A DNA stretch of 64,000 nt. Origin: Ilumatobacteraceae bacterium. GTDB taxonomy: Bacteria > Actinomycetota > Acidimicrobiia > Acidimicrobiales > Ilumatobacteraceae. The translations under genes were made by a program, and so were the position numbers. Positions 1 through 64,000 of this stretch are shown here, piece after piece. Every line of letters starts with the position of its first letter. The first letter of the stretch is position 1. The DNA is taken from positions 1 through 64,000 of the forward strand of contig JAKMEY010000065.1 in assembly GCA_022425725.1 (NCBI GenBank). Reading direction: 5' to 3'. The notes beneath the pieces were generated by a model. The model saw only the letters and a list, made by a program, of their open reading frames with translations, was not told the origin of the DNA and ran no database searches.

Positions 1-312
1 GTGGTGTTGGAGCTTCCAACCCGACACCCTCTGAGCCACCTCAGCGATGCATGGAAACGATTTTGGGATCTCGACCGACCGGTTACTCCAACCGCTCGTG
101 ACGCGTTGGCGGTGGTGCAATCAACAGTGGTGTCAGCGCACCTCGAGGAATTCGAAACCAAAGAGCCACCCCGAGAGGTCACTGACCTCGATGTTGAGCA
201 CATGCGTATTCGCCTGTGTCTCACACCCGACCGAGATGCGGACGTTCGTGAATTCCTTCAACGGCGCCAACCTCAACCACGGTCACTCGCTGCGATCTGG
301 TGGGATGTTTGA
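1..312 (+). CDS. Unknown protein, probably the 3' end of a longer gene
   Basis: The frame is open from the first base of the window to a TGA, giving at most 103 residues. It is probably the C-terminal part of a gene that starts outside the window, because the GTG at base 1 may be internal. The peptide is mixed charged/hydrophobic and ends in a Trp-Trp-Asp-Val tail. I see no signal peptide, membrane segment or family motif. Its codon use resembles that of the neighbouring genes, which supports real coding. The next gene starts 46 bases downstream under its own promoter, so the two are probably not one operon. No function is proposed. Confidence 0.45.
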   Translation: MVLELPTRHPLSHLSDAWKRFWDLDRPVTPTARDALAVVQSTVVSAHLEEFETKEPPREVTDLDVEHMRIRLCLTPDRDADVREFLQRRQPQPRSLAAIWWDV

Positions 313-321
313 GATTGACAT

Positions 322-351
322 TTGATGAAATGTCCGGACATTTGTTATTGT
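322..351 (+). promoter_or_regulatory. Promoter with a 16-bp palindrome filling its spacer
   Basis: TTGATG (322-327) and TATTGT (346-351) are separated by 18 bases. Seven bases follow before the ATG at 359, so the transcript would be leaderless. The perfect palindrome AAATGTCCGGACATTT (328-343) occupies almost the whole spacer, the classic position for a repressor operator. The regulator is unknown. Confidence 0.6.
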
Positions 352-358
352 CTTCACC

Positions 359-517
359 ATGTGCCGCCCAGTGACCTGTAAAACATGCAGAAAAGCCTCA
401 TGGGCGGGCTGCGGACTGCACGTCGAACAAGTGCTCGGCCACCTCAGTGCAGACGAGCGTTGCCAGTGCCACCTCAACCCCGCTCCCGCAAAACGGCGCT
501 GGTTCAGCCGATCCTGA
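359..517 (+). CDS. Small conserved Cys-rich protein (52 aa)
   Basis: This 52-residue protein starts with MCRPVTCKTC and has a Cys-x2-Cys pair (C7, C10), then C18, H21, C35, C37 and H38, followed by a basic tail. From memory, very similar MCRPVTCKTCGK...WAGCG small proteins of unknown function occur across actinobacteria. The Cys/His arrangement suggests a zinc-binding knuckle, which is inference. The start is fixed by the family-like N-terminus and by a TATTGT box seven bases upstream. It lies 37 bases before the enoyl-CoA hydratase gene and could be co-transcribed with it. The promoter contains a perfect palindrome, so the gene is probably regulated. Confidence 0.75.
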   Translation: MCRPVTCKTCRKASWAGCGLHVEQVLGHLSADERCQCHLNPAPAKRRWFSRS

Positions 518-554
518 CTTCGGGCTCCCCCCACGCGCATGACACCCTTATGTC

Positions 555-1301
555 ATGGGCATCAATGTCACGAATTCCAACGCGATCACAACCATCACTC
601 TCGATCGGCAAGAAGCCTTAAACGCTCTCACGCCGGCGCTGTTGAACGATCTTGCTGATGCGCTTGACGCGGCCGCCGCCGACCCCGACGTCCGCGTCGT
701 AATCCTCACCGGTGAAGGCCGAGCATTCTCTGCAGGCGTCGACCTCAAAGCACTTGCCGAAGAGCCACCTGAAGACGGGGATGTCTCCGGTGCTCTTAAT
801 ACACCTGCACGTCGGGCATGTGATGCGCTCTCTCACATGCCGAAAGTGACGATCGCCCGCGTCAACGGATTCTGCTTCACCGGAGCCCTTGAACTCGCTC
901 TCGCATGCGACCTTCTGGTGGTCGCCGAAGAGGCGAAGCTAGGTGACACTCACGCCAAATGGGGACTCAGGCCCACCTGGGGAATGAGTGCTCGTCTCAT
1001 GCGCGCTGTCGGCCCGGTCAGAGCCCGAGAATTGTCATATACCGCGCGTTCATTCACCGGACGCGAGGCCTATGAGTTCGGGCTTGCATCTCATTGTGTT
1101 CCGCTCAGCGACCTTGACGCCACCGTGACTGAACTCGCCACCGAAATTGCCGAGAACAGCCCGGAGTCGCTCGCCGCATACAAAGACCTTTACCTCAATC
1201 AGCAGCAGGTTGGAATTACCGAAGGCCTCTCATTCGAATTCGCCACGATGTACCCAATGGGTGATGCCGGTGGTCGTTTAGACGGGTTCGGGAAGAGTTG
1301 A
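555..1301 (+). CDS. Enoyl-CoA hydratase/isomerase (crotonase family)
   Basis: A 248-residue crotonase-fold protein. It has the N-terminal NAITTITLDRQEALNAL strand, the first oxyanion-hole segment AFSAGVDLKAL near residue 58, and the second segment around FCFTGALELALACDLLV near residue 100. Length is typical of single-domain enoyl-CoA hydratases. The expected reaction is hydration or isomerisation of an enoyl-CoA in fatty-acid or short-chain acyl-CoA breakdown; the exact substrate cannot be read from sequence. No clear -10 box precedes this start, so it may share the promoter of the small Cys-rich gene upstream. The malate synthase gene begins six bases after its stop codon. Confidence 0.85.
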   Translation: MGINVTNSNAITTITLDRQEALNALTPALLNDLADALDAAAADPDVRVVILTGEGRAFSAGVDLKALAEEPPEDGDVSGALNTPARRACDALSHMPKVTIARVNGFCFTGALELALACDLLVVAEEAKLGDTHAKWGLRPTWGMSARLMRAVGPVRARELSYTARSFTGREAYEFGLASHCVPLSDLDATVTELATEIAENSPESLAAYKDLYLNQQQVGITEGLSFEFATMYPMGDAGGRLDGFGKS

Positions 1302-1306
1302 TCAAC

Positions 1307-3424
1307 ATGGCACAACGAGCCCAACTTCACGTCGGCGACGCACTCATCACGTTCGCGGAACAAGAACTACTTCCCGACCTGAGCATTGGCACCGACGAGT
1401 TCTGGGCTGCACTCCAGACCCTCGTCGACGAATTCTTAGAGCGCAACCGCGAACTATTAGAAGAACGCCAACGCCTCCAAAGCCTCATCGATGCATGGCA
1501 TCGTGACCACGGCCAAGGAACACCAGAGGCCTACCGAGCATTCCTGGAATCAATTGGATACCTCATGCCTCAGGGCCCTTCGTTCACCGTCAGCACTGAC
1601 GGAGTCGACCCAGAGGTCGCCTCAATCGCCGGCCCGCAACTCGTCGTGCCCGTCACCAACGCTCGTTACGCAATCAATGCAGTCAATGCGCGTTGGGGTT
1701 CTCTCTACGACGCCCTGTACGGCACTGACGTTCTTGGCGATTCACCGCCTGCTGGCCCCTACAACGAAGAACGAGGGGCCCGCGTCATCGCCTACGCACG
1801 CCAGCTGCTCGACGACTGCGTACCGCTCGAATCAGGCAGCCACCTCGGCTCGCTCGCGTACCGCATTGAGGGCAACACCCTCATCGTCACCGACAAAGAT
1901 GGGCACGAAATCAACGCAGCCGCCCCTGTTGTCGGCTGGACCGGCAGCGCCGAAGCGCCTTCAGGCATCGTGGTAGCCCACAACAACCTGCACGTACACA
2001 TCGTCATCGACCGAGAGCATTCCGTCGGAGCAACCGACTCAGCGGGCATCGCCGATGTTCGACTCGAATCGGCGATCACCGTCATCATGGATTGCGAAGA
2101 CTCCGTCGCATGCGTTGATGCAGAAGATAAGGCGCTTGCCTATCGGAATTGGCTTGGCCTTCAACGCTCGACTCTCACCGAAGACGTCACAAAAGACGGC
2201 TCAACCTTTACGCGCCGAATGGCCGATGACCTGCAACTCACATCACCCGAGGGAACCACCAGCCTTTCGGGAACATCTCTCATGCTCGTGCGCAATGTCG
2301 GCCACCTCATGACAACGCCCGCTGTCCAAGACTCGGCTCACAACGACATACCCGAAGGCATCCTCGATGCGCTCTTTACGATTGCTGCAGCACTCCCCAC
2401 CGACGGATCTGCGCCATCGTCGATTTACATCGTGAAACCCAAAATGCATGGCCCCGCCGAAGTTGAATTTGCCTGCGACCTGTTCTGTCGTGTCGAGCAA
2501 CTTCTCGGTCTCGCCCCCAACACCGTCAAAATCGGCATCATGGACGAGGAACGTCGGACCACTCTCAACCTCGCAGAGTGCATCCGGGTTGCGGCATCGC
2601 GAATCGCATTCATCAACACCGGATTCCTCGACCGAACCGGCGACGAAATACACACATCAATGCTTGCCGGCCCGATGATTCGAAAAGCCGACATGAAAGC
2701 CCAGCAATGGATATCGGCGTATGAAGACAACAACGTCGATGTTGGAATTACCTGTGGTCTGGTCGGCAGCGCTCAAATCGGTAAAGGCATGTGGGCCGCA
2801 CCAGATCTCATGGCCGACATGCTCGAGACGAAGATCAATCACCCATTGGCAGGTGCATCATGCGCGTGGGTGCCATCACCAACCGCCGCAACGTTGCACG
2901 CAATTCACTACCACCGAGTTGATGTCGCCGAACAGCAGAACCGCATTGCGAATGACCCGACCCGCGGTCATTCGCGGCTCGAAGAGCTGCTCTCGATCCC
3001 GGTTGAAAACGACCCCTCATGGACAGATGACGAAATTCAGGCTGAACTCGATAACAACGCCCAAGGAATTCTTGGGTATGTCGTTCGATGGGTTGACCAG
3101 GGGGTCGGCTGCTCGAAGGTTCCCGACATCAATGACGTCGGCCTCATGGAAGACCGAGCGACCTGCCGTATATCGTCACAGCACATGGCGAACTGGCTTA
3201 CCCACGGCATTGTCGACGAATCTCGCGTGAGGGAAACCTTTGTCAAAATGTCGTCGGTGGTAAATACGCAAAACCAAGAGGATGAGTCCTACACGCCACT
3301 GACCCCTGACTCGACAGCGTTTCGAGCTGCGCTCGATCTCGTCCTTTCAGGAACCGAACAGCCCTCCGGTTACACCGAACCCATCCTTCATGCCCGACGA
3401 CTCGAAGTAAAGGCAACACCATGA
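1307..3424 (+). CDS. glcB: Malate synthase G
   Basis: Condenses glyoxylate with acetyl-CoA to malate in the cytoplasm. At 705 residues it matches the long monomeric G isoform, not the short A isoform. Diagnostic segments are MDCEDSVACVDAEDK near residue 260, the GIMDEERRTTLNL...NTGFLDRTGDEIH stretch near 405-445, and WVPSPTAATLHAIHYH near 520. I chose the ATG at 1307 over an in-frame TTG at 1298, because the protein then begins with the usual leader and GGGAAGAG lies nine bases upstream. Its stop overlaps the glcG start (ATGA), so it leads a five-gene glycolate operon. The substrate glyoxylate would come from GlcDEF or from the ethylmalonyl-CoA pathway encoded elsewhere in the window. Confidence 0.95.
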   Translation: MAQRAQLHVGDALITFAEQELLPDLSIGTDEFWAALQTLVDEFLERNRELLEERQRLQSLIDAWHRDHGQGTPEAYRAFLESIGYLMPQGPSFTVSTDGVDPEVASIAGPQLVVPVTNARYAINAVNARWGSLYDALYGTDVLGDSPPAGPYNEERGARVIAYARQLLDDCVPLESGSHLGSLAYRIEGNTLIVTDKDGHEINAAAPVVGWTGSAEAPSGIVVAHNNLHVHIVIDREHSVGATDSAGIADVRLESAITVIMDCEDSVACVDAEDKALAYRNWLGLQRSTLTEDVTKDGSTFTRRMADDLQLTSPEGTTSLSGTSLMLVRNVGHLMTTPAVQDSAHNDIPEGILDALFTIAAALPTDGSAPSSIYIVKPKMHGPAEVEFACDLFCRVEQLLGLAPNTVKIGIMDEERRTTLNLAECIRVAASRIAFINTGFLDRTGDEIHTSMLAGPMIRKADMKAQQWISAYEDNNVDVGITCGLVGSAQIGKGMWAAPDLMADMLETKINHPLAGASCAWVPSPTAATLHAIHYHRVDVAEQQNRIANDPTRGHSRLEELLSIPVENDPSWTDDEIQAELDNNAQGILGYVVRWVDQGVGCSKVPDINDVGLMEDRATCRISSQHMANWLTHGIVDESRVRETFVKMSSVVNTQNQEDESYTPLTPDSTAFRAALDLVLSGTEQPSGYTEPILHARRLEVKATP

Positions 3425-3855
3425 CCACCTATCAGCCATCGATCACCCGCACCGCCGCCCAAACCATCATTGCGTCGGCTCTTCAACACGGCACCGACAA
3501 CGGCATGAACCCCCTTGTCGTGCTCGTGATCGATGTCGGAGGGGCGCCGGTCGCTTACGAGCGTTCTGATGGCTCCCCTCCCGGCCGGTTTGATGTTGCG
3601 CTCGGCAAAGCGAATGGCGCATTGCAATTAGGGGTGAACTCAAAGCGTCTCGGTGAAATGGCAATCGAGAGACCACACTTCATCAACGGCGTCGCAGGTT
3701 CCCTACAAGGGCCACTGGTGCCAGTTGCCGGAGGAGTGCTCATCACCGACAACGGAGTTGTCATCGGTGCCGTTGGCGTATCTGGTGACACTTCCGACAA
3801 CGATGAAGCTGCAGCCTTCGCTGGAATCGACGCGGCCGGATTTGGGCGTCCATGA
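3421..3855 (+). CDS. glcG: GlcG/HbpS-family protein
   Basis: A 144-residue single-domain protein of the GlcG/HbpS family (PF03928). Features are an N-terminal helix, the LVVLVIDVGGAPVAYERSDG strand pair near residue 35-55, and the Gly-rich LVPVAGGVLITDNGVVIGAVGVSG stretch near 100-125 followed by D(N/E)DEAAAFAG. HbpS of Streptomyces binds heme, and GlcG of E. coli sits in the glc operon with no settled role. Here it is translationally coupled on both sides (ATGA overlaps with glcB and glcD), which ties it to glycolate oxidation. It has no export signal, so it should act in the cytoplasm. Confidence 0.85.
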   Translation: MTTYQPSITRTAAQTIIASALQHGTDNGMNPLVVLVIDVGGAPVAYERSDGSPPGRFDVALGKANGALQLGVNSKRLGEMAIERPHFINGVAGSLQGPLVPVAGGVLITDNGVVIGAVGVSGDTSDNDEAAAFAGIDAAGFGRP

Positions 3856-5291
3856 CGACAGCCGATGACGCTCTGCTCGCTGATCTGAAGCGAGTTCTCG
3901 GAGATCGGGTTCGAGCCGACAGCGCAGAGCGTGCACTACTTCGCCGCGATGCCTCTGTCTTCGATGGTGGTAGCGCGGGGCCCACCTGTCTATGCGAGTC
4001 AACCGAAGAGGTTCAGCGAGTCGTCCGCATCGCCTTAGCCCACGGCCGGTCGGTGGTGCCGCGTGGTGCCGGAACTGGCCTAGCCGGGGGCGCAATCCCA
4101 CTCGGAGCTCCGGTGATTATCTCGCTCTCACGAATGAATCGAATTCTTGAGGTCGATACCGATTCACGAAATGCCTGGGTCGAGCCGGGGGTCGTCAACC
4201 TTGATCTCACCAAGCACCTCACGCCACTCGGCTACCACTTCGCACCCGACCCGTCGAGCCAACAGGTCTGCACCATCGGCGGAAACGTCGGCAACAACTC
4301 TGGCGGTCCGCATTGCCTGGCCTATGGCGTCACCAACGCTCACATCCTTGCTATCGAAGTCGTGCTCGCCGATGGTGAAATCGTCACGCTCGGAGGTCTC
4401 GATGCTGAACCTTCCGGGTATGACCTGCGAGGCGTGTTTATCGGCGGAGAGGGAATGCTCGGCATCACAACGAAGGTTGCGGTGCGCATCACCCCGAACC
4501 CGCCAGCGGTGCGCACACTTCTTCTTTCATTCGACACTCCACGTGATGCCGCTGCGACGGTGAGTGCTGTCATCGCCGCCGGAATCGTGCCTGCCGCAAT
4601 GGAAGTGATGGATCAACGAATCACTATCGCAGTGGAGAATTACGTCAACGTTGGCTACCCCCGAGATGCCGGCGCCGTTCTGCTCGCCGAAGTCGACGGA
4701 CTTCCCGACGGGGTCGATATCGACGCACAACGAATCTCCGACATCGGCCGCGAACACGGCGCAACCGACGTACGCCAAGCTGCGTCTGATGAGGAACGCA
4801 TGCTGTTGTGGAAGGGACGAAAGACCGCATTCGGCGCAGTTGCACAAATCGCCCCCAACTACTACCTGCATGACACCGTCGTGCCTCGATCAAAACTCGC
4901 GGACACACTCGAAGAGGTCTACCGAATTGCCGAAGAGCACGACCTCGCCGTGGTGAACGTGTTCCACGCCGGTGATGGAAACCTGCATCCGCTGCTGCTC
5001 TTCGACGGCCAAGAACCGGGAATCTACGATCGTGTTCACGCGGCTGGAGCAAAGATCGTTGAGGCCTCGCTCGCAGCCGGAGGAGTGCTCTCTGGGGAAC
5101 ATGGCATCGGTGTCGAAAAGCAGCCGTATATGCACCAAATGTTCTCTGAAGACGATCTTGATCACCAAGAACGCCTCCGGCATGCGTTTGATCCCGCTTG
5201 CCGCTCAAATCCCGGAAAAGTGATCCCTGTTGGTCACTCATGTGCAGATATCCAGTCGCTTCGCAACGTTCCCGAAGAAGTGTGGGGATGA
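3852..5291 (+). CDS. glcD: Glycolate oxidase, FAD subunit GlcD
   Basis: A 479-residue FAD-linked oxidase. The PCMH-type FAD domain shows PRGAGTGLAGGA near residue 70 and DPSSQQVCTIGGNVGNNSGG near 130-150. The C-terminal FAD-oxidase domain shows NVFHAGDGNLHPLLLFD near 370 and GGVLSGEHGIGVEK near 410. With GlcE and GlcF it should oxidise glycolate (or lactate) to glyoxylate and pass electrons to the membrane quinone pool. Length and motifs fit GlcD; D-lactate dehydrogenase is the main alternative, but the glcE/glcF/glcB neighbours favour glycolate. It overlaps glcG and glcE by ATGA. Confidence 0.93.
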   Translation: MTTADDALLADLKRVLGDRVRADSAERALLRRDASVFDGGSAGPTCLCESTEEVQRVVRIALAHGRSVVPRGAGTGLAGGAIPLGAPVIISLSRMNRILEVDTDSRNAWVEPGVVNLDLTKHLTPLGYHFAPDPSSQQVCTIGGNVGNNSGGPHCLAYGVTNAHILAIEVVLADGEIVTLGGLDAEPSGYDLRGVFIGGEGMLGITTKVAVRITPNPPAVRTLLLSFDTPRDAAATVSAVIAAGIVPAAMEVMDQRITIAVENYVNVGYPRDAGAVLLAEVDGLPDGVDIDAQRISDIGREHGATDVRQAASDEERMLLWKGRKTAFGAVAQIAPNYYLHDTVVPRSKLADTLEEVYRIAEEHDLAVVNVFHAGDGNLHPLLLFDGQEPGIYDRVHAAGAKIVEASLAAGGVLSGEHGIGVEKQPYMHQMFSEDDLDHQERLRHAFDPACRSNPGKVIPVGHSCADIQSLRNVPEEVWG

Positions 5292-6166
5292 GCGACTTCG
5301 CCAAACTTGTTGGAGCCGAAGGCCCCGTCACCGTCGTCGGAGGAAGAACGCGGTGGCATGTTGGCGGAGCGGTTCACTCCGACGCCCGCGAGGTTCACGC
5401 CCCGTCAGGTGTCGTGTCGTATGACCCGGCAGAGATGACGGTCACCGTTCGAGCGGGCACAACAACGGCTGAACTCACCGCAACCCTCGCTGGGGCGGAC
5501 CAACGCTGCGCCCTCCCCGAACGTGGCGGCACTGTCGGCGGCTCCGTGGTCATCGGTGAGAACCACCCTGAAGTATCGGGGAGAGGGTGGCTCACCTCCT
5601 CGGTCCTTCAAGTCACCTACATCAGCGCAGAGGGCAAAGTGGTCCGCGGTGGCGGACCGACAGTGAAGAACGTTTCAGGATTCGATCTTCCGAGACTCAT
5701 CGTTGGCTCGCTAGGAACGCTCGGACTTGTCGAGGAAGTCATTCTGCGGACAAACCCGATTCCGCCTCGGTCACAATGGGTGGAAAGTCATGATGCAGAT
5801 CCATTCACCATCGCATCCCAGGTTCTTCGGCCTTCGGCGGTGTTGTGGAATGGCTCATCGACTCGGGTGCTCCTCGAAGGGCACGCCCCCGATGTTGCGG
5901 CGTCGCTGAACTCATTGACCTCGATCGGCTCATGGTCTGAAGTTGACGGATCATTCGATCTTCCTCAATATCGCTGGTCTCTTCAACCGGCCGAACTCAA
6001 TGGGTGTTCGGGCACATTCGTCGCATCGATTGGCGTCGGAACCGTGTGGCGAGACGAACCCCAACCTCGACCTGCACTTTCCCCAAGCGTGATTGAGATC
6101 TCCACGCGAATGAAAAGCAATTTTGACCCGACCGGTCGACTCAACCCAGGAAGAAGCGCGTTCTGA
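5288..6166 (+). CDS. glcE: Glycolate oxidase, FAD-binding subunit GlcE
   Basis: A 292-residue FAD-binding subunit. VVGGRTRWHVGG near the N-terminus, LPERGGTVGGSVVIGEN near residue 80 and VKNVSGFDLPRLIVGSLGTLG near 125-145 are the GlcE version of the PCMH fold. It is shorter than E. coli GlcE (about 350). The ATG at 5288 overlaps the glcD stop codon; a longer upstream reading would run deep into glcD and is unlikely. The C-terminal DPTGRLNPGR is the usual family ending. It is expected to work only as part of the GlcDEF complex. Confidence 0.9.
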   Translation: MSDFAKLVGAEGPVTVVGGRTRWHVGGAVHSDAREVHAPSGVVSYDPAEMTVTVRAGTTTAELTATLAGADQRCALPERGGTVGGSVVIGENHPEVSGRGWLTSSVLQVTYISAEGKVVRGGGPTVKNVSGFDLPRLIVGSLGTLGLVEEVILRTNPIPPRSQWVESHDADPFTIASQVLRPSAVLWNGSSTRVLLEGHAPDVAASLNSLTSIGSWSEVDGSFDLPQYRWSLQPAELNGCSGTFVASIGVGTVWRDEPQPRPALSPSVIEISTRMKSNFDPTGRLNPGRSAF

Positions 6167-7290
6167 TGGACCTTGGAATCGATCCCGATCAGCTTGGTAC
6201 GTGTGTGCAGTGCGGACTCTGCCTCTCGTCTTGTCCGACCTACCGAGTCACCGGAGATGAAGCGTTTTCACCCCGAGGCCGAATTGCACTCATGCGGCAA
6301 GTCCAACTTCATGATGCGCCGCTGACTGCTGAAGTAACCGAGGCATTCGACACCTGTATTCAATGTCTCGGTTGTGAACCGGCCTGCCCATCGGTTGTTC
6401 CCTATGGCCACTTCATCGAATCGACCCGTAACGCGCTCACCGAGCACCGCGGTTCACGTCGTCGAGCGATCGCTCTGTGGCCGTTGACGAAGCCTCGACT
6501 GCTTCGTCTCGGGTCATCACTGCTCGCCGTTGCACAACGCCTTCGACTCGTACCGGCACGTCTCGGACTTCCCGACCGGCTGCCTCTCCGACGACGGCCG
6601 CATCAAACATCGGGAACCGATGTGTATCTGTTTACCGGTTGCGTCATGGATGCCTGGCAACGCGAGGTGCACTTTGCGACGCAGCGGGTGCTTGAAGCCG
6701 CCGGCTTTGGTGTCACGCCAACCGGTGATGCTGCCGGGTGTTGCGGAGCCCTTCATACCCACGCCGGACTCGCCGCTCACGGCGAACGACTTACCGAGAA
6801 CATCGATGCCGCTCTCGACCCGACCATTCCGGTCATCGTCAATTCCGCTGGGTGTGGTGCGCACCTCAAACAGCATTCGTCTCACCAAATCTTCGACGCA
6901 CAAGAGTTCCTCGCCGAGCATCTCGACCGCCTTCCTGACGTCACTCCGCTCGAAGTGAATGTCGCTGTGCAAGACCCATGTCACTTACGGCACGTGCAAC
7001 GCGCTCACCTCCCAACCCGAACCCTCCTGCGAAAATTTGTGTCTCTCGTCACCGAACTCGACGACGAAGGATTGTGCTGCGGGGCCGGTGGTGCATATTC
7101 AGTGCTTCAGCCCGACATGTCTCAACAGGTTCGAGAGCGAAAGCTCGCGTCGATCAATCGGGCGCAACCCGACGTCGTGGCAAGCGCGAACCCTGGATGC
7201 TCAATGCACCTGTCAGCAGCGGGAGTAATGACTGAACATCCAATGGTGCTCGTCGATCGGGCACTCGCGGCGAACTCGTCAACCACATAG
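6166..7290 (+). CDS. glcF: Glycolate oxidase, iron-sulfur subunit GlcF
   Basis: A 374-residue Fe-S subunit. It has two [4Fe-4S] motifs, CVQCGLCLSSCP (residues 11-22) and CIQCLGCEPACP near 65. Two CCG domains follow: CCGALHTH and DPCHLRHVQ, then GLCCGAGGAYSV near 305. It should carry electrons from GlcD/GlcE flavins to membrane quinones. The start overlaps the glcE stop by one base (TGATG). It is the last gene of the glc operon; the next gene has its own promoter. I see no hairpin terminator after it. Confidence 0.93.
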   Translation: MDLGIDPDQLGTCVQCGLCLSSCPTYRVTGDEAFSPRGRIALMRQVQLHDAPLTAEVTEAFDTCIQCLGCEPACPSVVPYGHFIESTRNALTEHRGSRRRAIALWPLTKPRLLRLGSSLLAVAQRLRLVPARLGLPDRLPLRRRPHQTSGTDVYLFTGCVMDAWQREVHFATQRVLEAAGFGVTPTGDAAGCCGALHTHAGLAAHGERLTENIDAALDPTIPVIVNSAGCGAHLKQHSSHQIFDAQEFLAEHLDRLPDVTPLEVNVAVQDPCHLRHVQRAHLPTRTLLRKFVSLVTELDDEGLCCGAGGAYSVLQPDMSQQVRERKLASINRAQPDVVASANPGCSMHLSAAGVMTEHPMVLVDRALAANSSTT

Positions 7291-7313
7291 ACCCAACCGT
7301 TCAGCCGTCTGCG

Positions 7314-7344
7314 TTGACGACGACCATCCCTGCGCTACTACGGT
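7314..7344 (+). promoter_or_regulatory. Promoter of the AcuI-like gene, leaderless type
   Basis: TTGACG (7314-7319), a 19-base gap, then TACGGT (7339-7344). Seven bases follow before the ATG, so transcription would start at the A of the start codon. Confidence 0.5.
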
Positions 7345-7351
7345 CGGTGAT

Positions 7352-8341
7352 ATGACAACTTTCCGAGCGTTCCGAGCCGATACTTCGGGTGACACCGTTG
7401 ACCGTGGCGTCGTCGAAATGTCGACCGATGACCTTGCCGATGACGGGGCTTTGATCGAAGTTCACTGGTCGAGCGTCAACTACAAAGATGGGCTGGCCTC
7501 GACACCAACGGGCAGGGTTGCTCGGTTCAGCCCGATGGTTCCCGGTGTTGATCTCGCAGGCATTCTGCTCGAGGACGCAGGAGACATTGCTGCCGGAACC
7601 GAAATCATCGTTCACGGCTATGACCTCGGGGTGAATCGCCACGGTGGATTCGCGCAATTTGCAACTGCCCCACATGACTGGATCGTTCCCCTGCCCTCCG
7701 GCCTCACTACTCGTGAAGCAATGGTGCTCGGCACTGCCGGGTACACCGCAGCGCTGTCGGTCATTGCGTTACTCGACCACGGACTCACACCATCTGATGG
7801 AAAAGTGCTGGTGACTGGGGCCACTGGCGGGGTTGGGTCAACCGCTGTCAGCATGATGTCGGAGTTGGGATACGAAGTTGTTGCATCGACCGGTAAGCCC
7901 GACGAGTCATCATTTCTTACCGATCTCGGGGCAAGTGAAATCATTGATCGATCGGTGCTTGCCGAGGCCGGTAAGCCTTTGCAGGGAATGCAATGGGCAG
8001 GCGCCATCGACTGTGTCGGCGGTGTTCCGCTTGCGAACGTTCTCGCCCAAACGGCATACGGGGGTGCCGTTGCGGCCAGTGGTCTCACGGCTGGAAACGG
8101 TCTGCCAACCACGGTGCTTCCATTCATCTTGCGCGGCGTCAGCCTGTACGGAATCGACTCCGTCCAAACACCCATCGAACGCCGGCGCGAGGTGTGGCAA
8201 CGCATCGCATCAGATCTGAAGCCAGCCGGACTCGACACCATCGGACACGACATCGGCCTCGACGAACTCGACGATGTCCTCACCGGCATTTTGGATGGTA
8301 AAGCCGTCGGACGAGCAGTTGTTGACCTGAAACGGAGTTGA
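7352..8341 (+). CDS. acuI: AcuI/YhdH-type acrylyl-CoA reductase (MDR family)
   Basis: A 329-residue zinc-independent medium-chain reductase. VNYKDGLA near residue 43 and PGVDLAG near 62 are typical of the YhdH/AcuI branch. The NADPH-binding site is [21 protein letters not shown] near 152-172. AcuI reduces acryloyl-CoA to propionyl-CoA, detoxifying it during DMSP or 3-hydroxypropionate use; YhdH is the E. coli homologue. Substrate is inferred from family only. The propionyl-CoA product would fit with the acyl-CoA genes elsewhere in the window. msrB follows after one base and an MBL hydrolase two bases later, forming a three-gene operon. Confidence 0.82.
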
Positions 8342-8342
8342 A

Positions 8343-8753
8343 ATGAGCGAACAATCCTTTGTGAAACCCTCTGCCGATGTCCTGAAGTCGCTGCTCACCC
8401 CAGTGCAGTACGAAGTCACACAGAATGCAGGAACCGAACGCCCCTTCACTGGCGAATACTGGAACGTGTTCGACGATGGGCGGTATGACTGCATCGTCTG
8501 CGGAACGCACCTGTTTACTTCCGACACCAAATTTGATGCCCACTGCGGGTGGCCAAGCTTTTATCAAGCAATCGATGACAGTCGAGTGACCTTCATCGAG
8601 GATCGGTCGCATGGAATGATCCGCGTCGAGGTTCGCTGCGCAACCTGTGATGCCCACCTCGGCCACGTCTTTCCCGATGGGCCGGCACCCACTGGAGATC
8701 GCTACTGCATGAATTCAGCCTCACTACAGTTCGCTACCGGATCGGAGAGTTGA
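8343..8753 (+). CDS. msrB: Peptide methionine (R)-S-oxide reductase MsrB
   Basis: Repairs oxidised methionine (R-sulfoxide) in proteins, in the cytoplasm. The 136 residues cover one complete MsrB domain. There are two zinc Cys-x2-Cys pairs (CIVCGTHLF and [12 protein letters not shown]), the HCGWPSF segment, and the catalytic Cys in [11 protein letters not shown] near the C-terminus (the usual form is RYCINS). It is sandwiched with one- and two-base gaps between the AcuI-like reductase and an MBL hydrolase, so the three are probably co-expressed. No separate promoter is visible. Confidence 0.95.
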
Positions 8754-8754
8754 C

Positions 8755-9672
8755 ATGCCAGCAGCAATCGTGAATTGGGCAGACCAAGAACGGGTACTCA
8801 GCCCTCATGTCAGCGTTCTCGTGGGAGATGCCAACGGTGGTTACCCCTCGGGCAACTCAATCGTCATCAGGGGTTCGAGTGAGGCGGTCATTATCGACCC
8901 GTCGGTGACGGTTGTCGAAAAAGGCGGCGCTCCGGTCCACATCGATGCAATGATCACCAGTCACAGCCACGAAGATCACCTTCCCGGCACCGGACTGTTC
9001 ACCGACGCACGGGTGCACGTGCATGAAGCCGACAAACACGTCCTGCACGATCTTTCACACATGCTCGACGCCTATCAGCTCACCGGGCCTGACCGAGAGG
9101 AACTCCGCGAATCGATCATCACGGAGTTCAACTTTGCACCGCGCCCCGATGCCGAAGGTTTTCACGATGGCCACGTGTGGAACCTCGGCGAAGTTGACGT
9201 CGAAGCTGTCCACCTTCCGGGCCATACCGCCGGGCATTCCGGATTTCGAATCTCTGAAGGAGTGTTCTTCCTCTCTGACATCGACCTCACCGGCTTCGGT
9301 CCCTACTACGGCGACACCTGGTCAAGTCTCGATGACTTCGAAAACTCACTCATCAAGGTGCGTGAGGAGGAGGCCGATTTTTATGTCACCTTCCACCAAA
9401 AAGGTGTCATAGAAAGTCGCGAACGGTTTGTTGAAATGCTCGATGCGTACCACGGCGTCATTCATCGGCGGCATAACAACATGCTCGAGTTTCTTGACGA
9501 GCCCCGATCGGTCGACGAAATGGTGAAGCATCGGTTCGTCTACCGACCACACGTCGAAATGTCGTTTTGTGACTCGATCGAGAAACGAACTGCTGAGTTA
9601 CACCTCGCCCGAATGATTGAGCGTGGCGAGGCAACTGAAGTTGACGCTGGTCTCTATCAGCGCACGGGCTGA
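8755..9672 (+). CDS. MBL-fold metallohydrolase
   Basis: A 305-residue metallo-beta-lactamase-fold protein. The metal motif is SHSHEDHLPG near residue 63, with further ligands in HLPGHTAGHSGF near 155 and a DIDLTGFG segment near 177. A long C-terminal helical part (about residues 205-305) follows the catalytic core. The family hydrolyses thioesters, lactones or phosphodiesters; the substrate cannot be told here. It is the third gene of the acuI-msrB operon. Its last 16 bases overlap the end of the oppositely oriented LLM oxidoreductase gene. Confidence 0.8.
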   Translation: MPAAIVNWADQERVLSPHVSVLVGDANGGYPSGNSIVIRGSSEAVIIDPSVTVVEKGGAPVHIDAMITSHSHEDHLPGTGLFTDARVHVHEADKHVLHDLSHMLDAYQLTGPDREELRESIITEFNFAPRPDAEGFHDGHVWNLGEVDVEAVHLPGHTAGHSGFRISEGVFFLSDIDLTGFGPYYGDTWSSLDDFENSLIKVREEEADFYVTFHQKGVIESRERFVEMLDAYHGVIHRRHNNMLEFLDEPRSVDEMVKHRFVYRPHVEMSFCDSIEKRTAELHLARMIERGEATEVDAGLYQRTG

Positions 9673-10538
9673 ACGATCCCCGCAACCGCATCGCGATACT
9701 CAGCAATACGAGCGAGATACCCGTCAACGTTGGTGTCACCCGCATTGTGAGTGGCGATTGACAAATGGGTACACCCGAGTGCTTGCCATTTCTCGGCGTG
9801 TGACCGCCACCGATCTGGGTCACCGCCCGCATATTGAGCCTGAGCGTGAATGGCAAAATTGCTCATATCAAGGCCCAATTGCTCACGAGTTGACCTCATG
9901 GCGTCGATACATGCCGCCGACTTGTCATTTGGAGAACCGAGCGGAATCCAGCCATCGCCAAGTCGGGCGCACCGCTCAAGAGCGGCGGGCGCCGACCCAC
10001 CGAAGCTCACCGGAATTGGTGCAGATGGACGAGGGAAAATGCTTGCAAGTTCCATACTGTGAAACTCGCCATCAAATGAAAACGCGTCCTCTTCCCACAG
10101 TCGCTTCATGAACACGACCTGCTCTTCGAGACGAGCACCTTTTTGACCAAACGGAACACCAAGGGCGTCGTATTCGACTTTGTTCCAACCGATTCCGACC
10201 CCTAGGCGGAACCGGTTATTCGACAGCATCGCAACCTCGGCTGCCTGCTTTGCCGCCAACGCAGCCTGTCGTTGCGGTAGCACCATCACCGAGGTCACTA
10301 ACTCGACATTTTCAGTGCACGCGGCAAGAAATCCGTACAGCACAAACGGCTCATGGAACGCAGTATCGGAGTCGTAGGGGCCCTTGAACCCACCCGGGCG
10401 ATCACGTAGGGCGCCAAGCACATGATCGTAAATCATGAGGTGACCTGCCCCGAGTTCTTCGGCGCCTTGCGCGAAGGCCTTAATTGCGCCGGGGTCGGTT
10501 CCGATTTCGTTGTGAGGGATGACGACACCAAATTCCAT
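9657..10538 (-). CDS. LLM-class, probably F420-dependent oxidoreductase
   Basis: A 293-residue luciferase-like monooxygenase-fold protein. MEFGVVIPHNEIG opens the first beta strand, MIYDHVLGA lies near residue 38, and LGVGIGWNKVEYDALGVPF near 118 is the segment typical of actinobacterial F420-dependent LLM enzymes. The cofactor (F420 or FMN) is inferred from the subfamily. I take the start at MEFG; upstream in-frame sequence encodes a low-complexity peptide that is really the Gly-rich end of the preceding gene in another frame. It lies 28 bases downstream of the DUF2207 gene and is probably transcribed with it. Confidence 0.85.
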   Translation of the reverse strand: MEFGVVIPHNEIGTDPGAIKAFAQGAEELGAGHLMIYDHVLGALRDRPGGFKGPYDSDTAFHEPFVLYGFLAACTENVELVTSVMVLPQRQAALAAKQAAEVAMLSNNRFRLGVGIGWNKVEYDALGVPFGQKGARLEEQVVFMKRLWEEDAFSFDGEFHSMELASIFPRPSAPIPVSFGGSAPAALERCARLGDGWIPLGSPNDKSAACIDAMRSTREQLGLDMSNFAIHAQAQYAGGDPDRWRSHAEKWQALGCTHLSIATHNAGDTNVDGYLARIAEYRDAVAGIVQPVR

Positions 10539-10566
10539 AACTGAAGGATCGCACATCAGGTGGTCG

Positions 10567-12342
10567 TCACCAGCCTCCGGAGCCGCCGCCACCTCCACCA
10601 CCGCCGCTACCTCCACCACCGCCGCCGCCCCCGCTTGAGTCGCTCGACGACGGAGGAACTGAGGCTGCCGTGAGAATGGTGATGTAGGTGAGAGAGGACT
10701 GGGTGAGATCAACTTCGCCTGCGATCGCTAGATCGTCAAGAGAGTCGGCGGCCTTCTTCCACGCAGTTGCCTCTCCGAGCACGACTGCCCATGCCGAATA
10801 TTCGCGCAGCACACCGAGTCGATGAGCCTCTTCAACGTGGCGACCCTCACTTTGAGCAAGGAATCTCCGGAATGATTCGGTTTGTAGGTACAACGCTGAG
10901 CCCGCGGCTGTTCTCGACGCGATGCGGCCCTTGGTCGAAATTGCACCGAGTAGGAACCCAGCGATGGCCACCGCCACCACAACGCCTACCGCGCTGTCGG
11001 TGAGTGCATTCGGCGCGAATTCGGACGCGTTTCCGTCAGGGTCACGGATCTCTATTGAGTCGAGGATGAGTAGCAGCCCGACTAACGATGCTGCCGAGAC
11101 CCATGCGCCAATGATCGATGTGCGTTTGTTCCACGCCCGAAGCGGCTTCCTCCACCAATTCTTTTCTTTGATGTCTCCGATGAGCGCCTCACGAATTTCT
11201 TTCCATGCGGTCGCGAAACTCTCGGTGTACTTCTTGTACACACGGCGGGTGGTTGCTCCACCCGGCATGAGGATGTCGATAAGGCGTCGATCGAACTCGC
11301 TCAAATCTTCACGACTCGCCAACAGTTCGATATCAACCGCCTGCCCGTTCTTCTCGATGCTGATCACACCGGCACCGATGAGCGAAGAGGCCCATGTCGA
11401 CTGGAGGTCAGATCCGAGATGCTCGTTGAGAATGACGTTGCCCTCCCAAGGCTGAATTCCCTTTGGTGCTGCAAACTCGACCGTTGCCATTTCGTAGAGC
11501 GCTGAGTCGGTAACCCGACTCGTTGGGCCCCCTGCAACTGGTATCGCCGCCCCCGCAGCGTCGGTCGCGCCGACGGTGTTCATTCCACGACGGACATTCC
11601 ACAACACCGCAAGCGCAGCTGCCGCAACCGCAGCTAACGCCGCGGTAAATGGCAACACACCACTCGAAGGCGGGTCGTCACGGGCAGGCAAGGGAATCGA
11701 AATCTCTCCCATGCGCTGATCGGTCAGCACTGCCATACCTGAAATGTTCAACCCGGCGTTGGCTTCGAGCGGTTCGACGATGACTTCCTGCCCGAACGCA
11801 GTATCGATGAGCTTGCAGCCACCGATATCACCCCAATCACCGACAGAGCACAACGAGTCGTTGAGACGAAACCCGTTGAGAATCACATGAAACCGATCGG
11901 TTACAGGATCTTCATCAGGATCGATCAGCGAGTAGTTAAGGGGCCACCCGTCAATAAACGCGAGTGGCAATTCATATGAAAGTACGAATCGGTGCTGACC
12001 ATTCGACGTTTCGTCAGGGTTGCCAACCCGCATGACGTAATCCATCCCATCAAATTCGGTCGACAGTTGTGATGACATCGTGTCTGACTGTGCAGAAATT
12101 TCGGACGGGATCCCAAGATCAGTTCTGACATATCGCAAATAACCGCGCATCTGGTTTCGACCAAAGTTGATATCGACGTATTCGGTGACTCGCATCGTCC
12201 CTTCATCGGTGGGCGACAGCACAATTGTCTTTGCATCAAAATCAACGACGTCTTTCGGCGCTCCAAGCGTTCCGTTCGCAACCAACACGAAAACCACCGC
12301 AGCGAAGATCGCGGTTGGTAACAACTTCCAACGCAACGACAT
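10567..12342 (-). CDS. DUF2207 membrane protein with Gly-rich tail
   Basis: A 591-residue membrane protein of the DUF2207 family, whose function is unknown. From the corrected start it has an N-terminal hydrophobic segment (about residues 7-25) and a large extracytoplasmic beta-rich domain beginning APKDVVDFDAKTIVL. A membrane helix follows near 250 (PFTAALAAVAAAALAVLW), then a cytoplasmic part with two further helices near 435-495. It ends in runs of eight Gly broken by Ser (SGGGGGGGGSGGW), a tail common in this family. The ATG at 12342 is preferred because TACAGT lies six bases upstream, and it puts the signal/anchor right at the N-terminus; an ATG at 12360 is possible. Confidence 0.8.
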   Translation of the reverse strand: MSLRWKLLPTAIFAAVVFVLVANGTLGAPKDVVDFDAKTIVLSPTDEGTMRVTEYVDINFGRNQMRGYLRYVRTDLGIPSEISAQSDTMSSQLSTEFDGMDYVMRVGNPDETSNGQHRFVLSYELPLAFIDGWPLNYSLIDPDEDPVTDRFHVILNGFRLNDSLCSVGDWGDIGGCKLIDTAFGQEVIVEPLEANAGLNISGMAVLTDQRMGEISIPLPARDDPPSSGVLPFTAALAAVAAAALAVLWNVRRGMNTVGATDAAGAAIPVAGGPTSRVTDSALYEMATVEFAAPKGIQPWEGNVILNEHLGSDLQSTWASSLIGAGVISIEKNGQAVDIELLASREDLSEFDRRLIDILMPGGATTRRVYKKYTESFATAWKEIREALIGDIKEKNWWRKPLRAWNKRTSIIGAWVSAASLVGLLLILDSIEIRDPDGNASEFAPNALTDSAVGVVVAVAIAGFLLGAISTKGRIASRTAAGSALYLQTESFRRFLAQSEGRHVEEAHRLGVLREYSAWAVVLGEATAWKKAADSLDDLAIAGEVDLTQSSLTYITILTAASVPPSSSDSSGGGGGGGGSGGGGGGGGSGGW

Positions 12343-12348
12343 GAACCA

Positions 12349-12354
12349 ACTGTA
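12349..12354 (-). promoter_or_regulatory. -10 box for the DUF2207 gene
   Basis: TACAGT on the minus strand ends six bases before the ATG at 12342, predicting a leaderless or nearly leaderless transcript. It is divergent from the gpm promoter. Confidence 0.45.
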
Positions 12355-12380
12355 GGACATTTTGTGAGGCGTATAACCCG

Positions 12381-12386
12381 TACGAT
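12381..12386 (+). promoter_or_regulatory. -10 box for the phosphoglycerate mutase gene
   Basis: TACGAT lies seven bases before the ATG at 12394, predicting a leaderless transcript. No good -35 is visible. Confidence 0.45.
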
Positions 12387-12393
12387 GAGGCCT

Positions 12394-13143
12394 ATGACCG
12401 GAACGCTTGTCATCCTCCGCCACGGCCAAAGCGAATGGAACCGTCTCAATCTATTCACCGGATGGCACGACGTTCCACTCACCGAGCAGGGCCTCGCCGA
12501 GGCAACTGCAGCCGGTCACACCATGCGAGATGAAGGGCTTACCTTCGACACCAGCCATACCTCACTCCTCACGAGAGCAGTTGTCACGCAGCACCTCGCT
12601 CTGGAGGCAATGGGACAGGTGTGGTTACCTGTCGACCGACACTGGCGCCTCAACGAGCGGCACTACGGGGCACTGCAAGGTCTCGACAAAGTCGCCACCA
12701 CCGAACAGCACGGGGCAGAACAGACGCATATCTGGCGACGAAGTTTTGATACGCCTCCACCTGCCGTTGATACTTCAAGCCCCGAACACCCGGTTAATGA
12801 TCATCGATACCAACATCTACCCGCCGACGTACTTCCAAATGCTGAATGCCTTCGCGATGTCGTTGCCCGGGTGCTTCCCTACTGGTTCGACCGCATTGCG
12901 CCGCAACTTCTCGCAGGCCAAAACGTGCTCGTTACTGCACACGGAAATAGTCTTCGAGCGCTGCTCATGTACCTCGAGGACGTCAGCTCAGACGACATTG
13001 CTGACGTGAATATTCCCACCGGGGTACCCCGCCGGTACACCTTCCACGATGGCCTCGACATTACATCTGCTGAATATCTCGGCGATCCAGACGCCATCGC
13101 AGCCGCAATCGAGGGTGTCGCCCACCAAGCCGGCACCCACTGA
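12394..13143 (+). CDS. gpmA: 2,3-bisphosphoglycerate-dependent phosphoglycerate mutase
   Basis: Interconverts 3- and 2-phosphoglycerate in glycolysis and gluconeogenesis. The 249-residue length is right for the cofactor-dependent enzyme. The catalytic His is in LRHGQSEWN (residues 6-14), followed by LNLFTGWHDVPLTEQG, LNERHYGALQG near 86 and the second His in TAHGNSLRALLMYLE near 182. The start at MTGTLVILRHG is the family norm and has a TACGAT box seven bases upstream. It is a single gene between a divergent membrane protein and the EtfD-like gene. Confidence 0.93.
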   Translation: MTGTLVILRHGQSEWNRLNLFTGWHDVPLTEQGLAEATAAGHTMRDEGLTFDTSHTSLLTRAVVTQHLALEAMGQVWLPVDRHWRLNERHYGALQGLDKVATTEQHGAEQTHIWRRSFDTPPPAVDTSSPEHPVNDHRYQHLPADVLPNAECLRDVVARVLPYWFDRIAPQLLAGQNVLVTAHGNSLRALLMYLEDVSSDDIADVNIPTGVPRRYTFHDGLDITSAEYLGDPDAIAAAIEGVAHQAGTH

Positions 13144-13209
13144 TACTCCAAGCCGAATACCAAGACGACCTGTAGTTCCGCGCGCAAAACGAACTAGCGT
13201 TGAGGATGC

Positions 13210-15456
13210 ATGGCTACGCAGACGGATTCAACAACCAACGGCGACAAGCGGCTGAAGCCTCACCAACTTTCGCTTGGGCTCGGCATCGGAATGGGCGCCT
13301 TCATTCTTCTTTCGGGCGTCTTGCCACAGATCACTCACTGGCATAACGAAAATGAAGTCCACCGAACCGTATTCGGCAACATTCCCGGGCCTCTCCAGAT
13401 TGCGTTTTACACCCTGATTCCAGTGATGGTGGTGTGGGGCGCATTCCGCTTCGCGGACCGCATGAAGAACTGGGAGCGCGGTGCGGTGGCGAAACGTCGC
13501 ACCACAACAAAAAACGTCAAGCGCCGCGCCGCCGATTTCCGCGCCGGTGTATATATGCGCACCCTCCTTCGCGACTCTGCTGCAGGTCTCATGCACTCGA
13601 TGATCTACTTCGGCTTCTTAGTGCTGATGGGCGTCACCACCGTGCTCGAAATCGATCACCAAATGCCTGAGAGTCTGAAGTTTTTGCACGGCACTACCTA
13701 CAAGGCGTACGCCTTCGTCGGCGACTTCGCCGGCACCGTGTTCACGGTTGGAGTGATCTGGGCGATTGTCCGGCGCTATATCCAGCGCCCGTACCGCATC
13801 CGCATCAAGACAAAGACTGAGCATGCTGTCATCCTCGGCACCTTCCTTGCGATTGGTCTGACAGGCTTCATCGCCGAAGGGTTCCGCATTGCCCTTGACG
13901 GCATGCCCGATTACGAGAAGTTCTCATTCGTGGGTTACCCACTCGCCACCCTTGTCGACGGCATGTCAGCCTCGGCGGTGAGCACCTGGCATCAGTGGAG
14001 CTGGATTGCCCACGTCGTGAGCTTCGTGGTGTTCTTGGCAATCCTTCCCGTCACGATGTTGCGCCACGTCTTCACATCACCGCTCAACATGTACCTGCGT
14101 GACAAAGATCGCCCGAAGGGCGCGATGAAGCCCATGCCAAACCTCATGGAGACCGAACTCGAAAGTTTTGGGGCGTCGGTCGTTGAAGACTTCACGTGGA
14201 AGCAACTGCTCGACACTGACGCCTGCACCATGTGTGGGCGTTGCACGAGCGTGTGCCCCGCTCACGCAACCGGTAAGCCGCTCGACCCACGCGAAATCGT
14301 GTTGAAGACCGGCGAAGTTATGGCGGCGACGGGTTCACCCCAGGTATCGCCTCCCATCGGTGTTGACGGTGAAATCAAGATCGGGGCGAACAGCCTGTTC
14401 GAACGAATCACCGCCGAAGAAATCTGGTCATGCACATCGTGCAAGGCCTGTGACGAAATTTGCCCGGTCAACATTGAGATCCTCGACAAGATCCTCGATA
14501 TGCGCCGCTACCTCTCGCTCATGGAGTCAAACTTCCCTGCCGAACTGGGCAACGCCTACCGCGCAATGGAAAACCAAGGAAACCCATGGGCAATGAACCA
14601 AGGGGAACGCGGCGATTGGGCAAACGACATCGACGGAGTCGAAATTGTCGACCCTGGCTCACCACTCACAGCCGAATATCTCTATTGGGTCGGATGCGCC
14701 GGATCGTTCGATGACAAGAACAAGAAAGTCACCCAGTCGATGGCGAAACTGCTCCGTCGCGCTGGCATCGACGTCGCAATCCTCGGACCGAGCGAAATGT
14801 GCACCGGCGATTCGGCTCGCCGCTCAGGCAACGAGTACCTCTTCCAAATGTTGGCGATGCCAAATATCGAAATGCTCGACGGCATGGGCGTAAAGAAGAT
14901 CATCACCCAATGCCCACACTGCTTCAACACGCTTCAGAACGAGTACCCACAACTCGGCGGCAACTACGAGGTGGTGCACCACACGCAACTACTCGAAGAA
15001 CTCATTGCTGATGGCCGCCTCGACGTCTCACAGGCAACGCTTGAGGAGCGCATCACCTACCACGATTCGTGCTACCTCGGACGGCACAACGACGTCTACA
15101 TGGCACCGCGAAAAGTGGTTGGAGCAATCAAGGGCATCGAGATCGTCGAGATGCCGCGAAACGGCACGACGGGAATGTGCTGTGGAGCCGGCGGTGCTCG
15201 TATGTGGATGGAAGAGTCGATCGGCACCAAGGTGAACGACGAACGAGCCCGGGAGGCGCTATCGACCGGTGCGACGCGAATCGCTACTGCGTGCCCGTTC
15301 TGCTTCATCATGCTCGACGACGGTGCAAAGGCAGCCGGTGCCGACGAAGATGAAGTCAAGGTCGCTGACCTTGCAATCCACCTTCTTGATGCGATTGAGG
15401 CCGGTGAATCAAAGATGGATCATCCTGATTCACCACTCAGCGTGAGCTTCGACTGA
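13210..15456 (+). CDS. EtfD-like membrane Fe-S oxidoreductase (ETF:menaquinone)
   Basis: A 748-residue fusion of a membrane module and a heterodisulfide-reductase-like module. The N-terminal third has about five to six membrane helices (near residues 20-40, 55-75, 125-145, 170-190, 210-230 and 265-285). Two [4Fe-4S] motifs follow, with Cys 339/342/345/349 and 408/411/414/418. Two CCG domains come next (CPHCFNTLQNEYP, HDSCYLGRHN, MCCGAGGARMW). This layout matches mycobacterial Rv0338c/EtfD, which passes electrons from acyl-CoA dehydrogenases through ETF to menaquinone in beta-oxidation. That role is inferred by homology; no etfAB lies in the window. TAGCGT is nine bases before the ATG. Confidence 0.85.
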   Translation: MATQTDSTTNGDKRLKPHQLSLGLGIGMGAFILLSGVLPQITHWHNENEVHRTVFGNIPGPLQIAFYTLIPVMVVWGAFRFADRMKNWERGAVAKRRTTTKNVKRRAADFRAGVYMRTLLRDSAAGLMHSMIYFGFLVLMGVTTVLEIDHQMPESLKFLHGTTYKAYAFVGDFAGTVFTVGVIWAIVRRYIQRPYRIRIKTKTEHAVILGTFLAIGLTGFIAEGFRIALDGMPDYEKFSFVGYPLATLVDGMSASAVSTWHQWSWIAHVVSFVVFLAILPVTMLRHVFTSPLNMYLRDKDRPKGAMKPMPNLMETELESFGASVVEDFTWKQLLDTDACTMCGRCTSVCPAHATGKPLDPREIVLKTGEVMAATGSPQVSPPIGVDGEIKIGANSLFERITAEEIWSCTSCKACDEICPVNIEILDKILDMRRYLSLMESNFPAELGNAYRAMENQGNPWAMNQGERGDWANDIDGVEIVDPGSPLTAEYLYWVGCAGSFDDKNKKVTQSMAKLLRRAGIDVAILGPSEMCTGDSARRSGNEYLFQMLAMPNIEMLDGMGVKKIITQCPHCFNTLQNEYPQLGGNYEVVHHTQLLEELIADGRLDVSQATLEERITYHDSCYLGRHNDVYMAPRKVVGAIKGIEIVEMPRNGTTGMCCGAGGARMWMEESIGTKVNDERAREALSTGATRIATACPFCFIMLDDGAKAAGADEDEVKVADLAIHLLDAIEAGESKMDHPDSPLSVSFD

Positions 15457-15465
15457 CCGCTCGAA

Positions 15466-16428
15466 TCACGACAGACGCGAGCGAATGTCGACAATCCAGT
15501 CGTCCGCGCTTTTCCAGCGCTCATCGGCGTGAGAGCGAACATCACTCACAGCCCCATCAGCTCGTGGCCATGAGCCAAACCACTTCACAAGACCCTGCTT
15601 TGCGTGGAGCGCCCGCATCGTGTCAGCCATCAGGTCATCGCCAACATGACCTTCGGCAAGAATGATGAAGCAATACTCGCCAAGTCCGCCCTGGCGAATC
15701 GGACGCGAAATGAGGTTCGACAAGTTGATGCGGCGCGCCGCAAACTCTTGGAGGATGGAAATCAAACTTCCCGGCTCATCGGCTCGCTGAAACACGACAA
15801 GACCGGTTCGGTCATGACCCGAAGGCGCTGACGCTCCATCTCGACTGACAACGACAAATCGAGTTTGATTTCCCTCTTCATCTTCGATGTCTTCAGCGAG
15901 CACACTGAGCCCATACAGATCAGCGGCGACACGCGGGGCGATCGCAGCAAGCCCCGTTGCCGACTCTTCAGCAACTGACTTTGCTGCACCGGCTGTCGAT
16001 GTTGCCGCAAGCAGATTCGCGTTCGGAAGATGCTCTCTGAGGAACTTGTGACACTGCGCCGTTGCGACCGGAATCGACATCACATCGGTGACATCGGCAA
16101 GCGATGTCCCCTCGGGCGCAGCCAGGCACAGATGGATGTCGAGGACGGCTTCCCTCGTCACGATGAGGTCATGGTCGAACGCAAGGGCGTCAAGTGTGAA
16201 GTTGACCATGCCCTCGATCGAATTTTCGATTGGTACGAAACCACAATCGACCTCACCCGAAGAGACTGCGTCGAGCACGTCAGGAACGGTTCGCATCGGA
16301 AAAAGTTCACCGTCCGAGAGATCATGTTGAGTGCGAAGCGCCTGCTCGGTGAAGGTGCCGAATGGGCCAAAGAACGCGACGCGCAGAGCTGAGCCGTCGT
16401 TGCGTGGAGAACCATTCGTAGAAGTCAC
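15466..16428 (-). CDS. pheA: Prephenate dehydratase
   Basis: Converts prephenate to phenylpyruvate for phenylalanine synthesis. The 320-residue monofunctional enzyme has VAFFGPFGTFTEQAL at the N-terminus, VPIENSIEGMVNFTLDAL near 65, and the catalytic GNQTRFVVVS near 190. A C-terminal ACT domain (GSLISILQEFAARRINLSNLI, then SRP) probably provides phenylalanine feedback. No chorismate mutase domain is present. I take a GTG start, because TAGCCT sits exactly seven bases upstream; a longer ATG form 13 residues upstream would carry a non-conserved leader. It converges with the EtfD-like gene with nine bases between stops. Confidence 0.92.
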   Translation of the reverse strand: MTSTNGSPRNDGSALRVAFFGPFGTFTEQALRTQHDLSDGELFPMRTVPDVLDAVSSGEVDCGFVPIENSIEGMVNFTLDALAFDHDLIVTREAVLDIHLCLAAPEGTSLADVTDVMSIPVATAQCHKFLREHLPNANLLAATSTAGAAKSVAEESATGLAAIAPRVAADLYGLSVLAEDIEDEEGNQTRFVVVSRDGASAPSGHDRTGLVVFQRADEPGSLISILQEFAARRINLSNLISRPIRQGGLGEYCFIILAEGHVGDDLMADTMRALHAKQGLVKWFGSWPRADGAVSDVRSHADERWKSADDWIVDIRSRLS

Positions 16429-16435
16429 GACCGCA

Positions 16436-16441
16436 AGGCTA
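16436..16441 (-). promoter_or_regulatory. -10 box for pheA
   Basis: TAGCCT on the minus strand is seven bases before the GTG at 16428. It predicts a leaderless transcript and decides the start. Confidence 0.5.
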
Positions 16442-16476
16442 GGGGGATTCGACCCCAGACATGGCACGATGTGACG

Positions 16477-17241
16477 ATGGAAGAAGCAGCCCTCGCCGAA
16501 ATGATCGCTGCTATCGCTGATGGTTCAATCACTCCAGATGCTGCAGTGCAACAGCTTCGGCGCCTTCCATTCGCCGATACTGGCGATGCTCTCGTCGATC
16601 ATCATCGATCGCTACGCCAAGGGATGCCCGAGGTGATCTATGGCCCCGGGAAGTCACCAGAGCAATGTGTCGGCATCGTTCAGGAGATGCTGAAGTACAA
16701 CGATGGACCAGTGCTCATCACCCGAGTGAGCGATGAACAAGTCACATCACTGAGCTCGATCGACATGGCGGATGCACCACCGGTCGTGACCGCTGGATGC
16801 ATGCTCTTTCGACCACCAGACCCGGTTCAGCCCCAACCACAGGTGCTGGTCGTCACCGCAGGAACATCTGACATCCCTGTTGCTGATGAGGCCGTCGTCA
16901 CTCTTGCGGCGAACGGCATCACCGCCAACCGACTCCATGATGTCGGAGTTGCCGGCCTCCATCGGCTCCTCGCCCACCTTGATGACATCACCTCGGCCGA
17001 TGCCATCATCGTCATCGCCGGCATGGAGGGCGCTCTTTCAAGTGTGATTGGTGGACTCACTTCTTGCCCGGTAATCGCAGTTCCCACATCGGTTGGCTAC
17101 GGCGCAGGACTCGATGGGGTCACTGCTCTCTTAGCGATGCACGCCAGTTGTGCATCGGGGATTTCTGTTGTCGGTATCGACAACGGTTTCGGAGCAGCTG
17201 TTGCCCTCATGCGTTACCTGAAACAAGCAGGCCCTCAATGA
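16477..17241 (+). CDS. larB: LarB, nickel-pincer cofactor carboxylase/hydrolase
   Basis: LarB carboxylates the pyridinium ring of nicotinic acid adenine dinucleotide and hydrolyses its phosphoanhydride, the first step of the nickel-pincer nucleotide cofactor. The 254 residues show an N-terminal helical part (ADGSITPDAAVQQLRRLPFAD) and then an AIR-carboxylase (PurE)-like domain with VVTAGTSDIPVADEAVVTLAANG near 125 and VIAVPTSVGYGAG near 205. ATG 16477 is used; an in-frame GTG at 16471 is possible. It overlaps larC by ATGA. larE (sulfur insertion) and larA (lactate racemase) are not in the window. Confidence 0.9.
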   Translation: MEEAALAEMIAAIADGSITPDAAVQQLRRLPFADTGDALVDHHRSLRQGMPEVIYGPGKSPEQCVGIVQEMLKYNDGPVLITRVSDEQVTSLSSIDMADAPPVVTAGCMLFRPPDPVQPQPQVLVVTAGTSDIPVADEAVVTLAANGITANRLHDVGVAGLHRLLAHLDDITSADAIIVIAGMEGALSSVIGGLTSCPVIAVPTSVGYGAGLDGVTALLAMHASCASGISVVGIDNGFGAAVALMRYLKQAGPQ

Positions 17242-18416
17242 CCGTCGGTGCATGGTTCCAATGCTCGGCCGGTGTTGCTGGCGACATGACGATGGCGTCG
17301 CTCGTCGATGCTGGAGCTGATCAGTTCGCAATTATCGATGCCATTAGCTCTCTCGGTATCGATGGCTGGGCGATCACCTTTGAAGACGTTCAACGCTGTG
17401 GGGTTCGCGCGAAGTGGTCAAACGTCGTCATCGATGAACACGACACACCACATCATCACCGACCGGCACAACAGATTCTCGACCTCATCGGGTCGTCCGG
17501 CTTGTCGGCTGTCACCCGCGACCGTGCAGTAGCCGTCTATCAAACGCTCGCCGAGGTCGAAGGATCAATTCATGGGGTCGACGCCGCCGAGGTCGAACTG
17601 CACGAAGTTGGCGCGCTCGATTCGATCATCGATGTCGTCGGCTCGTGCGCAGCACTCGAGTCGCTTGGCATCGAGCAGGTCTCCCATTCAGCGATCGGTG
17701 TCGGACATGGAACCGTGACGACCGCACACGGGCAATTCCCTAACCCCGTGCCAGCGGTGTCGCGTCTGCTCGCAATGCATCACTCTTCAACCGTCGGAGT
17801 CGACACCACCATGGAACTTGCGACCCCCACCGGTGTCGCTCTGATGACAGTGCTTTCAAAAGGGCAGTCAGGCCCGTCTATGCCTGCGATGAACACTCGA
17901 TCAGTCGGTTTTGGAGCGGGCACTGCTGATACTCCGAATCGACCCAACGTGGTTCAGGTCGTCGTGGGAGACCTGGCCTCCCAACCGACTACTGACGGCG
18001 AGGTTGCAGTCGAAATCGCTGTCAATGTTGACGATGTCACTGGTGAAGTACTTGCCGACGCCATCGAGCAACTGCTCGCCGCTGGCGCATTTGATGCCTG
18101 GATCACTCCGATCATCATGAAGAAGGGACGCCCAGCGTTTACCGTTCGGGCGTTGTGTGACCCGGCGAGGTTGGAGGTCGTTCGGTCGACGATGATCACG
18201 CACACTGGCTCACTTGGTATTCGCGCCTCAGAAGTACATCGCTGGCCGCAGCAACGTGCCGAACATGTCGTGGTTGTTGACGGGCACAGTATTCGAGTCA
18301 AGGTGGCCGCTCATCGCGTGAAGGTTGAGTTCGACGACGCTCAGGCAGCTGCTCGAGCACTCGGAGTTCCGGTTCGAGACATCATCACTGCAGCGGAACG
18401 CCTCTCGCAGTCTTAG
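17238..18416 (+). CDS. larC: LarC, nickel insertion protein (DUF111)
   Basis: LarC inserts nickel into the pincer nucleotide using CTP. The 392-residue protein starts MTVGAWFQCSAGVAGDM, the family N-terminus, and carries a His-rich segment HDTPHHHRP near residue 70. VEGSIHGVDAAEVELHEVGALDSIIDVVG near 105-130 is diagnostic. The C-terminal half contains EIAVNVDDVTGE and PIIMKKGRPAFTVRALC. Translation is coupled to larB by an ATGA overlap. Its last four bases overlap the end of the convergent BTAD regulator gene. Users of the cofactor (LarA-type racemases) must be elsewhere. Confidence 0.92.
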   Translation: MTVGAWFQCSAGVAGDMTMASLVDAGADQFAIIDAISSLGIDGWAITFEDVQRCGVRAKWSNVVIDEHDTPHHHRPAQQILDLIGSSGLSAVTRDRAVAVYQTLAEVEGSIHGVDAAEVELHEVGALDSIIDVVGSCAALESLGIEQVSHSAIGVGHGTVTTAHGQFPNPVPAVSRLLAMHHSSTVGVDTTMELATPTGVALMTVLSKGQSGPSMPAMNTRSVGFGAGTADTPNRPNVVQVVVGDLASQPTTDGEVAVEIAVNVDDVTGEVLADAIEQLLAAGAFDAWITPIIMKKGRPAFTVRALCDPARLEVVRSTMITHTGSLGIRASEVHRWPQQRAEHVVVVDGHSIRVKVAAHRVKVEFDDAQAAARALGVPVRDIITAAERLSQS

Positions 18417-20122
18417 ACCGCCCGGTCGTCAAGCAGTTCGCGCCGCAGATTTCTCAGCATTGGCGATGGGGTGCCACTCGACCAGTCATCGGCGAGCACA
18501 CGCTCGTAGGAATCCCACTCTTGTCGTAATGCCGCAACGTCACCTTGAGCGGCGCGTGCTTTCATTCGTAACGCGATGAGTTCTTCGTCGCCCGGCAACA
18601 CCCGTAACCCTTGCCCGGTCGCCCACATCACTCCTGAAAGATCGGCGATTTCGAGATACGCCCGGGACAGTTCGGCCGCGGCCGTCGTTGCAAGAATGAC
18701 AAGTTCTGAAGTAAGCCCCTCTGGATCTGGCCATCGATACACCGACCCTTGGAACGGCAGACCTCTCAACAATGACACCGGCCAACGTAAACACGAGATG
18801 ATGTCAGCCGGTGCCTTCCCGTCGGTGCATTCGAGAGCAGTTCGCAACAAAGACGCATCGCTCACCACCCGCTTATCGACAATGAGGTCATCTCCCACAT
18901 CACGTTGAATCCAATCGGAGACCGAGTCGTCATTGTCGAACTGATTCAGTGTTCGGCGGATATCGGAGATCACATTTGCGAACGTTGTCGCCCGCACCGT
19001 CATCTCCCAAATCGCAGACTTCGCTCTCGATCTCGTCGTCCGTTCATCGTGAGTCATCATCCACGCAAGAAGTTCTTGCGACCGTCCACGCTCAAATGTG
19101 ACGGTGTCTCCTTCAGCGTTTTCAACCGCGACTTCGCCGAGCACGCGCACCATGTACGTATACGTAGGCACGTGGTCTGCGTTACGGCGACGCACTCTCC
19201 CTAACTGCGTCTCATCTGAGGTGGTCGTCAGCGTGTCGGTAGTTTCCTCAATCGAGTGATGACCCGATGATTCGAGTCGGTGTTGAAGTTGCCACGGCCG
19301 TCCCTGTACCGACCACGTCATTTCGTCATCAACGATCGCAACATCGATGACGAGCCCGGCACATGAGAGTTCAGAGCCTTCGGACACCAACTCGTTGAGC
19401 CTGCCCTCGAGTTGTGTCTGCCGGTGCTCGCTCCACAACGCCGTAGACCCTCCGCCCGCAAGTTGCTCTCTTGCACGACTCGAGCCGCTGCCCACAAAAC
19501 AGATCCCGCCGACGTCGCTGAGGTCAACGAAATACTCACGACCGCCAACATCTGTGCCGAGACTGATCAACAACGGATACGGAAAGTCTCCCTCTTTGAA
19601 CTCACAGGCCTCAACAAGCGACCATGTCGTTGGCGACACCGCGCTCCAACCGTCAGGGAGAGCGATCACCGGAGGCTCGTTCCACTCAACTCCCACACCT
19701 GTTGTCGGCTCGCTCACGATCGCAAGTCGCTCAAAGACCCGTTCGCACGGAAACGTTGCGATGCTTCGTGCGACAAGATCAACACGCGTTCCGAGATCGA
19801 GCTCTTCACAACGAACAGCCGGTCGCACTTGAACAGTGCTCGTTCGTTCAGACGCACGAACTTTGTGCGCGACTATTCGAAACAGCAACGAAGAGCTCGC
19901 CCCCACGCTGACCCCGAGCAGACAGAGCTCCAGGACGATTCGTGCCCAATCGTCATAGGTGATGGAGTGGTCACCCTTCATCGCGCTCCACAGCCAGCCC
20001 CGCAGAGCTGGTTCAGTTGATGCGCGCCAGAGCAGGACGAACAATGCACCGCCTATCACGGCAAGGGTGAAGAGGCCACCGTGAAATGACCTCTGCCGAC
20101 GACCGTGTTGAGATACCCGCAT
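18413..20122 (-). CDS. Membrane-anchored SARP/BTAD-like regulator
   Basis: A 569-residue protein with two N-terminal membrane helices (about residues 14-33 and 62-83), then a roughly 220-residue region without a recognised domain. Next comes an OmpR-type winged helix (about 320-410, starting YMVRVLGEVAVE and including RSQELLAWMMTH), and a C-terminal bacterial transcriptional activation domain of helical repeats (about 430-560). This resembles the DNA-binding and BTAD modules of SARP regulators, but tethered to the membrane. Sensing through the middle region is inference. I use ATG 20122 with GGGGG seven bases upstream; a TTG at 20137 also exists. Its promoter has a TACCGT box with a palindrome directly upstream. 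Confidence 0.75.
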   Translation of the reverse strand: MRVSQHGRRQRSFHGGLFTLAVIGGALFVLLWRASTEPALRGWLWSAMKGDHSITYDDWARIVLELCLLGVSVGASSSLLFRIVAHKVRASERTSTVQVRPAVRCEELDLGTRVDLVARSIATFPCERVFERLAIVSEPTTGVGVEWNEPPVIALPDGWSAVSPTTWSLVEACEFKEGDFPYPLLISLGTDVGGREYFVDLSDVGGICFVGSGSSRAREQLAGGGSTALWSEHRQTQLEGRLNELVSEGSELSCAGLVIDVAIVDDEMTWSVQGRPWQLQHRLESSGHHSIEETTDTLTTTSDETQLGRVRRRNADHVPTYTYMVRVLGEVAVENAEGDTVTFERGRSQELLAWMMTHDERTTRSRAKSAIWEMTVRATTFANVISDIRRTLNQFDNDDSVSDWIQRDVGDDLIVDKRVVSDASLLRTALECTDGKAPADIISCLRWPVSLLRGLPFQGSVYRWPDPEGLTSELVILATTAAAELSRAYLEIADLSGVMWATGQGLRVLPGDEELIALRMKARAAQGDVAALRQEWDSYERVLADDWSSGTPSPMLRNLRRELLDDRAV

Positions 20123-20147
20123 AACAAACCCCCGCAACGTGCAACGG

Positions 20148-20169
20148 ACGGTAGATCACAAGGTGTGAT
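20148..20169 (-). promoter_or_regulatory. -10 box and adjacent palindrome before the BTAD regulator gene
   Basis: On the minus strand, TACCGT (20148-20153) is preceded after one base by the inverted repeat at 20155-20169, read on the plus strand as ATCACA-AGG-TGTGAT. A protein bound there would sit between -35 and -10. The half sites resemble CRP/FNR half sites, but in inverted order and with a 3-base gap, so the regulator is unknown. Confidence 0.4.
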
Positions 20170-20223
20170 GGACGCGGCAGAATTTCTTAGAGGGGTGGTC
20201 TCATCGTCGGCGGCGGAACCACA

Positions 20224-21162
20224 TCAGAGAACACCAAGCGTCCAACCCTCCTCTTGGAGTACGAGCGAACGCTCACGTGCAGACAACGTCGGATTCGACC
20301 ACTTGTGAATCGAGCCATCACGATCTGCTCGACCCATAAGTCGAACGACCGTCATGACCTGAGCAGCATCGAGGATGTCATGGCATTCACGATCAATCTC
20401 AAACATGCTCGGCCACACTTCAGCGAACACGACATCACCTGGCCCACCTCGCAGCGATGTCTCACCGATACCTGTTTCAAATGGCCAAATAACGATCCGC
20501 TCACCAAATTCAGTCGAAACGCGTAAACGCTCGAGCCAGGCGATACCCATCAACATCTGGCTGCCGACGCTTCCCGGATACGCAAGTTGCCATGAGCTAA
20601 ATGGACGATGCCCATCGGCACGCACGCGATGCTCACCAACACGAAACTCATCGAAGGGCGCATACGAATCTGGGCGATACCGAGACACCCCGGTGCTTGA
20701 GGAGGCCCCCGGGTAACCCCAGAACGGCCTCACATCTACCGAGCGATCGCAGCGGTCATTTAAATCTGCCGCGATGTCAAACCGATTGTTGCGGTTGTTC
20801 GGTTCATCAACAATGTGGGCACCAACCCACGACCACACGTCACGCCAGGAAGCATCAGGGTCATCGGCAATCACGTTCGCAAGACCAGCCGGGTACCCAA
20901 ACGAAAAGTCGCAACCAACGAGAACGCGCTCAGATCGGTCTGTCAGAATTTCGCACAACACGCTCGTCGTCTCTTCTCGCGTCCGAGGATTATGAACGAA
21001 CACGACCTCACCGCCGCGGTCGGCAACCGCCACCCAGATCGAATCTTTTCCTTGCTTCGGCGAGGCGTTTGCACTCCAATCGATCATCACATAACGATCA
21101 AAACACTGATCTGATGAAGAGGGGGTTGCCACGCCAAAAGTCTCCCATGACCAAGTACTCAC
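20224..21162 (-). CDS. Uncharacterised RNase H-fold-like protein
   Basis: A 312-residue cytoplasmic protein. The segment FDRYVMIDWSANASPKQGKDSIWVA near residues 21-45 looks like the first beta hairpin of an RNase H-like (DUF429-type) fold, with Asp and Lys in conserved-looking places. It continues with VLVGCDFSFGYP near 96, a second likely acidic site. I recall relatives in proteobacteria carrying unreliable cobalamin or molybdopterin labels, so I propose no function. The start is GTG, with no clear -10 box or Shine-Dalgarno. It is followed by 86 bases, then the BTAD regulator on the same strand. Confidence 0.6.
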   Translation of the reverse strand: MSTWSWETFGVATPSSSDQCFDRYVMIDWSANASPKQGKDSIWVAVADRGGEVVFVHNPRTREETTSVLCEILTDRSERVLVGCDFSFGYPAGLANVIADDPDASWRDVWSWVGAHIVDEPNNRNNRFDIAADLNDRCDRSVDVRPFWGYPGASSSTGVSRYRPDSYAPFDEFRVGEHRVRADGHRPFSSWQLAYPGSVGSQMLMGIAWLERLRVSTEFGERIVIWPFETGIGETSLRGGPGDVVFAEVWPSMFEIDRECHDILDAAQVMTVVRLMGRADRDGSIHKWSNPTLSARERSLVLQEEGWTLGVL

Positions 21163-21206
21163 ACAGCCATTCCGAACACAATCGTCTCAGCGCAGGTGTG
21201 TCGAAT

Positions 21207-21241
21207 TTGACACTCAAGACTTCCAGAGAAAGGGATAGCGT
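21207..21241 (+). promoter_or_regulatory. Possible promoter upstream of the cyclic-nucleotide-binding gene
   Basis: A perfect TTGACA lies at 21207-21212. The best -10 candidate, TAGCGT at 21236-21241, is 23 bases away, too far for a standard spacer, so the assignment is weak. If transcription starts near here, the gene has a leader of about 70 bases. Confidence 0.25.
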
Positions 21242-21306
21242 TCGCATTATCGGCCGAACTTTAAGCCGGTCGAATTACAGAGGAATTCGCTCAATGCGAG
21301 TTCCAC

Positions 21307-21312
21307 AAGGAG
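21307..21312 (+). promoter_or_regulatory. Strong Shine-Dalgarno
   Basis: AAGGAG sits six bases before the ATG at 21319. It is one of the few strong ribosome sites in the window; most first genes here look leaderless. Confidence 0.7.
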
Positions 21313-21318
21313 AATCCC

Positions 21319-21738
21319 ATGGCACACGCATATCACAACCACCTCGTTTCAGTTCCGCTGTTTGCAGATCTCGATGAGAGTGAACTCGATGCAGTCGCAG
21401 CAATCACGACCGAACTCAACTTCTCAGCCGGCACAGCGCTGATGAACGAGGGAGCAGGCGCCCACGAGATGGTTGTCGTCGTAGACGGAACACTCGAAGT
21501 CACCCGTGCAGGCGAGCACATCGCCGACATCGGACCTGGTGGCTTCGCTGGAGAAATGGCCGTGCTCACTCACGCTCGCCGCGACGCCACCGTCACAGCG
21601 AAGAGCGACGTCAAGGCCCTTCATCTCGACGGCCGCGCCTTCGGTGACCTCATCCAGCAGGTTCCATCAGTTGCCGCCAAGATGCTGCCCATCGTTGCTG
21701 CTCGCGTTGTCGAGAACAGCACGAACCACCAGCACTGA
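21319..21738 (+). CDS. Stand-alone cyclic-nucleotide-binding-domain protein
   Basis: A 139-residue protein consisting of one cNMP-binding (CRP-type effector) domain. VPLFADLDESELDAVAAI leads into the beta roll, with DIGPGGFAGEMAVLTHARRDATVTA near residues 72-96 as the phosphate-binding cassette (G-E-x-A with RRDATV). No DNA-binding helix-turn-helix follows; the protein ends soon after the C-helix in ENSTNHQH. It may be a cAMP/cGMP sensor acting through protein partners, or a degenerate CRP; this is inference. It has a perfect Shine-Dalgarno and a long leader, unlike most genes here, suggesting high expression. It converges on the MFS gene with three bases between stops. Confidence 0.8.
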   Translation: MAHAYHNHLVSVPLFADLDESELDAVAAITTELNFSAGTALMNEGAGAHEMVVVVDGTLEVTRAGEHIADIGPGGFAGEMAVLTHARRDATVTAKSDVKALHLDGRAFGDLIQQVPSVAAKMLPIVAARVVENSTNHQH

Positions 21739-21741
21739 GCA

Positions 21742-22851
21742 TCAGCCTCCCAACACGGTGTTCGCTCGTGCGAACGCCACCAACGCGATCACTGCAAGAC
21801 CCAGCATCATCCACGGAAAAGTGGATGTACCTGAGATGTCGATCATTTGGCCGATGAGGTAGGGAAACGCAAGTCCTCCCATGCCTGCAGATGCCATGAA
21901 CCATGACGTGTCAGACCCCGAAAGTTGGATACGTCGCTCGAGGTAGGCCATCATCACGGGAAACTGGGGAGCGGTCGCAAACCCGAAGAGCACGGTGCCG
22001 ACCCACAGTCCGAGGGCTGTTCCCTGCGAGGCAACCAAAACCACCGTGGCAACAACGGCCGTTGTTGCAGAGAACACCATGACAACTTTGGGTCGAACCT
22101 TGTCTGAAATCCATGCCGACATTAAGCGACCGCCGGCAAACGCCACCCAAAACGCTGTTGTGATTAACGTCGCTGCTCGTCCGCTGAAACCGACTTCTTC
22201 AGAATAAGTGTGAATCCAGCCGGAGAATCCGATCTCCACGCCGACGTAGACAAAGAAGAACATTGCCGCAATCACCAGCACCCTTCGCGACGCAGTCGAT
22301 TGCTCCTCACGTCTGACGAGGGGCGCTGTCGGCGAAGGGACGATGAATGCCCAAACCGCCATCACCAATGCGACCGCGGCTCCGAGGCGAGCGGCCGCAT
22401 CGACACCGAGCGCGACCACAAGTGGAGCGATAAGGGCACCGGCGCCAAAACTGAAGTGAAGGAGATTCATTGCGCGACCGACATGTTCTCCGAGATGCCA
22501 GATCAACAATGTGTTCGCACTCACATCTCCTATCGCGGCTGCGAGCCCAATCGTCACCATCACAATCCACAGCGACCGCAGAGATGTCGCGAATGGCAGC
22601 GCCATTAATGCAGTAGCGATCATCAGAAAGCCAACGGCATACATCCGGTTCCCGTCCAACCGATCGAGCACTCGCCCTGCGAGCACCGAACCCACGATGA
22701 ACCCGAGTTGGAGCGCCAAGAACAGCGAACCAATTTCTGCAATTGACGATCCCGTTCGCTCCCGAAGCGTGGACAACGAAGGACCAACCATCGTGAGCGC
22801 AAACCCACTGATGGCAAAGCTCACAAGGTAAAGAGGAGTCGGCTTGCGCAC
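21742..22851 (-). CDS. MFS transporter
   Basis: A 369-residue major facilitator with about 12 predicted membrane helices. The first half contains LAGRVLDRLDGNRMYAVGF, the loop 2-3 signature of the superfamily, near residue 60. The second half contains FAGGRLMSAWISDKVRPKVVM near 240. Its length is typical. The substrate is not readable; some relatives of this shape carry sugars. I use a GTG start, because TAGTTT lies exactly seven bases upstream; a TTG three codons earlier is less likely. It is divergent from the CoxL-like gene, and the two -10 boxes overlap by two bases. Confidence 0.85.
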   Translation of the reverse strand: MRKPTPLYLVSFAISGFALTMVGPSLSTLRERTGSSIAEIGSLFLALQLGFIVGSVLAGRVLDRLDGNRMYAVGFLMIATALMALPFATSLRSLWIVMVTIGLAAAIGDVSANTLLIWHLGEHVGRAMNLLHFSFGAGALIAPLVVALGVDAAARLGAAVALVMAVWAFIVPSPTAPLVRREEQSTASRRVLVIAAMFFFVYVGVEIGFSGWIHTYSEEVGFSGRAATLITTAFWVAFAGGRLMSAWISDKVRPKVVMVFSATTAVVATVVLVASQGTALGLWVGTVLFGFATAPQFPVMMAYLERRIQLSGSDTSWFMASAGMGGLAFPYLIGQMIDISGTSTFPWMMLGLAVIALVAFARANTVLGG

Positions 22852-22858
22852 GGCCAAC

Positions 22859-22864
22859 AAACTA
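22859..22864 (-). promoter_or_regulatory. -10 box for the MFS gene
   Basis: TAGTTT on the minus strand is seven bases before the GTG at 22851 and overlaps the opposing -10 box by two bases, so the two promoters probably exclude each other. Confidence 0.45.
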
Positions 22865-22868
22865 CGGT
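22863..22868 (+). promoter_or_regulatory. -10 box for the CoxL-like gene
   Basis: TACGGT is six bases before the ATG at 22875, predicting a leaderless transcript. Confidence 0.45.
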
Positions 22869-22874
22869 CATTGA

Positions 22875-25292
22875 ATGGCCGAATCCTCAGATCACTCCAA
22901 CTTGCATGGGTCGATTCTCGGCACTCGGGTAGTGAGAAGTGAAGACCCGAAACTGCTCACGGGGAGCGGCCATTACACAGCAGATCTCCCTCAACACATC
23001 GTCAAGCAGGCCCTCCATGCCATCTTCGTGCCGTCACCGGTTGCGCACGGAACACTTCTCGAGGTGCATACCGAAGATGCATCTGAAGTTGATGGCGTCG
23101 TCACCATCATCACCGGCACAGCGCTTCGAGATGAACTCGGAGTTGATGCCCATCACGGCTTCGTGCCCATCGGCTCAAGGTTTGCTCGACATCCCATCGC
23201 AGTCGATGCGGTCAGGTACGTCGGCGAGCCGATTGCGCTTGTCGTCGCCGAGACTCGTGCCGCAGCCGCCGATGCAGCCCAGTTGGTGTGGGCCGATATC
23301 GATGTCCTCCCGTCGGTAACCGATATGGAGGCAGCAGTTGCCGACGACGCTCCAACACTCTTTGACGGAGATGAGGGCAACATTGCGTTTGTCGAGGTCA
23401 GTGATGACCCAATCGATATCGATGCAATGTCAACCCGCGTCGTACGCGGCACGTATCTGAATCAACGCGTCGTTGTCGGCTCGATGGAACCCGATGCCTG
23501 CCTCGCTGAACCCACAGATGACAACAAAAAGTTGACGCTCTGGGCTTCGACGCAGATGCCGCACATGCTTCGAGATCAACTTGCTGCAACGTTGTCAATC
23601 GATCGTGATTCCGTGCGAGTGCGTACACCTGCAGTCGGTGGAGGATTCGGTGGCAAAGCCGGTCTTCACCACGAGTACACCGCCGTGGTTGCCGCCGCCC
23701 GGCATCTCAACCGCCCGGTGCTCTGGGCACCGTCACGCTCTGAAGACATGCTCACCATGCCTCACGGCAGAGGGCAGATTCAATGGGCGGAAGCTGGCTT
23801 CGACGATGACGGCACGCTCACCGGATTTCGATTCAGAATTCTCGGTGATTCGGGCGCCTATCCAACTATTGGCGCAGCACTCGTCGGCGGTACGAGACGC
23901 ATGGCCCCTGGCACCTATTTGGTGCCGGCATTTCAAGCCCATGCCATTAGCGCAACAACCAACACCACATGTGTGGGCGCCTATCGCGGAGCGGGTCGAC
24001 CCGAAGCAACCTCGATGGTCGAACGGCTCATGGACCAGGCCGCCCATGAACTCGATATCGACCCGATTGAACTCCGGCGGCGAAATCTGCTTGCTGATGA
24101 TGTATTTCCGTTCACTTCAGCGACCGGTAACACCTATGACTCTGGTCGCTACCTCCACACACTTGAGCGCGCAGCCGACCTCGCTAACTACGAATCGCAG
24201 CGCGAAGAACAACGCGAGCGCAGAGCAAGAGGTGACCGCATGCAGCTCGGCATTGGCGTCGCCAGCTATGTCGAGATCACGGCTGGCGGCAGTTCTGAGG
24301 AATATGCGGCGGTCAGTGTGCATGCCGACGGCTCAGCAACTGTTGCTGCGGGTACCGCAGCTCATGGCCAGGGGCACGCAACGTCATACGCGATGATCGT
24401 GTCGGCCGCTACCGGCATCCCGATCGATCGCATTACCCACATCGACGGTGACACCGACCTACTTCCGCGAGGCGGAGGCACAGGAGGGTCACGGTCTCTC
24501 CAACTTGGCGGGTCGGCTGTCGTCGGGGCACGTGATGCTGTCATCGAACACGCCCGATCGATTGCCGCCCAGCAACTCGAAGCCGATGTCGCGGATGTCG
24601 TACTCGATGTTGCCTCCGGGGGTTTCCACGTCGCAGGAGTGCCCGCAACGACGGTGGTGTGGTCAGAGATTGCGCAGCAGTCTGAATCGCAAGGTGAACA
24701 ACTTTCTGCCGAGCACGTGTTTAATCAATCGGGGTCCACATTTCCGTTCGGAGCCCATGTCGCAGTTGTCGAGGTTGACACCGAAACAGGGCGCGTCACG
24801 ATCGTTCAGCACGTTGCGGTTGACGATTGTGGCACCGTTCTCAACCCAGTGATCGTTGAGGGCCAACAGCACGGAGGAATTGCGTCGGGCATTGGCCAAG
24901 CCCTCTACGAAGAGGTCAGGTATGACTCTGACGGAAATCCGCTCACTGCGAATTTCGCTGACTACGGACTACCTGCGGCATCGGAAATGCCGTCATTTGA
25001 TGTGCATTCAACCGAAACACCGTCACCGCTGAACCCGCTGGGTGCCAAAGGCATCGGCGAAGCGTCAACCATTGGAAGCACCCCTGCGATCCAAAATGCG
25101 GTGATCGATGCACTCAGCCATCTCGGTGTTCGCCATATCGATATGCCGTGCACCCCAGAGCGTGTGTGGAGAGCGATCCAACAACCCGCAGACCCCTGGA
25201 GAGAACCACCAGCAGCGTTCGCAAACGTCGCTGCACAGCGCACCGCTCCCGCCGTTGATGAAGCAGTTGACGAAGCTGCAGATGGCATCTGA
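22875..25292 (+). CDS. Xanthine dehydrogenase-family molybdoprotein, large subunit (CoxL-like)
   Basis: An 805-residue molybdenum-cofactor subunit. The N-terminal a/b hammerhead domain begins GTRVVRSEDPKLLTGSGHY. Cofactor-binding segments are GGGFGGKAGLHHEY near residue 255, AYRGAGRPEA near 373, HGQGHATSYAMI near 500 and KGIGEASTIGSTPA near 725. The active loop reads AYRGAGR, as in form II CODH-like proteins; true form I CO dehydrogenase has AYRCSFR with the copper-ligand Cys, so CO oxidation is unlikely. The substrate may be an aldehyde or N-heterocycle (inference). The FAD and 2Fe-2S subunits usually adjacent are missing. The C-terminus (from about residue 780) is an acidic, low-complexity extension. 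Confidence 0.85.
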   Translation: MAESSDHSNLHGSILGTRVVRSEDPKLLTGSGHYTADLPQHIVKQALHAIFVPSPVAHGTLLEVHTEDASEVDGVVTIITGTALRDELGVDAHHGFVPIGSRFARHPIAVDAVRYVGEPIALVVAETRAAAADAAQLVWADIDVLPSVTDMEAAVADDAPTLFDGDEGNIAFVEVSDDPIDIDAMSTRVVRGTYLNQRVVVGSMEPDACLAEPTDDNKKLTLWASTQMPHMLRDQLAATLSIDRDSVRVRTPAVGGGFGGKAGLHHEYTAVVAAARHLNRPVLWAPSRSEDMLTMPHGRGQIQWAEAGFDDDGTLTGFRFRILGDSGAYPTIGAALVGGTRRMAPGTYLVPAFQAHAISATTNTTCVGAYRGAGRPEATSMVERLMDQAAHELDIDPIELRRRNLLADDVFPFTSATGNTYDSGRYLHTLERAADLANYESQREEQRERRARGDRMQLGIGVASYVEITAGGSSEEYAAVSVHADGSATVAAGTAAHGQGHATSYAMIVSAATGIPIDRITHIDGDTDLLPRGGGTGGSRSLQLGGSAVVGARDAVIEHARSIAAQQLEADVADVVLDVASGGFHVAGVPATTVVWSEIAQQSESQGEQLSAEHVFNQSGSTFPFGAHVAVVEVDTETGRVTIVQHVAVDDCGTVLNPVIVEGQQHGGIASGIGQALYEEVRYDSDGNPLTANFADYGLPAASEMPSFDVHSTETPSPLNPLGAKGIGEASTIGSTPAIQNAVIDALSHLGVRHIDMPCTPERVWRAIQQPADPWREPPAAFANVAAQRTAPAVDEAVDEAADGI

Positions 25293-25404
25293 TCGCCGAT
25301 ACTCGATATGCAAACACGCGGGCGATATCAGTAACGACAACGCAATCTCGCCCAGAGGCTGATCCGCTTCCATTGACGGCCTGCTCATCGGGCAGGATGT
25401 CTCT

Positions 25405-26622
25405 ATGGCAGCACCATTAGACGGCATCGTCGTTCTCGACTTTTCTCGTGTTCTCGCCGGCCCACATTGCGGTCGAGCGCTCGCCGATCTCGGCGCACGG
25501 GTCATCAAGATCGAGCCACCGGCAGGAGATCTCACCCGATTTTGCTACCCGCGACGCAACTCGATCTCGAGTTACTTCGCTCAGCAGAACACCGGTAAAG
25601 ACAACATTTCGCTTGACCTCTCAAAGCCGGAAGCGACCGACATCATCCTTGGTCTTGTCGAACACGCAGATGTTGTCATCGAGAACTTCCGTCCAGGAGT
25701 GATGAAACGACTTGGCCTTGACTACGAGCGGCTCGCCGCCATCAGACCTGAACTCGTCTACGCGTCATCGAATGGTTACGGCACCGGAACAAGTTGGGAA
25801 AAACGTCGTGCCTATGCCCCGGTGATCGGCGCAGAGACTGGGCTCATCAAATCTCAGGGAGATGCACGAGACGGCCAATACTTCAACGACCGCCATTCTC
25901 ACGCCGATGTCTACACCGCCCTAGAACTCACGGTTGCCGTACTGGCTGCGTTGAACCATCGACATACGACAGGTCGTGGCCAGCAGGTTGAAGTGACAAT
26001 GGCCCAGACGATGCTCTACGTGAACGAGCACACCCATGATGCTCTGTGGGATGAGCCAGTTCCTGAGGGAGTCATTCGCTCATTTCAGCCGGGTGACTAT
26101 CAAGTGCTCGAGCTTGGCGATGGTTCATCGGTCATCGTCAGCGGTCACCCCGCAGAGGGCGGCACGTTTGAATTCTTCATGCGGGCAATCGGCCGCGAAG
26201 ATGCCATCGATGACCCGCGTTTTGCCGACATTGCGAGCCGCAGAAAGAACCTTCCAGATATCAATCAGATGCTCGCCGACCATGCGAAGACCGTCCCTGA
26301 TGCGGTTGCCTACGAAGAAATCCTTTCGCAGCACAATCTCGCTGTTGGCCAGTTGCGCACTGTTCGTGAGTTTGCAGAATCGGAATGGTGCGCTGAGACA
26401 GGAGCAATCGTGGAGGTGTCTGATCGTGGAGATGGCGTTGTCAAAATTCCGCAGGCACCTTGGAGGTTCAGTGACGGTGCCGATGTCGGTATTCATGGCA
26501 CACCCCGCTACCGGGGAGAAGACAATGAGACTGTGCTGAGCGAACTACTCGGCCTTGATAGCGCAACACTTCATCAACTTGAGGGAAACGGTGTCTTGTC
26601 CTCTCATGTTCCGCGCCGCTAA
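25405..26622 (+). CDS. CaiB/BaiF family III CoA-transferase
   Basis: A 405-residue family III CoA-transferase. VLDFSRVLAGPHCGRALADLGARVIKIEPP spans residues 10-38. FRPGVMKRLGLDYE lies near 95. The segment RHSHADVYTALELTVAVLAALNHR with TGRGQQVEVTM near 172-200 probably contains the catalytic Asp. These enzymes move CoA between carboxylic acids without ping-pong release; the substrate cannot be read. Members also act in the ethylmalonyl-CoA and 3-hydroxypropionate cycles as mesaconyl-CoA C1-C4 transferases, but nothing here singles that out. kynU follows after three bases, so the two form an operon. Confidence 0.88.
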   Translation: MAAPLDGIVVLDFSRVLAGPHCGRALADLGARVIKIEPPAGDLTRFCYPRRNSISSYFAQQNTGKDNISLDLSKPEATDIILGLVEHADVVIENFRPGVMKRLGLDYERLAAIRPELVYASSNGYGTGTSWEKRRAYAPVIGAETGLIKSQGDARDGQYFNDRHSHADVYTALELTVAVLAALNHRHTTGRGQQVEVTMAQTMLYVNEHTHDALWDEPVPEGVIRSFQPGDYQVLELGDGSSVIVSGHPAEGGTFEFFMRAIGREDAIDDPRFADIASRRKNLPDINQMLADHAKTVPDAVAYEEILSQHNLAVGQLRTVREFAESEWCAETGAIVEVSDRGDGVVKIPQAPWRFSDGADVGIHGTPRYRGEDNETVLSELLGLDSATLHQLEGNGVLSSHVPRR

Positions 26623-26625
26623 TCA

Positions 26626-27816
26626 ATGAACTCTGAGCACCTGCTCACGAGAGCATTTGAACTCGATTCAAGTGACCATCTTGCTCACTGGCGCGACAGG
26701 TTTGTTATTGATGATCCCGACCTGTCGTACCTCGACGGCAACTCGCTCGGCATGTTGCCGAGGACAACTGTTCATCGCCTTCACGAGGTGATGAACGAAG
26801 AATGGGGTTCGGGCCTCATTCGGTCGTGGCGTAAATGGCTTGAGCTGCCCCTCATCGTCGGGAACGAACTCGCTCCGTTGCTTGGTGCCGACGATGGCGA
26901 GGTCGTCGTGCACGACTCGACGAGTGTGAATCTGCATCAGTTACTTCATGCCGCAGTTCGACTTCGACCAGACCGATCATTGATCGCTGTCGACGCGCAC
27001 GAATTTCCTACAGATCGCTACGCCGTCGAGGCGGTTGCCGCTCAACATGGGCTCACTGTTGTTTCTCCAGGGCCCAACGAGCGACTCGACGAAATTGATC
27101 TTGATGACTGTGCCGTCGTTGTTCGTTCGCTCATCGACTATCGGTCGGCAGAAGTGGCCGACCTCTCTGGCCATACCTCTTGTGCCCGAGATGCGGGCGC
27201 CCTTGTAATTTGGGACCTTTCCCATGCCGTGGGAGCGATCGAGCTTGACCTCCAAGCCGCACAGGTCGATCTCGCTATCGGATGCACCTACAAGTTCCTC
27301 AACGGTGGTCCTGGATCTCCTGCCTTTTCATATGTTCGTTCCAACTTGATTGAAGAGGTTGACCAGCCGATCAGAGGGTGGTTCGGTCAAGATGACCAAT
27401 TCGCAATGGATGGAGCGTGGTCACCAAAACCGGGCATCGGCCGCTTGATGATCGGGACGCCCTCGATACTTGCGCTCGAGGCTGCACGGTGCGGAATTGA
27501 ACTCTGTGCTGAGGCTGGAATGCCATCGATTGCGGCAAAAGGCAGAGCACTCACCGACTTTGCTCACGAATGCTGCGACGAATTGAATCTCGAATCAATT
27601 TCGCCCCGTGATTCCAGCAATCGAGGGGCTCATATCGCAGTTCGCCACCCTCATGCGAAAGATGTTGTTGAGCGTCTTGAACGTGAGTGTTCGGTAATCG
27701 CTGACTATCGAGACCCTGATCTCGTTCGGCTCGGATGTTCTGCACTCACGACGAGGTTTGGCGACGTCGCTCGCGCTGTCATCCAACTCGCAGGCATGGC
27801 CCACGATCGGGCGTAG
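26626..27816 (+). CDS. kynU: Kynureninase
   Basis: A PLP enzyme that cleaves kynurenine to anthranilate and alanine. The 396 residues show YLDGNSLGMLPRTT near 33, HDSTSVNLHQLLHAA near 92 and WDLSHAVGAIELDL near 195. GCTYKFLNGGPGSPAF near 219 carries the PLP lysine, followed by IRGWFGQ near 250. The family assignment is firm. No tryptophan 2,3-dioxygenase or kynurenine formamidase lies in the window. It is co-transcribed with a CoA-transferase, a pairing that hints at a combined route but is not proof of one. It converges on an MBL gene with four bases between stops. Confidence 0.93.
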   Translation: MNSEHLLTRAFELDSSDHLAHWRDRFVIDDPDLSYLDGNSLGMLPRTTVHRLHEVMNEEWGSGLIRSWRKWLELPLIVGNELAPLLGADDGEVVVHDSTSVNLHQLLHAAVRLRPDRSLIAVDAHEFPTDRYAVEAVAAQHGLTVVSPGPNERLDEIDLDDCAVVVRSLIDYRSAEVADLSGHTSCARDAGALVIWDLSHAVGAIELDLQAAQVDLAIGCTYKFLNGGPGSPAFSYVRSNLIEEVDQPIRGWFGQDDQFAMDGAWSPKPGIGRLMIGTPSILALEAARCGIELCAEAGMPSIAAKGRALTDFAHECCDELNLESISPRDSSNRGAHIAVRHPHAKDVVERLERECSVIADYRDPDLVRLGCSALTTRFGDVARAVIQLAGMAHDRA

Positions 27817-27820
27817 TCGC

Positions 27821-28795
27821 CTAGCGGGCGAACGCAGCTGCGATACGAATCGCTCCACCATCAGCAACATGCACCTGGCCTTCGTCAACCAGTTTGATGA
27901 GGTGTGACAGCACTGAGCGAGCCGCCGGCCGGTGAAGGTGAGGGTTCACATCGGCGTAGAGCACCCGAACCATCTCGGGCACAGTTGAAGGCCCGTGCTC
28001 GTCGATGAACGACAACACCTGCTGCTCACGTTGCAGTCGATGCTCGACGAGTGCCCGCGAATACTCGGCACCATCGGTTCGAGGCGGCCCGTGAGTTGGC
28101 CACAGCGTGGCGTCAGCGCGGTCGGCAACTTTGTGCAGCGACTCGATGTACGCCGTCATCGACCCATCTGGGGGCGAGACAACCGTCGTGCTCCAACCCA
28201 TGATGTGGTCACCGGTGAAAAGACTTGATGATTCTTCAAGCGAAAAGCAACAGTGGTTCGCCGTGTGACCAGGTGTCGTGACCGCACGCATTGTCAGACC
28301 CTTGCCATCAACGACGACCTCACCGTCGGTCACTCGTTCGTCGGGAACAAAATCAACGTCGGTCGACTCTTCCATCTTCACTTCGTCTTCTTCTTTTTCT
28401 TCTGAAGGGTCAGGAGGAACAGCCAGTTCTTCCTCACCTTCAAACATGCCCTCCGGTTCGTCGACAGTCTCATGCGGGCCAACGGCAAAGGTTGGTGCCC
28501 CAGTCTCTGCTTTCAACCACTCCGACAGCGGGGAATGATCGGCATGACAGTGCGTGATGAGAATCGCTCGAACCCGTTCACCCTTCAGCGCTGCCGCCAG
28601 AGCGTCACGGTGGCTGTCGAGGCGCGGACCCGGGTCGATCACGACCACATCACCATTGCCGATGATGTACGTGCCGGTGCCTCGATAGGTGAACTTCGAG
28701 GGGTTCTCAGCGATTACTCGGCGAATATCTGGAGCGACCTGAACCGCTTCGCCATAGACAACATCATCAAGAGGAAGAAAGGTGGGTGAACTCAC
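27821..28795 (-). CDS. MBL-fold hydrolase with acidic insertion (LACTB2-like)
   Basis: A 324-residue metallohydrolase. VVIDPGPRLDSHRDAL near residue 51 precedes the metal motif THCHADH (His82, His84, Asp86, His87). VTTPGHTANHCCF near 172 and FTGDHIMGWSTTVVSPPDGSM near 195 complete the site, and a C-terminal winged-helix part (from about 250) is as in LACTB2-type endoribonucleases. An unusual stretch at about 112-150 is almost all Glu/Asp, inserted before the second metal-binding half. The GTG start is supported by TACCGT seven bases upstream. Ribonuclease or thioesterase activity is possible; the family alone does not decide. Confidence 0.82.
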   Translation of the reverse strand: MSSPTFLPLDDVVYGEAVQVAPDIRRVIAENPSKFTYRGTGTYIIGNGDVVVIDPGPRLDSHRDALAAALKGERVRAILITHCHADHSPLSEWLKAETGAPTFAVGPHETVDEPEGMFEGEEELAVPPDPSEEKEEDEVKMEESTDVDFVPDERVTDGEVVVDGKGLTMRAVTTPGHTANHCCFSLEESSSLFTGDHIMGWSTTVVSPPDGSMTAYIESLHKVADRADATLWPTHGPPRTDGAEYSRALVEHRLQREQQVLSFIDEHGPSTVPEMVRVLYADVNPHLHRPAARSVLSHLIKLVDEGQVHVADGGAIRIAAAFAR

Positions 28796-28802
28796 CTCTA
28801 CG

Positions 28803-28820
28803 ACGGTAGTTCACGTTCAC
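28803..28820 (-). promoter_or_regulatory. -10 box with adjacent direct repeats
   Basis: TACCGT (28803-28808, minus strand) lies seven bases before the GTG at 28795. Immediately upstream is a tandem repeat GTGAAC-GTGAAC (28809-28820 on the plus strand as GTTCAC twice), a possible activator or repressor site. Confidence 0.45.
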
Positions 28821-28840
28821 GACAACTCGCTGTTCGGTCG

Positions 28841-29983
28841 CTATTCCGTCTCTGCGACGTCATCGTCAACTGAGTCGCTACCAAGCAGATCACTGTCGAC
28901 AACAACATGACGTCGGCCGGTTTCGCTCGCGATCGCCTGCCCCATCGCAGCAACGGGCAGCGCCAGTAATGCTCCACTCGGTCCGAGGATTGAAAGACCA
29001 GCGAGCGCCGCCCCAAACGCGATCGCGGGGTGAAGTTCCATCGTTCTCGCTGTCACCTTTGGCGAAATCACGTAGTTCTCAAACTGCTGATAGACGATGA
29101 TGATGCCGAACACAATGAGCGCACGAATTGGCGAATCCAAAAAGGTAATCACGACCGGAAGAACGGCCGCAAAATACGTGCCGATCACGGGAAGGAATTG
29201 GCTAATAAGACCAACCCACAGCGCAAGAGCAATCGGTGATCTCACTCCTGCGGAGGCAAACACGATGCCGTGAAACACTGCCGAGACTGCGCTTAGCAAC
29301 AGGCGTGAATAGAGATATCCACCGGTCTTGTCGATTGCGAGTTCCCAGATCGACAGCACACGCAGTTGGGCCGCCGGACGCAACCTCGAGCAAATCGCAC
29401 GTCGGATTCGTGGTCCGTCAGCAACGAAGTAGAACGTGAACAGCACGATAGAGAACGTTGCAAAGAGCCCGTTAAGGGCCCGTCCGGTCAGTCGAAGTGC
29501 ATCGCCGCGTTGAGCGGAAATGAAGTTCTGAACGGCACCGTTTGGATCATTGAATTGTTCAATGACTTGAGCCGCATCAATCGAGGTACCAAACCAATTA
29601 TTGATGCGCGTCACCGTGTCTGAAATGTAGACCTCAAGGTTCGACAACAAGTCTGCGATCTGTGTGCCGATGAGGGTTCCCATCGCCCCAAGAAACGCAC
29701 CGGCGGCGGTGAGAACACCGAAAATGATGAGTAGCGTTGCACGACCGCGTCGCCACCCTCGTCGCACCAGCCAGTTGGTTCCCGGTTCGATTGCAAGACT
29801 GAAAAACAATGACAACACCAGCAACAAAACGAGATCGTCGACCCGACCCCACGTCAGAACCACGACATCGGTGACGACCGATCCGACCCAAAACAACACG
29901 ACCGCAAATAGGATCCAGCGGGGTGGAAGCCACCGGTTTTCTGAGTCTGTGTCCCCTATGAGATCAGAATCATCGTCTTGCAC
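28841..29983 (-). CDS. AI-2E family membrane permease
   Basis: A 380-residue membrane protein of the AI-2 exporter superfamily (PF01594). An acidic N-terminal stretch (QDDDSDLIGDTDSE) precedes about seven to eight helices. The family shows two helices, a long amphipathic loop (LLSNLEVYISDTVTRINNWF), then conserved helices with LYSRLLLSAVSAVFHGIVF near 205 and the C-terminal ENYVISPKVTARTMELHPA near 300. Substrates in the family range from autoinducer-2 to Na+/H+ exchange; none is implied here. The GTG start is chosen because a perfect TAAGAT lies seven bases upstream; longer ATG starts would run into the divergent gene. Confidence 0.83.
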   Translation of the reverse strand: MQDDDSDLIGDTDSENRWLPPRWILFAVVLFWVGSVVTDVVVLTWGRVDDLVLLLVLSLFFSLAIEPGTNWLVRRGWRRGRATLLIIFGVLTAAGAFLGAMGTLIGTQIADLLSNLEVYISDTVTRINNWFGTSIDAAQVIEQFNDPNGAVQNFISAQRGDALRLTGRALNGLFATFSIVLFTFYFVADGPRIRRAICSRLRPAAQLRVLSIWELAIDKTGGYLYSRLLLSAVSAVFHGIVFASAGVRSPIALALWVGLISQFLPVIGTYFAAVLPVVITFLDSPIRALIVFGIIIVYQQFENYVISPKVTARTMELHPAIAFGAALAGLSILGPSGALLALPVAAMGQAIASETGRRHVVVDSDLLGSDSVDDDVAETE

Positions 29984-29990
29984 AATCAGG

Positions 29991-29996
29991 ATCTTA
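29991..29996 (-). promoter_or_regulatory. -10 box for the AI-2E permease gene
   Basis: TAAGAT on the minus strand is seven bases before the GTG at 29983 and decides that start. Confidence 0.5.
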
Positions 29997-30022
29997 GTGA
30001 TGCGCCGTGAGAGCATGTGTCG

Positions 30023-30898
30023 ATGACCGAGTTTCAACAAGAACCCGCCGAGCAGGTTCGAACCTGGCTCGCCGACCAAATTCGTGACCGGGTCGTCGGG
30101 CCTAACGCGGAAGACCGCACGAATGAACTCTTCAACGCACCCGGTGAACGTTGGTTTGATGACGACGCCCCCATCCGCACCGTGCACCTTGACGCGTCGA
30201 TGTTCATCGGTGGAATTCGGGCGCTGCTACTGCAAAGCCTGCATCCACTCGCAATGACCGGTGTTGCCCAGCATTCTGACTACAAGAACGACCCGTGGGG
30301 GCGACTACAGCGAACCGCCGACTTTCTTGCAACGACCACGTTCGGGCCAGCAGAAGCTGCAGATCAAGCAATCGCCACTGTCACCGCAATCCACGATCGG
30401 GTGACGGGCACGACAGCCGACGGTGTCGACTATCGAGCCAATGATCCTCACCTTCTTGCATGGGTTCATGTTGCCGAAGTCGACTCATTTCTTCGTGCAC
30501 ACGATCGTTACGGAGAGTCACCACTCGAAGGGGCTGATCGCGACCGCTATGTTGCCGAATCTGGTTCCATTGCTGCTCGTCTGGGAGCCGACCCGGTTCC
30601 AACAACCGAACAGGGTGTCGCTGACCTTCTCAATGACTTTCGGTCAGAGCTTCGCGCAACTCCAGAAGCAAAAGAGGCCGCTCGCTACCTCCTTATCGAC
30701 CCTCCGCTCCCAGCCTCTTCAAAACCTGCCTATGGCCTTATCGCGGCGGCTGGCGCCTCTCTGCTCCCATTGTGGGCTCGAAAGGAACTCAGAATCCCAT
30801 GGCTCCCGGTCTCAGAGCGCCTTGCGATTCGCCCGGCGGGTGATCTCATTACCAAGACCATTCGATGGGCATTACAGCCAGGACAGCCGTCAGCCTGA
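30023..30898 (+). CDS. MpaB/rubber-oxygenase-like protein (DUF2236)
   Basis: A 291-residue protein of the DUF2236 family, related to latex-clearing protein and MpaB. Near residue 55-85, SMFIGGIRALLLQSLHPLAMTGVAQHSDY carries the family's His, a probable heme b ligand. Near 140, HLLAWVHVAEVDSFLRAHDRYG supplies two more His and an Arg. Family members are heme-dependent oxygenases or oxidoreductases; no substrate is implied. No signal peptide is seen. ATG 30023 is used, and a GTG six bases earlier is also possible. Its last nine bases overlap the end of the convergent YcaQ-like gene. Confidence 0.82.
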   Translation: MTEFQQEPAEQVRTWLADQIRDRVVGPNAEDRTNELFNAPGERWFDDDAPIRTVHLDASMFIGGIRALLLQSLHPLAMTGVAQHSDYKNDPWGRLQRTADFLATTTFGPAEAADQAIATVTAIHDRVTGTTADGVDYRANDPHLLAWVHVAEVDSFLRAHDRYGESPLEGADRDRYVAESGSIAARLGADPVPTTEQGVADLLNDFRSELRATPEAKEAARYLLIDPPLPASSKPAYGLIAAAGASLLPLWARKELRIPWLPVSERLAIRPAGDLITKTIRWALQPGQPSA

Positions 30899-32095
30899 CG
30901 CCGCTCGCATTTCCGCAGCCAGTGACCCACGGGCGACCACCTCGATCTCACCGAGCCCGAGCCACTCAGCCATCATCTGCAACTCTTCGGTAGCGGCGCG
31001 GGCGATCTCTTGTCGACGCATCGGGGTGTCGTCAGTGGCCTCAACCCATGAAGCCTGAACCAACAGCGTCTGTTTGGAACGGTCAGCTTTGAGATCGAAA
31101 CGGCCGACGATGCGATCTCCGAGCAGAAACGGCAACACGTAGTAGCCATACCGACGCTTCGCCACAGGGGTGTAGATCTCGATTCGGTAGTGGAGGTCAA
31201 ATAGTCGTTCGTCGCGATCGCGGAACCACACAACTGGATCAAATGGGCTCAACAGTGCTCGAGCGTCGACCGTCTGCGGAATGTACAGATTGGGGAGCGC
31301 ATACGCGGACTGTGACCAGCCGGCGACAGAAACTTCAACAACATCTCCGTTCTGCACCAGCGATGCAACATGCGGGCGAATATCGGTAAGGCGCTGACGG
31401 TGATAGTCGGCAATGTCGTGATGGGTGCCAACACCGAGATGTCGTAGCGCCTGCACTACGAGCTCTCGCCGAGCGTCATCTTCATCTGGAGTTGGGGCCT
31501 CAAGGGCAGATTCGGGAAGCACTCGTTCGGGCAGGTCATACAGCCGAGCGAAGTCTGAGGTTCGCCGAGTAGCTGCAACCTCCCCTTTCCAAAACAGAAA
31601 CTCCAATGCGGCTTTGGCTGAATCCCAATCCCACCACTCGCCCTTAGGGGTCTTCCGCGGAGACAGCTCGCCGGCCGTCATAGGGCCATCGCTACCGATA
31701 GTGGAAAGAACCCGAGTGATGAGATCAGGACGTTCGGAGCCGATTCGGTTGACACCCTTCCACGCGTGAGGCTGGCTCATTCGCCAGCGAAGCAACCGGT
31801 GCTGTGAAGCTGGCACATGACTTGCCTCGTGCACCCAGTATTCAAAGATCTCACCGCGGCCTGTCGCTGCGGGAATCAACGACCGGTCGTGTGGTCCGAG
31901 TCGAGCGAAGATGGGAAGTTCTTGGCTTCGCACCAACACGTTGACCGAATCAATCTGGATGATTCCCATGTCATCGAACGCTCGACGCAAATGACGGCGG
32001 TCAACTCTCCCAAGGGGACGATCGCGATGAAAGCCCTGTGCAGCAAGCGCCGCTCGGCGGGCTTGCGAAATCGATAACCGACGGGTAGTGGTCAC
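30890..32095 (-). CDS. YcaQ-like winged-helix DNA glycosylase family protein
   Basis: A 401-residue HTH_42 protein. IIQIDSVNVLVRSQELPIFARLG near residue 45-67 contains the QxDS motif of the YcaQ/AlkX DNA glycosylase family, which unhooks interstrand crosslinks. FEYWVHEASHVP near 84, and SPFDPVVWFRDRDERLFDLHYRIEIY near 285, are further family segments, with several winged-helix units in between. Glycosylase activity is established only for some members. GTG start. It lies 14 bases downstream of the cyclophilin gene and is probably transcribed from that promoter. Confidence 0.85.
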   Translation of the reverse strand: MTTTRRLSISQARRAALAAQGFHRDRPLGRVDRRHLRRAFDDMGIIQIDSVNVLVRSQELPIFARLGPHDRSLIPAATGRGEIFEYWVHEASHVPASQHRLLRWRMSQPHAWKGVNRIGSERPDLITRVLSTIGSDGPMTAGELSPRKTPKGEWWDWDSAKAALEFLFWKGEVAATRRTSDFARLYDLPERVLPESALEAPTPDEDDARRELVVQALRHLGVGTHHDIADYHRQRLTDIRPHVASLVQNGDVVEVSVAGWSQSAYALPNLYIPQTVDARALLSPFDPVVWFRDRDERLFDLHYRIEIYTPVAKRRYGYYVLPFLLGDRIVGRFDLKADRSKQTLLVQASWVEATDDTPMRRQEIARAATEELQMMAEWLGLGEIEVVARGSLAAEMRAASG

Positions 32096-32109
32096 CCGAC
32101 CCGACTCGT

Positions 32110-32682
32110 TCAGTCAGCGACGCTGATCGTCACCGACTCGATGACGACGTCATCTTTCGGACGATCGCCCGCTGCGGTGGGAACGTTCTGCATTCGCTCA
32201 ACCAACTCGAGACCCTTCACCGTTTGACCGAACAGACTGTAGAGCGGAGGAAGTTGCACACCGCTGGGGCCACTGATGAGGAAGAACTGGCTTCCATTTG
32301 TGTTCGGGCCGGCGTTTGCCATCGCCAGCGATCCGATCTGATACTGGCCTGGCTTCGGTAACTCATCGTCAAATCGGTAGCCAGGGCCTCCACGACCTGT
32401 TCCAGTTGGGTCGCCACCTTGGCACACAAAACCGTTGATGATGCGGTGGAAGATCACGCCATCGAAGTAGTGGTGGAGCGCCAAGAACACAAAGTTGTTC
32501 ACGGTGACCGGCGCATTCACTGCATCGAGTGCGATCACCATCTCCCCAGCTGCCTCGCCCGCAATCGACACCGACATCGTCGCGGTGTATCGCTTCGCCG
32601 GGTCGATGCCCATCTCTGGTGCCTCAGGGAACTGCTGTTGCTGTGGTGCGGAGCCGTCAAAAAGTGGAAAAGGTGTCGCCAT
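32110..32682 (-). CDS. Cyclophilin-type peptidyl-prolyl isomerase
   Basis: A 190-residue cytoplasmic PPIase. The core runs from about residue 35 and contains FHRIINGFVCQGGDPTGTGRGGPGYRFDDE near 80-108, NGSQFFLISG near 125 and the SLFGQTVKGLELVERM end. The catalytic Arg is in FHRI. A Pro/Gln-rich leader of about 30 residues precedes the domain, as in several actinobacterial cyclophilins. ATG 32682 is supported by TAGGGT eight bases upstream; it is divergent from radA. The YcaQ-like gene follows it. Confidence 0.92.
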   Translation of the reverse strand: MATPFPLFDGSAPQQQQFPEAPEMGIDPAKRYTATMSVSIAGEAAGEMVIALDAVNAPVTVNNFVFLALHHYFDGVIFHRIINGFVCQGGDPTGTGRGGPGYRFDDELPKPGQYQIGSLAMANAGPNTNGSQFFLISGPSGVQLPPLYSLFGQTVKGLELVERMQNVPTAAGDRPKDDVVIESVTISVAD

Positions 32683-32690
32683 ATCGCCAG

Positions 32691-32696
32691 ACCCTA
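32691..32696 (-). promoter_or_regulatory. -10 box for the cyclophilin gene
   Basis: TAGGGT on the minus strand lies eight bases before the ATG at 32682. Confidence 0.45.
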
Positions 32697-32731
32697 TCGG
32701 CGTCGTGACACCCGTCGGCCAGACTGTAGGG

Positions 32732-34102
32732 GTGAGCAAAATAAAGACGTCACATGTCTGTAGCGAATGCGGCACCCACCACCCCAAATGGGGTGGTCAA
32801 TGTGCGGGCTGCGGCGAGTGGAACACGCTCATCGAAGAAGTGATCTCCACCGGTCTTGCCGCCGGCACGTCGTCGCCATCAGCACCACGCCCATCGTCGG
32901 TCGACGCCCGACCGCCAGTCGCGCTCGACGACACCACGACCGATGTTGGAACGGCGCAGGCCACCGGTATTGCAGAACTTGATCATGTGCTGAGCGGTGG
33001 ATTCGTCGATGGCTCCGTCACGTTGCTTGGCGGTGAGCCCGGCATCGGTAAAAGCACGCTTCTCCTCCAAGCCGCCCATAAATGGAGTGGCTCGGTGCTG
33101 TACGTGTGTGCCGAAGAGAGCGTTCAACAGGTTCGGCAGCGTGCCGAACGTCTCGGAGCAATTCGGTCAGATGTCTGGCTGCTCGCCGAACATGGTCTTG
33201 GTGAAATTGCCGATGCGATCGATAGCACTCAGCCATCGCTCATCATTGTCGACAGCATCCAAATGATTTCAGACCCGGTGGTGACGTCAGCACCCGGGTC
33301 GGTGGCACAGGTACGGGCCTGCGCCCAGTTTCTCGTGAACCTTGCGAAGCGTCGCTCGATTCCCCTTGTGCTCGTCGGACACGTCACAAAAGAAGGTGAC
33401 CTCGCCGGTCCGCGAGTACTCGAGCATCTCGTCGACACCGTGTTGAGCTTCGAGGGCGACCGTCATCATTCACTTCGCCTGGTTCGCGCCGTGAAACATC
33501 GGTTTGGATCAACGAATGAACTCAGTGTGTTCGAAATGACGAGCGATGGTCTGGTTGGTGTCGCCGATCCGAGCCAACTCTTGCTCGCCGATCGCAAACC
33601 GCAAGTTCCGGGCTCAGCTGTTGTGCCCACACTCGAAGGGCGACGACCGCTCATCGTCGAATTGCAGGCACTCACCTCGGTTGCGCCGCCCGGTGTGCCC
33701 GCACGCCGAACTGCACAAGGGGTCGACCAGTCACGTCTCGCAATGTTGCTCGCTGTACTCGCTCGCCACTGTGATGTGCCCACTGCAGCCACCGACGTGT
33801 ACGCCTCAGCCGTAGGTGGTGTACGTATTGCGGAGCCCGGCCTTGATCTCGCACTGAGCCTGGCAATTGCGTCGTCGATCGTCGACCGTCCGCTGCCACC
33901 CGACCTCGCCGTCTTCGGCGAGGTTGGTCTCGGCGGCGAGGTTCGCCAAGTCGCTCAACCTGATCGTCGTTTTTCTGAAGCCCACCGACTTGGATTCACA
34001 CGTGTCATCGCCCCACTTCGGTCACCCGAGCCGATCGACAGCATCGAGGTCATTCGGGTAAGCGGCGTGGGCGAGGCGTTGGAAGCAGCCGGCTTGTTGT
34101 AG
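32732..34102 (+). CDS. radA: DNA repair protein RadA
   Basis: A 456-residue RecA-family helicase that extends branches in homologous recombination. A zinc finger with CxxC pairs at Cys10/Cys13 and Cys24/Cys27 opens the protein. The Walker A site is GEPGIGKST (residues 101-109) and Walker B is LIIVDSIQM near 170. The family KNRFG signature reads KHRFG here (255-259). A LonP-like domain fills the C-terminus (ASAVGGVRIAEPGLDLALSLAIASS). The GTG start makes the usual short leader before the zinc finger. An imperfect CAGACT box lies six bases upstream. Confidence 0.93.
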   Translation: MSKIKTSHVCSECGTHHPKWGGQCAGCGEWNTLIEEVISTGLAAGTSSPSAPRPSSVDARPPVALDDTTTDVGTAQATGIAELDHVLSGGFVDGSVTLLGGEPGIGKSTLLLQAAHKWSGSVLYVCAEESVQQVRQRAERLGAIRSDVWLLAEHGLGEIADAIDSTQPSLIIVDSIQMISDPVVTSAPGSVAQVRACAQFLVNLAKRRSIPLVLVGHVTKEGDLAGPRVLEHLVDTVLSFEGDRHHSLRLVRAVKHRFGSTNELSVFEMTSDGLVGVADPSQLLLADRKPQVPGSAVVPTLEGRRPLIVELQALTSVAPPGVPARRTAQGVDQSRLAMLLAVLARHCDVPTAATDVYASAVGGVRIAEPGLDLALSLAIASSIVDRPLPPDLAVFGEVGLGGEVRQVAQPDRRFSEAHRLGFTRVIAPLRSPEPIDSIEVIRVSGVGEALEAAGLL

Positions 34103-34146
34103 TGCCGACTGCACGCACAGTTGCGACAGTTCTCCCGGGCGATCGT

Positions 34147-34152
34147 TAGCCT
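34147..34152 (+). promoter_or_regulatory. -10 box for nadE
   Basis: TAGCCT is seven bases before the GTG at 34160, predicting a leaderless transcript. TTGCGA at 34121-34126 is a possible but distant -35. Confidence 0.45.
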
Positions 34153-34159
34153 TAGCGCT

Positions 34160-35836
34160 GTGAACCTCCGGCTCGCGCTCGCCCAACTCAACCCCACGGT
34201 GGGAGCGATCAGCGCGAACCTTGAACAGCTCAAATCGGCGTACCAAGATGCCGAGAATCGGCAATGCTCGATCGTCGCATTCAGCGAACTCAGCATCACT
34301 GGCTATCCGCCCGAGGATCTCCTCCTCAAACCCCGATTCATTGATGATCAACTCGCTGCCCTTCACGACTTTGCTGCGGTAACGGGCAATTGCGTAGCCA
34401 TCGTCGGATTTGTCGACCGCAACGAGGAGAACTTGCGCAATGCCGCAGCGATCTGTTCCAACGGGCAGATCCAACACATCTACCGGAAGCGCAGCCTGCC
34501 GAATTACAGCGTGTTCGACGAAAAGCGGTATTTCACTCCCGGAATTGAACCACTTGAACTCATCGGTGTTCACGGTATTCCCGTTGGAGTGTCGATTTGT
34601 GAAGACATCTGGATAGATGACGGCCCACATGTTGACCTCGTCAATCTCGGGGCAGAAGTAATCGTCACGATTAATGGATCGCCGTATCACCTCGATAAAG
34701 ACTCTCAGCGCGAAACCCTCATCACTCGGCGAGCCACCGAACTTCATGTTCCTATCGGGTACGTCAACCAAGTGGGTGGTCAAGACGAGCTCGTCTTTGA
34801 CGGTGGATCATTCGTCGTTGACGATTCAGGTCAGCTCATTGCTCGAGCACCTCTCTTCACTCAATCGCTGCTTGTTGTCGACATCGATATCGCGGACCGC
34901 GATAGCCGTGTTACTCCCAACATTTCTCTCAACTCCTCGACACCGCCTCCGCAACGCGCTTCCAACCCGGCGGAGATCGTCGATTCCATGTCGGGAGATG
35001 ACGAACTCTACGAAGCTCTCGTCGTCGGCACCCGCGATTACTGCCGCAAGAACGGCTTCAGTGATGTCGTCATCGGGCTTTCGGGTGGAATTGATTCGAC
35101 CCTCGTCGCATGTATCGCGGTCGATGCTCTTGGTGCTGAGCACGTGCATGGAGTTGCCATGCCGTCGCGCTACTCGTCTGATCACTCTCTCAGCGATGCC
35201 GAAGCTCTCGCAAAGAACTTGGACATTGACATGAGAACGATCTCGATCGAGCCGGCGTTTGCTGCGTATATGGACATGCTCGATCCGTCATTCGATGGAC
35301 GCCAGCCCGGGCTCACCTGGGAGAACGTTCAATCGCGATGCCGAGGACAAATCTTGATGGCGCTGTCGAATGAATTCGGCTGGATGGTGCTCACGACCGG
35401 AAATAAGAGCGAGGCCGCCGTCGGCTACTTCACGATCTATGGCGATTCGGTCGGCGGTTACGCCGTCATCAAAGACCTCCTCAAGTTGAAGGTGTACGAC
35501 CTCTGCCGACTCGTCAATGAGCGCCCCGGTGACGAAGTCATTCCTCACAACATCATCGTGAAGCCGCCGTCAGCCGAGTTGCGTCCCGATCAACGAGATG
35601 ACCAAAGCCTTCCGCCGTACGAGGTGCTCGATCCGATTCTTTCCCTGTATGTCGAGCATGATCGAACAGCGCAAGACATCATCGATGAGGGCCATGACCC
35701 CGAGATGGTCTCTCGCATCACGCGACTTGTCGACATCGCCGAGTACAAACGACGGCAGTCACCCCCCGGCGTTCGCGTCACCGAAAAAGCCTTCGGGAAA
35801 GATCGGCGGGTTCCGATCACGAATGGCTATCGCTGA
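34160..35836 (+). CDS. nadE: Glutamine-dependent NAD+ synthetase
   Basis: Makes NAD+ from deamido-NAD+, ATP and glutamine. The 558 residues contain an N-terminal nitrilase-type glutaminase and a C-terminal synthetase. The glutaminase triad is visible as Glu in AFSELSITGYPPED, Lys in YRKRSLPNYSVFDE and Cys in VSICEDIW. The synthetase has the PP-loop IGLSGGIDSTLVA near 310 and TTGNKSEAAVGYFT near 408. GTG start, fixed by the family N-terminus (NLRLALAQLNPTVG) and the -10 box. Its end overlaps the convergent ACT gene by ten bases. Confidence 0.95.
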   Translation: MNLRLALAQLNPTVGAISANLEQLKSAYQDAENRQCSIVAFSELSITGYPPEDLLLKPRFIDDQLAALHDFAAVTGNCVAIVGFVDRNEENLRNAAAICSNGQIQHIYRKRSLPNYSVFDEKRYFTPGIEPLELIGVHGIPVGVSICEDIWIDDGPHVDLVNLGAEVIVTINGSPYHLDKDSQRETLITRRATELHVPIGYVNQVGGQDELVFDGGSFVVDDSGQLIARAPLFTQSLLVVDIDIADRDSRVTPNISLNSSTPPPQRASNPAEIVDSMSGDDELYEALVVGTRDYCRKNGFSDVVIGLSGGIDSTLVACIAVDALGAEHVHGVAMPSRYSSDHSLSDAEALAKNLDIDMRTISIEPAFAAYMDMLDPSFDGRQPGLTWENVQSRCRGQILMALSNEFGWMVLTTGNKSEAAVGYFTIYGDSVGGYAVIKDLLKLKVYDLCRLVNERPGDEVIPHNIIVKPPSAELRPDQRDDQSLPPYEVLDPILSLYVEHDRTAQDIIDEGHDPEMVSRITRLVDIAEYKRRQSPPGVRVTEKAFGKDRRVPITNGYR

Positions 35837-36240
35837 TCAGCAAGCGTCTTCAACAGTTGGATCGCTGCACCGACCTCATCGACCGGCACCAACAGATGAT
35901 CATGGTGGTGTCCGGCAATCACATTGCACGCAATGCCGTGCTCAGCGAGCACACCGCTAACTGCCGCTGTCAATCCAACGCCTTCAAGCGATGAGTTCAC
36001 CGTCAGTGTGATCCATCCCAATTTGACTGGTTTGGTGAGACCAAAACGGTGCGCATCGTCATAGGCAATCACGACCGAGAGGCCTTCGGCCTCGCGAACT
36101 GTCGAATACACACCGACATCGTCGGGCACCGATTCGACCTGCGACACCGTTGCGAAGACGAAGATTCCCGAAACAACCTGAGGGTCTATCGAGCGGACCA
36201 TCTCGTCGCGATCAGAGATCAACTGAGGTTGGTCATCCAC
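35827..36240 (-). CDS. ACT-domain protein (ACT_3/DUF2241-like)
   Basis: A 137-residue protein with an ACT-like fold in two halves. FVFATVSQ and GLSVVIAYDDA lie in the first half. GITLTVNSSLEGVGLTAAVSGVLAEHGIACNVIAGHHHDHLLVPVDE in the second half is a close match to the ACT_3 family, with a distinctive HHHDH run. Such proteins are probable amino-acid or small-ligand sensors; no partner is known. The upstream ArsI/CadI-like gene overlaps it by eight bases, so the two are co-translated. Confidence 0.8.
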   Translation of the reverse strand: MDDQPQLISDRDEMVRSIDPQVVSGIFVFATVSQVESVPDDVGVYSTVREAEGLSVVIAYDDAHRFGLTKPVKLGWITLTVNSSLEGVGLTAAVSGVLAEHGIACNVIAGHHHDHLLVPVDEVGAAIQLLKTLADQR

Positions 36241-36679
36241 AGCAGGCGTCGTCTGCCAAGTTGCGGTCGCCGCCCTCCGGTGCCTTACTCAGAACTACGT
36301 TCGTAAACTGAGTCTCATGGTCGGCTGTCTTCACGTAATACTCCCAGCGAGGCCCATTTGGGTCGTCGACCCAGGTTTCAACCTTCTCCGCGAAACAACA
36401 AATCGTGTCGTCGATACCGCTTGTTTCGAGCCCTTCATTGCGAAGCCGCAACTCTTGTTGCATCACCTCTTCTGCTGAGTCGACTTCAACACCCAAGTGG
36501 TTGACGGTGCCCGACGGGTCAGTGTCGTTCTCTACGATGACGAACTTCAACGAAGGGTCTTCGAGGGCCCAATTTGCGTAGCCCTCTTTGACTTTTGAGG
36601 GCTGTGCTCCGAATAACTTGCTGTAAAACGCGATCGATTCGTGAAGGTCTCGCACGTTCATCGCTAATTGGATACGCAT
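36233..36679 (-). CDS. ArsI/CadI-family vicinal-oxygen-chelate lyase
   Basis: A 148-residue VOC-fold protein. MRIQLAMNVRDLHESIAFYSKLFG, VNHLGVEVDSAEEV and WVDDPNGPRWEYY are the ArsI/CadI pattern. Gln4, His61 and Glu113 have the spacing I recall for the ArsI Fe(II) site. The vicinal Cys94-Cys95 pair (the organoarsenical trap in ArsI) and the C-terminal Cys-Cys-Gly (147 region) are present. ArsI cleaves the C-As bond of trivalent organoarsenicals; CadI relatives respond to cadmium. No ArsR or ars operon is adjacent. ATG 36679 has TACTGT five bases upstream. It overlaps the ACT gene by eight bases. Confidence 0.82.
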   Translation of the reverse strand: MRIQLAMNVRDLHESIAFYSKLFGAQPSKVKEGYANWALEDPSLKFVIVENDTDPSGTVNHLGVEVDSAEEVMQQELRLRNEGLETSGIDDTICCFAEKVETWVDDPNGPRWEYYVKTADHETQFTNVVLSKAPEGGDRNLADDACCG

Positions 36680-36709
36680 CTCAGACAGTATGTCAGCCAC
36701 ACTGGAGCC

Positions 36710-37660
36710 ATGAAGACACATCGCGTTGGCATCATCGGGCTTGGAACAGTAGGCGCGAGATTCGTTGAACAATTCAACCTTCACGAACGCTTTGAGTTGA
36801 CGGCCTGCTGGGACGCCTCGTCTGAGGCAAAAGATCGGTTTCGTTCAACAGAGAACGTGGTCGAGACTCCAGGAGACGTCATTGCAAATTGCGATGTCGT
36901 CTATATCGCCGTTCCACCTGCCGCGCATGCCACCTACGTCGAGCAGGCTGTCGCCGCAAAGTGCGCGATTTTTTGTGAGAAGCCGCTTGGAGTGGACATC
37001 GTAGAGAGCGAGCACATTCTTCAACTCGTCGAATCGTCAGGCCTGCCAAGCGCCATTAACTACGTGTTCGGTTCTGCGCCCTCCGCCGTCGAGCTTGGCC
37101 GCCGTGTTTCAGCCGGCGAACTCGGTGACATCGTCTCTGTGGAGTTCATGATGCACCTCACCGAGTGGCCAAGAGCGTGGCAGGCAGCTGCGACCTGGCT
37201 TGCCGAGGCAGCTGAGGGCGGATGGATTCGCGAAGTTGGCTCACACTATGTGTTTCTTGCGCAACGACTGTTTGGTGAGGTGGCCCTCGAGCACTGCCTT
37301 GTTCGCCGACCAGAAACGCACCTTGCCGAGAACCTCGTTACCGCTCGGCTCAACTCCGGCCAGGCTCCGTTCACCATGCACTGCGAAAGCGGTTCAGCCG
37401 GGATCGACTCATTGACGTTCACCGTGAGGGGCTCCCAACAGTCAATGCGAATCGTCGACTGGTACAACGTCGAAGCAACCAACTCAGAGGGAGTCTGGAC
37501 GCCTGTCGAGATCGATGCCTCGCCCTCTGCCCCGTGGGCGGCCTACCGGTCACAGCTTGATGGCCTCGCCGCAATGCTCGACGGTGATACCCATCATCTA
37601 CCAACGTTCGCTGAGGCTCTCGGTGTGCAGCGCGTCGTTGAAGGAGTTCTCGCGAACTAG
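36710..37660 (+). CDS. Gfo/Idh/MocA-family oxidoreductase
   Basis: A 316-residue NAD(P)-dependent dehydrogenase. The Rossmann motif is VGIIGLGTVGARFVEQF (residues 5-21). The EKPLG motif with the active Lys lies near 97 (CEKPLGVDIVES). The C-terminal alpha/beta domain includes EVGSHYVFLAQRLFGEV near 181, where His187 would act in catalysis. Family substrates are sugars, inositols, biliverdin and others; none is implied. The start fits the Rossmann strand; an imperfect CACACT box is six bases upstream. It is divergent from the ArsI/CadI-like gene, with 30 bases between starts. Confidence 0.85.
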   Translation: MKTHRVGIIGLGTVGARFVEQFNLHERFELTACWDASSEAKDRFRSTENVVETPGDVIANCDVVYIAVPPAAHATYVEQAVAAKCAIFCEKPLGVDIVESEHILQLVESSGLPSAINYVFGSAPSAVELGRRVSAGELGDIVSVEFMMHLTEWPRAWQAAATWLAEAAEGGWIREVGSHYVFLAQRLFGEVALEHCLVRRPETHLAENLVTARLNSGQAPFTMHCESGSAGIDSLTFTVRGSQQSMRIVDWYNVEATNSEGVWTPVEIDASPSAPWAAYRSQLDGLAAMLDGDTHHLPTFAEALGVQRVVEGVLAN

Positions 37661-37686
37661 CGAGCACCTAAACGGCTACGCAGCCC

Positions 37687-38292
37687 TCACACCCAACGTG
37701 GATGAATCACGTACAGCGTCGGAGCCGTGTCGTCTTCGTCGATTCGAGGCATCGGCGCAATAAGCCCCCACCTCACGAGGTCATCGATGGCATCTTGTAC
37801 TGCAAGTTCTTTCAGAGGTATCCACCACTTCTTACCGCCACCCATCTGGGCAATGCCTCCAACATCAATCTCGAAACTCGTCCCGCCGTTGGAGTGATTC
37901 TCGTAGTTCTCCACGATCTCCAACAAGATGTTGTTCCAGATCCTCCAGTGCCAACGGTCTAACTCGCCGTCTTGGGCCCGCTCGTCAAGCACCCCAGCCA
38001 TTTGATGCTCGAGTGGCTTCACCCACATCTTTTCGCGAATGCAGTCCAACATTCCTTGGAGAACGTCGACAGCCTCGGAAATGCCAGAGCTGGGGTCGGA
38101 ACTATCTTGAACGACGCTCTGAAGACGTTCGAGTGGCTGCACGACGCGTGGGTCGTCCCCAATCAGTGGCATGACAACCGGTGATGCCTTGTTAATTGCG
38201 TGAAACAGCGGCTGCGGGTCGGGTGTGTTGGTGGATTGCAACACCATTTCGATGTACTCATCGATGAAGAACTCAACCTTTGGAACTTCCAC
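37687..38292 (-). CDS. Hypothetical protein (201 aa)
   Basis: A 201-residue soluble, acidic protein that I do not recognise. It is rich in predicted helix (VDVLQGMLDCIREKMWVKPLEHQMAGVLDE) and Trp (RWHWRIWNN). It ends in a short segment, KKWWIPLKELAVQDAIDDLVRWGLI, that could be a small wHTH-like unit. No signal peptide or membrane helix. GTG start (MEVPKVEFFIDEY). It is flanked by the Gfo/Idh/MocA gene (converging, 26 bases) and 280 bases without genes. Coding is supported by length and reasonable codon use only. Confidence 0.55.
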   Translation of the reverse strand: MEVPKVEFFIDEYIEMVLQSTNTPDPQPLFHAINKASPVVMPLIGDDPRVVQPLERLQSVVQDSSDPSSGISEAVDVLQGMLDCIREKMWVKPLEHQMAGVLDERAQDGELDRWHWRIWNNILLEIVENYENHSNGGTSFEIDVGGIAQMGGGKKWWIPLKELAVQDAIDDLVRWGLIAPMPRIDEDDTAPTLYVIHPRWV

Positions 38293-38572
38293 ACATGTAC
38301 TTTTGCCATCTCACTGCGGCTTTGCGCAACCCTCCGAAACAAAACATCAACAATTCAAACTCATCGTTCGCCGTCGCCGAAGGGCCCGTCGCCAATATTT
38401 TCCAAAGGACATCCCTCCGCTCCTCACTCAGTGTTCTCAGACTTGACACCCCTACAACACGAAAACCGAGAATGAGCGCACGACACGGCCATTGCGGCTC
38501 TCAACTGCCGGAACCAGAGAAAACGAGCGCGCCTGCGCGAAACAGGCACCCAAAGTGACACCATGGAAGGTG

Positions 38573-39304
38573 ATGATCACCTTCAACGAAACGCTCCGCG
38601 AACAAATCGTCGGCCACCTTGCGAACCACGACCGACGCACCTACCCACTTGAAGGTCGCCGACATGCCGCTGTCGCCATCACCATCGTCGACTCCGACCC
38701 CGTGCTACACGATGGTGAACAACCACTCGAACCTGAGTTCAGCGACATGTCGATGGTGCCCGGCGATGTAGAGGGACTCGACGGTCGAATGGTTGGGGTT
38801 GCTGGAGGAGCAGCATTCCTGCTCTGCCGCCGAGCATCTCGACTCAACAGCCATTCCGCACAATGGGCGTTACCGGGAGGTCGAATCGATGAAGGTGAAA
38901 CTGTCGAAGAGGCTGCGCTAAGGGAATTACATGAAGAACTCGGTCTTGAACTCAGAGCCGAAAGCGTTCTTGGGTTGCTTGACGATTATCCAACGCGGTC
39001 GGGTTATGTGATCACACCGGTGGTGCTGTGGGGAGGAGCAGACCCAGCGCTCATCCCATCACCTGACGAAGTCAGAGCGGTCTACCGAATCGGGCTGCAC
39101 GCACTGTGTCGTGATGATTCGCCGCGCTATGTCGACATCCCAGAAAGTGATCGCCCCGTTGTTCAGGTCCCGCTCGGTGGCGACCTCATTCATGCTCCAA
39201 CTGGCGCAGTTCTTGTCCAATTCCGTTGGGTCGGAATTGAAGGTCGAGCAGCAGACGACGCTCGGGTTGATGAAATGGAACAGCCTGTATTCGCCTGGAA
39301 GTAG
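38573..39304 (+). CDS. Nudix hydrolase (NUDT7/CoA pyrophosphatase-like)
   Basis: A 243-residue Nudix protein. The Nudix box GGRIDEGETVEEAALRELHEELGL fits G-x5-E-x7-R-E-x2-E-E-x-G near residues 103-126. A family-like leader (MITFNETLREQIVGHLANHDRRTYPLEGRRHAAVAI) precedes it, and VLGLLDDYPTRSGYVITPVV follows, which is like CoA pyrophosphatases. Hydrolysis of CoA or a related pyrophosphate is inferred. ATG 38573 is used; a GTG one codon earlier is also possible, and longer readings add a non-conserved leader. It converges on the S51 peptidase with four bases between stops. Confidence 0.83.
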   Translation: MITFNETLREQIVGHLANHDRRTYPLEGRRHAAVAITIVDSDPVLHDGEQPLEPEFSDMSMVPGDVEGLDGRMVGVAGGAAFLLCRRASRLNSHSAQWALPGGRIDEGETVEEAALRELHEELGLELRAESVLGLLDDYPTRSGYVITPVVLWGGADPALIPSPDEVRAVYRIGLHALCRDDSPRYVDIPESDRPVVQVPLGGDLIHAPTGAVLVQFRWVGIEGRAADDARVDEMEQPVFAWK

Positions 39305-39308
39305 GGCG

Positions 39309-39947
39309 CTACCAATCGCCGTTGACGGTGACATCGCCGTGACGACCCCACTCGGCACTACCTCGATCGAGCACGATCGCTGAACCCGTAGGCAGTTCGA
39401 TAAGGGGTACGTCGGAAGCGAGGTGTTGCGCGCGCTGCAACTGTTCGGCCGCCCATGTTTCTGATTCGGTAAGGACTGCGAGGCCTTCGACAAGCCCGAG
39501 TCCGAAGGTAAACGCCCCTCCTCGCGGGTCTGTCATTGGGTCACACATAGCCGAGGCACTTGCTCCGACTGCTGCAACCATGCCCCCTCGTTCGAGCACT
39601 CCGCAGACCGACGCCCACAGTGGCGTGTCTTTGAGCGCAGTTCGCAGATGAATTGGTGAATCGCCAACAAGCCACAACATCTCAACGGCGTCGACTGCCG
39701 CCACAAGATCCGCATCGGATGACTGTGCTCTCGTCAAAGCCATCACGGGAACAATTTCGACACCAAGCCGTTCACCCCATTGACGGGCCGACTCGATCAG
39801 CAACTGCGGCTGCTCAAACGCATCGGCCGTTGGAAGAACCGCCACGGGCCCCGTTCGACCGCGCAGCAACTGTTGGTCGAGTTCATCATTGTTGACGAAT
39901 GGACCGCCACCAAACAGTGCCACCGTCCCTGCGTGCTGCTCGGTCAT
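39309..39947 (-). CDS. Peptidase S51-like protein
   Basis: A 212-residue protein of the S51 (cyanophycinase/peptidase E) fold. VALFGGGPF opens the first strand and WLVGDSPIHLRTAL lies near residue 92. The nucleophile elbow is AVGASASAMCDPM, with Ser130 where the family has G-x-S-A-G-A; Gly132 is replaced by Ser here. Peptidase E cleaves Asp-X dipeptides; cyanophycinase degrades cyanophycin. No cyanophycin synthetase is in the window. ATG 39947 has TACGAT six bases upstream. Confidence 0.75.
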   Translation of the reverse strand: MTEQHAGTVALFGGGPFVNNDELDQQLLRGRTGPVAVLPTADAFEQPQLLIESARQWGERLGVEIVPVMALTRAQSSDADLVAAVDAVEMLWLVGDSPIHLRTALKDTPLWASVCGVLERGGMVAAVGASASAMCDPMTDPRGGAFTFGLGLVEGLAVLTESETWAAEQLQRAQHLASDVPLIELPTGSAIVLDRGSAEWGRHGDVTVNGDW

Positions 39948-39953
39948 GACCAC

Positions 39954-39959
39954 ATCGTA
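39954..39959 (-). promoter_or_regulatory. -10 box for the S51 peptidase gene
   Basis: TACGAT on the minus strand is six bases before the ATG at 39947. Confidence 0.45.
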
Positions 39960-40003
39960 GGTGAATGCCTCACCCGCAGGTTCCAATTCTCTTGCGACCC
40001 GGA

Positions 40004-40033
40004 TTGATTTCGATCAACGACCCTCCATAACGT
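40004..40033 (+). promoter_or_regulatory. Promoter of aat
   Basis: TTGATT (40004-40009), 18-base spacer, TAACGT (40028-40033). Transcription near 40040 would give aat a leader of about 80 bases before the ATG at 40119. Confidence 0.4.
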
Positions 40034-40118
40034 GACGAGATGTCGCCACCCACCACCACTCGCACCAATGCGCTCACCAGGCGGTGGCGAGAAGATGCTC
40101 GAACAGGGTGCTCACGTG

Positions 40119-40829
40119 ATGACTGACGCCAACGGAATGTCCTTGCCTCACGAGATCACCTCCGTAGAACCCGAGCCATCGCGTTGGGTGCTACCACCCG
40201 ACGGCCCAACAGACGACTCCGCACTTGTCGCCATCGGGGGAGACCTTGAACCCGGCACACTCTTGAACGCCTACCGCATCGGCCTGTTCCCTATGCCGGT
40301 ACCGCGCCGAAGAATCGGCTGGTTTTCACCCGATCCACGCGGCGTCATTCCGCTCGACCAACTCGCGATCTCACGGTCACTGCGCCGAAGCCTTCGTCGT
40401 TACACCGTGACCCGCAACCAAGCCTTCAACGAGGTCATCGTTAATTGTGCCGACCCACGTCGACCAAGTGGGTGGATTGATCGCTCAATCATTAATGCGT
40501 ACAACAAACTCCATCTCACAGGCTGGGCCCATTCGTTCGAAGTATGGGATGCCGACGAGCTCGTTGGTGGGCTGTACGGGGTGAGAATCAATCATTTCTT
40601 CGCCGGTGAATCAATGTTCCACCATGCAACGGACGCGTCAAAGGTCGCACTTGTTCATCTCGTCGATTGGCTCAACAACACCGGTGGACAGCTTCTCGAT
40701 GTTCAGTGGACCACCGAACATCTCGTCTCCCTCGGCGCCATAGACATCGCCCGAACCGACTACTTAGAACTGCTCGAAGATGCAGTTTCGCCGAACAGCC
40801 GCAAGAATGACGACGAAACGTCGCAATGA
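40119..40829 (+). CDS. aat: Leucyl/phenylalanyl-tRNA--protein transferase
   Basis: Adds Leu or Phe to N-terminal Lys/Arg of proteins, marking them for the N-end-rule pathway. The 236 residues contain ALVAIGGDLEPGTLLNAYRIGLFPMP near 36-61, WFSPDPRGVIPLD near 68 and GWIDRSIINAYNKLHLTGWAHSFEVWD near 125-150. GVRINHFFAGESMFHHATDASKVAL follows near 160-185. Start choice is uncertain: GTG 40116 and ATG 40095 are also in frame and lie before the conserved part. The ecm gene begins 11 bases after its stop. Confidence 0.92.
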   Translation: MTDANGMSLPHEITSVEPEPSRWVLPPDGPTDDSALVAIGGDLEPGTLLNAYRIGLFPMPVPRRRIGWFSPDPRGVIPLDQLAISRSLRRSLRRYTVTRNQAFNEVIVNCADPRRPSGWIDRSIINAYNKLHLTGWAHSFEVWDADELVGGLYGVRINHFFAGESMFHHATDASKVALVHLVDWLNNTGGQLLDVQWTTEHLVSLGAIDIARTDYLELLEDAVSPNSRKNDDETSQ

Positions 40830-40833
40830 GGAG
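40829..40833 (+). promoter_or_regulatory. Shine-Dalgarno deciding the ecm start
   Basis: AGGAG lies seven bases before the ATG at 40841, favouring it over the in-frame ATG at 40826 that overlaps the aat stop codon. Confidence 0.6.
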
Positions 40834-40840
40834 CCCCGAT

Positions 40841-42784
40841 ATGCCAGATAAGCCATGGATGATGCGCACCTATTCAGGTCACTCGACCGCTCGCGCATCG
40901 AATGAGCTCTATCGGACCAATCTCGCAAAAGGCCAAACCGGACTCTCCATTGCCTTCGACCTTCCGACACAAACCGGTTTCGACCCTGATGCCGAGCAGT
41001 CGAGAGGCGAAGTCGGAAAAGTTGGTGTCCCCGTCGCCCACCTTGGCCACATGCGAACGCTGCTCGAGAGCATTCCGCCTGGCCAAATGAATACCTCGAT
41101 GACGATCAACGCCTCCGCCGCATGGCTTTTTGCGTTGTACGTCGCCAATGCTGCTGAACAGGGCGTTGCCTCGACAGAACTTCGTGGCACCACCCAAAAC
41201 GACATCGTCAAGGAATATCTCTCACGCGGCACCTACATTTTTCCTCCTGAGGCCTCCCGACGGCTCATCGTCGACATGATCGTGTGGTGCCGCGAACAGG
41301 CACCGTCATGGAACCCCATGAATGTGTGTTCGTACCACCTCCAAGAGGCCGGCGCGACCCCCGTTCAAGAAATTGCGTATGCAATGGCGACAGCAATCGA
41401 TGTCCTCGATGCCGTGAAGGCCTCGGGTCGCATCACCGACGACGAATTCACCGGAGTGTTCGGATCGATCTCGTTCTTCGTGAACGCCGGAATCAAATTC
41501 ATTGAAGAGATCTGCAAGCTGCGAGCAATGACCGATATGTGGGCTGACATTGGTAGAACCCGCTACGGGGTAACCGATGAAAAAGCGCTTCGCTTCCGCT
41601 ACGGCGTGCAAGTGAACTCGCTCGGCCTCACCGAGTCGCAACCAGAAAACAATGTTCAGCGCATCGTGCTCGAAATGTTGGCCGTCACTCTTTCAAAGCA
41701 CGCTCGCGCCCGATCTGTTCAGCTCCCTGCATGGAACGAGGCCCTTGGCCTTCCAACACCTTGGGACCAACAGTGGTCACTTCGGATGCAGCAGGTACTT
41801 GCCTTCGAAACTGACCTTCTCAACTACGACGACATCTTTGATGGCTCTCATGTCATTGAGCAACTCACCGCCGAACTGCGTGAAGCAGCAACGCAAGAGC
41901 TCAACGATGTGCTTGAGCTCGGCGGAGCATTCAGCGCAATCGAAACGCTGAAATCACGTCTTGTCGGGTCGATGGCCGAGCGGACTCGCAGTATTTCCTC
42001 TGGTGAACAAACCGTCGTCGGCGTTAACTCGTTTACAGAGTCTGAAGCCTCTCCCCTCGGTGGCTCAGAGGCAATTCTCCGTGTTGACCCCGCTGTTGAA
42101 ACCGAAACCATCGCAGATGTGGAGACCTGGCGCAATGAACGCGATCAGGCAGCAGTCGAACAGGCTCTCGGCGATCTCCGCAACGCAGCCCTCGATGGCG
42201 GGAACATCATGGAAGCCTCAATTGCGCTTGCAGTCGCTGGAGGAACCACCGGTGAATGGGGTCAGACCTTGCGAGATGTCTTTGGCGAGTACCGAGGCCC
42301 AACCGGTATCGGAGCGACAACTCGCTCTGATCACTCGCTGTCACAGGTAGCAGCAAAGGTCCGTGAAATGCCCGGAGGCCCGCCGCGATTACTCGTCGCC
42401 AAGCCCGGTCTCGACGGACACTCAAATGGAGCCGAGCAGATCGCAGTCGCAGCTCGAGATTCAGGAATGGAAGTTGTCTACGCAGGCATTCGATCAACGA
42501 TCGATCAAATTGCGTCGACAGCTCTCGATGAAGACCCTGACGTCATCGGGTTGTCGATTCTCTCCGGCTCACACCTTGAACTCGTGCCCGAACTTGTGCA
42601 AAGGGTTCGCTCACTCGGTGTTGACGCACCGATCATCGTTGGTGGCATCATTCCCGACGAAGACCAACCACGTCTCATCGACAACGGTGTCGCAGCGGTC
42701 TACACGCCGAAAGATTACGAACTGGCGGCAATCATGACCGACATCTCTGAGCTGACGTCTCAGCACCGACTCACCCAGAACTGA
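40841..42784 (+). CDS. ecm: Ethylmalonyl-CoA mutase (B12-dependent)
   Basis: A 647-residue single-chain mutase: a TIM-barrel domain (about 1-500) and a C-terminal B12 domain. The B12 motif DGHSNG gives Asp525, His527 and Gly530. WMMRTYSGHSTARASNELYRTNLAKGQTGLS, QPENNVQRI and QQWSLRMQQ match, from memory, the Ecm/MeaA branch rather than methylmalonyl-CoA mutase, which is about 70 residues longer. Ecm converts ethylmalonyl-CoA to methylsuccinyl-CoA. The ccr and epimerase genes 13 kb away supply its substrate. It may share the aat promoter and has a strong Shine-Dalgarno. It overlaps the convergent oxygenase gene by 14 bases. Confidence 0.88.
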   Translation: MPDKPWMMRTYSGHSTARASNELYRTNLAKGQTGLSIAFDLPTQTGFDPDAEQSRGEVGKVGVPVAHLGHMRTLLESIPPGQMNTSMTINASAAWLFALYVANAAEQGVASTELRGTTQNDIVKEYLSRGTYIFPPEASRRLIVDMIVWCREQAPSWNPMNVCSYHLQEAGATPVQEIAYAMATAIDVLDAVKASGRITDDEFTGVFGSISFFVNAGIKFIEEICKLRAMTDMWADIGRTRYGVTDEKALRFRYGVQVNSLGLTESQPENNVQRIVLEMLAVTLSKHARARSVQLPAWNEALGLPTPWDQQWSLRMQQVLAFETDLLNYDDIFDGSHVIEQLTAELREAATQELNDVLELGGAFSAIETLKSRLVGSMAERTRSISSGEQTVVGVNSFTESEASPLGGSEAILRVDPAVETETIADVETWRNERDQAAVEQALGDLRNAALDGGNIMEASIALAVAGGTTGEWGQTLRDVFGEYRGPTGIGATTRSDHSLSQVAAKVREMPGGPPRLLVAKPGLDGHSNGAEQIAVAARDSGMEVVYAGIRSTIDQIASTALDEDPDVIGLSILSGSHLELVPELVQRVRSLGVDAPIIVGGIIPDEDQPRLIDNGVAAVYTPKDYELAAIMTDISELTSQHRLTQN

Positions 42785-43472
42785 CAGCCCGTTCGCTCTC
42801 CACCCACTCTGCAAGATGTGGAGACGACTCAAAGCTGGTGATCAGCGCGTAACGAGGCACATCACCCGAATGCACGACGACATGCCACAAACGCTGTGTA
42901 TCAACGATGAAGCGTGCACCTTTTTGCAACGAAACCCGACGTTCTGTCGAGGGGTCAGGTAATCCGTCTGCATCGTTATCCATCAGCAGCATGTAGCTGT
43001 CTGGACAATCGGTGAGTTCAACCCACGTACGAACAACCCAACCCTCACCTTCAGGATTGAAACGATTGTTGTCATCACGATGTAGCGACCTGATAGCGGT
43101 CTCTCGATCTTGAGGCTCCAACTTGATGACGCGCACGCGTCCAAAGTTTGCGCCAACCCCATCGACATAGCTTCTGAGTGTCGGTGCAATCTCCGCGTTA
43201 GATGTCCACAACGCATCTTTGTCGGTCTTACCTTTATCCCAGAACCCTCGACAATCGAGCTCGCCATCGGCAGACGCAAGAGGAGCGAAATTGGTATCTC
43301 CACCACTCTTCCAGTCCATGTAGTCGAGCCTCTCCCATTCTTCGACGGGGACATCGATCGGCATCGGAGAGAGATCGACAACCCCATCACGATCAAGAGC
43401 GCTCATGCGGTAGTGATCGGTGTGAAGCGGAATCTTGACGCTCCAATGTTCACTGTTGGGCCAGAAGCTCAT
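42771..43472 (-). CDS. Putative 2-oxoglutarate/Fe(II) oxygenase
   Basis: A 233-residue soluble protein with the marks of a double-stranded beta-helix dioxygenase. His131-x-Asp133 (SLHRDDNN) and His197 (RLWHVVVH) could bind iron, and Arg207 (PRYALITSF) could bind 2-oxoglutarate. The arrangement resembles aspartyl/asparaginyl beta-hydroxylase-like proteins. The assignment rests on motif spacing, not on a recognised family, and no substrate is implied. The ATG has TACACT seven bases upstream. It ends inside the tail of ecm on the other strand. Confidence 0.6.
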   Translation of the reverse strand: MSFWPNSEHWSVKIPLHTDHYRMSALDRDGVVDLSPMPIDVPVEEWERLDYMDWKSGGDTNFAPLASADGELDCRGFWDKGKTDKDALWTSNAEIAPTLRSYVDGVGANFGRVRVIKLEPQDRETAIRSLHRDDNNRFNPEGEGWVVRTWVELTDCPDSYMLLMDNDADGLPDPSTERRVSLQKGARFIVDTQRLWHVVVHSGDVPRYALITSFESSPHLAEWVESERAVSSG

Positions 43473-43479
43473 GTCACTG

Positions 43480-43485
43480 AGTGTA
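43480..43485 (-). promoter_or_regulatory. -10 box for the oxygenase-like gene
   Basis: TACACT on the minus strand is seven bases before the ATG at 43472. Confidence 0.45.
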
Positions 43486-43530
43486 TGGAGTCATGGCGCT
43501 CCGATGGGTGCACCACGGGCAGCAGCGCTG

Positions 43531-43902
43531 CTAACCAGCGTTCGCAATCGTCGAGTCTGGAGGCAGAGTGACAATGACGAAGCCCTGGGGTATCTCAATG
43601 ATCTCTCCAACTCGGATATCGCTCGCATTCTCAAGTTCGTTGAGTTCAACGATCTGTTTCATCGGAACACCGAATCCTGCTGCGATCGCCGAGAGCGTGT
43701 CACCTGACCTCACTTCGTAGAAATAACGGTTGGTGTCTGGAATCGTCGTCATTGTTGTCGTCGTCGTTGTTGTCTGAATGGGAGGCAACGGGTCGAGCGA
43801 AAGATCGCTGTTGCTGCACCCAGCCACGAGCACCATCGCAGTTGCCAACACCGCAAGGGCCATCTCTCGATGCTGAAGTGGTATTCGCAAAAGTTTCCGC
43901 AT
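43531..43902 (-). CDS. LysM-domain lipoprotein
   Basis: A 123-residue exported lipoprotein. A basic start and hydrophobic segment end in the lipobox VLVAGC near residue 29. A Thr-rich linker (seven Thr, then MTT) leads to one LysM domain (YEVRSGDTLSAIAAGFGVPMKQIVELN...VGEIIEIPQ). LysM binds peptidoglycan, so it probably sits on the outer face of the membrane in contact with the wall. The start at MRKLLRIPL is chosen because it gives a normal lipoprotein signal; longer in-frame starts would add a non-conserved leader. Confidence 0.83.
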   Translation of the reverse strand: MRKLLRIPLQHREMALAVLATAMVLVAGCSNSDLSLDPLPPIQTTTTTTTMTTIPDTNRYFYEVRSGDTLSAIAAGFGVPMKQIVELNELENASDIRVGEIIEIPQGFVIVTLPPDSTIANAG

Positions 43903-43947
43903 GGGTATCACGTGTTCTCCGCTAAGAACTCTACGGCCATTGCGCTC

Positions 43948-43953
43948 TAGCCT
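43948..43953 (+). promoter_or_regulatory. -10 box for the alpha/beta-hydrolase gene
   Basis: TAGCCT is seven bases before the GTG at 43961 and decides that start. Confidence 0.45.
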
Positions 43954-43960
43954 CACCCAA

Positions 43961-44878
43961 GTGGAATCCCCCAGAACTTTTCCGGGTGCTGTCGCGCCTC
44001 AGCGCCACTACCGAGTAGACGCCGATGGCGTCGGAATTGCTGTCAACGAATGGGGAGATGAACGCGATCCCGTTCTTGTCATGGTGCATGGAGGAGCCGA
44101 TTTCTCTCGTACATTCGACGTCTTCGCGCCGCTCTTTGCGGCAGCCGGCTGGCGGGTTGTCGCATGGGACCACCGCGGCCATGGGGACAGCGATCACACA
44201 CACCTCTACTCGTTCGAAGCTGATCTTCGTGACGCAACTCGCGTGCTCGACGCCGTTGCCCCACGACGGCCGGTTGCCGTACTCGGACACTCGAAAGGTG
44301 GCTCGATTCTCACCTCACTTGCCGAAGCACAACCCTTTCGCTTCCGTTCGTTTATCAACCTTGATGGCATTCCGTATCGAAGGCCCGGTCCGGACCTACC
44401 TGAGTATCAACGCGCCGATGCCCTCAACACCGAAATCACTGGCTGGCTCGAGCATCGTCGTCGATCGGCGACTGGATCACGCAAACCCGGGACTATTGAA
44501 GAACTCGCACGTCGTCGAGCACAAATGAACCCACGGCTCTCGACCGAATGGCTTGAATACCTCGTTACTGTGGGCGCGCGCGAAGATGCCGATGGCTGGC
44601 GCTGGAAACTCGACCCGTCGATGAGGATGGGAGGCTTTGGCCCTTGGAAACCTGAATACGGTTTATTTCGCCTCGCCGGTCTCGGTGTGCCCTTTTTAGG
44701 TGTGCTCGTTGGCGCTGACGAGCCGATGGGATGGGGAACGAAATCTCATCAGGTTGAGAAATGGATTCCGAGAAACGGACGTCTCGAATACTTCGATGAT
44801 CTCGGTCACTTCATCCACATCGAGCAGCCAAAAATGGTTGCCGATATGGCGCTCGAATTTCTTGGTGCTCCGGCATGA
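43961..44878 (+). CDS. Alpha/beta-hydrolase
   Basis: A 305-residue alpha/beta-hydrolase. The oxyanion segment VMVHGGADFSRTFD lies near residue 38, WDHRGHGDSD near 70, and the nucleophile elbow VLGHSKGGSILTSL near 108 carries the catalytic Ser. A C-terminal FDDLGHFIHIEQP near 285 supplies the His. The fold and triad are clear; the substrate is not. GTG start. It overlaps the next hydrolase-like gene by ATGA, so the two are co-translated. Confidence 0.85.
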   Translation: MESPRTFPGAVAPQRHYRVDADGVGIAVNEWGDERDPVLVMVHGGADFSRTFDVFAPLFAAAGWRVVAWDHRGHGDSDHTHLYSFEADLRDATRVLDAVAPRRPVAVLGHSKGGSILTSLAEAQPFRFRSFINLDGIPYRRPGPDLPEYQRADALNTEITGWLEHRRRSATGSRKPGTIEELARRRAQMNPRLSTEWLEYLVTVGAREDADGWRWKLDPSMRMGGFGPWKPEYGLFRLAGLGVPFLGVLVGADEPMGWGTKSHQVEKWIPRNGRLEYFDDLGHFIHIEQPKMVADMALEFLGAPA

Positions 44879-45522
44879 GTACCGTCACTCTTCAGCACAA
44901 CCGCATCGAACTTGCCCTTCACCAGCTCAGGCCAGCAACCGGAGAAGGGCACCCGCTGCTGCTGCTTCACGGTCTCGGAGAATGCACCCCCACATCGGTT
45001 CCGCATGGTGTTGAGAGTTGGCAAGGGAGTATTTGGGGGCTCGATTTCACCGGACACGGCGAATCGACAATCCCGGTGGGTGGTGGTTATTCGGCGGAGG
45101 TACTCCTCGGCGATGTCGATGCCGCCATCAATCACCTTGGAACTGTCACCCTGGTTGGTCGAGGGCTCGGGGGCTACGTTGCGTTGCTCGCGGCAGGCGC
45201 CCGCGTCGATGCAGTGCACGGGGCGGTGATCACTGATGGCCCCGGTCTCACAGGCGGTTCCTACGAATCGTCGGTACCTCAAAGTGCTCGACTGATGGAT
45301 CAGGGTCAAATCCCTGACCCCTACGCTCTACATGAATTGAGCCGTGATGTCAGAGCAGCCGATTATGCACTTGATTTCGTGCAGTACAGCGTCGCCAATT
45401 CTGAACTCGCCGAACCGATCAATGTGTCAGCTCTCTATCGACCGACATGGTTAGCCGAAGTTGCAGCAGCCCCAGGTGTTGCATCACTACCGCTGGGTGA
45501 CGCGCTCAATCTCTACCGCTGA
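44875..45522 (+). CDS. Alpha/beta-hydrolase-fold protein lacking the nucleophile
   Basis: A 215-residue alpha/beta-hydrolase homologue. LLLLHGLGECTP near residue 28 and GLDFTGHGEST near 55 are normal. The nucleophile elbow reads VGRGLGGYVALL, with Gly97 (codon GGG) where the catalytic Ser of GxSxG should be. The protein is short and lacks the usual terminal His segment. It is therefore probably inactive as a hydrolase, or serves as a binding partner of the active enzyme encoded just upstream with an ATGA overlap. A recent loss or a sequencing error cannot be excluded. Confidence 0.75.
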   Translation: MSTVTLQHNRIELALHQLRPATGEGHPLLLLHGLGECTPTSVPHGVESWQGSIWGLDFTGHGESTIPVGGGYSAEVLLGDVDAAINHLGTVTLVGRGLGGYVALLAAGARVDAVHGAVITDGPGLTGGSYESSVPQSARLMDQGQIPDPYALHELSRDVRAADYALDFVQYSVANSELAEPINVSALYRPTWLAEVAAAPGVASLPLGDALNLYR

Positions 45523-45526
45523 TCCG

Positions 45527-46600
45527 TTACGACGATCTGTTGGTGATGAACTCCGCAAGTTCGATGAGTGGTTGCTGTGCGGCCTCTGCGATCGCAGGAG
45601 ACTCAATGGCCTGAATCGCGCTCGAAACATTCGATGCGATGAGGGATTCGAGTTCATCAAGAGCTCCAACATCAACAATTGTTTGCTGAATATCGGCCAC
45701 CTGCTTATCGGAAAGATCGATCGACCCGACCATCTCAAGAATCTTGGCTTGATCAGTAGTTGCCGATGCCATCGCTCTTGCAAGAAGCGGGGTCGGTTTT
45801 CCCTCACGAAGATCACCGCCGACTGGTTTGCCGGTCATCGATGTATCTCCGAATGCTCCCATGACATCATCGCGCATCTGAAATGCATCACCGAGCGGTA
45901 ACCCGTATGCGCTGAGTCTGCTCATGACCTCGTCGACGTCACTCGTACTGGCAAGAAGTGCTCCGAGGTGGAGTGGCCGTTCGACGGTGTATTTGCCGCT
46001 CTTGTACCGGCATATCCGATCGGCAAGTTCGATTCGCCGATCGCCTTGCACCGACCCGGTGATGTCGAGCAACTGACCGATGTTGAGTTCAATGCGAAGC
46101 TCGTTCCACATTGCAAATGCCCTGGGGTGAGCATCGACGAGGTAACGGTCAGCGAGCACCGCAGCGATGTCGCCGACAAGTATCGCAATGCCTTCTCCAA
46201 ACCGACGCGACTCGCCATCCCAACCTTGATCACTATGCGACTGCTCGAATCTGCGGTGAGTGGTTTCCGCCCCACGACGGGAATCCGCGTCATCGAGGAC
46301 ATCGTCGTGAAAGAGAGCGGACGCGTGGGTGAGTTCGATCGCGGCTCCTGCCCCAACAACGTTCCCGTCAACGTCTTCGGCACGAGTGACGTCGCCGCCT
46401 GCCGCAATGAAGCCCCAGTGACAGAACGCCGGACGAAGCCGCTTCCCACCTGACGAAACCAACCGATGCACTTCACTAACCGGGTCAACCAACAGCGCGT
46501 CGAGACCAGACCAACGTTCAATTTCTGCGGTCAGATCACGTTCAAGACGTTGATCGACCCGCTCACCAACAGCGAGCACATGCAGGGGAACTGATGTCAT
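45527..46600 (-). CDS. Polyprenyl diphosphate synthase (GGPP/FPP type)
   Basis: A 357-residue trans-prenyltransferase. SSGGKRLRPAFCHWGF near residue 50 binds isopentenyl diphosphate. The first Asp-rich motif is HDDVLDDADSRRG near 98. The second is LGDAFQMRDDVMGAFGD near 238. It should make a C15-C20 or longer prenyl diphosphate for carotenoids, quinones or wall carriers; chain length is not decided by the motif. It is the last gene of the accD-accE-xseA-xseB chain and overlaps the xseB stop by one base (TGATG). Confidence 0.9.
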   Translation of the reverse strand: MTSVPLHVLAVGERVDQRLERDLTAEIERWSGLDALLVDPVSEVHRLVSSGGKRLRPAFCHWGFIAAGGDVTRAEDVDGNVVGAGAAIELTHASALFHDDVLDDADSRRGAETTHRRFEQSHSDQGWDGESRRFGEGIAILVGDIAAVLADRYLVDAHPRAFAMWNELRIELNIGQLLDITGSVQGDRRIELADRICRYKSGKYTVERPLHLGALLASTSDVDEVMSRLSAYGLPLGDAFQMRDDVMGAFGDTSMTGKPVGGDLREGKPTPLLARAMASATTDQAKILEMVGSIDLSDKQVADIQQTIVDVGALDELESLIASNVSSAIQAIESPAIAEAAQQPLIELAEFITNRSS

Positions 46601-46809
46601 CAGTCGTCGTGAGTTGCAGGAAGACCGGCAACGATTTCATCGACTCGAATGCGGGCCGCACCGATCCGGTCACGGCATATCGCAATGAGTTCAGCGGCAC
46701 GACTCACGCGCTCAGCGAGGCGATCAACATCTACGTCAACGGCTTCTAGCTCGTTCAAGATGTCGTCGAGCTCAGTCAGGGCATCTGCATAGCTCAATTC
46801 TTCTGCCAT
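46600..46809 (-). CDS. xseB: Exodeoxyribonuclease VII small subunit
   Basis: A 69-residue small subunit. LSYADALTELDDILNELEAVDVDVDRLAERVSRAAELIAICRDRI is the coiled-coil XseB pattern. Several XseB chains bind each XseA to form a nuclease that degrades single-stranded DNA from both ends. It starts one base after the xseA stop codon and overlaps the prenyl synthase gene by one base. Confidence 0.92.
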   Translation of the reverse strand: MAEELSYADALTELDDILNELEAVDVDVDRLAERVSRAAELIAICRDRIGAARIRVDEIVAGLPATHDD

Positions 46810-46810
46810 T

Positions 46811-48055
46811 TCACTGCTCCTCTGGAGTTGTTGCGGTCACCGTACTCGTCACTGTTCCGTCTGCCACTCGGGTGACGAGTTCGTCACTTTGAGACAGATC
46901 TGCGATCGACGTCACCGGTCGACCATCTGAGGTGGTGGTCATTGTCCACCCCCGTTCAAGAAGGCGAGCAGGGTCGAGAAGAGCAAGTCGCCGCTCTCTC
47001 TCCATCATCGACATCTCGATTCTCTCCAACGTCACCGAGGTACGGGCAAGCCGATCTTGTCGTGATCGCAGCCGCTCGGCACTTCGTTCGATCGCAGAGT
47101 TGGTTCGGGTCACAACCCTGCTTGCCCGAGATTCCAGACGGTCGGCATGGCCAGCGAGCTCGAACGAGACTCGTTCAGCAATCGCAGTCCACTTCGATTC
47201 TGTGTCGTCGACGAATCGTTGCACTCGTTCGATCAGCCACCCTGCGCACGCGGTCGGAGTTTTCAGCGCAGTGTGGGCAACCTCATCGGCAATCGTCGTA
47301 TCGATTTCATGACCAAGACCAGTAATCACCGGGAGAGGACACGTTGCGATCGCCCGGGCAATGCCCTCGGTGTCGAAGGCCGCAAGGTCATTGCGCGCAC
47401 CTCCTCCTCTCATCACCGCAATGACATCGGCACCATGTTCAACAGCAGCAGAAATGCCCGCAATGACCATCTCTTCCGCCTGATCACCTTGGACTCGGGC
47501 ATCGAATGCAAGGAGATGAAAACCAAATCCGCTTGACCCCAACTCGACCGTGAAGTCATGCCACGCCGCTGAACCAATGCTCGTGACAACAGCGACTCGC
47601 AACGGCACCGGTGGAATGCTGTGTTCCGCATTTCTTCGCAAGAGACCCTCGACGGTGAGTGCATTTCTCACACGATCTCTGCTTGCGGTGATGTCTCCCA
47701 GGGTGAATCGAGGGTCAAGGTCAGAAATCTTCAAACTGAGGCGACCTGACGGCGCGTACACATCGAGCGTTCCGAACACCCTGACTTTCGTGCCATCTTG
47801 AAGTTCGAGTCGGTTTGACGCCAACATCGGGCGAAGGTTCCGCTTCACATTTGCGAACAACGCGACGTTGACCATCGCCTTCTTGCCATCGATATCTTCA
47901 ACCAACGAGAAGTAGGTGTGCTGGCCTTGGTCTCGGTAGCCACTGATCTCTCCCGTCACCCACACCCCGCCACCAAATCCGCTCTTCAGTTGAGCATTGA
48001 TCGCGTCGGTGAGTTCACCAACGGTAAATGTGGGGCTGAGATCAGCGTCGGGCAT
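46811..48055 (-). CDS. xseA: Exodeoxyribonuclease VII large subunit
   Basis: A 414-residue nuclease subunit. An N-terminal OB domain (SPTFTVGELTDAINAQL...VWVTGEISGYRD) is followed by the catalytic core with VAVVTSIGSAAWHDF near 155, ADVIAVMRGGGARNDLAAFDTEGIARAIA near 205 and PVITGLGHEIDTTIADEVAH near 238. A long coiled-coil C-terminus comes last. The ATG at 48055 overlaps the accE stop (ATGA) and opens on the conserved OB domain; a longer upstream start would add 18 unconserved residues. Confidence 0.93.
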   Translation of the reverse strand: MPDADLSPTFTVGELTDAINAQLKSGFGGGVWVTGEISGYRDQGQHTYFSLVEDIDGKKAMVNVALFANVKRNLRPMLASNRLELQDGTKVRVFGTLDVYAPSGRLSLKISDLDPRFTLGDITASRDRVRNALTVEGLLRRNAEHSIPPVPLRVAVVTSIGSAAWHDFTVELGSSGFGFHLLAFDARVQGDQAEEMVIAGISAAVEHGADVIAVMRGGGARNDLAAFDTEGIARAIATCPLPVITGLGHEIDTTIADEVAHTALKTPTACAGWLIERVQRFVDDTESKWTAIAERVSFELAGHADRLESRASRVVTRTNSAIERSAERLRSRQDRLARTSVTLERIEMSMMERERRLALLDPARLLERGWTMTTTSDGRPVTSIADLSQSDELVTRVADGTVTSTVTATTPEEQ

Positions 48056-48261
48056 CAGTACCAGGGTCGACTGATGTGCTGACGTGACGACAATGGATTG
48101 CGGAGCCATGGACGGCTACCGAATCGCCATGCAGTGACCTGATCAGGAGCCTGGTTCGGCGCAACCGGGCGCGGCCAGAGCGCCTCAACTGCGGACACGA
48201 TTGCTGCAGCTTCTTCATCGGTTGGGGCCGGACTGATCGACCGAAGTACTGGATCGCTCAT
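48055..48261 (-). CDS. accE: Acyl-CoA carboxylase epsilon subunit
   Basis: A 68-residue protein of the actinobacterial AccE/PccE type. An N-terminal amphipathic helix (SPAPTDEEAAAIVSAVEALW) and a C-terminal Trp/Arg segment (WRFGSRPWLRNP) fit the family, which stabilises acyl-CoA carboxylase holoenzymes. Position confirms it: it overlaps the accD stop (ATGA) and the xseA start (ATGA). The alpha (biotin) subunit is not in the window. Confidence 0.82.
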   Translation of the reverse strand: MSDPVLRSISPAPTDEEAAAIVSAVEALWPRPVAPNQAPDQVTAWRFGSRPWLRNPLSSRQHISRPWY

Positions 48262-49808
48262 AATGGCACGTTCCCATGTTTGCGCTGCGGCAAATCTTCG
48301 CGCTTCGACTCCAGCACCCGCAGAGCCGCAACGACCTTCTGGCGAGTTTCTGACGGTGTGATGACATCGTCGACGAAGCCACGCTCAGCGGCGGCGTATG
48401 GATTTGCGTATCGCTCGGTGTACTGCTCGACAAGTTCGGCACGGCGTGCAACTGGGTCTTGAGCCTGTTGCAGTTCACGTCGATAAATGATCTCAACCGC
48501 TCCCTGCGGACCCATCACCGCAAGCTCGGCTGAAGGCCATGCAAACGCAAGGTCAGCACCAACCGACTTCGAGTTCATCACGACATACGCTCCGCCGTAT
48601 GCCTTACGGGTGATGATCTGAATACGAGGAACGGTCGCTTCGCAGAACGCATACAGCAACTTGGCGCCGTGCCGAATAATGCCCTCATGCTCTTGGTCGA
48701 CACCTGGGAGGAACCCGGGCACATCGACAAAGACGAGTAACGGAATGTTGAACGCGTCGCATGTGCGCACGAAACGTGCCGCTTTCTCTGATGACTCAAT
48801 GTCAAGCACGCCTGCGAACACCATCGGCTGGTTGCCGACAATGCCGACCGTCTTGCCGTCGACACGAGCAAAACCACAGATGATCGATTTTGCCCAGTGC
48901 GGGAAGTACTCCATGAATTCGCCGTCGTCGACGACCGAGGCGATGACCTGTGCCATGTCATAGGGCATGCTCGGACTGTCAGGGAGGATCGAGTCGAGTT
49001 CTGGGCACAGGCGCTCAGGATCATCTGTCGACTCAATCGCTGGCGGATTTTCAAGGTTGTTCTGCGGGAGCAGCGACAGCAAATAGCGAACTTCGTCGAG
49101 ACATGATTTCTCGTCGTCGGTGACGAAGGTCGCAACGCCAGATTTGGAGGCGTGTGCCATCGCTCCACCGAGAGCTTCAAGGGTCACATCTTCACCGGTC
49201 ACTGTCTTCACCACATCTGGTCCGGTGATGAACATGTGTGATGACTCGCGAACCATGAAGATGAAGTCGGTCATCGCTGGCGAGTACACCGCACCACCTG
49301 CGCACGGGCCGAGAATGACGGAAATCTGGGGCACGATGCCCGACGACATGACGTTCCGACGGAAGATGCCTCCATATGATGCAAGGCTGACCACACCCTC
49401 TTGAATTCGGGCACCCGCTCCATCATTCAGACCGATCATTGGAGCACCGGTCGATAGGGCAAGGTCCATCACCTTGTGAATTTTCTCTGCGAACACCTCG
49501 CCAAGTGCACCTCCAAAGACGGTGAAGTCTTGGCTGAAGACGAACACTTTTCGGCCGTCAACCGTTCCCCAGCCCGTAATCACTCCGTCGGTGTATGGCT
49601 GATCTTCAAGACCTGACTCATGCGCGCGGTGACGGGCCAACATGTCGAGCTCGTGAAAGCTGCCCGGGTCGAGCAAGTAATCGATGCGCTCACGAGCCAG
49701 CATTTTGCCTTTTGCGTGCTGACGCTCAATCGATCGATCAGATCCGGCATTGCGAGCAGCCTCCTTACGGTTGAGGAGGTCATCGAGGCGTTCTTTCATT
49801 GTCGACAC
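48258..49808 (-). CDS. accD: Acyl-CoA carboxylase carboxyltransferase subunit (PccB/AccD type)
   Basis: A 516-residue carboxyltransferase that moves CO2 from carboxybiotin to an acyl-CoA. Segments are GKMLARERIDYLLDPGSFHELD near 36, DFTVFGGALGEVFAEKI near 90, GLNDGAGARIQEGVVSLASYGGIF near 120 and the second crotonase half with FVDVPGFLPGVDQEHEGIIRHGAKLLYA near 368. The acyl specificity (acetyl-, propionyl- or longer) is not decided. The GTG start is supported by TAGCGT seven bases upstream, inside the tail of the copper-protein gene; an ATG three codons later also exists. It leads the accD-accE-xseA-xseB-prenyl synthase chain. Confidence 0.9.
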   Translation of the reverse strand: MSTMKERLDDLLNRKEAARNAGSDRSIERQHAKGKMLARERIDYLLDPGSFHELDMLARHRAHESGLEDQPYTDGVITGWGTVDGRKVFVFSQDFTVFGGALGEVFAEKIHKVMDLALSTGAPMIGLNDGAGARIQEGVVSLASYGGIFRRNVMSSGIVPQISVILGPCAGGAVYSPAMTDFIFMVRESSHMFITGPDVVKTVTGEDVTLEALGGAMAHASKSGVATFVTDDEKSCLDEVRYLLSLLPQNNLENPPAIESTDDPERLCPELDSILPDSPSMPYDMAQVIASVVDDGEFMEYFPHWAKSIICGFARVDGKTVGIVGNQPMVFAGVLDIESSEKAARFVRTCDAFNIPLLVFVDVPGFLPGVDQEHEGIIRHGAKLLYAFCEATVPRIQIITRKAYGGAYVVMNSKSVGADLAFAWPSAELAVMGPQGAVEIIYRRELQQAQDPVARRAELVEQYTERYANPYAAAERGFVDDVITPSETRQKVVAALRVLESKREDLPQRKHGNVPL

Positions 49809-49815
49809 AGCGAAG

Positions 49816-49821
49816 ACGCTA
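49816..49821 (-). promoter_or_regulatory. -10 box for accD
   Basis: TAGCGT on the minus strand is seven bases before the GTG at 49808. It overlaps the last bases of the upstream copper-protein gene. Confidence 0.45.
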
Positions 49822-51711
49822 ATCGACAGTGACCACAGATGCTGTGGTCGCCTGCGTAACATCGGTCGTTGTTGTTTCCACAACCGTTGTCTCAGAGGGC
49901 ACGATTGACGTGCCAATCACGAGAGTTGTCGTCGTTGTCGGCACCACCCCATCTTCACCGACGATGGCGAGCGGGCTTGATACAACTGCCGAAAGACCTG
50001 ACTCGAACACTGCTGAGAGCGTGACCGTCCAGTTCCCGGTCACGTCGAACGGAAGTCCATCGGCTGCGCTCAGTCGAGCAATACCTGTTCCCGTCAGAGG
50101 AATATCTTGAATCGTTCCCCGGCCGTAGCTGCCAACTTCTGGATCAAACTCGAGTCGGAGCCCAACGATGGTGGTGGGCGCTGATAACACCTCAACCTCG
50201 AGCGCATTGAGCCCCATTACCCCAGGGTCAAGCGATACCTCCGCGCTGAACCCTGCTGCCTCATCAGCGAGAGGCACAACAAGTGCGTACTCTCGCTCTT
50301 GGATGAGCGACACCTTCGGGGGGTTGATGGCGAGCAGCCAACCGCTGAACATCAACACGATGACACCGACCGTGGCTTCGGTTGCGAACACCCTCCGAAG
50401 ACGCATCGCACTCCGGCGGGTGAGTTGGTCAACGCGTCCGAGCCGCATTCGAACCATCGCTCGAGCTTTCACGGCGACAAACAGCATGACGCCGACCGCC
50501 AAGAGTTTGAGAATGAGTACCCGTCCGTGAGAACTGGTGAACAGCGCGTCGCCGTCGAGCCGCATCGTTTCTGCGACACCAGAGATGATCACCACGAGAA
50601 TCGCTGGTGCAGAGACCCGTGAATACGCCTTCACAGCATGAACGAGGTCGTTCTCGCCAGGACCGGCGAGCACCGCTCGACCGACAAAGATCACACCACC
50701 CAGCCAAATCGCCACGGCCATCACGTGGAGGATCATCACGATGAGTCCGATGAGAGCGAGATTGCCGCTCACGCGACCAAACGCCAGCGTGACAACCGCA
50801 ACCGTCGGAGCCGCAATCGCAAGTGGTCGGGACACGTCGTCGAGTACCGCCTCCGGTCGATAGGCCACCCACAAGCAGGCGATGACTGCCACCAGCCGGA
50901 TAATGGCTGCAGCGCCGGTCCAACCCTCGGTGAACGTGTCGGCGAAATTGAACGGGTTGAGCGACGCAGTGAATGACGTGCCGGTCAATGACGATGTCAA
51001 CGCCGCGGTGTGGAGGTACGTACCGGCGAGGGCGAGCATCCACACTTTGAACGTAAAGCGTTGAGTGATTTCGTAGAGCGGTCCCTCGGGCCAACCAAAT
51101 GAAATGAGAGCGACGGCGCCAAACAAAATCATGATGCCGTACGTTGAGATGACGCCGCCCAACCACACCGAACCGCCCGTCGACCCGACCGCCTCAACAT
51201 CGTCACCTATCGAGGACGCAGCTGCACCGGATGCGGCGGTAGGAATCGTCGAACCCGTCGATTCTGATGAAGCTGTTGGCGTATCAGCAGACACGGAGAA
51301 CGCAATGAGATCTGTTGCGATCGCTTGATCGAGATCATCTCGGAGCAACCACGTAATCGTGCAAGCCCCTTTCGGGAACGGGCTCAACACCTCAACAGTG
51401 AAGGTGACATCGTCATCTCCGAGCAGCGGAATTCCCGTGCTTTGGGGCTGGGCCGGAGTGCCGCAACCCACGGCGACGGTGAACGCCTCGTCAGATCCCA
51501 CCGGCTGCTGGAATGTGAACGTCATGATCGCCGGCGACGTACCAAGCGTCGCACCATCTGACGGACTTGAACCCGCAAGCGAGTTGTCATTTGATTGCGC
51601 GTGTGCAGCCATAGGCAGTGCTGCAACGATGGCGACCGCCACGCCAATGAGCGCAAAAGCTCTTCGTAAGAGTCCGCGCGAATCCGCGGAGCGTTGACGA
51701 GCGAAGTCCAC
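49819..51711 (-). CDS. CopC/CopD-like copper protein
   Basis: A 630-residue membrane protein. A signal peptide (about residues 15-38, ending AAHAQ) is followed by a CopC-like beta domain (SLAGSSPSDGATLGTSP...FTFQQPV), a Thr/Ser/Ala-rich linker, and a CopD domain of about eight helices. The CopD His residues (GTYLHTAAL, LIVMILHVMAVAIWLGGVIF) are present, but the mature N-terminal His ligand of true CopC is absent. The C-terminus holds a beta domain and a Thr/Val-rich tail. Copper import is the family inference. The GTG start has TACCTT six bases upstream. It is divergent from dnaX. Confidence 0.8.
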   Translation of the reverse strand: MDFARQRSADSRGLLRRAFALIGVAVAIVAALPMAAHAQSNDNSLAGSSPSDGATLGTSPAIMTFTFQQPVGSDEAFTVAVGCGTPAQPQSTGIPLLGDDDVTFTVEVLSPFPKGACTITWLLRDDLDQAIATDLIAFSVSADTPTASSESTGSTIPTAASGAAASSIGDDVEAVGSTGGSVWLGGVISTYGIMILFGAVALISFGWPEGPLYEITQRFTFKVWMLALAGTYLHTAALTSSLTGTSFTASLNPFNFADTFTEGWTGAAAIIRLVAVIACLWVAYRPEAVLDDVSRPLAIAAPTVAVVTLAFGRVSGNLALIGLIVMILHVMAVAIWLGGVIFVGRAVLAGPGENDLVHAVKAYSRVSAPAILVVIISGVAETMRLDGDALFTSSHGRVLILKLLAVGVMLFVAVKARAMVRMRLGRVDQLTRRSAMRLRRVFATEATVGVIVLMFSGWLLAINPPKVSLIQEREYALVVPLADEAAGFSAEVSLDPGVMGLNALEVEVLSAPTTIVGLRLEFDPEVGSYGRGTIQDIPLTGTGIARLSAADGLPFDVTGNWTVTLSAVFESGLSAVVSSPLAIVGEDGVVPTTTTTLVIGTSIVPSETTVVETTTTDVTQATTASVVTVD

Positions 51712-51717
51712 GTCTCA

Positions 51718-51723
51718 AAGGTA
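51718..51723 (-). promoter_or_regulatory. -10 box for the CopC/CopD gene
   Basis: TACCTT on the minus strand is six bases before the GTG at 51711. Confidence 0.4.
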
Positions 51724-51761
51724 GTCATCGCACCTCTCTTACCGCTGTCATCCCCTGCGGG

Positions 51762-51767
51762 TAGTGT
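51762..51767 (+). promoter_or_regulatory. -10 box for dnaX
   Basis: TAGTGT is eight bases before the ATG at 51776. It is preceded by GCGGG, as in the ccr and DUF2510-gene promoters. Confidence 0.45.
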
Positions 51768-51775
51768 GGCCTCGC

Positions 51776-53554
51776 ATGGCTACACAGTCGCTCTACCGCC
51801 GATATCGGCCTCGACGCTTTGATGAGTTGCGCGGCCAAGAACACATCGTGCGCGCGCTCAGAGAGGCGGTGAAGGCCGGAAGAGAAGGTCAGGCGTATCT
51901 GTTCTCGGGGCCACGTGGAACCGGCAAGACCACGACCGCCCGAATACTCGCCAAAGTGCTGAACTGCACAAACCCCTCAGATGGGGAACCGTGCTGCGAA
52001 TGTGATTCGTGTATTGCGGTCGAGCAGGGCAACAGTTACGACGTTTTTGAACTCGACGCTGCTTCGAACAACTCGGTAGAAGACATTCGAAGCCTTATCG
52101 ACAAAGTGTCGCTAGGTACCCCTGGCCGCCACAAGGTGTACATCCTTGACGAGGTTCATATGTTGAGCGCCGGGGCGTCAGCTGCGTTGCTGAAGGTGCT
52201 CGAAGAACCGCCCGAGCACGTCGTTTTCGTGCTCGCGACAACAGATCCGCAGAAGCTGAAAGACACCATTCGGTCTCGAACCCAGCATCTCCAATTTCAC
52301 CTTCTTCCCAGCGACACCCTCGCTGAACACATCAAGTGGGTCGCTGAAGATGCCGGTTTTGCGCTCGATGACCACATCATTGATGCGGCGCTCGCAAAAG
52401 GTGGAGGGTCAGCTCGCGACACGTTGTCGGCACTTGAACTTCTTGCAGCGGGCGGGAGTGACGTCGACGACTCTGTTGACCTCTCGGAGTTCATTCGCTG
52501 TCTCGTCGACGCGGATACCGGCATTGCGCTCAGTGCAACCGCTCACGCAATTTCAAATGGGCATGATCCTCGCACGCTGTGCGAAGAACTCTTGCGCCAC
52601 CTGAGAGATCTGTTCTTGTCGGTGATGTCTCCTGAAATGGTCTCGATACGTCACGATGGTCTAGATGATCTTGCAGCGACTGCTCAAGAGCTTGGCACTG
52701 CGTCAATCGTTCGGGCGATGGAGCGCCTCGGCTCAGCACTGGTCGAAATGCGTTTTGCTCCCGACCCGCGAATCATGTTTGAGATCGCACTTGTGCAATT
52801 GACACGCGATGGCGGTGCAGATGATCAATCGGCGTTGCTCGCCAGACTTGAACGTCTTGAGCGCACGGTCGCAGAAGGTGGTTCACCACAGCCAAAAGAG
52901 CCTCCGCGCACTACTTCAACCGGTAAAGCCATTATCGGTGGTCGTGCCCGGCGGCCTGACCCGAGCGGCTCAATTCCTCGACCTGCAGCCGAAAGTGTCA
53001 CGACTGACTCGCCTGCTTCGGCACCCGAACCCGCGCCAACGGTCGCGACGCCGGAACAAGACGAGCCGCAGCCTGCAATAACTCCAACCCCGGCAGCGCC
53101 CGAATTACGTGAGCAATCGCCTCCTGCCACTACCTCGTCCGAACATGATGCGCACTCGGTGACCGCAGTGTGGTCTGACAGTGTGCGGTCGTCTCTCACC
53201 GGTATGACTCGGGCACTCTTCGCTCCGGCATCTATTGGCGCGGTCTCGAGTTCTGCAGATGGATTATCAGTAGAACTGTTGCTTCCGAGTCAGATGCACG
53301 CTCAAAAGTGTGATGCTCATCGAGATGCCGTCCAGCAGCAACTTGCGCAATCGCTTGGCGTCGTCGTCGAACTCGCGCTGAACGTTGAAGGTTCAACTGC
53401 GGTTACCCAATCACCGGGTACAACCGAGATTGTCGAAGAACCGATCGACCCGAACGACATCGTCGACGCACCAACCACTCCGCAGCGGAGCCCCGAGAAA
53501 GAGATCGCTGACATCTTTCCCGGCACCCGACTCATCACAACGACTGACGACTGA
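51776..53554 (+). CDS. dnaX: DNA polymerase III gamma/tau subunit
   Basis: Clamp-loader ATPase of 592 residues. MATQSLYRRYRPRRFDELRGQEHIV is the family start. Walker A is SGPRGTGKTTTAR near 44. A zinc module has Cys in CTNPSDGEPCCECDSC near 65-80. Walker B is YILDEVHMLSAGA near 120, and the sensor is TTDPQKLKDTIRSR near 152. From about residue 365 a Pro/Ala/Glu-rich linker leads to a tau-like C-terminal domain (AVWSDSVRSSLTGMTRALFAPASIG). recR follows after nine bases; the ybaB gene often found between them is missing. Confidence 0.95.
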   Translation: MATQSLYRRYRPRRFDELRGQEHIVRALREAVKAGREGQAYLFSGPRGTGKTTTARILAKVLNCTNPSDGEPCCECDSCIAVEQGNSYDVFELDAASNNSVEDIRSLIDKVSLGTPGRHKVYILDEVHMLSAGASAALLKVLEEPPEHVVFVLATTDPQKLKDTIRSRTQHLQFHLLPSDTLAEHIKWVAEDAGFALDDHIIDAALAKGGGSARDTLSALELLAAGGSDVDDSVDLSEFIRCLVDADTGIALSATAHAISNGHDPRTLCEELLRHLRDLFLSVMSPEMVSIRHDGLDDLAATAQELGTASIVRAMERLGSALVEMRFAPDPRIMFEIALVQLTRDGGADDQSALLARLERLERTVAEGGSPQPKEPPRTTSTGKAIIGGRARRPDPSGSIPRPAAESVTTDSPASAPEPAPTVATPEQDEPQPAITPTPAAPELREQSPPATTSSEHDAHSVTAVWSDSVRSSLTGMTRALFAPASIGAVSSSADGLSVELLLPSQMHAQKCDAHRDAVQQQLAQSLGVVVELALNVEGSTAVTQSPGTTEIVEEPIDPNDIVDAPTTPQRSPEKEIADIFPGTRLITTTDD

Positions 53555-53563
53555 CGACTGAGG

Positions 53564-54178
53564 ATGGCTGCAGTTCATACACCTCCGGTGCAAACCCTTA
53601 TCGATGAACTGGGTCGCCTGCCGGGCATCGGGCCAAAGTCCGCACAGCGCATCGCATTTCACCTGCTCAAAATTCCCGATGTTGACGCGTATCGACTGGC
53701 TGATGCCATCCGCGAGGCAAAGGCGCGAGTGCAGTTCTGCGAGCGCTGCTTCAATGTTGCGGAGTCGTCGCTCTGCCCCATTTGTACCGATGAGCGCCGC
53801 GAAGGAACGACCCTGTGCGTCGTCGAAGAATCCCGCGACATCATTGCGATTGAGCGAACAGGCGAATTCAAAGGTCGATACCACGTGCTCCTTGGCGCGA
53901 TGAATCCTCTTGAGGGCATTGGGCCAGACCAGCTCAAAATTCGGGAACTTCTCGCACGGCTTGGCCCCGAGCAGATCACAGAGGTCGTTATCTGTACAAA
54001 CCCGAATACCGAGGGAGAGGTCACCGCCATGTACCTCGCCCGCATGCTGTCACCGCTCGGCATCACCGTGTCTCGACTTGCAAGTGGTCTCCCCGTCGGC
54101 GGAGATCTTGAATACGCCGATGAGCTCACATTGGGGCGCGCATTCGAAGGCCGCACCCGCATCACCGAGTCGAACTAG
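53564..54178 (+). CDS. recR: Recombination mediator RecR
   Basis: A 204-residue recombination protein that acts with RecF/RecO in loading RecA at gaps. An N-terminal HhH ([20 protein letters not shown]) is followed by a C4 zinc finger ([16 protein letters not shown]) near residue 56. Then comes a Toprim domain ([41 protein letters not shown]), and the C-terminal Walker-B-like end. Its position nine bases after dnaX implies one operon. Confidence 0.96.
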
Positions 54179-54197
54179 CGCGGCAAAAGAACCGATC

Positions 54198-54211
54198 CGC
54201 TTTGAGAAGCG
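54198..54211. terminator. Weak hairpin between convergent recR and thiolase genes
   Basis: CGCTT-TGAG-AAGCG forms a perfect 5-bp stem with a 4-base loop between the two stop codons. No U-run follows on either strand, so termination activity is doubtful. This is the only sizeable gap (49 bases) between convergent stops in the window. Confidence 0.25.
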
Positions 54212-54227
54212 AGGGAGTTACGTCTCG

Positions 54228-55406
54228 TCAGACTTTGATGATGAGCGCGTCGCCCTGACCACCGCCGCCACAGAGTGCGGCCGCACCATACCCTCCACCT
54301 CGCCGGCGAAGTTCGTGAGCGAGCGTCAAGGCAAGTCGATTACCACTCATGCCGATCGGGTGACCCACGGCAATTGCCCCGCCATTGACGTTCACGATCT
54401 CATCGCTCACTCCGAGATCGTTCATCGACGCGATGCCGACGGCAGCGAACGCTTCGTTTAACTCGAACAACGAAATGTCATCGAGAGAAAGATCGGTCTT
54501 CGCAAGAGCTGCTCTAATCGCATTCGCCGGTTGGAGGAGGAGCGAGGGGTTGTCGGGGCCTGCCACCATTCCGTACGAGACATACTCTGCAAGAGGCTCC
54601 ACCCCCCGATCTGCTGCGGCGCGCGAAGACATCATCACCACTGCTGACGCTCCATCGGAAATCTGAGAAGCGTTACCGGCGGTGACAGTGCCTTCTCCTC
54701 CGAACGCTCCACGAAGCCCAGCCAAACTTTGCTCGGTGGCGTCGGCCCTGATGCCCTCGTCTTCTGAGACGGTAATTGCGTCCCCTCGTCGCTGAGGGAC
54801 TTCGACTGGAATAATTTCATCGGTGAGCCGACCGTTCTTCGTTGCGTCCGCTGCTCGTTCATGTGACGCAGCAGCAATTCGATCTTGTTCGGCTCGAGCA
54901 ATTGAACCGTCTGCATATTGCTCGGTTCCGGTACCCATCAAACAAGCATCAAACGCACACCACAAACCATCTTTGACGATTGCGTCCTCAAGTTCGGTGT
55001 TGCCGTAGCGATATCCGCCTCGAGCTCCTGCGAGGAGGTGCGGAGCATTCGTCATCGATTCCATTCCACCCGCAACCACAATGTCGGCATCGCCGCTCAT
55101 GATCATCTGATGGGCCAGATAGATCGCGTTAAGACCAGAGAGGCACACCTTGTTCACGTTGACCGATGGCACACCCATGGGGATTCCTGCGCCCGCCGCA
55201 GCTTGGCGCGCCGGCACCTGGCCTTGACCTGCCATCAACACCTGACCCATCACAACGTGGTCAACTTCAGCCGGGTCGACACCCGCTCGTTCTAACGCAC
55301 CAGCGATCGCAACCGAGCCGAGTTGGGCAGCCGACATTGTCGAGAACGCACCACTCATTTTTCCGATTGGTGTTCGTGCTCCTGCAACGATGTGTGAAGA
55401 GGTCAT
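54228..55406 (-). CDS. Acetyl-CoA C-acetyltransferase (thiolase)
   Basis: A 392-residue biosynthetic-type thiolase. The nucleophilic Cys is in NVNKVCLSGLNAIYLA near residue 89. NEAFAAVGIASMND lies near 318. The His motif is NGGAIAVGHPIGMSGNRL near 345, and the second Cys is in AALCGGGGQGDALI near 378. It would condense two acetyl-CoA to acetoacetyl-CoA, the first step towards crotonyl-CoA, or cleave it. It is divergent from ccr, which fits the pathway role. The ATG has TACGGT seven bases upstream; longer readings extend into ccr on the other strand. Confidence 0.92.
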   Translation of the reverse strand: MTSSHIVAGARTPIGKMSGAFSTMSAAQLGSVAIAGALERAGVDPAEVDHVVMGQVLMAGQGQVPARQAAAGAGIPMGVPSVNVNKVCLSGLNAIYLAHQMIMSGDADIVVAGGMESMTNAPHLLAGARGGYRYGNTELEDAIVKDGLWCAFDACLMGTGTEQYADGSIARAEQDRIAAASHERAADATKNGRLTDEIIPVEVPQRRGDAITVSEDEGIRADATEQSLAGLRGAFGGEGTVTAGNASQISDGASAVVMMSSRAAADRGVEPLAEYVSYGMVAGPDNPSLLLQPANAIRAALAKTDLSLDDISLFELNEAFAAVGIASMNDLGVSDEIVNVNGGAIAVGHPIGMSGNRLALTLAHELRRRGGGYGAAALCGGGGQGDALIIKV

Positions 55407-55413
55407 ACCGCAA

Positions 55414-55419
55414 ACCGTA
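55414..55419 (-). promoter_or_regulatory. -10 box for the thiolase gene
   Basis: TACGGT on the minus strand is seven bases before the ATG at 55406. Confidence 0.45.
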
Positions 55420-55437
55420 CTGCGCGCCTCGTCCACT

Positions 55438-55467
55438 TTGGAGGTTGGAGTTACCCGCGGGTAGGTT
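55438..55467 (+). promoter_or_regulatory. Promoter of ccr with palindrome over its -10 box
   Basis: TTGGAG (55438-55443), 18-base spacer, TAGGTT (55462-55467), then six bases to the ATG. The perfect palindrome TACCCGCGGGTA (55452-55463) ends on the first two bases of the -10 box, a likely operator site. Confidence 0.5.
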
Positions 55468-55473
55468 TCCGAT

Positions 55474-56835
55474 ATGTCAACCCCCAATTCTGAATCCCTC
55501 GCTATCCAGCAGGCCATTCTCGAAGGCGTGTCCGGCGACGACATTGCGGCACTCCCCCTTCCGGAGTCATATCGAGCAGCATTCATGAAACGCGATGACG
55601 TCGGGATGTTTGAAGGCCTCGCATCAGAGGACAAAGACCCCCGAGAATCTCTTCACATCGGTGAAGTTGCCATGCCTGAACTTGCGCCTGACGAGGTGTA
55701 CATCGCAGTCATGGCCTCATCGATCAACTTCAACACGGTGTGGACATCTATTTTTGAGCCACTTCCCACATTCGGCTTTCTCGATCGTCTCGCCCGCGAA
55801 TCTGAGTGGGCATCCCGCCATAAGCGCGACGAGCACATCATTGGTTCTGACGCCTCCGCTGTGGTGCTTCGCGTTGGGTCTGCGGTCCGTAACTGGAAGC
55901 CCGGAGACCGAGTGACTGTCCACTGCAACCATGTCGACGACCAAGACCCCACGGCGCACGATGACTCGATGCTCGCAACCAACCAGCGCATCTGGGGATT
56001 CGAGACCAACTTTGGTGGCCTTGCAGATATCTCGGTGGTCAAAGCCAATCAGTTGATGCCAAAGCCCACCCATCTGACATGGGAAGAGGCTGCAGTCAAC
56101 GGGCTCTGTAATTCGACGAGTTACCGCATGCTCGTCAGCGACAATGGTGCTCGAATGAAGCAAGGCGATTCGGTGCTGATCTGGGGCGCAACCGGTGGTA
56201 TCGGCGGTTACGGCGTGCAATACGTTCTGAACGGCGGCGGAACACCCATCGGCGTTGTCTCATCACCTGAGCGAGCAGCACTGCTCAACGACCTTGGCTG
56301 TGAAGCAGTCATTGACCGACGCGCTGAGGGGTACTCGTTCTGGAAAGACGAACACACTCAAGATGAGTCGGAATGGCGCCGGTTGGGTGGAAAGATCCGC
56401 GAACTCATCGGCGAAGACCCTGACATCGTCTTCGAACACCCTGGGCGCTCAACGATGGGTGCCTCAATCTTTGCCGTTCGACGTGGAGGAACGGTGGTCA
56501 CATGTGCAGCAACGTCGGGCTACATGGTCGAGTTTGATAACCGCCACTTCTGGATGAAGTTGAAGCAGCTCATGTCGTCTCACTTCGCCAATTACGCCGA
56601 ATCGTGGGCTGCGAACCGCCTCATCGACCAAGGCCGCATCCAACCGCTGTTGAGCAAGGTGTACACCCTTGACGAAACCGGCGAAGCAGCACGCGCTGTC
56701 CATCGAAATGAGATCGAAGGGAAGGCCGGAGTGCTCTGCCTCGCCCCTTCAGAGGGCCTCGGAATCGACGATCCTGAAAAGCGTGATCGCATCGGAGAAC
56801 ACAAGATCACGACCTTCAGGCGTCACGCCGGCTGA
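55474..56835 (+). CDS. ccr: Crotonyl-CoA carboxylase/reductase
   Basis: Reductively carboxylates crotonyl-CoA to ethylmalonyl-CoA with NADPH and CO2, the defining step of the ethylmalonyl-CoA pathway. The 453-residue MDR enzyme has INFNTVWTSIFEPLPTF near 84, WGFETNFGGLAD near 174, the Rossmann motif IWGATGGIGGYGVQY near 236 and MSSHFANYAESWAANRL near 367. Asn87, Phe176, Glu177 and His370 line up with the CO2-pocket residues N81, F170, E171 and H365 described for Kitasatospora Ccr, so carboxylation is likely retained. The epimerase gene follows after 21 bases; thiolase is divergent. Confidence 0.94.
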   Translation: MSTPNSESLAIQQAILEGVSGDDIAALPLPESYRAAFMKRDDVGMFEGLASEDKDPRESLHIGEVAMPELAPDEVYIAVMASSINFNTVWTSIFEPLPTFGFLDRLARESEWASRHKRDEHIIGSDASAVVLRVGSAVRNWKPGDRVTVHCNHVDDQDPTAHDDSMLATNQRIWGFETNFGGLADISVVKANQLMPKPTHLTWEEAAVNGLCNSTSYRMLVSDNGARMKQGDSVLIWGATGGIGGYGVQYVLNGGGTPIGVVSSPERAALLNDLGCEAVIDRRAEGYSFWKDEHTQDESEWRRLGGKIRELIGEDPDIVFEHPGRSTMGASIFAVRRGGTVVTCAATSGYMVEFDNRHFWMKLKQLMSSHFANYAESWAANRLIDQGRIQPLLSKVYTLDETGEAARAVHRNEIEGKAGVLCLAPSEGLGIDDPEKRDRIGEHKITTFRRHAG

Positions 56836-56856
56836 CTTCTCAGGCAAACTGTTCAT

Positions 56857-57258
56857 ATGTTGCTTACAGAAATTGACCACGTTGCCATCGCCGTTCGAGA
56901 TCTTGAGGCGGCAATCGACTACTACGAGCGGGCATTTGGTGCCACCGTCGACCATCGTGAGATCGTTGAATCTGACGGCGTCGAGGAAGCGTTGCTGAAG
57001 GTTGCTGAAAGCTACGTGCAATTACTGACTCCCACTCGAGACGATTCACCCGTTGCGAAGGCGATCGAAAAGCGTGGCGAGGGTCTTCACCACATCGGGT
57101 ACCGGGTGAGCGATTGCGCTGCTGCTCTTGAGGCAATGGTTGCCGCCGGGGCAACGCCAATCGACTCAGCGCCCCGACCCGGTAGTCGTGGCACCACCGT
57201 CGCCTTCATGCATCCGAAAGGCAGTTTCGGAACCCTGATCGAACTCGTCCAAGAGTAA
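56857..57258 (+). CDS. epi: Methylmalonyl-/ethylmalonyl-CoA epimerase
   Basis: A 133-residue VOC-fold epimerase. IDHVAIAVRDLEAAIDYYERAFG with His8, GLHHIGYRVSDCAAALEAM, and the C-terminal GTLIELVQE with the Glu ligand are the family pattern. It should interconvert the 2S and 2R forms of methylmalonyl-CoA and ethylmalonyl-CoA, linking Ccr to Ecm. Its place 21 bases after ccr supports this. No good promoter precedes it, so it is probably read from the ccr transcript. Confidence 0.92.
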   Translation: MLLTEIDHVAIAVRDLEAAIDYYERAFGATVDHREIVESDGVEEALLKVAESYVQLLTPTRDDSPVAKAIEKRGEGLHHIGYRVSDCAAALEAMVAAGATPIDSAPRPGSRGTTVAFMHPKGSFGTLIELVQE

Positions 57259-57266
57259 CGAAGACG

Positions 57267-57914
57267 ATGTCAAACGTTCCCGCAGCAGTGCTGTGGGATA
57301 TGGATGGGACACTCGTCGATACCGAGCCGTATTGGTTCGCTGCTGAGCATCAGCTCGTCGAATCATTTGGAAACACCTGGTCAGAAGAGCATGCCCATGC
57401 AGTAGTGGGTTTTGACCTTCTCGATACGGCCGCCTACATCATTGAGCACGGGGGCGTCGACCTTCCACCGAGGGTCGTTGTTGAGTACCTGCTCGATGCG
57501 GTCATCACCTCATGTCGACAGCGTCTGCCATGGCGACCGGGGGCTCGAGAACTTCTCGATGAACTTCACTCCCTCGGCATTCCCTGTGCACTTGTCACCA
57601 TGTCATGGCGGCGCTTCGCCGAAGCTGTCCTCGAACAGCTTCCTCGCCCATCGTTTGAGGTGACAGTGTTCGGCGATGAAGTGGCGCACGGCAAACCTCA
57701 CCCTGAGCCATATCTGCGAGCAGCTTCCCTGCTCAATGTTGAGCCCTCGATGTGTGTCGCAATCGAAGACTCCCCGACAGGGGTGGCGTCCGCTCAGGCA
57801 GCCGGATGCAGAGTCATCGGCGTGCCGAATATGAAACCGCTTGAGCAGATCGACGGAGTTCGCATCGTTTCGTCACTTACCGGGATTGACGCCGCCACGT
57901 TATGGACGACGTAG
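57267..57914 (+). CDS. HAD-superfamily phosphatase
   Basis: A 215-residue HAD hydrolase of the beta-phosphoglucomutase/GPH type. Motif I is LWDMDGTLVDTEPYW (Asp11, Asp13), motif II is ALVTMSW near residue 110, the Lys is in HGKPHPEPYLRAA near 142 and motif III is VAIEDSPTGVASAQAAGC near 165. A helical cap (about 17-85) lies between. Substrate not readable; phosphosugars are usual. It starts eight bases after the epimerase gene and overlaps the GH18 gene by 13 bases, so it belongs to the ccr operon or a continuation of it. Confidence 0.88.
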   Translation: MSNVPAAVLWDMDGTLVDTEPYWFAAEHQLVESFGNTWSEEHAHAVVGFDLLDTAAYIIEHGGVDLPPRVVVEYLLDAVITSCRQRLPWRPGARELLDELHSLGIPCALVTMSWRRFAEAVLEQLPRPSFEVTVFGDEVAHGKPHPEPYLRAASLLNVEPSMCVAIEDSPTGVASAQAAGCRVIGVPNMKPLEQIDGVRIVSSLTGIDAATLWTT

Positions 57915-59119
57915 ACACCACCTCGTTGCGGTCCGTAAGGCGCTCTCAAGCCTTACTTGCGTCCCTTCTTGCGGTGTGTATTGGGGCTATCGGGATTGCC
58001 ATCTGGTCTGGCACACCAGATGACACCATCCCTGCCGTCTCGTCAGCACCGAAACCTCCTGCCGCAGTGACGATCGATGGATGGACGCCGTACTGGGTTC
58101 TTGATCGAATCTTGCAGCAACCCGATTCGGGTGATTCACGCCTTCGCAACCTCAGAGAAGTATCGCCATTTTGGTTTTCTGTGAACGGGTTCGATTCGAT
58201 CGAGCCGGATACCTTCGCACCAAACGACCTCGCTCAGAGCTACATCGATCGTCTTCGCAATTCAAATGTCGCAATCGTGCCGTCGTTGCTCGATCGGATG
58301 GACGCAGGCCAGATGGCAACCGTGCTCTCCGACCCGATCGTTCGAGCAGCACATGTCGATGCGATTCAACGGTTTGCAGACGATCTTAAGGTCGATGGGA
58401 TCGACATCGACTACGAGCAGTTCGCATTTGCCGATAGCCCATCAACATGGTCAGCGACGCGACCGAACTGGGTCGCGTTCATCACAGAACTTTCTGAGGT
58501 GCTGCATGACGACGGCCGCACACTGTCGGTCAGCATTCCGGCCGTGTACGACGAGAGGGCCACCGGAGACCCGGGCTATTGGGTATACGACCACGGTGCG
58601 ATCGCCGAACACGTCGATGGGCTTCGCATCATGGCCTACGACTACTCGGTGGCAGAACCCGGCCCAATCGCTCCACTCGACTGGGTTCAACAGGTCATCG
58701 ATGGCGTCTTACTCGCGGTGCCACCCGAGTTTCACGATCGTGTCGTTCTTGGAATTCCGTCGTATGGCTATAACTGGCCGACCATCGTCGTTGGTGACTG
58801 TCCAGCAGATGCCCCAGGTCGCACCAGCATCAACCCGGGCACCCTCGACGATCTCATTGCTCGTCGCAATATCGAACCTGTCGCCGATGCCTTGACCGGT
58901 GAATGGTCCGCCACCTACGAACTCGAAATTGATGATGGCATCTCGAGTTGTGTACAAACACGACAGTTGCACTGGATCGATGCTGATGGTGTCGCACTCC
59001 GAGTCGAGATGGCTCGGCGTGCTGGAATACGAGGTGTGGCGTTGTGGGCATTGGGGTACGAAGATGACGACGTGTGGAATGCTCTCGTCTCATCAGCGAC
59101 AAAGGATCTCGCGCCGTGA
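57902..59119 (+). CDS. GH18 glycosidase-like exported protein
   Basis: A 405-residue protein with an N-terminal membrane anchor (about residues 17-36), a short Pro/Ala linker and a GH18 TIM barrel. The catalytic motif is Asp165-Gly-Ile-Asp168-Ile-Asp170-Tyr-Glu172, a perfect DxxDxDxE. FWFSVNGF near 90 and LRIMAYDYS near 240 are also typical. The closest layout is the YaaH/SleL spore-type or ChiX-type glycosidases, so peptidoglycan or chito-oligosaccharide cleavage is likely. It acts outside the membrane. It overlaps both neighbours. Confidence 0.85.
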   Translation: MDDVDTTSLRSVRRSQALLASLLAVCIGAIGIAIWSGTPDDTIPAVSSAPKPPAAVTIDGWTPYWVLDRILQQPDSGDSRLRNLREVSPFWFSVNGFDSIEPDTFAPNDLAQSYIDRLRNSNVAIVPSLLDRMDAGQMATVLSDPIVRAAHVDAIQRFADDLKVDGIDIDYEQFAFADSPSTWSATRPNWVAFITELSEVLHDDGRTLSVSIPAVYDERATGDPGYWVYDHGAIAEHVDGLRIMAYDYSVAEPGPIAPLDWVQQVIDGVLLAVPPEFHDRVVLGIPSYGYNWPTIVVGDCPADAPGRTSINPGTLDDLIARRNIEPVADALTGEWSATYELEIDDGISSCVQTRQLHWIDADGVALRVEMARRAGIRGVALWALGYEDDDVWNALVSSATKDLAP

Positions 59120-60306
59120 CCACTGATCTTCCTATCGACGCGGACGAAGTTCGCTCCCTTGCGACAACCGTCTTTCGAGACGGTCTCATCGATGCCACCA
59201 TCCGAGGACATCGCCCCGCAGCGACGACCTCTCTTGAACGAGTTCGTATGCGACCCGTGTCGATCGGCGATGCTGACGTCATCCAGTTTGAAGAGTTTGA
59301 CGGCACCAACACGAATGTCATGAACCTCGACATCGAGGTAGCGATCGAACGCATTGTTCATCTTTTTGGTTCGGGAATGAAAACCGCGTTCATTCGAACG
59401 ACTGCCGGTGATCTTCAAGTCACCATCTCGCGTCGCGGCAAGGTGCAACAGGTGAGGCACGCACCATCTCGAGAACTGTCGACCACCGAGCATGACCGCC
59501 AAAAGCAGCATCTCATCGCTGAATCGGCACCGTTTCTTCATCACGTCGGGATCTCAACCGAGAACGGCACGGTGCGACCGAATGCTCGAGACAAATTCCG
59601 GCAGGTTCAACAGTTCGTCGGCATTCTCGACCGCCTTGTCGCCGATCACGATCGTGCCACTTCACTCCGAATCGTTGACCTTGGATGCGGATCTGGTGTG
59701 CTCACATTGGCAGCTCACCACCATCTGATGGCTTCAGGTGTGAACGTTCATACCATTGGGGTTGATCTCAAGGAAGAGCTCATGGCTCGGCTCAACAACA
59801 CGGTCGAGCAACTCGGATGGTCAACGATCGAATTCGTGACGGGAGCAATTTCGCAGTGGCAACCCAAGCCTGGTGCCGAACCAGATCTCGTGATTGCGCT
59901 GCATGCGTGTGATACCGCCACCGATGATGCAATCGCTCAAGCGATTGCATGGAAGAGCCCACATCTGCTCGTCGCTCCGTGTTGTCAACATGATCTTCAG
60001 CGCCAGATCGATCGCTCGCGCATTCCTCCTGGGTTCGAGTCACTCGTTCGCCACGGCATCGTTCGCGAACGTCTCGGTGACCTCTTGACCGACACATTTC
60101 GAGCCGACGTCCTCGCTGCTCTCGGTTGGCGCACCGATGTCATCGAGTTCGTCGACAATCAACACACTGCAAAAAACGTGATGATTCGCGCCTCGCAAAC
60201 AGGCGAACTCGATGCGACGGCGCAGACGCGTGCGTTACAACTTGCGGCGGAGTGGTCGGTTCAACCAGCGCTCATACATCTGCTGGCGGATCGATCAACG
60301 ACGTAA
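59116..60306 (+). CDS. SAM-dependent methyltransferase (Methyltransf_32-like)
   Basis: A 396-residue protein. An N-terminal alpha/beta domain (about 1-170) precedes a Rossmann methyltransferase domain with the SAM motif RIVDLGCGSGVLTLAAHHHL near 182-203. LVIALHACDTATDDAIAQAI near 255 and LLVAPCCQHDLQRQI near 280 are characteristic of the PF13679 group, some of which modify RNA or protein. The GTG overlaps the GH18 stop (GTGA). Its last 35 bases overlap the end of the convergent TlpA-like gene, the longest antisense overlap in the window. Confidence 0.82.
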   Translation: MTTDLPIDADEVRSLATTVFRDGLIDATIRGHRPAATTSLERVRMRPVSIGDADVIQFEEFDGTNTNVMNLDIEVAIERIVHLFGSGMKTAFIRTTAGDLQVTISRRGKVQQVRHAPSRELSTTEHDRQKQHLIAESAPFLHHVGISTENGTVRPNARDKFRQVQQFVGILDRLVADHDRATSLRIVDLGCGSGVLTLAAHHHLMASGVNVHTIGVDLKEELMARLNNTVEQLGWSTIEFVTGAISQWQPKPGAEPDLVIALHACDTATDDAIAQAIAWKSPHLLVAPCCQHDLQRQIDRSRIPPGFESLVRHGIVRERLGDLLTDTFRADVLAALGWRTDVIEFVDNQHTAKNVMIRASQTGELDATAQTRALQLAAEWSVQPALIHLLADRSTT

Positions 60307-61018
60307 CGAGCTCGGCAAGTGCAAGCGCCCCAACTTCGCCACCCCAGCGCCCTCGAATGAGGCCGCTTTCGTCGATGAGCACCATGAACGGAAATCCGGT
60401 CACCCCAAAGGCCTCTGCCGCGATGAACGTTGAACGATCGGCATCGTAGGCATCGGCAATGACGTCGTAGGTCCAATCTTTCCCCGCGAGCCAACGTTGT
60501 GGAGGAAAGTTCGGCCGTTGAGGAGCCACGGCAGTGCTCACCCCGACAACACGAAGCCCAGACGGCCAAGCCTCAGCGTCTCGAATCCGGTTGATTTCAG
60601 GAATCTCGTTATTGCAATGGGGACACCAATGAGCCAAAAACACAACGAGTGTTGCCACCCCATCGGTGGGACGAACCGCAACAACATCTCCGTCAAAATT
60701 TTCGCCGATCAACGACGGAATTGGCATTCCCACAGATTCATCACCGTGAGGGTCAACGAGAGCGGGGAGAAATTCTCCTTCGATGATGACCTGTCGAACC
60801 TGATCTTCAAATTCTTCAGGAAATTCGATCGGTTCCGGTCGTGCATCGTCTCCGACTCTCGGCGCAGTCGTTGACGGTTCGCGCTCGTCTTCTTCGCCGG
60901 GCTGTTCAGTTACGAGCAACGTCGTTGATGACGGTCTTGATTCAAAGCGCACGACGACATCTGATGAACATGCCGCTGCGCACACAACCGCGCAGAACGC
61001 GGCAATCGCTGTCCTCAC
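60272..61018 (-). CDS. TlpA-like thioredoxin-fold lipoprotein
   Basis: A 248-residue exported thiol-redox protein. A signal segment ends in CAAAC (Cys17), a plausible lipoprotein site. A Thr/Glu-rich stretch leads to a thioredoxin/TlpA domain from about residue 95, with the redox pair WCPHC near 133 and the cis-Pro loop GFPFM near 210. It is expected to act on disulfides outside the membrane, possibly in cytochrome c maturation or copper handling. It overlaps bdbC by ATGA, so the two form one operon. Confidence 0.87.
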   Translation of the reverse strand: MRTAIAAFCAVVCAAACSSDVVVRFESRPSSTTLLVTEQPGEEDEREPSTTAPRVGDDARPEPIEFPEEFEDQVRQVIIEGEFLPALVDPHGDESVGMPIPSLIGENFDGDVVAVRPTDGVATLVVFLAHWCPHCNNEIPEINRIRDAEAWPSGLRVVGVSTAVAPQRPNFPPQRWLAGKDWTYDVIADAYDADRSTFIAAEAFGVTGFPFMVLIDESGLIRGRWGGEVGALALAELVTSLIDPPADV

Positions 61019-61524
61019 TCGTCAACCGGCTCCGGTATCGCATTCACAACGATGAGAGCGAGGAAGCCGATCAATGCCATGCCAGCAAGGGTGAGAAACC
61101 CGAATGAGCGGAACCAGATATCAGTACACGACGGCCCGGTCGCTGAGCACGAACCGGTATCGAGGCCCGGCCGCCACTCGATGAGGTAGTGCCATCCCGA
61201 AATGCACGCTCCAATCGCAGCCATAGGCAGAACGTAGAAACGTGCCCCAGCATCGCGTCGAATGAATGCCACAAGACCAATCAATGCAATCGGGTACATC
61301 GCAATTCGCTGAAACCAGCAGAACCGACAAGGGATGTAGTTGGCTACTTCAGAGAAATACAGCGAACCGAGCATTGCGCCGCCCGCGACACACAGCGTGA
61401 TCGTTGACCGGAACTCTCTGACTGCTCCGAGAACACGTTCTTGACCGGTGATCCAACTCACGGCAATGACGAGCGTCGCAACTCCAACAATGACGGCAAG
61501 GGTTGCCGACAAGGTTTCCACCAT
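61015..61524 (-). CDS. bdbC: BdbC/DsbB-like disulfide-bond membrane protein
   Basis: A 169-residue four-helix membrane protein. The first redox pair is PCRFCWFQRIAMYP near residue 64. The second Cys pair, GSCSATGPSC near 125, faces the same outside loop. This matches BdbC/DsbB, which passes electrons from a periplasmic thiol oxidase to quinone. The TlpA-like gene follows with an ATGA overlap and is the likely partner. ATG 61524 is used; a GTG at 61563 would lengthen the protein by 13 residues. Confidence 0.85.
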   Translation of the reverse strand: MVETLSATLAVIVGVATLVIAVSWITGQERVLGAVREFRSTITLCVAGGAMLGSLYFSEVANYIPCRFCWFQRIAMYPIALIGLVAFIRRDAGARFYVLPMAAIGACISGWHYLIEWRPGLDTGSCSATGPSCTDIWFRSFGFLTLAGMALIGFLALIVVNAIPEPVDE

Positions 61525-61609
61525 GTCAGTGATCTCATACTTGGTTAGCGCTACGACTCCCACTCCTATAGTTTGCCGGTTTCACCAGGCACGTGCAGTT
61601 TCTAGCGGG

Positions 61610-61615
61610 TAAGGT
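61610..61615 (+). promoter_or_regulatory. -10 box for the DUF2510 gene
   Basis: TAAGGT is seven bases before the ATG at 61623 and is preceded by GCGGG, as in the ccr and dnaX promoters. Confidence 0.45.
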
Positions 61616-61622
61616 TCGAAAC

Positions 61623-62033
61623 ATGCTCGAGTTCACATCGATCAGTGTGTCGTCATACGAGGCGTCGAATCTCTCAGATGAACTTCAACGACTGTCGGGT
61701 GAAGGTTGGACGGTGGTCTCCATCGTCAACGCTGGCTCCGACATCGTCGCCTATCTTTCACGACAAGCTTCTGGTGCACCGCAAGAACATGTGGCTGCTC
61801 CCGCTGCTGAGCAACCAGCCCAAGAGGGCGGGGTTGGCTGGGGAATGCAGTCAACTGCATCTGAGACAACGGCGAGCACCGAACCTTCCTCGGCTGCGTC
61901 CTCAATGGCAGCGCCTGCAGGCTGGTACGCCGACCCCTCGGGTCGATTTGAGCTCCGCTACTGGAACGGAGACAAATGGACCGAGCACGTGTCGCGGGCG
62001 GGACAGCAATCGACCGACCCTCCCGTTGCCTAA
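61623..62033 (+). CDS. DUF2510-domain protein
   Basis: A 136-residue protein. An N-terminal alpha/beta unit (LEFTSISVSSYEASNLSDELQRLSGEGWTVVSI, DUF4177-like) is followed by an Ala/Ser/Thr-rich linker. The C-terminal DUF2510 motif is GWYADPSGRFELRYWNGDKWTEHVS, found in many actinobacterial membrane-associated proteins. The function of DUF2510 is unknown. The ATG is fixed by a TAAGGT box seven bases upstream. The MBL-Rieske gene starts three bases after its stop. Confidence 0.85.
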   Translation: MLEFTSISVSSYEASNLSDELQRLSGEGWTVVSIVNAGSDIVAYLSRQASGAPQEHVAAPAAEQPAQEGGVGWGMQSTASETTASTEPSSAASSMAAPAGWYADPSGRFELRYWNGDKWTEHVSRAGQQSTDPPVA

Positions 62034-62036
62034 CCC

Positions 62037-63626
62037 GTGCGCGCAACATCTCTCGGTCATGCCGGAATCCTCATCGAGTGTGAGGCCGGGTCGATTCTCT
62101 GCGACCCATGGTTCGAGCCAGCATTTCTCGGTTCGTGGTTTGTCTTCCCCCGAAACGACCAACTCGATGCTGAACTACTTCATCGCATCGAACATGCTGA
62201 TTATCTCTATGTGTCGCACCTACACGGTGACCACCACGACGCGCACTGGCTTGCGTCACATTTGAGTCGAGACATCCCAATTCTCCTTCCGGACTATCCA
62301 ACATCTGAACAACAGCGCGAGTTCGAACGACTCGGCTTTTCGAAGTTCATCCACACTGTTGATGGTGAGGAGCAGGAGTTATGTGACGGTCTCTCCGTTG
62401 CGATTCATGTAGAGACCTCGATTACCGACGGCCCGGGCGGTGACTCCGCGATCGTGGTGAGCGATGGCGTTCATCGAATCGTCAATCAGAACGACTGCCG
62501 AACGCACGATCTTGCGGCTCTTCGTTCACACGGCCAGGTCGACCTGCACTGGCTGCAATACTCGGGAGCTATTTGGTACCCGATGGTGTATGAACTTGCC
62601 GAGGAGGAAATGGCTGATCTCTGTCGGGCAAAGGTGGAAAGCCAGGGCAACCGAGCAATGAAATATGTCGATGCACTCGATGCCCGAGCGGTCATCCCTA
62701 GTGCGGGTCCGCCGGTATTTCTCGATGATGACCTGTTTGGGCTCAACATGATCTCTGGTGACGAAGCGAGCATCTTCCCCGACCAACGATGGTTCCTTGA
62801 CCAGTTAGCGGCGGCCGGCAAGAACGGTGTCCTTGCAATCCCCGGCACGGTGGTATCGGTGACACCAACCGAGATCGCAGTCGTTCATCCCATGTCGGGA
62901 GAGGAGGTCGACAAGATCTTCACCGACAAGTTGTCATACCTTCAGCACTACCGCTCAGACTGGCAGCAATGGATAGACGACACCCACGCCTCATGGAAGC
63001 GCGAACCCACTGATCTCATGGCTCGGCTCGCTGCATGGTGGGAACCGCTCATGCAGAAAGCACCGACCGTCTGCAACCTCATTGGCGATCCAATACTCAT
63101 CGAAGCCAAACATCATGACGGGTCAGTCCTTGAAATTTTCGTCGATGTTGCGCAACGAAAAGTCGTAGATGGCAGCACTGTCGACTACACCGAATCGCCT
63201 CCGGGTTTCCGATTCACATTTCCACGAGATCTTCTCGAACTCACCGTTGACTCTGGCGCGGTCGACTGGTCAAATTCACTTCTGCTGTCATGTCGATTCA
63301 CCGCCTGGCGTCGGGGACAGTACAACGAGAACGTCTACAACTTTTTGAAGTCGCTTTCTGTAGAGCGAATCACTCGAACCGAGGCTGAAGCACGAGCGAA
63401 GGTTGCCGCTTCTACGTCTGCGGACATTCCTGAAACCGATGTCGAGGTCGGAAATTTCATCGTCCAACGCCGGTGTCCCCACCGAAATGCAGATTTTTCA
63501 GTCTTCGGAGAAATTGACGGCGATGATCTGGTCTGCACCCTCCACGGGTGGAGATTTGACACCGCCACTGGGCAGTGTCGAACCAGCGATGATCATCCGG
63601 TTCGAATCAAACCTCGGGAAATCTGA
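62037..63626 (+). CDS. MBL-Rieske fusion protein
   Basis: A 529-residue protein. The N-terminal metallo-beta-lactamase domain has SHLHGDHHDAH with His61, His63, Asp65 and His66. A middle part of about residues 290-430 has no recognised family but a beta-rich, SCP2-like look. The C-terminal Rieske domain has the [2Fe-2S] ligands Cys480, His482, Cys500 and His503 (C-x-H-x17-C-x2-H). I recall M. tuberculosis Rv3818 as a protein of similar length with a Rieske motif, with unknown role. CMP-Neu5Ac hydroxylases also join these two domains, in the opposite order. GTG start. It overlaps hspR by 20 bases. Confidence 0.8.
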   Translation: MRATSLGHAGILIECEAGSILCDPWFEPAFLGSWFVFPRNDQLDAELLHRIEHADYLYVSHLHGDHHDAHWLASHLSRDIPILLPDYPTSEQQREFERLGFSKFIHTVDGEEQELCDGLSVAIHVETSITDGPGGDSAIVVSDGVHRIVNQNDCRTHDLAALRSHGQVDLHWLQYSGAIWYPMVYELAEEEMADLCRAKVESQGNRAMKYVDALDARAVIPSAGPPVFLDDDLFGLNMISGDEASIFPDQRWFLDQLAAAGKNGVLAIPGTVVSVTPTEIAVVHPMSGEEVDKIFTDKLSYLQHYRSDWQQWIDDTHASWKREPTDLMARLAAWWEPLMQKAPTVCNLIGDPILIEAKHHDGSVLEIFVDVAQRKVVDGSTVDYTESPPGFRFTFPRDLLELTVDSGAVDWSNSLLLSCRFTAWRRGQYNENVYNFLKSLSVERITRTEAEARAKVAASTSADIPETDVEVGNFIVQRRCPHRNADFSVFGEIDGDDLVCTLHGWRFDTATGQCRTSDDHPVRIKPREI

Positions 63627-63999
63627 GTCGCTCACCAAAAATCGCGACACTCTGTCGTAGTGGCACCAGGTCTCGACGGTTTCGACGTTCGGCTTCGTCG
63701 ACCGCCTCAACAACTTGCTGCCGTGCATGTTCGAGTTCATTCCGAAGTCGCTCGACTTCAGCCTCGAGTTCCATCACCCGACGGATGCCTTCAAGATTCA
63801 TCCCCGCATCGACGAGTTCTGAGATGCGACGCAACAACTCAATGTCATCGTCGCTGTACCGTCGATTGCCGCCATCGGTACGAGCAGGTTGGACAAGACC
63901 GCGTCGCTCATAAATGCGCAGAGTTTGCGGATGCATGCCGGCAAGTTCAGCCGCCACCGAAATGACGTAGACCGCTTGCTGTGAAGTTCTCATATTCAT
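63607..63999 (-). CDS. hspR: HspR-type MerR regulator
   Basis: A 130-residue MerR-family repressor. VISVAAELAGMHPQTLRIYERRGLVQPARTDGGNRRYSDDDIELLRRI is the MerR winged helix in HspR form, followed by a coiled coil (GMNLEGIRRVMELEAEVERLRNELEHARQQV). HspR represses dnaK/clpB operons through the HAIR element. The dnaK-grpE-dnaJ genes usually upstream would lie just beyond the window. The ATG at 63999 is at the edge; an ATG at 63993 or a start outside the window is possible. Confidence 0.85.
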   Translation of the reverse strand: MNMRTSQQAVYVISVAAELAGMHPQTLRIYERRGLVQPARTDGGNRRYSDDDIELLRRISELVDAGMNLEGIRRVMELEAEVERLRNELEHARQQVVEAVDEAERRNRRDLVPLRQSVAIFGERLRFPEV

Positions 64000-64000
64000 G

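Follow-up and report, generated by a model that had tools for sequence, protein, structure and literature searches.

Two overlapping genes raise the question of what a protein with the alpha/beta-hydrolase fold can do when Gly stands at the position of its catalytic Ser, and of why its gene is found directly behind that of a homologue with intact motifs. Both genes, here named B and A in the order in which they are read, lie in a window of 64,000 nucleotides (the whole stretch of DNA that was analysed) from an Ilumatobacteraceae bacterium. Their coordinates, together with the loci of a second pair type (A'/B') described below, are collected in Table 1.

Table 1. Features of the A/B pair in the window, and loci of the second pair type
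Feature	Position	Strand	Remarks
Gene B, alpha/beta hydrolase with intact motifs	43901..44878	+	325 aa counted from first ATG
B elbow GHSKGG	44285..44302	+	Ser131 codon 44291-44293
B catalytic-His segment GHFIHIE	44804..44824	+	His303
ATGA overlap	44875..44878	+	A start inside B stop
Gene A, predicted alpha/beta-hydrolase-fold pseudoenzyme	44875..45522	+	ORF, 215 aa, ATG start
A elbow G-R-G-L-G-G, residues 95-100	45157..45174	+	Gly97 codon GGG 45163-45165 at nucleophile Ser position
A'/B' loci	L154:3297-4918 and L155; L171-L189		L154 and L155 from genomes G060 and G045

Gene A keeps the fold and lacks the catalytic Ser and His

The hydrolase fold of A is real, since the protein exceeded the curated Pfam cut-offs of both PF00561 (28.2 vs 25.8 bits, residues 27-122) and PF12697 (29.1 vs 26.3 bits, residues 28-208), in each case just above the cut-off. 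Its structure model (pLDDT 89) showed a reduced hydrolase fold, with the core strands and helices, a further short strand and the last helix in place, the His loop missing and a short cap partly below 50 pLDDT (residues 129-137). The fold matches of A were generic: the 50 matches listed had VIA Z values of 16.8-18.5 and an rmsd of 2.9-4.3 over 180-206 aligned residues, and were esterases and related hydrolases. Bottromycin epimerase (6t6h, Z 17.4) was considered as a lead and rejected, being tied with many ordinary hydrolases. No close solved relative of A was found, the PDB sequence matches covering only roughly residues 7-157.

The first-pass annotation had claimed that the elbow of A carries Gly in place of the catalytic Ser and that the terminal His segment is gone, and had pointed to the conservation of the Gly in relatives as the matter to check; both claims were borne out. 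Close full-length matches to A (E 2.2e-56 or better) were present in 38 of 61 related genomes, the others having weak, partial or no matches, and Gly97 was invariant in an alignment of 39 A proteins. After the addition of draws from the class and the phylum, the set comprised 68 A rows from 67 genomes, and every one of them had Gly at the nucleophile position, so that the Ser of the GxSxG elbow of an active serine hydrolase was absent from all 68; close relatives with a normal GxSxG at this elbow, named beforehand as the contrary case, were sought and none was found in the A family. The control consisted of the hits that scored next best against the A profile, ordinary hydrolases drawn from genomes with and without A: 22/22 of the elbows seen in them had Ser (one match, L135, an A fragment without elbow, was set aside). 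Ten close relatives used GGG, GGC or GGT for this Gly, indicating that the residue and not the codon is kept; chance or a sequencing error is thus excluded by the 68 homologues and by this codon variation.

The His segment could be followed in the same alignments. In the 67 aligned rows no column with His at 85% or more was observed beyond residue 61, and the catalytic-His segment was absent from the A alignment, where the GHFxHIE tail of B has no counterpart. Other residues were strictly retained, namely H32, D57, H61, S64, Y72, E75, D80, D148, R160 and W192 (67/67), with D121 in 66/67, and the proteins measured 211-237 aa in 66 of the 68 rows. In a single genome (G068, locus L099) A was broken in frame, either by a real break or by an assembly error. 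Lacking the Ser and the His, A cannot follow the usual route of hydrolysis.

Gene B is a complete hydrolase

Gene B matched PF12146 at 4.6e-21, and 68 of 69 B rows kept its elbow Ser, the remaining row being a fragment without the elbow. Its model (pLDDT 87) was that of a complete hydrolase carrying a large cap, whose nearest folds were the curacin thioesterase domain and PA1622. Both its Ser and its His motifs suggest that B is active. The acid of B may be the Glu of an E-x-M-G-W motif (44711-44734), which is Asp in some relatives, against the usual Asp.

The 5' end of B is probably shorter than the longest frame, as homology starts near residue 15-20, which makes the GTG at 43961 a likely alternative start. 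A gene for a LysM-domain protein (43531-43956, minus strand) runs divergently from B, and at its greatest length this ORF overlaps B's first ATG; at least one of the two genes therefore probably begins at a more internal codon, B perhaps at the same GTG.

A and B occur in the same genomes, side by side

The distribution of the two genes was surveyed in draws from the class and the phylum, which are samples, with profiles built from 39 (A) and 35 (B) sequences of the same families (another count gives 39 and 37 rows, with two fragments); the profile-building sequences belong to these families, and their matches are therefore found by construction. Of 296 class genomes, 44 had A (E 5e-49 or better), and exactly these 44 also had B (E 1e-60 or better). 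A 45th genome passing 1e-15 (G049) was left uncounted because its elbow reads GHSLGG. B was immediately upstream of A in 63 of the 68 A rows, with an in-frame A start at -4 to the B stop in 62 and at -1 in one; the start at -4 is a possible start, as homology in some rows begins later, up to 98 bases behind the B stop. No fusion of A and B was seen, and the frames were offset in adjacent pairs. Co-occurrence was near-obligate, which answers the question of the first-pass annotation whether the two genes always occur together, and its description of a complete hydrolase just upstream fits B, with Ser131, His303 and the ATGA junction.

The remaining cases were varied. In G366, outside the class, B was located 1.76 kb upstream of A on the same strand. 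Three A loci were without B (G010, G265 and G314), B being on another contig in these genomes; A was located at the contig start in G010, and G265 and G314, where A and B are truly apart, had the most divergent A. Genome G026 had two A and three B-type genes: for the second copy of A (L116), the B-type gene lies at a distance of about 6 kb on the other strand, and a third B-type gene lies elsewhere, which leaves one B without A. In G045 (70% complete) a fragment of A was found at a contig end and the canonical B was not found. In 30 genomes without a complete A, B-type scores reached 2e-48 at best; the top two scorers, G060 and G045, represented the second pair type.

A polyprenyl synthase gene was found downstream of A on the opposite strand. 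The neighbours seen across the loci included polyprenyl synthase, xseA-type, methylmalonyl-CoA-mutase-type, ABC transporter and two-component genes, with clusters that we take to be XseA and XseB; they differed between lineages, and no pathway could be read from the gene context. A 233-aa ORF of the window (42771-43472, minus strand) had relatives in 19 of 53 loci compared and no Pfam or NCBIfam match.

Selection, co-evolution and origin of the pair

In the four closest comparisons dN/dS was 0.045-0.082 for A and 0.011-0.057 for B, the ratios being quoted for close pairs only, as dS values above 2 are saturated. By these estimates A is under purifying selection. The distances of A and B were correlated over 61 genomes (r = 0.81), and partial correlations controlling for three neighbouring gene families were 0.60, 0.82 and 0.74 (25, 23 and 17 genomes), each reached in 0 of 500 permutations; the control families are themselves neighbours of the pair, and this mirror-tree test left out G026b, G068, G004, G328, G265 and G314 as well as every row whose locus lacks B. 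On these distances A is co-evolving with B beyond the control genes. Adjacent genes have a common history, so that the correlation supports contact between A and B and does not prove it.

A maximum-likelihood tree of subsets (21 A and 19 B rows) recovered A as a single clade on a long stem (1.56), separate from B and from ordinary hydrolases. Given this single clade, one event at or before the base of A suffices to explain the loss of Ser. An origin of A as a recent duplicate of B was rejected, since the two form separate clades.

A second pair type with the same layout

Genome G060 carried a B-like hydrolase (GHSLGG, GHYIHVE) followed, with an ATGA overlap, by A', a divergent hydrolase-fold protein with the elbow GHGWGG and without the His tail. 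At 1e-30 the B-like protein of G060 matched 14 of 396 phylum genomes, G060 included, and the places matched were loci of the B family, except for G060 itself. Counting G060 itself, 19 of 298 genomes of the order had relatives of A'. B' was directly upstream in 17 of them, and in the remaining two the frame of A' reaches the upstream end of the locus. The two genes overlapped by -4 or -1 in 16/17 pairs, Ser was kept at the elbow of 17/17 B' seen, and the A' elbow position was Gly in 16, Ala in one, Arg in one (L174) and Ser in one (L176, GHSCSA), the Ser thus being lost in 18 of 19; the first A' alignment and the A' starts were rough, and the overlap and elbow counts were repeated with a profile. 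The Ser of L176 counts against a strict rule of Ser loss in the A' clade, and in these alignments only the A clade has the Gly fixed.

In a four-group tree (12 A, 10 B, 12 A' and 12 B', omitting four ordinary hydrolases with long branches) A joined A' (98/93) and B joined B' (91/82), from which the pair is probably ancient. The simplest reading of this topology would be a single origin of the pair and a later split in which both genes stayed together.

What A does

We consider it probable that A is a non-hydrolytic accessory subunit, regulatory or structural, dedicated to the active hydrolase B. The conservation of A probably stems from binding, and B, as the constant companion of A, is the most economical binding partner; a dead and a live look-alike kept together across a class suggest that they work as a pair. 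The ATGA overlap would couple the translation of the two genes and yield matched amounts, and the products would come into physical contact as a heteromer in which A may tune the stability of B, its substrate entry or its activity. Conserved residues in the cap or interface of A (D121, D148, E154, D158, R160, Y164 and W192) could serve this end, and A might act by stabilising B, by covering its active site or by sensing a ligand. The idea of a pseudo-enzyme partner, originally put forward as plausible, is well supported genetically by the invariant Gly, by the shared genomes and by the linkage of A to a homologue with intact motifs, adjacent in 63/68 rows. Counted against a subunit are the unlinked B of G265 and G314, the extra B of G026, and the A fragment of G045 with no canonical B. 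For the fuller proposition, an ancient obligate two-subunit hydrolase of Acidimicrobiia type, translationally coupled and co-evolving in two deep clades, whose dead subunit controls the live partner, we judge the chances evenly balanced.

A less likely explanation, which we hold only tentatively, would make A a non-hydrolytic enzyme or ligand-binding protein in its own right, which shares a pathway with B, uses its pocket for a new purpose and does not touch B. The conserved polar residues of A could also signal a new active site, and many of them are invariant beside a retained oxyanion-type HGLG and GHG; a non-hydrolytic use of the fold also has a precedent in NDRG3, according to the available text of PMC7022630. 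However, HGLG and GHGxS are also ordinary motifs of the fold, the elbow residue is variable in the A' clade, and both the 1:1 overlapping layout, seen in two deep clades, and the excess co-evolution of A with B go beyond what a shared pathway requires. That A still hydrolyses, through another nucleophile or with residues supplied by B in trans, appears very improbable: several conserved acids, His and Ser are left for such a role, but the elbow offers no Ser, Cys or Thr, no conserved His follows residue 61, and the His loop is absent from the model. A functionless decaying paralogue, which the lost triad and the in-frame break in G068 might suggest, is scarcely credible and largely refuted by the dN/dS of 0.045-0.082 in close pairs, the length of 211-237 aa in 66/68 rows and a Gly kept in 68/68 rows across a class.

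Comparison with known systems

Read as an accessory subunit of B, A would be poorly served by the automatic annotation "alpha/beta hydrolase", which is misleading. Our literature search found no description of the A/B pair and no bacterial precedent, an absence that is not proof; the pseudoenzymes of this fold that it did find, in the source texts available, were from animals and fungi. Closest at hand in bacteria are the ordinary hydrolases L146-L148 (GHSLGGYLAL...GPGF) and L134, which were among the next-best matches of the A profile and share the GGY and GPG surroundings; unlike A, they keep the Ser elbow and are not grouped inside the A clade.

NDRG3 is an alpha/beta-hydrolase-fold protein, and NDRG2 and NDRG3 resemble A in combining this fold with non-reactive residues in place of the triad, whereas the family is eukaryotic and an operon with an active homologue is not described for it in the available text (PMC7022630). 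The Ndr profile was not among the Pfam matches of A at E 0.1, and NDRG chains were absent from the fold matches listed, which excludes nothing as to a likeness to NDRG. Neuroligins and the ChE-like domain of thyroglobulin use the fold for binding, as a protein-binding scaffold of the kind proposed here for A, but they are animal proteins, for which the text available describes no homologous active partner gene (PMC5943944).

The fungal VdtD, in which Asp replaces Ser, affects the stereochemistry of a laccase product and, like A, is a Ser-less hydrolase-like protein clustered with the enzyme whose outcome it affects, as far as the available text goes (PMC6600887). It differs from A in being fungal, in its Asp, in its carboxylesterase/neuroligin-type relatives and in its partner, a laccase instead of a homologous hydrolase (PMC6600887). 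No carboxylesterase-type profile was among the Pfam matches of A at E 0.1, while VdtD itself would be expected, from the relatives named in that text, to match one. As these sources present them, none of NDRG3, VdtD, the neuroligins and thyroglobulin is a dead hydrolase from bacteria with a live homologue as its partner; the A/B pair, class-wide and with a second clade, would offer a tractable case of a dead homologue controlling a live one.
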